Of a stretch of DNA of 33,333 bases, positions 1 to 33,333 are shown piece after piece. Both the position numbers and the translations under genes were made by a program. This stretch comes from Sphingomonas bacterium (lineage in GTDB: Bacteria; Pseudomonadota; Alphaproteobacteria; Sphingomonadales; Sphingomonadaceae). Positions within the stretch are counted from its first letter, which is position 1, and the number at the start of each line of letters is the position of its first letter. The notes under the pieces were generated by a model. The model was not told where the DNA came from and searched no databases. It saw nothing but the letters and a program-made list of their open reading frames with translations. The DNA is taken from the NCBI RefSeq assembly GCF_028292925.1, contig NZ_JAQGLK010000130.1:1-33333 (forward strand), in the 5' to 3' direction.

Positions 1-1048
1 CGACCGGCTCGTTGAACGCCTTGCCCGGCACGCTGAACTGCGTCTGGCCACGGGTCGGCACGGCGACGCTGGGGGTCCGCGCGACGACGTCGATACCGGT
101 CGCGACGACGGAGACGCGCATCGAGCCGTTCAAGTCCGGGTTGAACGCCGAACCGACGATGATGATGGCCTCGGGGTCGACCATCTCGCGGATGTGGGTC
201 GCGGCCTCGTCGACTTCGTGGAGGCGCAGGTCGTCGCCGCCGGTGATGTTGATGATGACGCCCTTGGCACCGCGCATCGAGACTTCGTCGAGCAGCGGAT
301 TGGCGATGGCCTTTTCGGCGGCCTCGATGGCGCGACGCTCGCCCGACGCTTCGCCGGTGCCCATCATCGCCTTGCCCATCTCGGACATGACGGTGCGGAT
401 GTCGGCGAAGTCGCGGTTGATCAGGCCCGGCATGATCATCAGGTCGGTGATGCCGCGGACGCCCTGGTGGAGGACCTGGTCGGCCATGCCGAAGGCCTCC
501 TTGAAGGTCGTGTTGGCGTTGGCGATCAGGAACAGATTCTGGTTCGGAATGATGATCAGCGTGTCGACGTGCTTCTGCAGGTCCTCGATGCCGGCATCGG
601 CCGACTACATCCCGCGATTGCCCTCGAAGCTGAACGGCTTGGTGACGACGCCCACCGTCAGGATGCCGCGATCGCGCGCGGCCTTGGCGATCACCGGCGC
701 GGCGCCCGTGCCGGTGCCACCGCCCATGCCCGCGGCGATGAAGCACATGTGCGCGCCGTCGAGCGCCTGCTCGACCTGTTCCAGCGTTTCTTCGGCGGCG
801 GCGCGGCCGATCTCCGGGCGCGATCCGGCGCCCAGGCCCTGCGTGATGCGCAGGCCGAGCTGGATGCGGCGTTCAGCGGACGAGGCGTTCAGCGCCTGCG
901 CATCGGTATTGGCGACGACGAAATCGACGCCCTGCACGTCCGACGCGATCATGTTGGCGATCGCGTTTCCGCCCGCCCCCCCGACGCCGATCACGCTGAT
1001 CCGCGGCCGAAGCTCATCGACTTCGGGGCGGATGAATTCGATCGTCAT
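1..1048 (-). pseudogene. ftsZ: Cell division GTPase FtsZ, interrupted by an in-frame TAG and cut by the window edge
   Basis: FtsZ is the tubulin-like GTPase that forms the Z-ring. The start at 1048 is set by an AGGAG Shine-Dalgarno 7 nt upstream; protein starts [10 protein letters not shown]. The nucleotide-binding half is intact, with the glycine loop near residues 21-27 and the tubulin signature GGGTGTG at 109-115. Codon 148 (minus strand, bases 607-605) is TAG. Beyond it the same frame stays open to base 1 for 201 codons and is unmistakable FtsZ, including [23 protein letters not shown] and the T7 synergy loop NRDFAD. A product ending at 147 would lack the T7 loop and the C-terminal FtsA-binding tail, so it could not hydrolyse GTP as a polymer. 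The residue two before the stop is Gly (FEGNRGM), where relatives have a basic residue. Either a base-call error or a real CAG-to-TAG change is possible. Last gene of the dcw cluster, 106 nt after ftsA. Confidence 0.9.
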
Positions 1049-1154
1049 GCAAAATCTCCTCGATGATCCGCGACGGCGAACCACCACACCGGCAAAATCT
1101 TGCCCGAAGCGATTTCGCGACGCACGTGAAAAGTGGAAGCGTGGGCCATTTAGT

Positions 1155-2420
1155 TCAGTAGCCCGCCCGCACGGCGGAAATCAGCCGTTGCAACAAGTTG
1201 GTAGGCGACGTGCGGTGCACCGTCTGCGGTGTGTCGGTTGCGATCGTGCGCAGATCGACGGGATTGGACGCGACATACTGGACCAGCCCGGCCAGCGTGG
1301 CGAATGCCGGGCCGCTATGCGCTTCGGGCAATCCGGCAAGCCCGCGGGGACGCCCGATTCGCACCGATCGGCCGAGCACGCCCTGCGCGTAATCGGCGAT
1401 GCCCTTCAGCTCGGCGCCACCGCCGGTCAGCACCACCTGCCGGCCGACCGGCCCGGCAAAGCCGAGCGTCTTCAGCGCCGCCGCAATCTCACCCATCCAT
1501 TGGTCGAGCTGCTGGCGGATCACGGTGATCAGCTGCGCGCGGGTGATGCGCGTCGGTTCGGCGCCATCCTCTTCGCCGGCCATCGGCGCGACATCGATCA
1601 TGTCATGATTGTCGCGGGGGCTGGTGGTGGCCGATCCGTAGAAGGTCTTCATCCGCTCGGCCTGGCTGCGGCGGGTGCCGAAGGCGGAGGCGATCGCATC
1701 GGTGATGTCCGACGCGCCCATCGCGATCGTCTCCAGCCCGACGAGCATCCCGCCCGCGAAGAGCGAAACGTTGGTCGTTCCCGCGCCCAGCTCGACCAGG
1801 GCGACGCCGAGTTCGCGTTCCTCGTCGGACAGGCACGCCATGCCGGTGGCGATCGGCGCGGCAATGATCGACTTGACCTCCAGCATCGCGGAACGAACGC
1901 ACAGATCCAGGTTGCGCACCGGCGATGCCTCGGCGGCAACCACGTGAATGTCGACGCCCAGCCGGTCGGCGTGGAGACCCAGCGGGGTCTTCACCCCCGT
2001 CAGCCCATCGAGCGTGTAGAGCGCCGGCTGGGCGTGGAGCACCATCCGCCCGTCCGGATCGATCGATCCCCGCCCGGCGGCAAGCAGCGCATCGATATCG
2101 TCCTGCTCGATCCGGTGGCCGCCGAGATCGACCTCGACCGAGGCCAGCTTGCTGACCAGCCCGCCGGCCGAGAAGCTGACCCATACGTCCTCGATGTTCA
2201 TGCCGGCGATCCGCTCGGCCTGCTCCACCGCCTCGCGCACTGCCGCCTCGGTACGGCCCATGTCGGCGATGTAGCCGCGGCGCACGCCCCGGCTCTCGCG
2301 CTGGCCGGTCCCCAGCACCTGCAGTTCGCCCCCTTCGGGCACGCGGGCGATCAGCGCGCACACCTTGGACGATCCGATATCCAGTACCGTGATCAGCTGT
2401 TCGCCGCGTGCCTGTGCCAT
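1155..2420 (-). CDS. ftsA: Cell division protein FtsA, actin-like membrane tether of the Z-ring
   Basis: FtsA is an actin-fold ATPase that anchors FtsZ filaments to the inner membrane and recruits later divisome proteins. The 421-residue protein has the phosphate-1 loop DIGSSKV (14-20), the FtsA-specific 1C domain (about 85-170), the phosphate-2 motif [10 protein letters not shown] (210-219) and the adenosine motif [11 protein letters not shown] (331-341). The last residues, [14 protein letters not shown], form an amphipathic helix typical of the membrane-targeting sequence. The start ATG at 2420 has a GGGGGAA Shine-Dalgarno. A longer open frame reaches 2558 but would overlap ftsQ by about 120 nt with no family support. 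It lies 19 nt after ftsQ, the first non-overlapping junction in the cluster, and 106 nt before ftsZ. Confidence 0.97.
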
Positions 2421-2439
2421 GGTGCCGTTCCCCCGAGCC

Positions 2440-3378
2440 CTAGATCGTCTTGCCCGCGAGGGGCTGCTCCGCCGCGACCTGCTGCCCCGGCTCCTGCGAG
2501 GATCGGACGACGATCCGATCCGGCAGCCGCATGTCGAAGCGCATGAAGCCCTGCCCAAGCAGCCGCGAATGCTGATCGCGCCGCGCGAAATCGGTCAGCG
2601 CGGTGCGCGCCTCGGCATGCCCCTCCGGCAGCGAGAGCGTCTCGCCAGACTGGAAGCGCAGATCCCAGCGCCGGTCGCCGATCCAGCTGGCGCCTGCGAA
2701 CATCGGCTTGAGCGACGGCGCGGCCGCCATCAGCCCGGCAAGCGAGGCGATCTGGCGGTTCGCGGACGGCCCGATCACGATCGGCAGGTTTTCCGGCATC
2801 GCCTCCAGCCGCACCGGGGCGATGACGATCCCGTTGGTATCGATCAGCGAGAGCCGGCCCCTGTTCTGCCAGATCGCCGCCGGCTTGCGCTCGACCACAT
2901 CGATGACGAGCGTGTCGGGCAGGCGGCGGGAGACCCGCGCATCGGCGATCCAGCCGAACTGCATCAGCCGGTCGCGGATCGCGGTAAGATCGACCAGCGG
3001 CATCGCGCGCGATTGCTGCTCGAGCGCGACATCGTAGACGCGGGCGCGCTCCATCTTGTTGAGGCCGCGTATCTCGATGCGGTCGACCGCGAAGCCGGCG
3101 CGGCCCACCGCCTCGCCCAGTTCGACGCCGATCATCTGCGGCAGCTTCATCGCGATCAGCCCGGCAACGACCAGCCCGGCCATCGCGACGCCGAGCAGGA
3201 TGTTGCCGCCCAGCCGGATCTTTGCCTGCACCGGGCCGGGGATCACCGCCAGCGCGCGGCCGGCGGAGGATTGCGGGCGCGGCGCCATGCGGCCGGTGCG
3301 GGCGGTGCCGGTCACCCGCTTGCGCGGGGTCGCAGGGCCGCGCCGGATGCGCGCCCGTTCGTCCTGCCTGCCGCTCAC
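2440..3378 (-). CDS. ftsQ: Cell division protein FtsQ (POTRA-domain divisome protein)
   Basis: FtsQ links cytoplasmic and periplasmic parts of the divisome and binds FtsB/FtsL. The 312-residue product has a basic cytoplasmic tail rich in Arg and Pro (1-55), one membrane segment (about 56-77, GNILLGVAMAGLVVAGLIAM), a POTRA domain beginning near FAVDRIEIRGLNKM, and a C-terminal beta domain. The start is GTG at 3378, giving a GTGA overlap with the ddl stop and a perfect AGGAGG 5 nt upstream. A longer in-frame extension to 3558 lies inside ddl and is not used. It is translationally coupled to ddl and followed by ftsA after 19 nt. Confidence 0.95.
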   Translation of the reverse strand: MSGRQDERARIRRGPATPRKRVTGTARTGRMAPRPQSSAGRALAVIPGPVQAKIRLGGNILLGVAMAGLVVAGLIAMKLPQMIGVELGEAVGRAGFAVDRIEIRGLNKMERARVYDVALEQQSRAMPLVDLTAIRDRLMQFGWIADARVSRRLPDTLVIDVVERKPAAIWQNRGRLSLIDTNGIVIAPVRLEAMPENLPIVIGPSANRQIASLAGLMAAAPSLKPMFAGASWIGDRRWDLRFQSGETLSLPEGHAEARTALTDFARRDQHSRLLGQGFMRFDMRLPDRIVVRSSQEPGQQVAAEQPLAGKTI

Positions 3379-4322
3379 AAAGCCTCCTCGACGATCCGCT
3401 GGACCAGTTCGGCGTAGCTCATGCCGAGATGCCGCGCCTGTTCGGGCACCAGGCTGAGCGGGGTCATGCCCGGCTGGGTGTTGACCTCCAGCAGGTACAG
3501 CCCGGCCTCGCCCAGCGTGTCGTCCCACCGGAAGTCCGCGCGGGAAACCCCCCGGCAACCGAGCACGGCATGGGCCTTCACCGACATTGCCAGCATGGAT
3601 GCGGCCACGTCCTGCGGAATGCCCTCGGCCGGGCAGACGTGGGTCGTCAGCCCGTCGGTATATTTGGCGTCATAGTCGTACCAGCCGTTGACGGGCCTCA
3701 GTTCGGTGATCCCGAGCGCCTGATCGCCGTCCGGCCCGCCGAGCACGGAGACGGTCAGCTCGCGACCCTTGATGTACGGCTCGGCAAGCAGCGTCGGGAA
3801 TTGCTGCCACGGCCCCTTGGTGTCGCGGCCGATCGGCGAACCGTAATTACCGTCCTCCGTGACGATCGCGACGCCGACGGACGAGCCTTCGTTGAGCGGC
3901 TTGAGCACATAGGGGCGCGGCAGCGGATCGGCGGCGTACAGGCTCTCGCTTTCCACGATCACGCCGCCGGGCATGCGGATGCCGTGGGGCACCAGCTCGT
4001 TCTTGGTCAGCTGCTTGTCGATCGCGATCACGGAGGTGGCGAGGCCGGAGTGGGTGTAGCGCAGCCCCATCAGGTCGAGCATGCCCTGTACCGACCCGTC
4101 CTCGCCCGGCGTACCGTGCAACGCGTTGAACACCACGTCCGGCGCGGCCTCGCGCAGGCGGAAGGCCACGTCGCGATCCATGTCGATCGCGGTGACGCGG
4201 TGGCCGAGGCTCTCCAGAGCGGCAGCGACGCCGCGGCCCGATGTCAGCGACACCTCGCGCTCGGCGGACCAGCCGCCCATCAGCACCGCGACGTGCAGCG
4301 GGGTGACGGTTGCACCGCTCAT
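3375..4322 (-). CDS. ddl: D-alanine--D-alanine ligase
   Basis: Ddl joins two D-alanines with ATP to make the dipeptide that MurF adds to the muropeptide precursor. The 315-residue protein has the ATP-grasp layout: N-terminal MGGWSAEREVSL, the substrate-loop region LKPLNEGSSVGV, the central GRELTVSVLGG, and the metal/ATP-binding C-terminal ending LLEVNTQPGMT. The start ATG at 4322 forms an ATGA overlap with the murB stop and has a GGGGGAG ribosome site. A start ten codons earlier would run further into murB. Position between murB and ftsQ is the standard dcw order in alphaproteobacteria. A chromosomal second ligase cannot be excluded from this window. Confidence 0.96.
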   Translation of the reverse strand: MSGATVTPLHVAVLMGGWSAEREVSLTSGRGVAAALESLGHRVTAIDMDRDVAFRLREAAPDVVFNALHGTPGEDGSVQGMLDLMGLRYTHSGLATSVIAIDKQLTKNELVPHGIRMPGGVIVESESLYAADPLPRPYVLKPLNEGSSVGVAIVTEDGNYGSPIGRDTKGPWQQFPTLLAEPYIKGRELTVSVLGGPDGDQALGITELRPVNGWYDYDAKYTDGLTTHVCPAEGIPQDVAASMLAMSVKAHAVLGCRGVSRADFRWDDTLGEAGLYLLEVNTQPGMTPLSLVPEQARHLGMSYAELVQRIVEEAL

Positions 4323-5227
4323 GCCGGCTCCCCCACGCGCTGTATTTCCCATTCGAGCGCGATCCCGCTGTCAGCGAGTACGCGGGCGCGGACTTCCTCG
4401 CCCAATGCCTCGATATCGGCGGAGGATGCCGCGCCGAGGTTGAGCAGGAAGTTGCAATGCTTCTCGGACACCTGGGCGTCGCCGATGCGCAAGCCGCGGC
4501 AACCGGCGGCATCGACCAGAGCCCAGGCCTTGTGCCCGTCCGGGTTCTTGAAGGTCGATCCGCCGGTACGGCTGCGCAGCGGCTGGCTCGCCTCTCGCTC
4601 GGCGGCGATGCGGTCCATCTCCGCGCCGATCGATGCCCGGTCGCCGGGGGTGCCGGTGAACAACGCCTCGGTCACGATCGCGCCGTCGGGCAGATCGGAG
4701 TGGCGGTAGCTGTAGGCGAATCGCGCCGCCGGCCAGGTTTCCACCGTTCCGTCGCGCAGCACCACCGTCGCCTCGACGAGAATGTCGGACACGTCGCGGC
4801 CATAGGCGCCGGCATTCATCCGCACCGCGCCGCCGGCGGTGCCCGGAATGCCGCGCAAGAACTCCAGGCCGGCAATTCCGGCATCGCGCGCGGCGCTGGC
4901 CACGGCAATGCCCGGGGCGCCGCCGCCGGCGCGGACGTACCGCCCGTCCACCCCGATCCGCGCGAACGGCTTGCCGAGCCGGACGGTCATGCCCGGAAAG
5001 CCGCCGTCCCGAACGATCAGGTTCGATCCGAGGCCGAGCGGGAGGAGCGGTTGCGCCGGATCGCTGCCGATAAGGAACGCGGAAAGATCGGCGGCGTCGG
5101 CAGGCTCGAACAGCATGGCGCTCGCCCCGCCCGACTTGAACCAGACGAGCGGCGCCAGCGGTGCATCGGCCGTGACACGGCCGCGCACCGGCGCCGGTTG
5201 AGCAGCAGAGGCGCGTGCCGGGATCAT
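4319..5227 (-). CDS. murB: UDP-N-acetylenolpyruvoylglucosamine reductase MurB
   Basis: MurB is an FAD enzyme that reduces UDP-GlcNAc-enolpyruvate to UDP-MurNAc with NADPH, the second committed step of peptidoglycan synthesis. In 302 residues it shows the FAD-binding PLGLGSNLIVRDGG, then GIPGTAGGAVRMNAGAYG, and the active-site TGGSTFKNP with the catalytic serine, ending in the substrate-binding region SEKHCNFLLN. The start ATG at 5227 overlaps the stop of the upstream 64-codon ORF as ATGA. The open frame extends to 5407, but that part is a shadow of the small ORF. The ddl start overlaps its stop by four bases. Confidence 0.96.
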   Translation of the reverse strand: MIPARASAAQPAPVRGRVTADAPLAPLVWFKSGGASAMLFEPADAADLSAFLIGSDPAQPLLPLGLGSNLIVRDGGFPGMTVRLGKPFARIGVDGRYVRAGGGAPGIAVASAARDAGIAGLEFLRGIPGTAGGAVRMNAGAYGRDVSDILVEATVVLRDGTVETWPAARFAYSYRHSDLPDGAIVTEALFTGTPGDRASIGAEMDRIAAEREASQPLRSRTGGSTFKNPDGHKAWALVDAAGCRGLRIGDAQVSEKHCNFLLNLGAASSADIEALGEEVRARVLADSGIALEWEIQRVGEPA

Positions 5228-5418
5228 TCGACTCCCCAGATCTTGGCCCAGCTCGCCCATGCCTTGCGGTTGGCCTCGGCGGCCTTCAGCATCGCTTCCT
5301 GCGCGTCGAGCATCGCCTTGGCGGGATCGAGCATGCGGGCACTCGCCTCGAGCGCGCGGCGCTGCGCCTCGATCGCCTGCGCCTGCATCGCCAGGGCATT
5401 CTGCCACAGGTCGCTCAT
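5224..5418 (-). CDS. Uncharacterised 64-residue Trp/Ala-rich helical protein between murC and murB
   Basis: I do not recognise this protein. The ORF starts [11 protein letters not shown] at 5418, an ATGA overlap with the murC stop, and ends at 5224 in an ATGA overlap with the murB start, so it is locked into the operon by coupling on both sides. The 64 residues look almost entirely helical, with no signal peptide or hydrophobic membrane span. A first Ala/Gln/Glu-rich amphipathic stretch (about 5-30) is split by Pro32 from a second (33-61) with two AML(D/K)A-type units. Trp residues at 5, 54, 57 and 61 sit near the two ends, and the Trp-rich end might contact membrane or a partner. The composition recalls short helical phasin-like or scaffold peptides, but that is only a resemblance. 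The overlaps on both sides argue that it is a real gene. Confidence 0.75.
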
Positions 5419-6842
5419 GCCGGCACCGCGCGGGCCGCAGCGATCGCGTCGGCCAGCCCTGCCGCCCATTTGGTGATGTCGCCCGCCCCCAGGCAGATCA
5501 CCATGTCGCCCGGCTGCACCGTCTCGCCCAGAGTTTCGGCGAGCGCCGCGGCGTCGGAGATTTCGTGCGCCGAACGGTGCCCGCGCCGCTTCAACCCGGT
5601 GACCAGCGCTGCGGCGTCCGCGCCATCGATCGGCGCCTCGCCCGCGGCATAGACCGGCGCGACATAGACGATGTCGGCATCGTTGAACGCCGACTGGAAG
5701 TCCTCCATCAGATCGCGCAGCCGGGTGAAACGATGCGGCTGGACCACGGCGATCACGCGGGATTGCGCACCTTCGCGCGCCGCCGACAGCACCGCGCGGA
5801 TTTCCACCGGATGGTGGCCGTAATCGTCGATCACCGTCACCGTGCCGTCGCCCACGGGCACCTCGCCGACCTTGGTGAAGCGGCGCTTGACCCCGCCGAA
5901 CTTGGCGAAGCCGGTCTGGATCACGTCGTCGGCGATGCCCAGTTCCAGCGCCACGCCGATCGCGGCCAGCGCATTCTGCACGTTGTGCCGGCCGGGCATC
6001 GGCATCTCGATATGCTCGATCGAACGCACCGTGCCGTCGCGCTGGCGGATAATCGCCTCGAACCGGTTGCCGCCGGGGATCGGCGTCACGTTGACCCCGC
6101 GGACATCGGCCTGCGCCGAAAAGCCGTAGGTGACGACGCGCCGGTCGCGCACCCGCGGCAGGATCGCCTGCACCTCGGGATGATCGAGACAGAGCAGCGC
6201 CGCGCCGTAGAAGGGCACGTTTTCGACGAACTCGACGAAGGCATCCTTCACCGCATCGAACGAACCGTAATGATCGAGGTGCTCGGGATCGATGTTGGTG
6301 ACCACCGCGATCGTGCCGTCCAGCCGCAGGAAGCTGCCGTCGCTCTCGTCCGCCTCGACCACCATCCAGTCGGACGCGCCGAGACGGGCGTTGGAGCCGT
6401 AGCTGTTGATGATACCGCCGTTGATCACCGTCGGATCCACCCCGCCGGCATCGAGCAGGGCGGCAACCATCGAGGTCGTCGTCGTCTTGCCGTGGGTGCC
6501 GGCGACGGCGACGGTGGATTTCAGCCGCATCAGTTCGGCCAGCATCTCGGCACGGCGGACGACGGGCACACGCGTTTCCAGCGCGAGTTCCACCTCCGGA
6601 TTGCCGCGCTTGATCGCGGTGGAGGTGACGACCACCGCCGCGTCGCCGAGATTTTCGGCGCGGTGGCCGATGGCGACCCGAATGCCGCGCTTGCGCAGGC
6701 CTTCGATCACATAGCCCTCGGCCACGTCCGATCCCTGCACCTTGTAGCCGAGATTGTGCATCACCTCGGCAATGCCGGACATGCCGATGCCGCCGATGCC
6801 GATGAAGTGGATCGTGCCGATATCCGTTGCAACGCCGCGCAT
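5415..6842 (-). CDS. murC: UDP-N-acetylmuramate--L-alanine ligase
   Basis: MurC adds L-alanine to UDP-MurNAc, the first amino-acid addition of the stem peptide. The 475-residue protein has the N-terminal Rossmann-type motif [16 protein letters not shown] (11-26), the ATP loop GTHGKTT (115-121), the central-domain pair [11 protein letters not shown] and the C-terminal DDYGHHP motif characteristic of MurC/Mpl ligases. The start ATG at 6842 overlaps the murG stop by one base (TGATG). An open frame continues upstream to 7340 but is a shadow of murG. Mpl is excluded by gene context. It is followed by a coupled 64-codon ORF before murB. Confidence 0.97.
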
Positions 6843-8029
6843 CAGGCCGCTCCGACCTTGCGGCGGCTGGCCGCGGCGGCCGCCGTCACCCGATCGCGGC
6901 GGCGCTCGATCGCCACCGATTGCGGCGCCAGGCCCTCCGCCAGATCGGCCAGCGCGCTCGTCGCGTTGGGGCGGCCGATGCCGTGCGCGCGCTTGGCGGC
7001 ATTGGCGAGAGCGCCGGGCTCCAGCGCCAGCTTCTGCATCTGCTTGGCCAGTTCCACCGGAGTAAAGCGCGGCTGCGGGATCGCCCGCGCGCCGCCCGCC
7101 TCGACCATCTCGCGCGCATTCGCCGTCTGGTGGTCGTCCGTCGCGGCGGGGTACGGGATCAGGATGGCGGGGCGCCCCGCGGCGGTCAGCTCGGCAACTG
7201 TCGACGCGCCGGCGCGGCCGATGACGAGGTGGGCCCAGCCAAGCCGCTCCGGCATATCGGGCAGGTAGGTGGCAAGATCCGCGGGAATGCCGAGCCCGGC
7301 ATATTTGGCGCGCACCGAATCGATATCCTCCAGCCGGCACTGCTGCGTTACCTGCAACCGGCGGCGGAAGCCGAGCGGCAGCAACCCCAGGGCTTCCGGC
7401 ACCACGCTCGAAAGGATCGTCGCACCCTGGCTGCCGCCGGTCACCAGCACCCGAAAGACGCCGTCCTTGGTCAGTGTCGGGAAAGGCTGATCGCGCAGCG
7501 CCACGATCTCCTCGCGCACGGGATTACCGACGAGGCGGACCTTGCGCGAATGCTTGTCGGCCAGCCTGTCGACCTTCGAATATGCGGTGGCGATCGCATC
7601 GACGCGGCCGGCAAGCAGCCGGTTGACCCGACCCAGCACCGCATTCTGCTCGTGGATCGCAGTCGGAATACCGTCCTTCGCCGCGGCGAGCATCGCCGGC
7701 AGCGCGGGATAGCCGCCGAAACCGATCACCGCCGATGGCTGGAACACCTCGTGCAGCCGCCGGACCATGTCGCGCCCGGCAAAGATGTTCTTCACCGCCT
7801 TGAGCCATCCCGACGGCCCGCCGATGAGCCGCCCGGCCGGCACGATATGCGTCTGCACGCCCGCGAACAGGCCGGGGAAGCGCGCGCCACGATCGTCGGT
7901 AACGAGCGCGACGTGGTGGCCGCGGCGCATCAGTTCGGCCGCCAGCGCGTGCGCCGGAATCATGTGGCCGCCGGTGCCGCCGGCGGCGAGAACGAAGTGA
8001 CGGCTTTGCTGGCCGGTCGAGTCGGTCAT
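6842..8029 (-). CDS. murG: UDP-GlcNAc:undecaprenyl-pyrophosphoryl-MurNAc-pentapeptide GlcNAc transferase
   Basis: MurG transfers GlcNAc onto lipid I to form lipid II on the cytoplasmic face of the inner membrane. It is a GT-B glycosyltransferase of 395 residues, with the N-terminal glycine loop [16 protein letters not shown] (about 14-29), the linker-side LVTGGSQGA, and the UDP-GlcNAc-binding C-terminal motif [10 protein letters not shown]-like followed by [19 protein letters not shown]. The start ATG at 8029 (MTDSTGQQ) makes an ATGA overlap with ftsW and has a GGAG site 6 nt upstream; an alternative ATG at 8041 is four codons earlier. murC follows with a one-base overlap. Confidence 0.97.
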
Positions 8030-9216
8030 CTGCCGCTCCATTTGATGACGTAAGGCGATCGCGTCAGATACGGGTTTCGGCGCGTGAACGCCAACAGCAG
8101 CCCCATTCCGATCGAAAGCGCCACCATCGACGATCCGCCATAGCTGATGAACGGCAGCGTCATGCCCTTGGAAGGCGCCAGCTGGACGTTCACCGCCATG
8201 TTGATCACCGCCTGCAGACCGAACTGGGTGGCGAGCCCCGCCGAGGCGAGCAGCAGGAAATCGTCCTCCTCGTGCAGCAGCTTGATGAACACGCGAACGA
8301 CGATGGCGAGATAGAGCAGGGCGATCGCCAGGCAGGCGAGCAGGCCGAACTCCTCCCCGATGACGGCGAAGATATAGTCGTTGTGCGGTTCCGGCAGGCG
8401 GAACTTCATCGTGCCGCCACCGGGCCCGGTGCCGATCAGCCCACCGTTCATCAGCGCGTTGTGCGCCTTCTCCGTCTGGTAATTGTCCCCGTCGGCATAG
8501 AGGAAGGCGTCGATCCGCTTGGTCGCCACCGGATAGAACAGGTAGGCCGCCACGATCGCGGCCAGGCCGACCCCGCCCAGCCACACGAGAATCCGCATCG
8601 CCACGCCGGACAGCAGCAGCAGCACGAGCCACACCGCCAGGAAGATCACGGTCTGGCCGAAGTCGGGCTGCTTCATCAGCAAGGCCGCGATCGCCGCCGC
8701 CAGCAGGCCGGTGACGGGCACCACCGGCAGGCCGCGATCGTGCGTGCGCAGCGACAGAAGCCACGCCACCGTCACCACGAACAGCGGCTTGAGAAACTCG
8801 GACGGCTGGAGCTGGAACAGCCCGAAGTCGATCCAGCGCGCCGCGCCGTTCTTCTCCACGCCGACGATCGGCACCAGCATCAAGGCGACGATGAACACGC
8901 CCCCGCCGACCAGCGACAGCCGCCGTGCGAGATCCTTGGGCAGCATCGATACGCCGATCATCAGCGGCAGCCCGATCGCGATCCAGATGCCCTGCCGGTA
9001 CAGATAGTAATGCGGCGCGAGATTATCGGTGGCGGCCGCGGCGGGCGATGCGGCGGCAACCGCGATCAGCCCCGCCGAGATCAGGATCGCGACGAGGAGC
9101 AGCAGCACCCGGTCGATCTCCCAGAACCAGGTGCCGAACAGCGAACGGTCGCCCCGCCCGAAGCGGGTGACCGGAGGTTTGCGCCTGCGCCGGTCGAGCG
9201 GTGCCGTCGTCGCCAT
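8026..9216 (-). CDS. ftsW: Septal peptidoglycan polymerase FtsW (SEDS family)
   Basis: FtsW is the SEDS glycosyltransferase that polymerises lipid II at the septum together with FtsI. The 396-residue protein has a basic cytoplasmic start ([14 protein letters not shown]) and about ten membrane spans. Family marks are LQPSEFLKPLFVV in the middle, the periplasmic GPGGGTMKFRLPEPHNDYIFAVIGEEFG, and the C-terminal LPFISYGGSSMVALSIGMG. The start ATG at 9216 overlaps the murD stop by one base and has a GGGGGAAG ribosome site. Location among the mur genes fits FtsW rather than RodA. Confidence 0.96.
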   Translation of the reverse strand: MATTAPLDRRRRKPPVTRFGRGDRSLFGTWFWEIDRVLLLLVAILISAGLIAVAAASPAAAATDNLAPHYYLYRQGIWIAIGLPLMIGVSMLPKDLARRLSLVGGGVFIVALMLVPIVGVEKNGAARWIDFGLFQLQPSEFLKPLFVVTVAWLLSLRTHDRGLPVVPVTGLLAAAIAALLMKQPDFGQTVIFLAVWLVLLLLSGVAMRILVWLGGVGLAAIVAAYLFYPVATKRIDAFLYADGDNYQTEKAHNALMNGGLIGTGPGGGTMKFRLPEPHNDYIFAVIGEEFGLLACLAIALLYLAIVVRVFIKLLHEEDDFLLLASAGLATQFGLQAVINMAVNVQLAPSKGMTLPFISYGGSSMVALSIGMGLLLAFTRRNPYLTRSPYVIKWSGR

Positions 9217-10520
9217 CAGACTTCCCCCACCGCTGCCCGGAACGCGGCCCCCCGCGCCTCGAAATCGCTGAACTGATCGAACGACGCACAGGCGGGCGAC
9301 AGCATCACCACGTCGCCCGGCTGCGCCGCGGCCGCCGCCTTGGCGACGGCGTTGGCAAGTGTGTTGCACTCGCACACCGCCATGTCGCCGCGCAGCAGCT
9401 TGGCGAACATCGGCCCCGCCTCCCCCAGCGTGTAGGCGGCACGGACATTGCCGAAGAACGGCGCGCAGGCATCCAGATCGTTCGTCTTCGCGCGCCCGCC
9501 CAGGATCCAGCGGATACGCGGCGCCCCGTCTCCGATCGGCGGAAACGCCGCGAGGGCGGGGGCGGTGGAGGTGGCGTTCGTCGCCTTGGAATCGTTGATG
9601 AACAGCACGCCACCCTTCTCGGCCACGCGCTCCATCCGGTGCGGCAGGCCGGGATAGCTGCGCAGCCCGGCCGCGATCGCTTCCTCGGCGATCCCGAGCA
9701 GGCGGGCGATGGCGATGGCGGCGGCGGCGTTCTGGGCGTTGTGCGGACCCTGCAGCGCGGGCCACTCCGCCTGGCCGGAAAGCTCAACGGTGTCGATAAA
9801 CCGGACGAAAGGATCGTTCGCGTCGTCCAGCACATCGAACTCCGCATCGGCCGTGCGGTCGACCACGGCGAGGCCATGCGCGCTCTGCATCGTGAACAGC
9901 CGCGCCTTCGACGCCGCATAGCCGGCCAGCCCGTCATACCTGTCGAGATGATCGGGCGTGATGTTGAGCAGCACCGCCACATCGCAGTCGAGGCTCTGCG
10001 TCAGATCGATCTGGTAGCTGGACAGTTCCAGCACGTACACGCCACCCGAAGGCAGCGGATCCTGCGCGAGGATCGGCAGGCCGATATTGCCGCCGAGCGT
10101 CGCCGGCACGCGGGCGGTGACGAGGATGTGGTGGATCAAGGCGGTGGTGGTCGACTTGCCGTTGGTGCCGGTGATCCCGACCACCCTGTGCGGCGGCAGC
10201 GACACGCGGGCTTGCGCGAACAATTCGATGTCGCCGATGATCGGCACGCCGGCCGCGCGGGCCTTGTCCGCGATGGGATGCTTGTTGAGCGGCACGCCCG
10301 GCGACACGACGACGCCGTCCAGCCCGTCGAGATCGACGAGAAGCGGATCGGCTATCGTCAGCCGGTCGTTCGGCATGAAGGCCGCCCGCGCGGTCTCCCG
10401 CGTGTCCCAGGCCATCACGCTTGCCCCGCTCGCCAGCAAGGCATCCACCGTCGCCGCTCCGGAGCGCGCAAGGCCGAGCACCGCATAGCGTTTGCCGCGA
10501 AAGGCGCCGCTGGTGATCAC
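9216..10520 (-). CDS. murD: UDP-N-acetylmuramoyl-L-alanine--D-glutamate ligase
   Basis: MurD adds D-glutamate to UDP-MurNAc-L-Ala. The 434-residue product carries an N-terminal nucleotide-type fold ([10 protein letters not shown], 12-21), the ATP loop GTNGKST (118-124), [26 protein letters not shown] with the conserved His and the lysine that is carbamylated in Mur ligases, and C-terminal [11 protein letters not shown]. The start is GTG at 10520, overlapping the mraY stop as GTGA. The longer open frame upstream is out of phase with mraY and is a shadow. ftsW follows with a TGATG overlap. Confidence 0.96.
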
Positions 10521-11587
10521 CGCAGCTTCAGCGTGGCCAGGCCGGCCAGCGCCAGCACGAAGCTGATGATCCAGAACCGGATCACCACCGTCGCCTCGGC
10601 CCAGCCGAGCTGTTCGAAATGGTGGTGGATCGGCGCCATCTTGAACACGCGGCGGCCGGTCCGCTTGTAGAAGAACACCTGGATGATGACGCTCATCGCC
10701 TCCAGCACGAACAGGCCGCCGACGATGCCCAGCACGATCTCGTGATGCGCGGTCACCGCCAGTGCGCCGAGCGCGCCGCCCAGCGCCAGGCTGCCGGTGT
10801 CGCCCATGAACACCGCCGCGGGGGGCGCGTTGAACCACAGGAAGGCCAGCCCGCCGCCGATGATCGCCGCGCACAGGATCGTCAGGTCCCCCGCCCCCGG
10901 CACGTGCGGAATGCCGAGATAGGTGGCGAACTTGGCGTTGCCCACCAGGTAGGTGATGACGAAGAAGGCCAGGCTGGCGATGATCACCGGCATCGTCGCC
11001 AGCCCGTCCAGGCCGTCGGTCAGGTTCACGGCATTGCCGAAAGCGACGATCGTGAACGCGGCAAAGACGATGTAGAACCAGCCGAGATCGATCACCGGCC
11101 CCGAATAGAAGGGCAGATAGAGGTGCGTGCCGGACTGGCTGACGATCAGCCACGATGCGACGCCCGCAATCGCGAATTCGAGCAGGAGGCGGACGCGGCC
11201 GGGCACGCCGGCATGGCTGCGTTTCCGCACCTTGTCGTAATCGTCCATGAAGCCGACCGCCCCGAAGCCGAGGGTCACGAGCAGGCACGCCCACGTGTAG
11301 CGATTGGTGACGTCCATCCACAGCAGCATGGAAACGCAGACGGCCGTCAGGATCATCAGCCCGCCCATCGTGGGGGTGCCGACCTTGGCGAGGTGGGTCT
11401 GCGGCCCGTCGCTGCGGATGGGCTGGCCCTTGCCCTGGCGGACGCGCAGCCATCCGATGAAGCGCGGCCCGATGATCAGGCCGATGGCAAGCGCCGTGAT
11501 CGCCGCCGCGCCCGCGCGAAACGTGATGTAGCGGATGAGGTTGAGGAGCCCGGGAAACCCGAGCTGCTCTGCGATCAGATAGAGCAT
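10517..11587 (-). CDS. mraY: Phospho-N-acetylmuramoyl-pentapeptide transferase MraY
   Basis: MraY makes lipid I by transferring phospho-MurNAc-pentapeptide to undecaprenyl phosphate at the inner membrane. The 356-residue polytopic protein shows the hallmarks [25 protein letters not shown], the catalytic acidic pair [24 protein letters not shown] and [15 protein letters not shown], with the C-terminal APIHHHFE motif. I chose the ATG at 11587 (MLYLIAEQ) because family members begin here; a start seven codons upstream at 11608 is possible. It overlaps the end of murF by 13 nt, and murD begins inside its stop codon. Confidence 0.96.
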
Positions 11588-12996
11588 GCGACCCTTCCGC
11601 TCCGCCATTCCCCGGAAGCGAATCGCTTCACGAGCCGGGCGAGCCCGACGGCATTGGAACCTTTGACGAGAACCGCGTCGCCCGGGGCGATCACCTGTGC
11701 CAGGCGATCGCCGGCAGCCGCGGCGCCGGGCACATGCGCGAAATCCACGCGTCCCTCAAGCACTTCGGCAAGTGCGGCCATGCCAGGCCCGACGAGCAGT
11801 GCGAATTCGACGCCTGCCACCAGCAGCGGATCGGCAAGCGCGGCGTGGTCCCGGTTCGATCGGTCGCCCAGCTCGCGCATCTCGCCCAGCACCGCGATCC
11901 GCCGCCGGGCCGGCTCCGCGCCGAGCACCGCCAGGGTGGCTGCCACCGATGCCGGGTTGGCGTTGTAGCTTTCATCGATCAGCAGCGCCTCGCCCCCGTC
12001 CACTGCCACCATTACCCGCGCGCCGCGCCCCGGCAGCCCCGCCATGTCCGCCAGCGCCAGCCCGGCGGCGGAAAGATCGCCACCCACCGCCTCGACGGCG
12101 CCGAGCACGGCGAGCGCATTGGAGATCCAGTGTGCGCCGGCCGCGGCGATCGTGAAAGTAAGTTCGCTATCGGGAAAGGCCGCCGTGACGAGCGTGCCGC
12201 CGGAGGGCGCGCGCACCGCTTCGCGCGCGCGAATATCAGCGCCCTCGCCGCTGCCGAACGTCCAGATCCGGCCGGCATGCGGGCGGGCGGCGGCGATCAG
12301 GCGGTCGCGGTGCGGGCTGTCGTGCGGCACGATCGCGGTGCCGCCGGGCTCCAGCCCCTGAAAGATTTCGCCCTTGGCGTCGGCAATCGCCTCCTCGCTT
12401 GCGAAGAACGCAGTGTGCGCAGGCGCGATGGCGGTGACCACCGCAACGTGCGGGCGGACAAGCCGGGTCAGCGCGGCAAGCTCGCCGGCATGGTTCATCC
12501 CCATCTCGAACACGCCGAACATGCCATCGCCCGGCATCCGCGCCAGGCTGAGCGGCACGCCGGTATGGTTGTTGTAGCTCTTTACCGATCGGTGGACCCG
12601 GCCCGGTGCGGCCCGGTCGAGCGCGTCGAACAGCGCCTCCTTCGTACCCGTCTTGCCGACCGATCCGGTTATCCCGACGATCCGCGCCGGAGTCCGCGCC
12701 CGTGCCGCGCGGCCCAGCGCGTCGAGGGCGGCCGCCGTATCGGCCACGTGGACGTGAGGGTGGTCGACAGATTCGGAGACGATCGCGCCGGCCGCGCCAC
12801 TGGCGAACGCCCCTTCCACGAAGCGGTGCCCGTCGGTCGCCTCGCCCTTGAGCGCCACGAACAGGTCGCCCGGGCCGACCTCACGCGAATCGAAGGCGAT
12901 CCCGCCGGCCGCAAAGTCGCCATGCACGATGCCGCCGGTCGCCCGTGCGATCTCGGCGGCAGTCCAGAGAGGTGCGGCCCCGCTCAACCCGCGCAC
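11575..12996 (-). CDS. murF: UDP-N-acetylmuramoyl-tripeptide--D-alanyl-D-alanine ligase
   Basis: MurF adds D-Ala-D-Ala (from Ddl) to complete UDP-MurNAc-pentapeptide. The protein has the N-terminal substrate domain with [18 protein letters not shown] (35-52), the ATP loop GSVGKTGTK (111-119), [14 protein letters not shown], and the late motif [12 protein letters not shown]. The start is uncertain: GTG at 12996 gives 473 residues and a 13-nt overlap with murE, whereas TTG at 12987 would make a TTGA overlap with GGGAG nine bases upstream. The latter fits the overlap habit of this operon. mraY begins inside its 3' end. Confidence 0.95.
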
Positions 12997-14429
12997 TCCC
13001 GCGCGACCGAGACGTCGTCGAACGGCAGCACGCGCAACGTCTCGCCCGCGCCGACGATCTGGCCCTGCTCATGCCCCTTGCCCGCGATCAGCACGACATC
13101 CTCCGGCCCGGCCATCCCGATCGCCGCAGCGATGGCTTCGCGGCGATCGCCGATCTCGGTCGCGCCGGGGGCGCCGGCGAGCACATCGCGGCGGATCGCG
13201 GCGGGATCCTCGCTGCGCGGATTGTCGTCGGTGACGATCACCACGTCGCCCAGTTCGGTCGCGATGCGGCCCATCTCCGGCCGCTTGCCGGTGTCGCGGT
13301 CGCCGCCCGCCCCGAACAGCACGATCAGTCGCTTGCCCGTATGCGGCCGCAGCGCATCGATCGCCGCGCGCAGGCCATCGGGGGTGTGCGCGTAATCGAC
13401 ATAGACGGGGGCGCCAGCGCGCGTGATCGCCGCCCGCTCCAGCCGCCCGCGCACCGGCTGGACCCGCGCAAGCCGGTCGAGCGTCGCGGCCAGGTCGCCG
13501 CCCGTGGCGATCACCAGCCCGGCGGCGGTCAGCGCATTGGCGGCCTGATACGCGCCGATCAGCGGCAGCTTCACGGTGAAGGTGCGGCCACCCTCCGCCT
13601 CGATCAAAAGCGTCTGGCCGAGCTGGGTGGGGGTGCGCCCCGCCAGCCGCAGCGCCTCACCCCTTTTGCCGACGGTCAGCGTGCGCAGCCCTCGCTCGCG
13701 CGCCAGCTCGGCGACACGGCCGGAGGCGACGTCGTCGGCCCAGATCACCGCGGCGCCGTCTTCGTCTATCACCTCGGTGAACAGCCGCAGTTTCGCCTCG
13801 AGATAGGCGTCCATCGTGCCGTGATAATCGAGGTGGTCGCGGCTGAGGTTGGTGAACGCACCCGCGCGCACCGGCAGCCCTTCGGTGCGGAACTGCGACA
13901 ATCCGTGGCTCGACGCCTCGAACGCGGCATGCGTCACGCCTTCGCGGCGCAGGCCGTGCATGTTCGACAGGAAAGTGACGATGTCGGGCGTCGTCAGCCC
14001 GGTCGATACCTGCTCGTCCGCGGTGGTGACGCCGAGCGTGCCGATCGACGCTGCCGGATGCCCCTCGCTGCGCCACAGCTGGCGCGTCAGCTCGACCGTG
14101 GAGGTCTTGCCGTTGGTGCCGGTAACCGCGACCGTCGTTTCGGGGAACGGCGCGAAGAACCGCGCCGCCAGCCGGGCGAACGTCCGCCGCGGCTGGCTGT
14201 CGGCGATGTGGAGCGCGCCGTCCACGCCCGCCTCCGGCCGGGCGACGATCGCGATCGCGCCGGAGGAGATGGCGGCGGGGATGAAATCCTCGCCGTCGAA
14301 ACGGGCCCCCTGGAAGGCGCCGAATACGGTGCCGGGCGCGATCTTGCGATGATCGATCGCAAAGCCGGTTACCCGGGCGTCGGCGCCTTCCGGAACCGCA
14401 TCGCTGCCGAGGACATCACTCAACCGCAT
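12984..14429 (-). CDS. murE: UDP-MurNAc-L-Ala-D-Glu--meso-2,6-diaminopimelate ligase
   Basis: MurE adds the third stem residue. The 481-residue protein has the substrate-binding start TGFAIDHRKIAPGTVFGAFQG, the ATP loop GTNGKTS (104-110), FTNLSRDHLDYHGTMDAYLEAK with the carbamylated lysine region, and the sequence DNPR (402-405, DNPRSEDP), which is the known signature for meso-diaminopimelate rather than L-lysine specificity. So the cell wall is predicted to be the usual Gram-negative mDAP type. The ATG at 14429 overlaps the end of ftsI by 14 nt, with a G-run ribosome site about 11 nt upstream. Confidence 0.96.
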   Translation of the reverse strand: MRLSDVLGSDAVPEGADARVTGFAIDHRKIAPGTVFGAFQGARFDGEDFIPAAISSGAIAIVARPEAGVDGALHIADSQPRRTFARLAARFFAPFPETTVAVTGTNGKTSTVELTRQLWRSEGHPAASIGTLGVTTADEQVSTGLTTPDIVTFLSNMHGLRREGVTHAAFEASSHGLSQFRTEGLPVRAGAFTNLSRDHLDYHGTMDAYLEAKLRLFTEVIDEDGAAVIWADDVASGRVAELARERGLRTLTVGKRGEALRLAGRTPTQLGQTLLIEAEGGRTFTVKLPLIGAYQAANALTAAGLVIATGGDLAATLDRLARVQPVRGRLERAAITRAGAPVYVDYAHTPDGLRAAIDALRPHTGKRLIVLFGAGGDRDTGKRPEMGRIATELGDVVIVTDDNPRSEDPAAIRRDVLAGAPGATEIGDRREAIAAAIGMAGPEDVVLIAGKGHEQGQIVGAGETLRVLPFDDVSVARECAG

Positions 14430-16128
14430 TCGGATCGGCCCCCTTCGGTTCCCAGATCAGCGGCAGCAGCTCGCTCTCGTCCACGTCGCGCCGCTCGTCC
14501 GGCATGACGCCCAGCAGCGGCCCGATCCGCGCCACCAGCCGCGAAATCACCGGGCCTGTCGTCCATGCCGCGGTGGCGAAGCCGAACGTGTCGGCGGTGC
14601 CCTTCGGCTCATCCAGCATCGCGATGACGACATAGCGCGGATTGTCCATCGGGAACACGCCGGCGAACGTCGAAACGAGCGAATGCTTGGCATACCCACC
14701 GTCGCGCGGCTTTTCCGCAGTGCCCGTCTTGCCGCCCAGCCGGAAGCCCGGCGCGTCCGCCTTGCGGCCGGTGCCCTTGATGACCACCAGCCGCATCAGC
14801 TGGCGCATCCGCGCACTCGTCGATTCGGAGATGACGCGGCGGCCGGCCGGCAGCTTGCCAGGTTCGCGCTTCATCAAGGTCGCCGGGCGGAACACGCCGC
14901 CATTGACCAGCGCGGCATAGGCCGAGGCGAGATGCAGCGGGGTGACCGCGATGCCGTGGCCATACGCCACCGTCATCGTCGTCGTCCGCGCCCAGAAGGT
15001 CGGCCAGAGCGGGCGGCCCTTGGCGCCCAGCTCGATCTGGCTGGCGGTATCGAACCCGAGCTTCTTGAAGAACGCCTGAGTGCGCACCGGCCCGAGTTCG
15101 TCGGCGATGCGGGCGGTGCCGATGTTCGACGAATGGACGAGGATCTCGGGCAGGTTGACGTACCGCTTCAGCGGGTGATCGTCCTTGATCGTGAACCGGC
15201 CGACCCGCAGCGGCGCACGCGCATCGTAGCGCTTGGTCATCGACGTGACGACGCCGCTCTCGATCGCGTTGGCGGCGGTGATCATCTTGAACGTCGAGCC
15301 GAGCTCGTACACGTTCAGCGTCGCCTTGTTGGTCAGGTCGGCGATCGTGCCCTTGCCCGCGGCGTTCGGATTGAAGCTGGGCAGCGAGGCGAGCGCCAGC
15401 ACCTCGCCCGAATCCGCGTCGAGGACGAGGCCTGTCGCGCCGATCGCGCTATGCTTCACCATTGCGGTGTTCAGCTCGGTCTCCAGCGCCGCCTGGACGC
15501 GGGCGTCGATCGACAGCGCCACCGGCGATCCGCGGCCGGAGGGATCGTTCAGCCGCGCATCCAGCGTCCGCTCCATGCCGGAGACGGCCGATCCGTCCTC
15601 CTTGATCCAGCCGAGGACGTGGGCAGCCAGCGTCTGCTGCGGATAGAGCCGCTCCGGCTCACGCTGGAACTCGATACCCGGCTCGCCGATGGCGTTCACC
15701 GCCTTGACGAGTTCGGGCATCGCCCGCTGCTTGAGATAGGCGAACTTCCTGCCGGAGGTGAGGATCGCCAGATACTGCGCCTCGCTCTTTTCCGGCATCA
15801 GCGCCGCCAGCTTCGCGGCCACCTCGCGCGGGTTGCCGACCAGCTTGTTCGGGTGGATCGCGATCGACCACGCATCGAACGTTCGCGCCAGCGGCACGCC
15901 GTTGCGATCGACGATGTCGGCGCGTGCCGGGATCAGCCCGGATACGGCGCTGCTGCGAACGAGCCGCTCCTCGAACAGCGACAGCCAGGCGAGCCGCCCG
16001 GCGATGACGATCGTCACGCCCATGAACAGCAGCATCACCACCATCAGGCGGAAATGTGCGGTCGCGATCGTCTGCTGCCGCTGCCCCGCGAGCCGGACGC
16101 GCGCGGGCGTGGCGATCACCGCGCTCAC
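14416..16128 (-). CDS. ftsI: Septal peptidoglycan transpeptidase FtsI (PBP3)
   Basis: FtsI is the monofunctional class B penicillin-binding protein that cross-links septal peptidoglycan with FtsW. The 570-residue protein has a short cytoplasmic tail, one membrane anchor (about 28-49), a pedestal domain starting near ARADIVDRNGVPLA, and a transpeptidase domain with the three active-site motifs: STFK (278-281, catalytic serine), SSN (333-335) and KTGT (467-470). The start is GTG at 16128, overlapping the ftsL stop as GTGA. The C-terminal end overlaps the murE start by 14 nt. All catalytic motifs are intact, so it should be beta-lactam sensitive. Confidence 0.96.
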   Translation of the reverse strand: MSAVIATPARVRLAGQRQQTIATAHFRLMVVMLLFMGVTIVIAGRLAWLSLFEERLVRSSAVSGLIPARADIVDRNGVPLARTFDAWSIAIHPNKLVGNPREVAAKLAALMPEKSEAQYLAILTSGRKFAYLKQRAMPELVKAVNAIGEPGIEFQREPERLYPQQTLAAHVLGWIKEDGSAVSGMERTLDARLNDPSGRGSPVALSIDARVQAALETELNTAMVKHSAIGATGLVLDADSGEVLALASLPSFNPNAAGKGTIADLTNKATLNVYELGSTFKMITAANAIESGVVTSMTKRYDARAPLRVGRFTIKDDHPLKRYVNLPEILVHSSNIGTARIADELGPVRTQAFFKKLGFDTASQIELGAKGRPLWPTFWARTTTMTVAYGHGIAVTPLHLASAYAALVNGGVFRPATLMKREPGKLPAGRRVISESTSARMRQLMRLVVIKGTGRKADAPGFRLGGKTGTAEKPRDGGYAKHSLVSTFAGVFPMDNPRYVVIAMLDEPKGTADTFGFATAAWTTGPVISRLVARIGPLLGVMPDERRDVDESELLPLIWEPKGADPNAVE

Positions 16129-16811
16129 CGGTTGCGCTTGCCGCCGGTGCGCTCGTTGCGGGCGAGCTTTCCGAGGTCGCCAAGCAGCTTCTCGTCGAGC
16201 AGCGCGACCTTCTGGGGAGCGGTGCCCTTGTGCGTGGCGGGCTTCACGAACACCGCCGAGCGCACCCGCGGCGTATCGTCGGCATTCCGCTCCGGTGCGC
16301 GGTCCCGCTTGCTATCGGCCAGGCGCTCGCGCTCGGGACGGGGCTTTGCCTCCTTCGCCTTGGCCGGCCTCGCCCGCTCCACCTTCGGATGGGCTTCCGC
16401 GACACGGGTGACGGCAACGGGCGCTTCGTAGCTGGCGCGGGTGACGTGGGGCAGCGCCGCCGGTGCTTCATCGATCGCCACCACCTGCACGGCAGCCGGC
16501 GCTTCCATCGCCGGCTGGGCAGGCTGCACGAGGCTGGCGAGCTGAACCTCGTCGGCGACGAACTGCCCGGCCTTGGGCGCGGACAGCGACAGCACCTCGA
16601 CGTTCCAGCGTTCGATCTGCTTCATGCCGGCGCGCGTGCCGATCTCGGTCTCCAGCGAGCGGATCTGGCGCTCGCCGATGACGATCGCGGTCTCCACCCT
16701 CACCAGGGTCGCCCGCTCGGCGGCGACCCGCTGCGAAACGAGGTAGCAGCCCAAGGCGGCGACGGCGACGCCGCCGACCCAGTAGACCGACCGAAAACGC
16801 GTGGCGATCAT
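16125..16811 (-). CDS. ftsL: FtsL-like bitopic division protein with a long basic C-terminal extension
   Basis: Position between rsmH and ftsI, plus a short N-terminus, one membrane span (about 8-28, VYWVGGVAVAALGCYLVSQRV) and a following heptad-like helix (about 29-75, ERATLVRVETAIVIGERQIRSLETEI), identify FtsL, which activates FtsW/FtsI with FtsB and FtsQ. The protein is 228 residues, about twice the usual length. The extra part (about 80-228) is low complexity: first Ala/Pro/Val-rich, then strongly charged (RARPAKAKEAKPRPERER), ending in a basic helix-like tail. The start ATG at 16811 overlaps the rsmH stop by one base. Sequence conservation of FtsL is low, so the name rests on position and topology. 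Confidence 0.8.
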   Translation of the reverse strand: MIATRFRSVYWVGGVAVAALGCYLVSQRVAAERATLVRVETAIVIGERQIRSLETEIGTRAGMKQIERWNVEVLSLSAPKAGQFVADEVQLASLVQPAQPAMEAPAAVQVVAIDEAPAALPHVTRASYEAPVAVTRVAEAHPKVERARPAKAKEAKPRPERERLADSKRDRAPERNADDTPRVRSAVFVKPATHKGTAPQKVALLDEKLLGDLGKLARNERTGGKRNR

Positions 16812-17773
16812 CAGAGGGAGCCTTTCTGTACGCTGGGCCAGGGGGAAGCAGAGGTGCGCCGCGCGATACGAAGCGTGGCGGAACGGGAACGGGGGTTGCG
16901 GTCGATCTCCGCCTCGCCGGGGCGAACCGGCTTGGCGACCGCATCGAAGGTGGGCGGCAGGGCACCGGATACGTCGGGCCGATGCCGCGATCCGGTCGGC
17001 TCGCTGCCGCTGCGCTGCCGCAGGAACCGCTTCACCATCCGGTCTTCCAGGCTGTGAAAGGTGACGACCGCCAGCCGCCCGCCGGGGCGCAGCACACGCT
17101 CGGCAGCGGCGAGGCCCTCCTCCAGCTCCTCCATCTCGCGGTTGAGATGGATGCGGATCGCCTGAAACGTGCGGGTCGCGGGATCCTTCTTGTCGTGCGG
17201 CTTGTACCCGAGCGCGCGGCGCACCACCGCCGCCAGTTCCCCGGTACGGGCGATCGGGCGTGCGGCGACGATCGCGCGCGCCACCCGCCGCGCCCGCGGC
17301 TCCTCGCCATAGAGATGGAGCACGTCGGCGATCTCCGCCTCGTCCCCGTCGTTGACGAACTCGGCCGCGCTCTGCCCGGCCTGCTCCATCCGCATGTCCA
17401 GCGGTCCGTCCGCCTGAAACGAAAAGCCCCGCTCCGCCCGGTCGAGCTGCATCGACGACACGCCGATATCCAGCGTCACGCCGTCCACCGCAGCGATCGC
17501 GCGATCGGCCAGCGCCGCGGCCATGCGCGAGAAACGTTCCTCGATCAGCACCAGCCGCCCGCCGGAGGCCCGCTCCAGTTCGCGCGACTCGGCGATGGCG
17601 TCGGGATCGCGATCGAAGGCGAGGACGCACCCCGCGCCGGCGAGCATCATCGCGCGGCTATAGCCGCCCGCCCCCAGCGTTCCGTCGACATGCGTCTCGC
17701 CCGGGGCGATCGCCAGCGCGGCGATCACCTCGTGGAGGAGGACAGGTGCGTGGCGGGGGTCGGCGGCGCTCAC
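16811..17773 (-). CDS. rsmH: 16S rRNA (cytosine(1402)-N4)-methyltransferase RsmH (MraW)
   Basis: RsmH uses S-adenosylmethionine to methylate C1402 of 16S rRNA near the P site. The 320-residue protein begins with [13 protein letters not shown], followed by the SAM-binding [14 protein letters not shown]-like loop, [44 protein letters not shown] and the terminal motif [16 protein letters not shown], all typical of the family. The start is GTG at 17773, overlapping the mraZ stop as GTGA. ftsL starts within its stop codon. It is the usual second gene of the dcw cluster. Confidence 0.97.
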
Positions 17774-18321
17774 AGCGCGAACCCCTTCTCTTCGCAGAAT
17801 TCGCGGCATTCGTCGGCGAGGTCGGGGAATTCCTCCTGGTGGCACTCGACGAAGGTCGCCGGGTTCCACAGCCCGAACGTGTCGCTCAGCCCGAAGAAGT
17901 AGACGAAGTCGGTGATCCCGGCCTTGGCACGGATCCGCGGCGGCAGAACGATTCGGCCGTTGACGTCCCACGGCATGTCCTCGGCCGAACCGAAGAAGGT
18001 CAGGTCCTTTCGGATCGCCGCTTCGCGCTGGAGGCCGGCCTTGTCCGCGTGCCTCTCATCGATGGTGCGGCGGTGGTCGCGGGCATAGGCGTTGTCGAAC
18101 GCCATCAGGCAGGGCTGCGTGGGATCCTTGATCAGGATCACCACCTTGCCGGTGCGGCGGCGCTCGTCCGTGTCGTCGGCGTTCGGATCGAAGCCGTCCT
18201 GCATCACGAGGCGGCGGTGGCGGGTCTGGATCGCACCCCGGTAGTCGGCAGGCACGGACACGCGACCCTTCGCGTCGACCGCGTTCAGCGCCTTCCCCCG
18301 GAATTGGTCGTGAACAGCCAA
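17770..18321 (-). CDS. mraZ: Transcriptional regulator MraZ
   Basis: MraZ is a DNA-binding protein of the AbrB-like swapped-hairpin type; in E. coli it represses its own dcw operon by binding repeated TGGGN boxes. This 183-residue protein has the two expected DxxxR motifs, DAKGR (near 17-21, followed by VSVPADYR) and DVNGR (followed by IVLPPRIR), each heading one MraZ half. It is longer than the common 140-165 residues because of an acidic/basic insert ([15 protein letters not shown]). The start is TTG at 18321; no ATG or GTG fits, and AAGGGG lies about 8 nt upstream. TGGG arrays upstream (18436-18490 and 18598-18623) are likely its targets. Confidence 0.94.
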
Positions 18322-18435
18322 CGCGATGCCCCTTTTCGAGGCGTGTTGCCCGCCCGTTGCGCCGACGCATTCTCACGCCGTCGCCACCAAACAGGTCACA
18401 TCCTCGATGCCGGAGGCGTAACATGTAGTTCCCCG

Positions 18436-18490
18436 TAGGACTAGATGGGATTTGATGGGCAAAGCTGGGGTTGCGTGTGCACAGCTGGGT
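18436..18490 (+). promoter_or_regulatory. Proximal MraZ-box array (six 5-bp boxes in exact 10-bp register)
   Basis: Boxes begin at 18436 (TAGGA), 18446 (TGGGA), 18456 (TGGGC), 18466 (TGGGG), 18476 (TGTGC) and 18486 (TGGGT). Four match TGGGN exactly and two are degenerate, all spaced exactly 10 bp. E. coli MraZ is known to bind TGGGN direct repeats separated by 5 nt, the same period. The array is 115-170 bp upstream of the mraZ start, read on the strand opposite to mraZ. Confidence 0.75.
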
Positions 18491-18553
18491 GGAGACGGTT
18501 TTAGAAAAGCACGTAAATCCGCCGCTGTTCGCGCTTTGTGCACGGCTTTAACC

Positions 18554-18562
18554 TGTGGATAA
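18554..18562 (-). promoter_or_regulatory. Consensus DnaA box upstream of mraZ
   Basis: The minus strand reads TTATCCACA, a perfect high-affinity DnaA box. It lies between the two TGGG arrays. A single exact 9-mer could occur by chance, and no cluster of further boxes was seen nearby, so this is not called an origin. Confidence 0.45.
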
Positions 18563-18597
18563 CTGTGTTGGCTACCCTCGCCAGATATACGTCGCGA

Positions 18598-18623
18598 TGG
18601 GGGCCTGATGGGATGAGATGGGC
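18598..18623 (+). promoter_or_regulatory. Distal TGGG-box array, candidate second MraZ operator
   Basis: Three GATGGG units have TGGG at 18598, 18609 and 18619, spaced 11 and 10 bp. They match the proximal array in sequence and strand and begin about 110 bp beyond its end. Two separated arrays would allow looping or a second promoter; that role is inference. Confidence 0.5.
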
Positions 18624-18743
18624 GAGCGCGGGGTGCCGGCATGGGCGCGCGGCGCCCCGGCGGTGCCGCCGGACGGCGCGCGGAGAGAATCACGCAGGGC
18701 GTTCGGGCACCCGCCGAATCGCCGGCGGAGAACTAGAGGTTGT

Positions 18744-19064
18744 TCAGCGCCCCGCGGGGGCGGCGGCGGCCCGGCCGGAAGTGGCATCGGCGGGCGCAAG
18801 GGCGGGCCCGGATCCGGGGGCGACGGTAAATGGCGCTGCCGGCGGCGAATCGGCCTTGCCCGGCAGATTGCCCGGAGTCACGCCAAGCTCCGCCAGCGGC
18901 TCGCGCGGTTCTGCGGTGGCGTTGGCATCAAGGCTGGGCGCAACCGGACCCGGCGCGCCCGGAACCGCCGCCTCCGGGCGCGCAAGCCCGAAGAACGCCG
19001 CGGCCAGGAACACCAGCAGGAAGACGCAGGCCAGCCCGGTCAGGCCGACGCGAACCCGTTGCAT
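18744..19064 (-). CDS. Small membrane-anchored Pro/Ala-rich protein of unknown function
   Basis: I do not recognise a family. The 106-residue product begins MQRVRVGLTG and has one hydrophobic span (about 7-27, GLTGLACVFLLVFLAAAFFGL). The rest (28-106) is rich in Pro, Ala and Gly with few charges, and is probably a disordered periplasmic tail given the positive N-terminal residues Arg3 and Arg5. The start at 19064 is supported by a strong GGAGGGAG ribosome site; the open frame starts at 19124 without one. It lies 97 nt downstream of cysK on the same strand and may be co-transcribed with it, and 422 nt upstream of mraZ. Confidence 0.65.
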   Translation of the reverse strand: MQRVRVGLTGLACVFLLVFLAAAFFGLARPEAAVPGAPGPVAPSLDANATAEPREPLAELGVTPGNLPGKADSPPAAPFTVAPGSGPALAPADATSGRAAAAPAGR

Positions 19065-19161
19065 CCACTCCCTCCCCGCCCTGCAGTTCGTAGGCCAGAC
19101 TGTTGCACTACCAAGACTAACCAAGCCCTACCGGCTTGTCGAACCGGAACGGTCGGCAGGA

Positions 19162-20166
19162 TCAGACGCGGATCCATGGCGGAACCGCCAGTCCCTTAGC
19201 GGTCAGCCATTCCGGATTGTACAGCGTCGAGAGGTAACGCAGCCCCGAATCGCACAGGATCGTCACGATCGTCTTGCCCGGCCCCAGCTTGCGGGCCAGC
19301 GCCATCGCGCCGGCGACGTTGATGCCGGACGAGAGGCCCAGGCACAGCCCCTCGCCCATCAGCAGCGCATGGACCTGCTCCAGCCCCTCCGCGTCGCTGA
19401 TCCGGAACTGGGTATCGATCGGCGCACCTTCCAGATTGCCGGTGATCCGCCCCTGCCCGATACCCTCGGCAACGGAACTGCCCTCGGCGCGCAGTTCTCC
19501 ACATTCGTAATAGTTGTAGAGCGACGCGCCATGCGGATCGGCCAGCGCGACCACGATCTTTTCGTTATGCGCCTTCAGCCCCATGCCCACCCCGGCGATC
19601 GTGCCGCCGGTGCCCGCCGCGCAGGTGAAGCCGTCGATCCTGCCCTCGGTCTGCGTCCAGATCTCGGGCGCGGTGGTGTGGATGTGGGCCATACGGTTGG
19701 AGATATTGTCGAACTGGTTCGCCCAGATCGCATTCTCCGTCTCCTCGGCGATCCGGCGGGAGGTGTGCACGAAATGGGCCGGGTTCGAATAAGCCGCTGC
19801 CGGCACCAGCACCAGCTCCGCGCCGAGCGCACGCAGCGTGTCCATCTTCTCCCGGCTCTGCGTTTCCGGCATCACGATGATCGTGCGGTAGCCCTTGGCG
19901 TTGGCGACCAGCGCCAGCCCGATCCCGGTGTTGCCCGCGGTGCCCTCGACGATGATGCCGCCAGGTTTCAGCTGCCCGCGCGCCTCGGCATCCTCGACGA
20001 TGAACAAGGCGGCGCGATCCTTTACCGATCCGCCGGGGTTCATGAACTCGCACTTGCCCAGGATCTCGCATCCGGTTGCGGCGCTTGGCCCGGCGAGGCG
20101 GACCAGGGGGGTGTTGCCGATCAGCGCGAGCGCACGATCCGCAGGGGGCATGGGGGGCATCGACAT
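19162..20166 (-). CDS. cysK: Cysteine synthase (O-acetylserine sulfhydrylase family, PLP-dependent)
   Basis: This fold-type II PLP enzyme should make cysteine from O-acetylserine and sulfide. In 334 residues it has the N-terminal LIGNTPLVRL, the PLP lysine K49 in NPGGSVKDRAA, the substrate loop GTAGNTGIGLA (family TSGNTG), the phosphate-binding glycine loop AAGTGGTIAGVG, and the C-terminal CDSGLRYLSTLYN. A cystathionine beta-synthase-like role is possible, but there is no CBS domain or heme motif. The ATG at 20166 has no Shine-Dalgarno; a -10 TATCTT ends 6 nt before it, which suggests a leaderless mRNA. Divergent from the lipoprotein gene at 20321. Confidence 0.88.
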   Translation of the reverse strand: MSMPPMPPADRALALIGNTPLVRLAGPSAATGCEILGKCEFMNPGGSVKDRAALFIVEDAEARGQLKPGGIIVEGTAGNTGIGLALVANAKGYRTIIVMPETQSREKMDTLRALGAELVLVPAAAYSNPAHFVHTSRRIAEETENAIWANQFDNISNRMAHIHTTAPEIWTQTEGRIDGFTCAAGTGGTIAGVGMGLKAHNEKIVVALADPHGASLYNYYECGELRAEGSSVAEGIGQGRITGNLEGAPIDTQFRISDAEGLEQVHALLMGEGLCLGLSSGINVAGAMALARKLGPGKTIVTILCDSGLRYLSTLYNPEWLTAKGLAVPPWIRV

Positions 20167-20172
20167 GCGGAC

Positions 20173-20202
20173 AAGATAGCGGAGCGGGTGTGGCCCCGGC
20201 AA
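20173..20202 (-). promoter_or_regulatory. Candidate sigma-70 promoter of cysK placing +1 at or near the ATG
   Basis: On the minus strand -35 TTGCCG (20202-20197), an 18-bp spacer and -10 TATCTT (20178-20173) precede the start codon at 20166 by six bases. The -10 matches the three most conserved positions. Transcription would begin at about the A of the ATG. Confidence 0.45.
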
Positions 20203-20320
20203 CGCAGCTTGTCTTCACCGCTTGGCAGCATCGGTTGGGCGCAGGATCGCGATCGGACAACAGTCCTGCCAAATCTCAGGATTGACGCCGCCGCCGCCAT
20301 CCGTGATGACTTATGCCGCT

Positions 20321-20722
20321 ATGCACAAAAACGCTTCCCTCAGCAGCGCCGCCGCTCTCGCGGCAGTCCTTTTCCTCAGTGCCTGCTCGGGCTCCGGCTC
20401 CGAACAGGCAGCCGCACCGGCCCCGTCCAACGACGCGGCCATGGCGGAGGCGGCGCCGGTGAGCGACGCGCCGGTGGTTCTGCCGCCCGCGCTGGTCGCC
20501 AGCCGGACGTACCGCTGCAAGGACAACAGCCTGATCTACGTCGACTTTTTCGGCGACAACATCAGCGCCGACCTGAAGACGGAGAAGAACGGCGCTGCGA
20601 TCAAGCTGGCTTCGGCCGCGCCGAACGAGGCGCTGAGCGGCGGCGGCTACACCGTTTCCGGCAATAGCGAGCAGGTCCAGATCACCCAGCCCGGCAAGGC
20701 CGCGCAGAGCTGCAAGGCCTGA
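20321..20722 (+). CDS. Lipoprotein with a MliC-like (C-type lysozyme inhibitor) domain
   Basis: The 133-residue product has a lipoprotein signal peptide with lipobox LSAC and lipidation Cys22, then an Ala/Pro/Ser-rich linker (23-60) and a small beta domain (61-133) running from TYRCKDNSLIYVDFF to the terminal QSCKA. The pattern YRC near the domain start and a second Cys (66 and 131, probably a disulfide) near the end matches MliC/PliC proteins, which protect the envelope against host C-type lysozyme. The match is by pattern, so the function is moderately certain. An ATG at 20306 would add five residues; neither start has a clear ribosome site. It is followed by a strong terminator. Confidence 0.75.
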   Translation: MHKNASLSSAAALAAVLFLSACSGSGSEQAAAPAPSNDAAMAEAAPVSDAPVVLPPALVASRTYRCKDNSLIYVDFFGDNISADLKTEKNGAAIKLASAAPNEALSGGGYTVSGNSEQVQITQPGKAAQSCKA

Positions 20723-20762
20723 CCGCCCGATTATCGATCGCTCCCTTCTCCCATCCATCTGC

Positions 20763-20793
20763 AAGGCCGGCGGCTCACCCCGCCGGCCTTTTT
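20763..20793 (+). terminator. Rho-independent terminator after the MliC-like gene
   Basis: A perfect 11-bp stem (AAGGCCGGCGG at 20763-20773 with its complement at 20780-20790), a 6-nt loop and a run of five T ending at 20793. It ends the lipoprotein transcript and isolates it from purL, whose own promoter follows. Confidence 0.9.
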
Positions 20794-20807
20794 GCATCTC
20801 ACCCCGG

Positions 20808-20836
20808 CTGACAAGCCCGCCCCCCTCGGCTATCGG
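20808..20836 (+). promoter_or_regulatory. Candidate promoter of purL, possibly leaderless
   Basis: CTGACA (20808-20813), a 17-bp spacer and TATCGG (20831-20836) lie between the terminator and the purL ATG, which begins six bases after the -10. The -35 has one mismatch to TTGACA; the -10 is weak because it lacks the final T. No Shine-Dalgarno is present. Confidence 0.35.
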
Positions 20837-20842
20837 CGACGC

Positions 20843-23080
20843 ATGACCGCCATCACCCCCCAGATCGTCGCCGAACACGGGCTGAGCCCGGACGAATATC
20901 AGCGCGTGCTCCGCGCGCTCGGCCGGGACCCGAACCTCACGGAACTCGGCATATTCTCGGTGATGTGGTCCGAACATTGCTCCTACAAGTCGAGCCGGAT
21001 CCACCTGAAGAAGCTGCCGACCACCGGCCCCCAGGTAATCTGCGGCCCCGGCGAGAATGCCGGCGTGATCGACATCGGCCTGGGGCCGGACGGCAAGCCG
21101 CAGGCCGCCATCTTCAAGATGGAGAGCCACAACCACCCCAGCTATATCGAGCCGTACCAGGGCGCAGCCACCGGGGTCGGCGGCATCCTGCGCGACGTGT
21201 TCACGATGGGCGCTCGGCCGGTCGCCAATCTCAACGCGCTGCGCTTCGGCCGGCCCGACCACCCGAAGATGCGCCACCTGATCGCGGGTGTCGTCCACGG
21301 CATCGGCGGCTACGGCAACTGCGTCGGCGTGCCGACGGTCGGCGGCGAGGTCAATTTCCACCCGGCCTATGACGGCAACATCCTGGTCAATGCGATGACC
21401 GTGGGCGTGGCCGACGTCGACCGTATCTTCTATTCGGCCGCGTCGGGCGTCGGCAACTCGATCGTCTACGTCGGATCGAAGACCGGGCGCGACGGCATCC
21501 ACGGCGCGACGATGGCCTCCGCCGACTTCTCCGAGGATTCGGAGGAAAAGCGCCCGACCGTGCAGGTCGGCGATCCGTTCACCGAAAAGCTGCTGATCGA
21601 GGCATGCCTGGAACTGATGGCCTCCGATGCGATCGTCGCGATCCAGGACATGGGCGCCGCCGGCCTGACCTCCTCCTCGGTCGAGATGGCGAGCAAGGGC
21701 GGTGTCGGCATCGAGCTCGACATGAATGCCGTCCCCTGCCGCGAAGCCGGCATGACGCCCTACGAAATGATGCTGAGCGAAAGCCAGGAGCGGATGCTCA
21801 TGGTGCTCAAGCCCGGCCGCGAGGATTTCGCCGAGGCCATCTTCCGCAAGTGGGAACTCGACTTCGCGGTGATCGGCCGCGTTACCGACACCGGCCGCAT
21901 GGTGCTGACGTTCGACGGTGCCACGGTGTGCGACATTCCGCTCGGCCCGCTGGCGGACGATGCGCCGCTCTACGATCGGCCGGCGATTTCCCCGGCCGAG
22001 TATCGGGTCTGGGCCAACGTGCCGCCGCTCGGCGACATTCCAGAACCTTCAGATGCGGCTGCCGATCTGGTGCGGCTGATGGGATCGCCCGATCTCGCCT
22101 CCCGCCGCTGGATCTGGGAACAGTATGATACCCAGGTCGGCGCCGACACGGTGCAGCGGCCGGGCGGCGACGCTGCGGTCGTCCGCGTCCACGGCACGGA
22201 AAAGGCGCTCGCGATCACCACCGATTGCACCCCGCGCTACTGCTTCGCCGATCCGTATGAAGGCGGCAAGCAGGCCATCGCTGAGGCCTACCGCAACCTT
22301 TCCGCGGTGGGCGCCACCCCGCTGGCCGTCACCAATTGCCTCAACTTCGCCAACCCGCAGCGGCCCGAGATCATGGCGCAGCTCGTCGGCTGCCTGGACG
22401 GCATGGGGGATGCCTGCCGCGCGTTCGACTTCCCGATCGTCAGCGGCAACGTGTCGCTCTACAACGAGAGCAAGGCCACCGGCGGGGGCAGCGCGATCCT
22501 GCCGACCCCGGCGATCGGCGGCGTCGGCCTGCTGGCCGACTGGCGCACATCAGCCACCATCGCGTTCAAGCAGGACGGCGACGATATCTGGCTGATCGGC
22601 GATTGGCCGGGGCACCTCGGCCAGTCGATCTGGCTGCGGGAGATTGCCGGACGCGAGGCGGGGCCGCCGCCGCCGGTCGATCTCGATCTCGAACGCCGCC
22701 ACGGCGAATTCGTCCGGCAGGCGATCGCAGCGGGCTGGATCGGAGCCGCGCACGACATTGCCGACGGCGGGCTGCTCGTCGCGCTGGCAGAGATGGCGTT
22801 GGCCGGCAATCTCGGGCTGCGGCTCGATCGCGATGTGCCGCTGACCGCCGCTGCGCTGTTCGGTGAGGATCAGGCGCGGTACGTGGTGACCACCGGCAAC
22901 TCGGATCCGCTCGTTCGCGCGATGGGCGCGGCCGGAATCCGGCACCGTTTCCTCGGTTCGGTCACGTCCGCCGCATCGGGCATCGGCTACGGCGCGAACA
23001 GCATAGACCTGGCTGTGCTACGGCAGGCACATGAGGAATTCCTGCCGCGGTTGATGGGCGCCGACGCCGCACTCGCCTGA
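20843..23080 (+). CDS. purL: Phosphoribosylformylglycinamidine synthase subunit PurL
   Basis: PurL is the ATP-using synthetase subunit that, with PurQ (glutaminase) and PurS, converts FGAR to FGAM in purine synthesis. At 745 residues it is the small form, not the about 1300-residue fused gammaproteobacterial enzyme. Motifs in order: [42 protein letters not shown], the paired glycine-rich motifs of the duplicated AIR-synthetase fold ([13 protein letters not shown] in the first half, [17 protein letters not shown] in the second) and [11 protein letters not shown]. The start MTAITPQIV at 20843 fits the family; an open frame from 20792 lies in the terminator. purQ and purS are not in the window. 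Confidence 0.97.
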
Positions 23081-23101
23081 TGCCTCGCACCCGGACGACC
23101 G

Positions 23102-23138
23102 AGAAGGCCCCGCTGCCAGTCAGGCAGGGAAGCCTTCT
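23102..23138. terminator. Hairpin between convergent purL and hemerythrin gene, likely bidirectional terminator
   Basis: Outer arms AGAAGGC (23102-23108) and GCCTTCT (23132-23138) enclose inner arms CTGCC (23113-23117) and GGCAG (23123-23127). The only short T-containing tail is CTTCTT on the plus strand. It lies 22 nt after each gene's stop. Confidence 0.6.
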
Positions 23139-23159
23139 TGCCGGCCGATGATACCGCGA

Positions 23160-23813
23160 TCAGGCGAGCTTGAACGCTTCCTTGTTCGCCGCGGCGGTGA
23201 TCGCCTTGTTCTTGGCGTCCGAAAGCTTGGCGTGGAAGGGCGGGAAGATCTCGTTCTCCTCTTCCGCGATATGCTTGTCGAGCTCCGCGCGCAGCGCGGC
23301 GACCTTGTCCAGGAACACCGGCGAGCTCTTCTCGAGGTTCGTGAGTTCGTACAGATACTGCTTCACGTAGCCATGCTCGTGGTTGAGCTTATCGGCATCC
23401 TGCGGGTCCCCGGCTTCCCGCAGCGCCGGATAGACCACCATCTCTTCCATGAAGGCGTGCTTGGCCAGCGCATGCTTGATCTGCATCAGCAGGGTGGCGC
23501 GCTTGGCGGTGTTCTTGTCGGTCGTCTTGGCCATCGCGTCCATCAACAGCAAGGTCGCCTTGTGCTCGGCCTTGATCGCCGCGAACCAGTCGCCGGTCAT
23601 CGCGCTCGGCGCCTGTACCGCCGCCTTGCGGCCCAGATTGGCGGCCAGCCCGGCGAACACACCCACCGCGGCTACGCCCAGCACGGCGGCGGTGCTGCCT
23701 CCGAAGCCGGCTTTATCGGTCGCAGCTGCCGGGGATGCCGGCTTCGGCGTCGGCGCCTTGCGGGCCCTCGGCTTGGTATCGGCCTTGCTGTCGTCGTGCG
23801 TGGGGCTCGCCAT
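23160..23813 (-). CDS. Hemerythrin HHE-domain protein with N-terminal membrane segment
   Basis: The 217-residue protein has a basic Lys/Pro/Ala tail (1-35), a hydrophobic span (about 40-60, STAAVLGVAAVGVFAGLAANL) and a four-helix hemerythrin-like domain (about 75-195). Likely di-iron ligands are H84 (AEHKATL), H119 and E123 (HAFMEEMVVYPAL), H145/H147 (HEHGYV), and H181 and E185 (HIAEEENEIF). Such proteins bind O2 or NO or sense iron/oxidative stress; the exact role is unknown. The start ATG at 23813 has a GAGGA site; longer frames have none. A GGAAC-N16-GGTT element lies 36 bp upstream, the pattern of EcfG general-stress promoters in alphaproteobacteria. Divergent from the DUF418 gene, convergent with purL. 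Confidence 0.85.
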   Translation of the reverse strand: MASPTHDDSKADTKPRARKAPTPKPASPAAATDKAGFGGSTAAVLGVAAVGVFAGLAANLGRKAAVQAPSAMTGDWFAAIKAEHKATLLLMDAMAKTTDKNTAKRATLLMQIKHALAKHAFMEEMVVYPALREAGDPQDADKLNHEHGYVKQYLYELTNLEKSSPVFLDKVAALRAELDKHIAEEENEIFPPFHAKLSDAKNKAITAAANKEAFKLA

Positions 23814-23848
23814 CGTGCTGGTCCTCGGTCGCTGTCTCGTCCGGCCTA

Positions 23849-23873
23849 AACCGCTCGAAACACGGGCGGTTCC
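23849..23873 (-). promoter_or_regulatory. Candidate EcfG (general stress sigma factor) promoter for the hemerythrin gene
   Basis: The minus strand has GGAAC (23873-23869), 16 bp, then GGTT (23852-23849). The alphaproteobacterial EcfG consensus is GGAAC-N16/17-CGTT, so only one base of the -10 differs. The distance to the ATG leaves a leader of about 30 nt. Confidence 0.5.
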
Positions 23874-23910
23874 GCATCGCGCTTGACCCGCCCCGCGCCG
23901 CGCCACAGGG

Positions 23911-25173
23911 ATGCCGCGCATGCCCGCTCCATCCCGCCTGATCGCGCTCGACGTGCTGCGGGGGGTGGCCGTGATGGGCATTCTGCTGATGAATGTGGCC
24001 GGCTTCGGGCTGCCGCAGGCGGCGTACCTCAATCCCGCGGCCTATGGCGGATCGACTGGCGCGGATCTCGCCGTCTGGGCCATCGGCTTCGTGTTGATCG
24101 ACGGCAAGATGCGCGCCTTGTTCTCGCTGCTGTTCGGGGCTGGCATGGTGCTGGTGATCGAACGTGCGGACGCGGCCGGGCAGGATGGCGCGACGGTCCA
24201 CCTTCGCCGAATGGCTGCGCTGCTGGCGGTCGGCGCGGCCCATGCCTACCTGATCTGGTCCGGCGACATCCTGATCCCCTACGCGCTCGTCGGCACGCTT
24301 GCGCTGGCGCACGTCCGGCGCAGCAGCCGCGAACTGGTCGTTATCGCGCTGTTCCTGTTGGTGGCCCAATGGCTGTTCCTCTGGTCGCTCGTCGGCGGGC
24401 TCGGCACCCTCCGCGAGGCGGCCGCAGCGGCCGACGCGACGGAGGGGGCAGTGCAGGCGTGGCGCGGCGTTGCGGACCAGATCGGCATCCCCAGCCCCGC
24501 CGCTATCAGCCGCGAACTGGCGACGTTTCGCGGGGATTATGCCGGCATCCTGCGTGATCGGCTCGGCCACGCCGCGACGCCGTTCCTGCAACTGATCGAT
24601 GTCGGGGCGGAGACCCTGGCGCTCATGCTGCTCGGTGCAGCCGGGCTGCGCAGCGGGTTCCTGACCGGCGGCTGGGCGGCGGCCACGTATTGGCGCATTG
24701 TCATCGCCGCATACGGCATCGGCCTGCCCGCACTGGCCCTGATCGCCGCGGGAACGATCCGCTCCGGCTTCGACGAGGTCGTCACCGTGCAAGCGGCGAC
24801 GCTGTACGCGGCGCCTTTTCGTGTCGTGGTAATGCTCGGCCATGCCGCCCTGCTGCTGCTCTGGATCAGGCTCTCGCCGACGTTCCGGCTCGTCACCCGC
24901 ATCGCCGCGGTGGGGCGGGCGGCGTTCAGCAACTATCTGGCCACCAGCATCGTGATGACGACGTTGTTCTACGGCTATGGCCTGGGGCTGTTCGGACACC
25001 TTTCGCGGGCGCAACTCTACCTCATCGTGCCGCCGGTGTGGATCGCGATGCTGGCGTGGAGCAAGCCGTGGCTCGCGCGCTACTGCTTCGGGCCGTTCGA
25101 ATGGCTCTGGCGATCGATCGCGCGCTGGCAACTACAGCCGTTCCGTCGGCCGATCGAGAGTATTGAGAGTTAG
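23911..25173 (+). CDS. DUF418 domain inner-membrane protein
   Basis: A 420-residue polytopic protein of the DUF418 (YeiB-like) family. It begins with the diagnostic RLIALDVLRGVAVMGILLMNV, followed by KMRALFSLLFGAGMVLV, and ends with the C-terminal DUF418 block: VGRAAFSNYLATSIVMTTLFYGYGLGLFG, then PFEWLWRS at the extreme end. About ten hydrophobic spans are visible. The family is related to heparan-alpha-glucosaminide acetyltransferase-type membrane proteins, and the biochemical function is unknown. Start is 23911, or ATG 23920 which has AGGG nine bases upstream. Divergent from the hemerythrin gene; the bfd promoter overlaps its last codons. Confidence 0.85.
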   Translation: MPRMPAPSRLIALDVLRGVAVMGILLMNVAGFGLPQAAYLNPAAYGGSTGADLAVWAIGFVLIDGKMRALFSLLFGAGMVLVIERADAAGQDGATVHLRRMAALLAVGAAHAYLIWSGDILIPYALVGTLALAHVRRSSRELVVIALFLLVAQWLFLWSLVGGLGTLREAAAAADATEGAVQAWRGVADQIGIPSPAAISRELATFRGDYAGILRDRLGHAATPFLQLIDVGAETLALMLLGAAGLRSGFLTGGWAAATYWRIVIAAYGIGLPALALIAAGTIRSGFDEVVTVQAATLYAAPFRVVVMLGHAALLLLWIRLSPTFRLVTRIAAVGRAAFSNYLATSIVMTTLFYGYGLGLFGHLSRAQLYLIVPPVWIAMLAWSKPWLARYCFGPFEWLWRSIARWQLQPFRRPIESIES

Positions 25174-25191
25174 TCGCAGTAGCGCTATACC
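25163..25191 (+). promoter_or_regulatory. Candidate sigma-70 promoter of bfd
   Basis: TTGAGA (25163-25168), a 17-bp spacer and TATACC (25186-25191) overlap the end of the DUF418 gene. The expected start site is near 25198, giving a leader of about 20 nt to the ATG at 25219. A TTGAGA/TCGCAG dyad across the -35 loosely recalls an iron-regulator site, but is imperfect. Confidence 0.5.
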
Positions 25192-25218
25192 TCCGCGATC
25201 AGCGGAGAGAATCGCATC

Positions 25219-25389
25219 ATGGTTGTCTGCATCTGCAATGCCATCCGGGAAAGCGACGTACGGCAGGCCGCCCGATCCGGTGCCAGCTGTCCGCGCAGCG
25301 CCTACGAGGCACTCGGCCGCCGGCCACGCTGCGGACAATGCCTGACGTTCGCGCGCGAGATCATCGAGGCAGAGCGCGCCGCCGCCTGA
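25219..25389 (+). CDS. bfd: Bacterioferritin-associated ferredoxin (Bfd-like [2Fe-2S] protein)
   Basis: A 56-residue ORF, MVVCICNAIRESDVRQ onward, has the Bfd signature CxC near the N-terminus (C4, C6) and CxxC near the end (C38, C41 in RCGQCLTF), which together hold a [2Fe-2S] cluster. In other bacteria Bfd donates electrons to bacterioferritin to release stored iron. One further Cys (C24) is present. GGAGAG lies about ten bases upstream of the ATG. No bacterioferritin gene is seen nearby. Also possible: a small BFD-domain protein serving another iron or assimilatory enzyme. Convergent with adk and separated from it by a terminator. Confidence 0.85.
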   Translation: MVVCICNAIRESDVRQAARSGASCPRSAYEALGRRPRCGQCLTFAREIIEAERAAA

Positions 25390-25419
25390 TCGAGCCGGGC
25401 CCGACCAAGCGACCTCGAC

Positions 25420-25449
25420 AAGGACGCCCCTCGCCGAGGAGCGTCCTTT
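25420..25449. terminator. Bidirectional terminator between bfd and adk
   Basis: Arms AAGGACGC (25420-25427) and GCGTCCTT (25441-25448) enclose an inner CCTC/GAGG stem. T's follow on the plus strand to 25449. It lies 30 nt after bfd and 12 nt beyond the adk stop, so it can serve both convergent units. Confidence 0.75.
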
Positions 25450-25461
25450 GCCGGCCAGTTC

Positions 25462-26109
25462 TCAGTCGCGATCCAGAATCGACGCGATCTCGCCACTCAC
25501 CTTGTCCATGGCGGCCATGCCGTCGATCCGCTGCACGATGCCGAGCGCCTCATAGAAGGGCAGGATCGGCGCGGTTTTCGCGCGATATTCGCTCATCCGG
25601 GTGCGGACGGTTTCGGCATTGTCGTCCGGCCGACGCTTGAACTCGGCCGATCCGCATACGTCGCAGACGCCGCTGACTACCGGAAGCTTGTAGCGATCAT
25701 GGTAGCCCGTGCCGCATTGGGCACAGGTGAAGCGCCCCGTGACGCGATCGACGAGTGCCGCCTCGTCCACTTCGAGTTCGATGACATGGTCGAGCGAGCG
25801 GTTACGCTCGCGCAGCAGCACGTCGAGCGCCTCGGCCTGGGCCTGGGTGCGGGGATAACCGTCGAAGATCGCGCCGTTCGCCGCGTCCCCATCCAGCCGT
25901 TCACCGATCAGCGCGCTGACGATTGCGTCGGAAACGAGCTCGCCCGCCTCCATCACCGCTTTCACCTTCAGACCGACGGGCGTACCCGCCTTGACCGCGG
26001 CACGGAGCATGTCGCCGGTGGAGAGCTGGACCATGCCCCGCTCCTTTTCCAGCCGTGCGGCCTGCGTTCCCTTCCCCGCCCCCGGGGGGCCAAGCAAAAT
26101 GATGTTCAC
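25462..26109 (-). CDS. adk: Adenylate kinase, long form with zinc-finger lid
   Basis: Adk interconverts ATP + AMP and 2 ADP. The 215-residue protein has the P-loop GPPGAGKGT (7-15), the AMP-site STGDMLRAAV and FDGYPRT, and a long lid with four cysteines, C129/C132 (CAQC) and C149/C152 (CDVC), spaced as a structural Zn site. This lid type is usual in Gram-positives and found in some alphaproteobacteria, whereas E. coli Adk lacks the cysteines. The start is GTG at 26109 (GTGAACATC), encoding MNIILLGPPG. Last gene of the ribosomal run, 28 nt after secY. Confidence 0.96.
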   Translation of the reverse strand: MNIILLGPPGAGKGTQAARLEKERGMVQLSTGDMLRAAVKAGTPVGLKVKAVMEAGELVSDAIVSALIGERLDGDAANGAIFDGYPRTQAQAEALDVLLRERNRSLDHVIELEVDEAALVDRVTGRFTCAQCGTGYHDRYKLPVVSGVCDVCGSAEFKRRPDDNAETVRTRMSEYRAKTAPILPFYEALGIVQRIDGMAAMDKVSGEIASILDRD

Positions 26110-26137
26110 GGCAGCAAGACCTGCGGGATGGCGCTGT

Positions 26138-27505
26138 TCACCTTCGGACTCCCCCCTTCAGTTTCGCCTTCTTGATCAGATCGCCATACTGGTGTGCCAG
26201 CAGGTGGCTCTGGATCTGCGTAACCGTATCGATTGTGACGTTTACGACGATCAGCAGGCTGGTGCCACCCAGATAAAACGGAATCCCCAGCTTGGTGATC
26301 AGCATTTCCGGCACCAGACAGATGAACGTCAGATAGGCCGCACCGATCACGGTGATCCGCGTCAGCACGTAATCCAGGTAGTTTTCCGTGTTCTTGCCGG
26401 GGCGGATGCCGGGGATGAAGCCCCCGTGCCGCTTCAGATTGTCCGCCGTCTCCTCCGGGTTGAACACAACCGCGGTATAGAAAAAGCAGAAGAAGATGAT
26501 CCCGCCGGCATAGAGGCTGAGATAGAGCGGCGTACCATGCGCCAGATACTGGTTGAGCGAGATCAGGAAATCGCCCCAGCGGCTCTCACCCGAAACGCGC
26601 TGCCCGGCAAACTGGGTGATCGTCAGCGGCATAAGCAGCAGCGACGACGCGAAGATCGGCGGGATCACGTTGGCGGTGTTGATCTTGAGCGGAAGGTGGC
26701 TCTTGTCCGCCTGCATCATCCCGCGCTGCGTCTGCCGCTTGGGATACTGGATCAGCACCCGGCGCTGGGCGCGTTCCATGAAGCAGATGAACGCAATCAG
26801 GCCGAGGATCAGCACCGGGATGACGATGATCAGCAGCAGCGGCAGCGATCCCGTGCGGCCGCCTTCGAAGACCTGACCCAGCGCGATCGGCAGCTGCGCG
26901 ACGATGCCGGCCATGATGATCAGGGACACGCCGTTGCCAATGCCGCGGCTGGTAATCTGCTCGCCCAGCCACATCAGGAACATCGTGCCACCGATCAGCG
27001 AGATGACCGTGGTGATGCGGAACAGCATGCCGGGCTGAACGACAGCCGACATGCCCTCGCTCGCGCCCCAGCTCTCCAGCCCGACCGCGATGAAGTAACC
27101 CTGGATCGCCGTCAGCAGCACGGTGCCGTAACGCGTATACTGGTTGAGCTTCTTGCGGCCGCTCTCCCCCTCCTTCTTGATCGCCGCCAGCGTGGGCGAC
27201 AGCGAGGAGGCGAGCTGGATGACGATGGAGGCCGTGATGTACGGCATCACCCCCAGCGCGATCAGGCTCATGCGATTGAGCGACCCGCCGGAAAAGGTGT
27301 TGAAGAAATCGAGCACGCCGCCGCGCGTCGTCTCGAAAAGGCTCGTCAGCGCGCGGGGATCGATGCCGGGCAGCGGCACATGGCTCAGCAGGCGGAACAC
27401 GATGAGGGCCCCGATCGTGAACCACAGCCGCTTCTTGAGGTCGGTCGCCTTGGTGAAGTTGGCGAGGCTTACGTTAGCGGCCATTTGCTCGGCGGCGGAT
27501 GCCAT
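26138..27505 (-). CDS. secY: Preprotein translocase channel subunit SecY
   Basis: SecY forms the protein-conducting channel with SecE and SecG. The 455-residue protein has about ten membrane segments and typical motifs: the N-terminal FRLLSHVPLPGIDP, SLIALGVMPYITASI, FMERAQRRVLIQYPKRQ and NLKRHGGFIPGIRPG, and the C-terminal IQSHLLAHQYGDLIKKAKLKG. The start ATG at 27505 gives MASAAEQMAANV. The 111-nt gap to rplO contains two hairpins, unusual in this otherwise dense operon. adk follows after 28 nt. Confidence 0.97.
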   Translation of the reverse strand: MASAAEQMAANVSLANFTKATDLKKRLWFTIGALIVFRLLSHVPLPGIDPRALTSLFETTRGGVLDFFNTFSGGSLNRMSLIALGVMPYITASIVIQLASSLSPTLAAIKKEGESGRKKLNQYTRYGTVLLTAIQGYFIAVGLESWGASEGMSAVVQPGMLFRITTVISLIGGTMFLMWLGEQITSRGIGNGVSLIIMAGIVAQLPIALGQVFEGGRTGSLPLLLIIVIPVLILGLIAFICFMERAQRRVLIQYPKRQTQRGMMQADKSHLPLKINTANVIPPIFASSLLLMPLTITQFAGQRVSGESRWGDFLISLNQYLAHGTPLYLSLYAGGIIFFCFFYTAVVFNPEETADNLKRHGGFIPGIRPGKNTENYLDYVLTRITVIGAAYLTFICLVPEMLITKLGIPFYLGGTSLLIVVNVTIDTVTQIQSHLLAHQYGDLIKKAKLKGGVRR

Positions 27506-27616
27506 GGTCTGTCGATCCCGAAAATGAAGATGGCGGCGGGATGCCCCTTAGCCCCCCGCCGCCTCCATATAGTGCCGTGTCCGGGCTTGTCTAAGCCCGA
27601 ACTGGCCGGCTTGGCG
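27506..27616 (-). other. Structured leader between rplO and secY: two hairpins
   Basis: Reading toward secY, the first hairpin has arms CGGGCTT/AAGCCCG (27582-27599, 4-nt loop). The second has 9-bp arms at 27532-27540 and 27555-27563 with a 14-nt loop, and ends 26 nt before the secY ATG. Neither is followed by a T-run, so they look more like processing, stabilising or attenuation elements than terminators. Confidence 0.45.
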
Positions 27617-28135
27617 TCAAGCCTTGCGCAGCTTGACCGTGTTCTTCTTCGCCGCGGCCTTCTCGGATGCGGGAACGACCTCGATCACGTCGACCGTACC
27701 GCCCGCGCCCTCGATCGCCTCACGCGCACCGGCGGAAACGCCGGCGACACGGAACGACAACTTGGCCGAAAGCGTGCCCTTGCCCAGGATACGAACGCCA
27801 TCGGTGCCGCCACGGGCCACGCCCGCGGCCTTCAGCGCGGCGTGATCGATCGTGCCGTCGGTGGGCAGCGAACCGGCATCAACCAGCTTCTGCACCGCGC
27901 CAAGGTTCACCTCGGCATAATCCTTGGCGAAGTGGTTGTTGAAGCCACGCTTCGGGATCCGCATGTGCAGCGGCATCTGGCCGCCTTCGAACCCGTTGAT
28001 CGAGACGCCCTCGCGGCTCTTCTGGCCCTTCTGGCCGCGACCCGCGGTCTTGCCCTTGCCGGAGCCGATACCGCGGCCGACGCGCATCCGGCTCTTACGA
28101 GCGCCCGGATTGTCGCGGATTTCGTGAAGCTTCAT
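27617..28135 (-). CDS. rplO: 50S ribosomal protein L15 (uL15)
   Basis: L15 is an early-assembling 23S rRNA-binding protein. The 172-residue sequence has the glycine/basic N-terminus [26 protein letters not shown], then [17 protein letters not shown], and a C-terminal domain ending in Lys/Ala ([13 protein letters not shown]). It is longer than the 144-residue E. coli protein because of this tail. I chose the ATG at 28135 (MKLHEIRDN), matching family starts, over GTG at 28144. There is a 110-nt gap to rpmD upstream with short GC-rich inverted repeats. Confidence 0.96.
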
Positions 28136-28245
28136 GTCGTGCACTCGCTTTCGCTATGTTCGCGCAAAAATCGTTAGACCGGCTGGCGGGAGGTTGCCCG
28201 GCACCAACATCATCCGCGGGCCAATCCCCCGCAGCGGCCGCGGCC

Positions 28246-28428
28246 TTACGCCTGTTCGTCGACCTTGACCATATGCAGAACCTTCCGGATCATGCCGCGC
28301 ACTTCGGGGGTATCCTCGAGCTCGCGGGTCCGGTGCATCTTGTTCAGGCCGAGCCCGACCAGCGTCGCGCGCTGATCGGGGGTACGCCGGATCGGGGATC
28401 CGGTCTGAGTTACCTTGATCGTTGCCAT
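28246..28428 (-). CDS. rpmD: 50S ribosomal protein L30 (uL30)
   Basis: The 60-residue protein [15 protein letters not shown] through [22 protein letters not shown] is a clear bacterial L30, the usual partner between S5 and L15 in the spc operon. It follows rpsE by 5 nt and is at normal family length. Confidence 0.96.
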
Positions 28429-28433
28429 CGTGC

Positions 28434-29156
28434 TTACTCCACCACCGCCGCGGCTTCCGCCTCGGCTTCCGGCGCAGAGGCGCCGCCACGGCCGAGCAGG
28501 TCGGCAATCTTCTTGCCGCGCCGCTGTGCCACAGACTTCGGGCTGGTCTGCTCGCCGAGTGCCTCGAACGTAGCGCGGATCATGTTGTACGGGTTGCTCG
28601 TGCCGACCGACTTGGTGACGACATCGTGCACGCCCAGGCTTTCGAACACGGCGCGCATCGGGCCGCCGGCGATGATGCCCGTACCCTGCGGCGCAGAGCG
28701 CACATATACCCGGCCCGCGCCGAAGTGGCCCATGCCGTCATGATGCAAGGTACGGCCGTCGCGCAGCGGAACGCGGATCATCGCCTTCTTGGCAGCGGCG
28801 GTCGCCTTGGAGATCGCCTCCGGCACTTCGCGCGCCTTGCCGTGACCGAAGCCCGCGCGGCCCTTGCCGTCGCCGACGACGACCAGTGCCGCAAAGCCGA
28901 AGCGCTTGCCGCCCTTAACCGTCTTCGACACGCGGTTGATGTGAACCAGCTTCTCGACGAACTCTTCGCCGCCGTCGTCCTGACCACCACGGTTGCCGTC
29001 ACGGCGACCGCGATTGTTGCCGTCGCGGCCACCACGGCCACTGCCGCGGCCGCCACGCGGACTGCGCGGGCCGCGGCCGGGCCGCTGCTCGCCCTGGCCC
29101 TCTACGGGAGCGCCCTCGACCGCGACGGGCGCCTGGATGTCGTTTTCGTCAGCCAT
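28434..29156 (-). CDS. rpsE: 30S ribosomal protein S5 (uS5) with Arg/Gly-rich N-terminal extension
   Basis: S5 sits in the decoding region of the 30S subunit and affects accuracy. The core (about 65-225) is ordinary: [43 protein letters not shown], followed by KAMIRVPL and [17 protein letters not shown]. The protein is 240 residues because of a 64-residue N-terminal extension. Its first part is acidic, and residues 27-62 are built from RGG/RG/RDG units with almost no hydrophobic residues. A short Ala/Glu tail ends the protein. The ATG at 29156 comes just after the rplR stop. Confidence 0.96.
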
Positions 29157-29157
29157 C

Positions 29158-29514
29158 TTAGAACTCCAATCCGGCTTCGCGGGCCGCTTCGGCAAGCGCC
29201 TTGACCCGGCCGTGGAACAGGAAGCCACCGCGATCGAACACGACCTTGGTCACGCCTGCCTGGCTGGCCCGCTCGGCGACACGACGGCCGACCGATGCGG
29301 CTGCGTCGCACGTCGCACCCGTCTGGTCGCGCACGTCCTTGTCCAGGGACGAAGCGGCTGCGACCGTGTGGCCCGCCGTGTCGTCGATCACCTGGGCATA
29401 GATGTGCCGGCCCGACCGATGGATGGAAAGCCGCGGGCGGAGACCGCCCTTGGCACGGAGCGCAGTGCGAACGCGCTGGCGCCGCTTTGCGAAGAGAGAG
29501 AGACCCTTGGCCAT
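29158..29514 (-). CDS. rplR: 50S ribosomal protein L18 (uL18)
   Basis: L18 binds 5S rRNA with L5. The 118-residue sequence has the basic start [15 protein letters not shown], the family motif [20 protein letters not shown], and ends [28 protein letters not shown]. The ATG overlaps the rplF stop by one base (TAATG), so the two are coupled. Confidence 0.97.
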
Positions 29515-30047
29515 TACTTCTTCTTCCCTTCCTTGCGGAAGATGAACTCGCCGGCATACTTGATGCCCTTGCCCTTGTACGGCTCGGGCTTGCGCCAGCG
29601 ACGGATCTCGGCGGCGACTTGGCCGACCTTCTGCTTGTCGATGCCCGAGATGTTCACCGTGGTGGCATCCGGGGTGACGATCGTGATCCCCTCAGGGATC
29701 GTGTAATCGACATCGTGGCTGTAGCCGAGCTGCAGCTTCAGGTTCTTGCCCTGCACCGCGGCGCGATAGCCGACGCCGGTGATCAGGAGCTGCCGGGTAA
29801 AGCCGTCGGTGACGCCCGTAACCAGATTCTGAACCAGCGTGCGCTGCAGCCCCCAGAAGGAGCGTGCCCGCTTCGTGTCGCTGACCGGCTGGACCGAAAT
29901 CCCGCCATCCTCGACCGCGTAGCGCACCTCGTCCGCCAGCGGCAGCGTCAGCGTGCCCTTTGGCCCTTTGATCGCGAGCTGCTTGCCCTCGATCGCCGCC
30001 GTCACCCCGGCGGGGATCGGGACCGGCCGTTTTCCAATACGCGACAT
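29514..30047 (-). CDS. rplF: 50S ribosomal protein L6 (uL6)
   Basis: L6 lies near the factor-binding site of the 50S subunit. The 177-residue protein begins [15 protein letters not shown], has the duplicated RRM-like fold, and carries the signature [19 protein letters not shown] near the end. It starts 2 nt after rpsH and overlaps rplR by one base. Confidence 0.97.
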
Positions 30048-30049
30048 GA

Positions 30050-30445
30050 TCAGAATACCTCCGCCAACACCTCGCCGCCGACATTCTGATCGCGCGCTTC
30101 CGCGTCGGACAGAACGCCCTTCGGCGTCGAGACGATGGTGATGCCAAGGCCGTTGCGAACCCGGGGCAGGTCCTTCGAGCCCGAATAGACCCGGCGACCG
30201 GGCTTCGAAACGCGCGCCACATGCTGGATCGCAGGGCGGCCCTCGAAATATTTCAGCTCGATCCGCAAGCCGTTATGGCCGGCAAGATCTTCTTCGGAAT
30301 AGCCGCGGATATAGCCTTCGCGCTGCAGCACGTCGAGCACGCGGGCACGCAGCTTGGAAGCGGGCGAAAGCACGCTGTCCTTGCGGGCCTGCTGGCCATT
30401 ACGGATACGGGTGAGCAGATCACCCAGGGGGTCGGTCATCGACAT
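30050..30445 (-). CDS. rpsH: 30S ribosomal protein S8 (uS8)
   Basis: S8 binds the central domain of 16S rRNA and in E. coli also represses spc operon translation by binding mRNA near rplE; that regulation is not shown here. The 131-residue protein has [16 protein letters not shown] and the end motif [20 protein letters not shown]. Start 30445 (MSMTDP); the second ATG at 30439 is also possible. Confidence 0.97.
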
Positions 30446-30454
30446 GCGAAATCC

Positions 30455-30760
30455 TTACCAGCTCGACTTGGTGACACCGGGGATCAGGCCCTTGTTGGCC
30501 AGATCCCGCAGCATCACGCGTGCGAGACGGAACTTGCGGTAGTAAGCGCGCGGGCGCCCGGTGAGCTCGCAACGGTTGCGCACCCGCGTGGGGTTTGCGT
30601 TCCGCGGCAGCTCGGCCATCTTGAGGCGCGCGATCGTGCGCTCTCCATCGTCCAGGCTCTCGTCGTTCGCGATCGCCTTCAGCTTCGCATATTTCGGCGC
30701 ATACTGCTTTACCAGCTTCTTGCGCCGCTCGTTCTTGTTGATCGAACTCAGTTTCGCCAT
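30455..30760 (-). CDS. rpsN: 30S ribosomal protein S14 (uS14), zinc-free form
   Basis: The 101-residue protein [15 protein letters not shown] to PGVTKSSW is the long S14 form. It has the terminal [20 protein letters not shown] but no CxxC pairs, so it is the zinc-independent type. It sits between rplE (36-nt gap) and rpsH (9-nt gap). Confidence 0.97.
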
Positions 30761-30796
30761 GACTTAAGTTCTTCCTCTATCGGAGAGCCGGCAGGC

Positions 30797-31378
30797 TCAA
30801 GCCGCCTTCTTCTCTTCAGTGGTTTCCTGCGGGAACGGAAAGCCGAACAGACGGAGAAGCTCGCGCGCCTCGTCGTCGGTCTTTGCGCTCGTGGCGACGA
30901 TCACGTCCATGCCGCGAATGTTGTCGACCTTGTCGTAGCTGATCTCCGGGAAGATCAGCTGCTCCTTCAGGCCGGTCGCGTAATTGCCGCGGCCGTCGAA
31001 CGACTTCGCGTTCAGGCCGCGAAAGTCGCGAACCCGAGGCAGTGCAATCGTCACGAAACGGTCGAGAAACTCGTACATCCGCTCGCGGCGCAGCGTCACC
31101 TTTGCGCCGATCGGCATGCCCTCGCGCAGCTTGAACTGCGCGATCGACTTCTTCGCCTTGGTCACGACGGCCTTCTGGCCGGCGATCAGGGTCATTTCCG
31201 CAGCCGCCTGCTCGACGCGCTTCTTGTCCTGGGTGGCGTCGCCGACACCCATGTTCAGAACGATCTTCTCGAGCTTCGGGACTTCCATCCGGTTCTTGTA
31301 ACCGAACTTCTCGGTCATCGCCTTGACGATACGATCGTCATAGTCGGCCTTCAGCCGCGGCGTGTAGCCATCAGCCAT
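30797..31378 (-). CDS. rplE: 50S ribosomal protein L5 (uL5)
   Basis: L5 binds 5S rRNA in the central protuberance. The 193-residue protein shows [44 protein letters not shown] and [20 protein letters not shown]. There is a slightly long charged C-terminal tail ending in Lys/Ala. The start at 31378 overlaps the end of rplX by 8 nt. Confidence 0.97.
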
Positions 31379-31688
31379 TGATCGTCTCCCCGGTCTTCAC
31401 GGCAACGCGCACCTTCGTGCCGTCCCGAACCTCGAAGCGAACGCGGGTCGGCTTGCCGTCCGCAGTCGCGATGGCGACCTTCGACGCGTGCAGCGGCGCC
31501 TCGATCTTTTCCAGGCCACCCTGAGGGTTCGCCTGGCTCGGCTTGCGGTGGCGCGTCGCGACGTTGATGCCGCCCACGACTACCTTGCCTTCCTTGGGAA
31601 TCGAGCGGGTAACCTCACCCGTCTTGCCCTTGTCCTTGCCGGACAGGACGACAACGCGGTCGCCCTTCTTGATCTTCATCGAAGCCAT
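31371..31688 (-). CDS. rplX: 50S ribosomal protein L24 (uL24)
   Basis: L24 initiates 50S assembly. The 105-residue protein has the KOW motif region [23 protein letters not shown], followed by [21 protein letters not shown] chose the ATG at 31688 because it overlaps the rplN stop as ATGA and has GAGGT seven bases upstream. The ATG at 31679 (MKIKKGD) is an alternative that matches many family starts. Confidence 0.95.
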
Positions 31689-32056
31689 CAAAGCACCTCG
31701 GGCGCGAGCGAAATGATCTTCATGTGGTTCTTGGCGCGAAGCTCGCGAACCACCGGGCCGAAGATACGGGTGCCGATCGGCTCCTCGTTCTTGTTGACCA
31801 GCACCGCGGCGTTGCCGTCGAAGCGGATGGTCGAACCGTCCGCGCGGTGAATGTCCTTCGCGGTGCGGACGATGACGGCGCGGTGCACGTCACCCTTCTT
31901 CACCCGGCCCTTGGGGGTCGCTTCCTTCACCGAGACGACGATGATGTCGCCCACGGTCGCGAAGCGGCGCTTGGAGCCGCCGAGCACCTTGATGCACTGG
32001 ACGCGCTTGGCACCCGAATTATCGGCGACGTCGAGATTGGACTGCATCTGGATCAT
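31688..32056 (-). CDS. rplN: 50S ribosomal protein L14 (uL14)
   Basis: The 122-residue protein [28 protein letters not shown] is a textbook L14, ending with [29 protein letters not shown]14 contacts 16S rRNA at an intersubunit bridge. First gene of the classical spc operon, 14 nt after rpsQ, so S10 and spc appear to be one transcript here. Confidence 0.97.
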
Positions 32057-32070
32057 GGTTCAGTCCTCGC

Positions 32071-32331
32071 TCAGTGCGCCGCGGCGGGGGCTTCCGCCCC
32101 GATCTTGCCGATGACCTTCCACGTCTTCAACTTGGAGATCGGCGCGCATTCTTCGATGCGCACGATCTCGCCTTCCTTGAAGACGTTCTCTTCGTCATGG
32201 GCGTGGTACTTCTTCGTACGGCGGATGATCTTGCCATAGAGCGCATGCTTTACCTTGCGCTCGACGAGGATCACCACCGTCTTGTCGGTCTTGTCGGAGA
32301 CCACCGTTCCCGTCAGCACGCGCTTGGGCAT
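32071..32331 (-). CDS. rpsQ: 30S ribosomal protein S17 (uS17)
   Basis: The 86-residue protein begins [26 protein letters not shown] and contains [35 protein letters not shown], the S17 OB-fold pattern. A short Ala-rich tail follows. S17 binds the 5' domain of 16S rRNA. Spacing to rpmC is 12 nt. Confidence 0.97.
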
Positions 32332-32343
32332 CGCTGATACTCC

Positions 32344-32547
32344 TTACTTGGCGGCCGAGCGCGAACGCTCGGTCTGCAGCGTCTTGATCTGCGCGATCGT
32401 GCGACGCACCTCGCGCACGCGGCTCGGCTTCTCGAGCTGGTTGGTTGCCGCCTGGAAGCGCAGGTTGAATGCCTCGCGCTTCAGTTCGCCCAGCTGCTCG
32501 GAGAGCTGGTCGTCGGAATGGGACTTTAGATCGTCGATCTTGGCCAT
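32344..32547 (-). CDS. rpmC: 50S ribosomal protein L29 (uL29)
   Basis: The 67-residue protein [19 protein letters not shown] contains the family block [35 protein letters not shown]. It lies at the 50S exit-tunnel rim where the trigger factor and SRP dock. The ATG at 32547 is 4 nt after rplP; the longer open frame to 32661 is a shadow of rplP. Confidence 0.97.
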
Positions 32548-32551
32548 GGGC

Positions 32552-32983
32552 TCACGCCGCCTCGTGCACGGACTCGCCCAGGCGGGCGACGACCTTGGTC
32601 TTGATAGGGAGCTTCTCCATCGCACGCTCGAAAGCGATGCGCGCGATCGGACCGGGGACACCGTCCAGCTCGAACAGGATGCGGCCCGGCTTGACGCGGG
32701 CGACCCAGAATTCCGGCGCGCCCTTGCCCGAGCCCATGCGGACTTCGGCAGGCTTCGACGAAACCGGAACGTCCGGGAAGATGCGGATCCACAAGCGCCC
32801 CTGGCGCTTGATGTGGCGCGTGATCGCGCGGCGTGCCGCCTCGATCTGGCGGGCGGTGATCCGGTCGGGCTCCATCGCCTTCAGGCCGAACGCGCCGAAG
32901 TTGAGCGCGGTCCCACCGGGAGCATTGCCGTGGATACGGCCCTTGTGGGCCTTACGGAACTTGGTGCGCTTCGGTTGCAGCAT
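32552..32983 (-). CDS. rplP: 50S ribosomal protein L16 (uL16)
   Basis: The 143-residue protein [19 protein letters not shown] has [23 protein letters not shown] and [29 protein letters not shown], all standard for L16, which lies by the A-site tRNA. It is separated from rpsC by 60 nt, a little longer than other spacers in this operon. Confidence 0.97.
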
Positions 32984-33043
32984 TTCTCTCTAACCTTCTG
33001 ACACCGTGACGACGGTCGATCAGGCTAGCTGGGGGAAAATCCC

Positions 33044-33333
33044 TCAGCGCGCCGGCCGGACCCCCGAGGTCTGTGCTTCCATCATCAGTCGATCCTGCGC
33101 AAGCGGATCATGGCCCAGGATCTCACCCTTGAAGATCCAGACCTTGACGCCGCAGACGCCGTACGCGGTGGGCGCCACGGCTTCCGCATAATCGACGTTC
33201 GCGCGAAGCGTGTGCAGCGGCACCCGGCCCTCGCGATACCATTCGGTCCGCGCGATCTCCGCGCCACCGAGACGGCCGGCGCAGGTGATCCGAATGCCCT
33301 CGGCACCCAGACGGAGCGCCGACTGCACCGCAC
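33044..33333 (-). CDS. rpsC: 30S ribosomal protein S3 (uS3), C-terminal part
   Basis: The frame is open from the right window edge to the stop at 33044 and reads [40 protein letters not shown], then [17 protein letters not shown], the conserved C-terminal domain of S3. The N-terminal KH domain and start are beyond the window. A 25-residue tail after GEILG is normal for alphaproteobacteria. Confidence 0.97.

Follow-up and report, generated by a model that had tools for sequence, protein, structure and literature searches.

The mraZ gene of this Sphingomonas genome is preceded by six TGGG-like boxes at a step of exactly 10 bp, which very probably serve the cell-division repressor MraZ as a docking site before its own gene cluster. 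The boxes run antisense to mraZ, and across the class arrays of this orientation overlap a TTGAC-N17-TGnTAT promoter motif. MraZ is among the most conserved bacterial regulators, and its reading of boxes by an oligomer and its repression have been worked out in few species. The MraZ operator is already known as a switch, and its antisense, promoter-overlapping layout in Alphaproteobacteria is, as far as we searched, little described. Below, ‘window’ refers to the whole 33,333-nt stretch of DNA that was analysed.

The mraZ gene of the window is genuine and heads a dcw cluster, in which it is followed by rsmH and then by an ftsI-like gene (Table 1). Both DxxGR motifs of its product are common to E. 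coli MraZ. Comparison at the genus level was made with one other genome (n = 1, the sister genome), whose MraZ is 68% identical to that of the window. Compared with its E. coli counterpart, the window MraZ has an insertion in the first domain, which is present in the sister genome too, and it is because of insertions in MraZ of this genus that Pfam catches only the second domain. Searching solved structures by sequence gave M. pneumoniae MraZ (1n0e) at no better than E = 0.92, and we therefore draw no conclusions from structure.

Table 1 Features around mraZ, in positions of the window
Feature	Position	Strand	Remarks
ftsI-like penicillin-binding protein gene, dcw cluster	14416..16128	-	downstream of mraZ
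rsmH (mraW), second gene of dcw cluster	16811..17773	-	start approximate; PF01795 1e-89
mraZ, TTG start, 183 aa, presumed binding protein	17770..18321	-	PF02381 7.5e-13; both DxxGR motifs
Predicted extended -10, TGTTACGCC	18415..18423	-	TGnTA of relatives; sister TGTTAGTCG
Predicted -35, TAGTCC, weak	18438..18443	-	overlaps box 1; TTG-N17-TGnTA layout of relatives; sister TTGGTC
Proximal array of putative MraZ boxes, six units	18436..18490	+	antisense to mraZ, 10-bp step
DnaA box TTATCCACA, perfect	18554..18562	-	between the two arrays; conserved in sister
Distal array, GGGG/TGGG/TGGG/CGGG	18599..18632	+	starts 18599, 18609, 18619, 18629; same orientation as proximal array

Two neighbouring observations concern this locus. 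Between mraZ and cysteine synthase A lies a small minus-strand ORF of 126 aa (18744-19124) that matches no Pfam or NCBIfam family; a membrane-anchor-like N-terminal part is followed by a Pro/Ala-rich region, and the sister genome has a similar sequence. In four nearly complete genomes of the same family (G002, G025, G035, G043), the window MraZ found no match, as MraZ is either lost there or too divergent.

On the plus strand the proximal units are TAGGA, TGGGA, TGGGC, TGGGG, TGTGC, and TGGGT, starting at 18436, 18446, 18456, 18466, 18476, and 18486, so that TGGG is exact in four units and degenerate in two (TAGG and TGTG). They are located 115-168 bp upstream of mraZ. A sequence-only reading of the window had listed these six boxes with their positions, their exact 10-bp register and four TGGGN units, all of which were reproduced from the letters. 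It had also put every box on the same face of the DNA helix, which holds only roughly, because a strict 10-bp step drifts by ~80° over 50 bp relative to 10.5 bp per turn.

Arrays of TGGG-like boxes at a 10-bp step were scored on both strands, with 100 dinucleotide-shuffled versions of the 33 kb window as a control. The proximal array is the best of the window with a score of 16, which none of the 100 shuffles reached anywhere on either strand, their maximum being 12. In the 2.8 Mb genome, the pattern TGGG-N6-TGGG-N6-TGGG has a single match, the proximal array itself.

The same register is kept in the sister genome, where the six proximal units are TGGG, TGGT, TGGG, GGGG, TGTG, and CGGG, and an extra TGGG lies 11 bp closer to mraZ. 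Between the two genomes, 16 of the 18 GGG positions are identical versus 20 of the 36 spacer positions (one-sided Fisher p = 0.013). The degenerate-looking TGTG unit is TGTG in both.

We then sampled mraZ upstream regions from 113 relatives of the same order, from about 91 genomes across the class, and from 56 genomes on the E. coli side. In the class sample, arrays were significant against shuffles in 78 of 91 regions, and 77 of these 78 are antisense to mraZ. In the order sample the significant arrays were 68/109 (63 antisense, 4 sense, 1 tied), and several of the sense cases are secondary clusters in loci that also bear an antisense array. The other 41 order relatives show no array at the strict threshold, probably in part because GC-rich family members have CGGG, GGGG, and AGGG units, which receive lower scores and arise more often by chance. 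Among the E. coli-side regions, 28/56 have a significant array and 27 of the 28 are sense, as are the boxes of E. coli itself; the lone antisense case is a low-complexity tract. Litoreibacter (Rhodobacterales) has an antisense array of six units, and an RsmH tree places it inside the class sample (support 0.986) with E. coli outside, so the class is Alphaproteobacteria. Array length in order and class ranges from 3 to 8 units and is mostly 4-7. Six units, which had been taken as exceptional, are thus usual, and the window array is typical of its class.

When the spacing of antisense-strand TGGG words was counted pairwise with no period assumed, it peaked at 10, 20, and 30. In the class, pairs at 10 bp number 181 against 1.8 expected, those at 20 bp 113 against 2.6, and those at 30 bp 63 against 1.8. 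Loss of the period in relatives had been named beforehand as one outcome that would count against the operator; in both order and class, the 10-bp period is present. At longer range, distances of 41, 51, and 61 are more frequent than those of 40, 50, and 60. The frequent 1-bp slips in relatives (distances 31, 41, and 51) indicate that the real pitch is slightly above 10 bp, the strict 10 of the window being one case.

Where the arrays lie relative to the promoter differs between the two sides. With generic weights, sigma-70 promoters upstream of the arrays cluster only on the E. coli side, where boxes typically start 7-9 nt after the -10 of a TTGACA-N16..18-TATAGT promoter. Their positions are scattered in the alphaproteobacterial sample, and this scatter led us to test for a promoter embedded in the array. 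TTGAC occurs in or beside 80 of 140 alphaproteobacterial antisense arrays versus 12.4 expected, and in 67 of 73 cases its phase relative to the boxes is the same to within 1 bp. At 17 nt past TTGAC comes the TAT of TGnTAT, an extended -10, and then the CCC of the next box. The consensus on the mraZ-sense strand is CCCA-TTGACG-CCCA-N6-CCCA-TGnTAT-CCCA, in which boxes and core promoter (TTGAC-N17-TGnTATCCC) interleave. Alphaproteobacterial arrays are antisense and extend upstream from the -10 across the -35, whereas those of the E. coli side begin just beyond the -10 and extend downstream. Taken over the class, boxes do not start a few nucleotides downstream of the -10; in the window the promoter is a prediction.

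In the family of the window, 23 of 57 members have TGnTA at the proximal array edge (3.9 expected), and of 21 arrays having TGnTA, 15 also carry TTG with 17-18 nt separating it from the hexamer. The candidate of the window itself is TAGTCC (read from 18443 to 18438), N17, and TACGCC (18420 to 18415) with TGT before it; that of the sister genome is TTGGTC-N17-TAGTCG with TGT preceding. The -35 of the window is weak, agreeing with TTGACG at 3/6 positions, its -10 is non-consensus, and a consensus scan found no strict sigma-70 promoter in the window. With so weak a version, the start site at ~18408 is a prediction, and the promoter could lie elsewhere than 18415-18443.

In all likelihood, the array is an MraZ operator on which an oligomer covering the promoter would occlude RNA polymerase and autorepress mraZ and the dcw cluster. 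Subunits of one MraZ oligomer would read successive TGGG boxes about one helical turn apart. As the array runs upstream from the predicted -10/-35, bound MraZ would cover the mraZ promoter and keep polymerase off, and expression of mraZ-rsmH-fts would fall as MraZ accumulates. The MraZ-type operator proposed in the sequence-only reading is backed by the position at mraZ and the dcw cluster, the box core, the 10-bp period, genome uniqueness, and conservation in order and class. Counting against the operator and its mechanism are the weak predicted promoter, the two degenerate boxes, and the 41 order relatives in which no array passed the threshold. In common with MraZ operators in general, the array has at least three direct repeats at ~10 bp in the promoter region of an mraZ gene heading the dcw cluster.

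The E. coli mra operator (TGGGAAATTG TGGGGCAAAG TGGGAATAAG GGGG; TGGGN with 5-nt spacers at Pmra) is described here from the E. coli sequence and from papers that cite the original MraZ study. It shares with the window array the core, the 10-bp step, and the place before mraZ of the dcw cluster. The comparison with E. coli in the sequence-only reading was incomplete in missing the antisense strand and the overlap with the predicted core promoter. E. coli has three boxes on the mraZ-sense strand starting 8 nt after the -10, whereas the window has six units, plus four distal ones, on the antisense strand, overlapping or preceding the predicted -35/-10.

Repression by MraZ via repeats before mraZ is described for E. 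coli and mycoplasmas, and MraZ binding for Burkholderia (PMC7761207, PMC8475190). In Burkholderia cenocepacia, a PmraBc fragment with repeats of 10-nt units (7 + 3) was bound by MraZ in gel-shift (PMC7761207); the repeat unit of 10 nt is like that of the window, but the repeats, four in number, are downstream of the -10 and overlap the start site. The Mollicute site consists of AAAGTG[T/G] direct repeats in the mraZ promoter (Fisunov 2016, as cited in PMC8475190) and occurs once in the M. genitalium genome. It is thus also a direct-repeat operator in an mraZ promoter, with a different box core. In the alphaproteobacterial dcw cluster of Rhodobacter sphaeroides, mraZ has a mapped start and a 268-nt leader with a terminator and the sRNA UpsM, and MraZ repeats are not discussed (PMC5089854). 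In the window, Rfam and terminator scans of the mraZ leader found no structured RNA or terminator comparable to these.

A distal array of four units lies farther upstream (Table 1). It had been absent from the sequence-only reading and is the second-best array of the window, with a score of 12 that equals the best of the 100 shuffles. The sister genome has TGGG, CGGG, and TGGT here with the 10-bp step retained, and the inter-array gaps of the two genomes differ by a deletion of 11 bp, close to one turn of the helix. We infer that the distal array may serve as an auxiliary operator with a helper role. Secondary clusters are also found in relatives, antisense in loci L056, L085, and L089 and sense in L108 and L109. 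They are significant at p ≤ 0.033 in just 14 of 109 order relatives (~4 expected), with varying orientation and distance, so a general role is unproven.

The DnaA box between the two arrays also has counterparts in relatives. The mraZ upstream regions of the order contain 29 DnaA boxes versus 1.3 expected, 25 of the 29 mraZ-sense, and in most loci that have one it is mraZ-sense and upstream of the array. The family form, (C/G)TTATCCACAGGCT, is mraZ-sense and usually precedes the box array by 70-125 bp. A DnaA box upstream of mraZ could possibly link replication initiation to dcw expression.

The two arrays and the DnaA box raise the alternative that MraZ bridges the six-unit and the four-unit arrays, ~110 bp apart, with the DnaA box in the loop. 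We regard this as rather unlikely, if worth considering: the rank of the distal array in the window, its step kept in the sister genome, the gap change by about one turn, and the recurrence of secondary clusters are all consistent with looping, but the small number of relatives with a significant cluster and its variable orientation and distance argue against it.

Other explanations do without MraZ at these boxes. They might serve a different regulator, e.g., one that co-opted the region, with the MraZ site elsewhere. Orientation and position are indeed unlike those of the E. coli operator, and a literature search turned up no alphaproteobacterial MraZ with binding data. A TGGG core with a 10-bp step as in E. 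coli, located before mraZ, unique in the genome, and present upstream of mraZ class-wide, makes such a regulator improbable. Still less probable is a G-quadruplex built from the G-runs, in leader or promoter, with the 10-bp spacing incidental. There are four GGG runs in 43 bases, and in S. aureus a G-quadruplex has been reported downstream of the mraZ promoter (PMC11796246). However, a G-quadruplex needs no fixed 10-bp period, and the window boxes precede the predicted start site. Several relatives (L107, L110) hold the register with TGGT/TGGA boxes without GGG, so that four GGG runs are not conserved. The single-strand fold is ordinary (z = -0.68, in a model without G-quadruplex scoring), and a DNA hairpin is likewise not unusual. 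As for chance, the intergenic region is GC-rich and TGGG words are many, but 0/100 shuffles, genome uniqueness, and conservation in the sister genome and the class refute it, leaving it a negligible prospect.

For MraZ as the binding protein, the two layouts share a further feature. In both, the array starts near the -10 or start site and runs outward, suggesting that MraZ binding would be indifferent to orientation and anchored to polymerase; the outward layout could reflect either polymerase contact or only descent. We tentatively consider, as a possibility short of even, that flipping and moving of the MraZ operator is an alphaproteobacterial class trait with binding of this kind, and that in this genus the second array ~110 bp upstream and the DnaA box may allow bridging and a link to replication timing. 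We found no description of the class-wide mirror layout in the literature searched, with key subscription papers and regulon databases outside the search. This natural, class-wide flip makes it testable whether MraZ depends on operator orientation, and whether it acts by covering the promoter or at the start site. Moreover, box searches limited to the coding strand or to the region downstream of the promoter would miss alphaproteobacterial operators.

Two minor observations were made in the relatives. The gene for RNase P RNA adjoins mraZ in L020 (689-1079), L022 (2242-2639), and L149 (2017-2375). Some family members have G-rich arrays on the sense strand, for which RNase P RNA was suspected as the source; it is present in these three loci and absent from the others tested. 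CtrA-type TTAA-N7-TTAA sites were not seen in the window; in the order, there are 19 observed versus 1.2 expected, and in other families of the order (L072, L073, L078, L079, L103) such a site lies beside the MraZ array at its upstream edge.

Follow-up and report, generated by a model that had tools for sequence, protein, structure and literature searches.

We found that a gene in a Sphingomonas contig (NCBI RefSeq assembly GCF_028292925.1, contig NZ_JAQGLK010000130.1) encodes a hemerythrin-like (HHE) protein that belongs to a conserved, probably membrane-anchored family and is preceded by a promoter box that looks like those of the general stress response. The whole stretch that was analyzed comprises 33,333 nucleotides and is referred to here as the window. 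The gene (positions 23,160 to 23,813, minus strand, stop codon included) specifies 217 amino acids. Its start agrees with that of other members in the alignment, including the nearest relative found, a protein of 75% identity from a Sphingomonas metagenome genome (L004). The role that we favor, with a probability of roughly one half, is that of a di-iron HHE protein which is made in the general stress response, is held at the inner membrane, and handles peroxide, NO, O2, or iron. Comparison across related loci indicates that the promoter box, the span and linker, and the positions of the putative ligands are conserved, and that the family occupies a single lineage. We infer that the gene is under EcfG control in the cell, that the protein inserts into the membrane and binds iron, that its helices pair, and what chemistry it performs. 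As far as sequence can tell, the finding is real, and the main reading of the initial annotation, a stress-induced O2-, NO-, or iron-binding protein held at the membrane, is right.

For many targets of the general stress response in alphaproteobacteria, no role is known. Of the top EcfG-regulated genes tabulated for S. melonis Fr1, a sizeable share are called hypothetical (PMC6599016), and a hemerythrin spot has been reported for Sphingobium (PMC5591006). Among the open-access literature matches listed, no report linked hemerythrin to EcfG, PhyR, SigT, RpoE2, or the general stress response. An anchored HHE protein that is conserved and has a strict promoter footprint would give this response a concrete, testable output.

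A promoter box conserved across related loci

The initial annotation placed a GGAAC-N16-GGTT box 36 bp upstream of the start codon. The box, which can equally be written GGAAC-N17-GTT, is present by pattern match at positions 23,873 to 23,849 (minus strand), recurs in related loci, and is separated from the ATG (23,813) by 35 nt, so that the distance needed correction by one nucleotide. It is followed by a short leader (23,814 to 23,848, minus strand) in which a GAGGA stretch resembling a ribosome-binding site was seen by eye; the initial annotation estimated a 5' end near 23,842 on the same strand. On its other side, a divergent reading frame starts at 23,911, so the box sits between that frame and the HHE gene. 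No RNA element from Rfam matched positions 23,000 to 24,000 at the gathering threshold. An inverted repeat, AACCGC...GCGGTT, was noticed by eye in the box of the window and is absent from those boxes of relatives that were looked at.

Taken from sequence matches, a single box is by itself weak evidence. The window contains three matches, compared to 0.88 expected, and three were reached in 7 of 100 shuffles. The pattern is also common in the genome of origin, with 109 matches compared to 79 for the reversed pattern, which speaks for the view that the box is a chance match and the gene lies outside the stress regulon. The box becomes strong evidence because it is conserved across related loci. 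In the first set of 28 loci, 18 carry the box at exactly 17 nt (with 16 to 17 nt allowed), whereas 300 permuted motifs average 0.18 loci and never exceed 3. A pooled set joined these 28 loci to 19 usable, more distant loci added from whole-genome searches. Here 29 of the 47 have the box with 17 or 18 nt spacing; they comprise 21 of the original 28 loci and 8 of the 19 that were added. Among the controls on the same 47 loci, downstream regions and the reversed pattern gave one match each and the opposite strand gave five, three of which overlap the box itself. The 300 permuted motifs reached a mean of 0.51 on the 47 loci. The top two, present in 16 and 13 loci, are the same sites one base off (CGGAA-N-GTT and GGAAC-N-TTG, respectively), the next (GAACG-N-TTG, four loci) is also a shifted copy as judged from its letters, and the remainder reach three loci at most. 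All 29 boxes lie 17 to 63 nt upstream of an in-frame ATG, and 27 of them within 24 to 40 nt. The strict box is absent in 18 of the 47 loci, which speaks for chance; a one-mismatch version occurs in eight of those and could itself be a chance match. Given the number of loci with this spacing, the narrow placement before the ATG, and the low counts of the permuted motifs once shifted copies are set aside, we consider it extremely improbable that the box is accidental, and this cross-species comparison supports the EcfG-type promoter that was originally claimed.

The 3' half of the box reads CGTT in 17 of the 29 loci, GGTT in 10, and TGTT in 2, and the letters of the spacer vary between species. 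Through the shifted control motifs, a C was seen before GGAAC in 16 of the 47 loci and a G after GTT in 13. Upstream of L022, L024, L029, L083, and L096 there are also boxes on the opposite strand, perhaps serving a divergent neighbor. L003 has no box upstream of its ATG. Several decisions define these counts. L031, a partial match that lacks the linker, and L032, which does not belong to the family, were left out of the promoter and alignment sets, and L088 (no box) and L097 (box) fall outside the 47 since they were missed by the linker pattern. L090 was kept with a mislocated linker and is therefore scored as a miss in both the box and GxxxG counts, and L019, whose box at 18 nt lies just beyond the 450-nt limit, is likewise scored as a miss. 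L071, L073, L074, L075, and L080 share their end residues with L009, L004, L006, L005, and L016, respectively, and L078 is the window gene; none of these was counted again.

The EcfG motif of S. melonis Fr1 is given as GGAAC-N17-20-GTT, with an enrichment in the 100 bp next to gene starts (PMC6599016), and that of Sphingopyxis granuli as GGAAC-N16-CGTT with a flexible -10 element (PMC7083833). By the S. melonis Fr1 motif, an EcfG-type promoter lies close before the HHE gene. The box found before the gene of the relative from S. melonis AS2.3 (L023) did not turn up when the regulon paper on S. melonis Fr1 was term-searched in its main text. The genome of the window also holds nepR, PhyR-like, and sigma-factor genes together: a nepR match over cut-off (C199:67408-67497), a PhyR-like frame beside it that was recognized by eye (L033:355-1149), and, next to this frame, a sigma factor with a sigma-70 region 2 match of 54.8 bits (C199:65682-65873). 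We take this sigma factor to be EcfG because of its place beside nepR and the PhyR-like gene. An EcfG-type box also precedes nepR (C199:67163-67187). Under stress, PhyR would take NepR off EcfG, and the freed EcfG would transcribe the HHE gene from the box at 23,849 to 23,873 as a single-gene unit. Among the 28 loci compared, no conserved operon or neighbor was found; once the HHE gene and any overlapping frames are set aside, the largest neighbor groups comprise 7 of the 28, and the neighbor genes of the window are common to L004 and L005 only.

We also asked how often such boxes accompany other HHE genes. The strict box occurs in 10 of 88 other alphaproteobacterial HHE loci, compared to a mean of 0.76 for 300 permuted motifs, the highest of which reaches 8 and may be a shifted copy of the box. 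The 88 loci consist of 28 of 29 new loci (L130, which is anchored, was left out) and 60 among the matches listed. Because of this excess over the permuted mean, we conclude from the sequence matches that HHE proteins recur near EcfG-type boxes, though not as a rule. The idea that HHE genes are a general part of the stress regulon was rejected in that form, as it holds only partly. The box-bearing loci are L126, L129, L131, L133, L135, L155, L163, L166, L167, and L170; L155 and the distant anchored L103 are one gene, and L131 and L133 encode Lys-rich tails with no span. The genome of the window encodes a second, unanchored HHE protein that lacks the span (L002:1345-1905, C109), and its gene has a canonical box, GGAAC...CGTT (C109:19019-19043), 23 nt upstream of a GTG start. 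A third HHE protein in this genome has no box.

Span, linker, and putative ligands of the anchored family

The Hemerythrin/HHE domain (PF01814) was matched at residues 79 to 191 with 62.8 bits (cut-off 25.3), and no other Pfam domain exceeded its cut-off in the window protein. The domain (23,241 to 23,579, minus strand) contains six putative di-iron ligands, H84, H119, E123, H147, H181, and E185 (window-protein numbering), which together with Y128 are invariant in 45 of 45 aligned anchored relatives. It is preceded by a hydrophobic Gly/Ala-rich span at residues 35 to 61 (23,631 to 23,711, minus strand), a charge-free stretch of 27 residues that includes a GxxxG motif (G51 and G55) and is supported by hydropathy, by conservation, and by a helix of low to moderate confidence in both structure models. 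Between span and domain lies a conserved linker, residues 62 to 76 (23,586 to 23,630, minus strand), whose R-x4-Q...W pattern (R62, Q67, and W76) is kept in all 45 relatives. The frame of L024 is broken, and it was left out of alignment A1; alignment A2 was made without L017, L019, L024, L028, and L029.

The N-terminal tail (residues 1 to 34; 23,712 to 23,813, minus strand) contains seven K/R residues and has a net charge of +3. Within the anchored family it is variable: some members have a long basic tail, many have a short one, and three have an acidic one. Thus, of the two features that had been described as fused to the HHE domain, the hydrophobic span is conserved across species and the Lys/Pro tail is not, and we rejected the tail as a functional element. 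The acidic tails of L017, L019, and L028 are long (95 to 115 residues) and alike in the three, and a Pfam scan of those in L017 and L019 returned no match.

The comparison indicates that the hydrophobic span is a trait of the family. In each of 27 aligned relatives the hydropathy maximum falls in the span, with a 19-residue Kyte-Doolittle (KD19) value of 1.56 to 2.05 compared to 0.13 to 1.04 elsewhere in the same proteins. A GxxxG motif is present in 43 of 47 spans, compared to 20.4 for shuffled spans. The matches to the window protein that are over cut-off or of low E-value begin after the span, and on this ground the family marked by span, linker, and stress promoter has no name in the libraries searched (Pfam and NCBIfam).

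Whether the span crosses the membrane was weighed against the view that the protein is soluble or surface-bound and that the Gly/Ala helix makes oligomers. That view draws on an insertion energy of 0.3 to 2.6 kcal/mol, which is marginal in many members, on positive charges that lie on both sides of the span, and on the modest helix confidence in the models. In the model of the window protein, the HHE domain is confident (block means of at least 94 for residues 81 to 210) and the span helix is poorly supported (45 to 62). The model of a short-tailed relative, based on 45 rows, has a mean pLDDT of 90.0 and contains one helix, residues 8 to 41, that takes in both span and linker (block means 67 to 75). 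Against a soluble protein, the 19-residue hydropathy is at least 1.6 in 25 of 27 relatives and always forms the peak of the protein, and a charge-free stretch of 18 to 27 residues is present in all 27. Hydropathy and both models agree with a predicted membrane-crossing helix, and we regard a soluble or surface-bound protein as very unlikely. The K/R counts are about equal on the two sides of the span, and therefore do not decide which side of the membrane the HHE domain faces. Known bacterial HHE proteins are cytoplasmic, and for this reason our guess is that the domain would be cytoplasmic.

The favored product would hence be a hemerythrin-like di-iron protein anchored to the inner membrane by one Gly/Ala-rich helix. 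The GxxxG motif suggests that these helices may pair within the membrane. The di-iron site would most likely remove peroxide or NO, or buffer O2 or iron, and the anchor would place this chemistry close to the respiratory chain and the membrane lipids. A different use of the same parts would be a membrane iron buffer, a sensor of iron, O2, or redox state, or a modulator of the stress response that passes its signal or iron to a partner through the R-x4-Q...W linker. The linker residues are conserved as strongly as the ligands, which fits such a use; HHE domains are O2 and redox sensors elsewhere (PMC9388753), and the mycobacterial HHE protein MsmHr is described as inhibiting the SigF-dependent peroxide response (PMC4295536). 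However, a partner is not apparent from either the locus, where no neighbor gene is conserved beyond the nearest relatives, or the window protein, which has no second Pfam domain over cut-off, and we judge this use to be rather unlikely. We only tentatively entertain a broader proposal, which we also doubt, in which the stress-induced, membrane-tethered di-iron proteins of a single alphaproteobacterial lineage use R-x4-Q...W to connect iron site and helix. The membrane would then be the place where signals from O2, NO, peroxide, or iron, or else bound ribosomes, are dealt with, as a new output of the stress response.

Distribution and origin of the anchored family

Full-length members, with at least 173 bits and a match starting before or in the span, were found in 27 of 119 genomes of the bacterial family. 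Another 19 of those genomes had a match of 75 bits or less that started at the linker or later. At the order level, 4 of 60 genomes matched at E ≤ 1e-25, all four from the same family, compared to none of 46 from other families. At the class level, 6 of 289 genomes matched at E ≤ 1e-16. Two of these six, L102 and L103, come from other families. In both, the HHE domain follows a hydrophobic stretch, and a box lies upstream of an in-frame ATG, at 43 and 26 nt, respectively. Their linker differs, with LPP in place of KAA. The gene of the sphingomonad family also occurs in L017 and L025, the records of which bear the titles Microvirga sp. SRT01 and Arthrobacter sp. TPD3018 and may be misnamed.

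In a tree built from the HHE domain only, the 45 anchored proteins form one clade (support 99/92), with L102 and L103 beside it (support 94/84). Since the anchored proteins group together on the HHE domain alone, the membrane anchor may well have arisen once, a reading of the tree that is qualified by long branches elsewhere and by the choice of members with a profile that includes the span.

Comparison with known systems

YqjD of Escherichia coli is said to park ribosomes at the membrane in stressed cells. A comparable brake on translation or division can be imagined for the window protein, in which the HHE domain would bind ribosomes or FtsZ as PA2171 does and the anchor would park them in stressed cells. 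Among NCBIfam models, the window protein matches best that of the PA2171 family of ribosome-binding persister proteins (NF053874), which all 27 members scanned also match; some members have long basic tails. PA2171 of Pseudomonas aeruginosa is described as binding ribosomes and FtsZ and repressing translation (PMC13041383). However, what is shared is the HHE domain; the match covers residues 80 to 208 of the window protein only and scores 58.7 bits compared to a cut-off of 190. Unanchored HHE proteins match the same model (51.5, 27.7, and 80.3 bits), so the match says little beyond "HHE protein," and we rejected membership in the PA2171 family on both counts. In addition, a basic tail is not a constant feature of the family, three members having an acidic one, and the invariant ligand positions would be needless for a pure binding role. 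A PA2171-like brake is thus a possible but unlikely reading, and not one that we favor over a di-iron protein acting at the membrane.

The RIC/YtfE proteins of iron-sulfur repair (TIGR03652) share a di-iron HHE bundle with the window protein and 22 of 27 members match the model, but the match of the window protein is weak, with 27.8 bits compared to a cut-off of 204.7, which places it outside that family. RIC proteins are soluble. Most HHE proteins are soluble as a rule, as the initial annotation stated, but HHE domains are known in chemotaxis receptors (DcrH), so the statement is fair as a rule and has exceptions. DcrH-type receptors have an HHE domain in a membrane protein, and the HHE domain of DcrH is among the structural matches, with a Z score of 13.0. 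In DcrH, this domain is part of a large chemotaxis receptor, whereas in the window family one helix and the HHE domain make up the whole conserved protein. In L136, L154, and L174, HHE matches end long hydrophobic frames that, by eye, may be metal-transporting ATPases.

Control by a stress sigma factor and a single membrane anchor are found together in YqjD, which like ElaB is a DUF883 protein, but the anchor of ElaB and YqjD is C-terminal and neither is known to have an HHE domain. The window protein has no Pfam match to DUF883, and the genome of the window has one match under cut-off (16.1 bits). ElaB of E. coli resembles the window protein in the same two respects, control by a stress sigma factor and a single membrane anchor (PMC6389858). 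MsmHr of Mycobacterium smegmatis, likened here by its description only, is an HHE protein tied to the stress sigma factor SigF; it inhibits a sigma-factor response, whereas the window gene is the presumed target of one (PMC4295536).

The best match among solved structures is the di-iron hemerythrin-like protein (HLP) of M. kansasii (6q09; Z 17.4, rmsd 1.9 over 141 residues; Foldseek E 1.6e-3), a helical-bundle match that speaks to fold rather than activity, the tool warning that helical bundles score high. This protein is reported to act as an NO peroxidase and, weakly, as a catalase, and its iron ligands are four His, two Glu, and one Tyr (PMC8913304). In the sequence match, H119, E123, H147, H181, and E185 of the window protein, five of the six His/Glu positions of the Rv2633c-type mycobacterial HLP, align with the same residues of HLP, and so does Tyr128. 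H84 lies outside the match and agrees by place only, and Tyr128 would be a candidate ligand. The two proteins differ in that they share approximately 21% identity and that HLP, described as a monomer of the HHE bundle (PMC8913304), lacks the span and linker.
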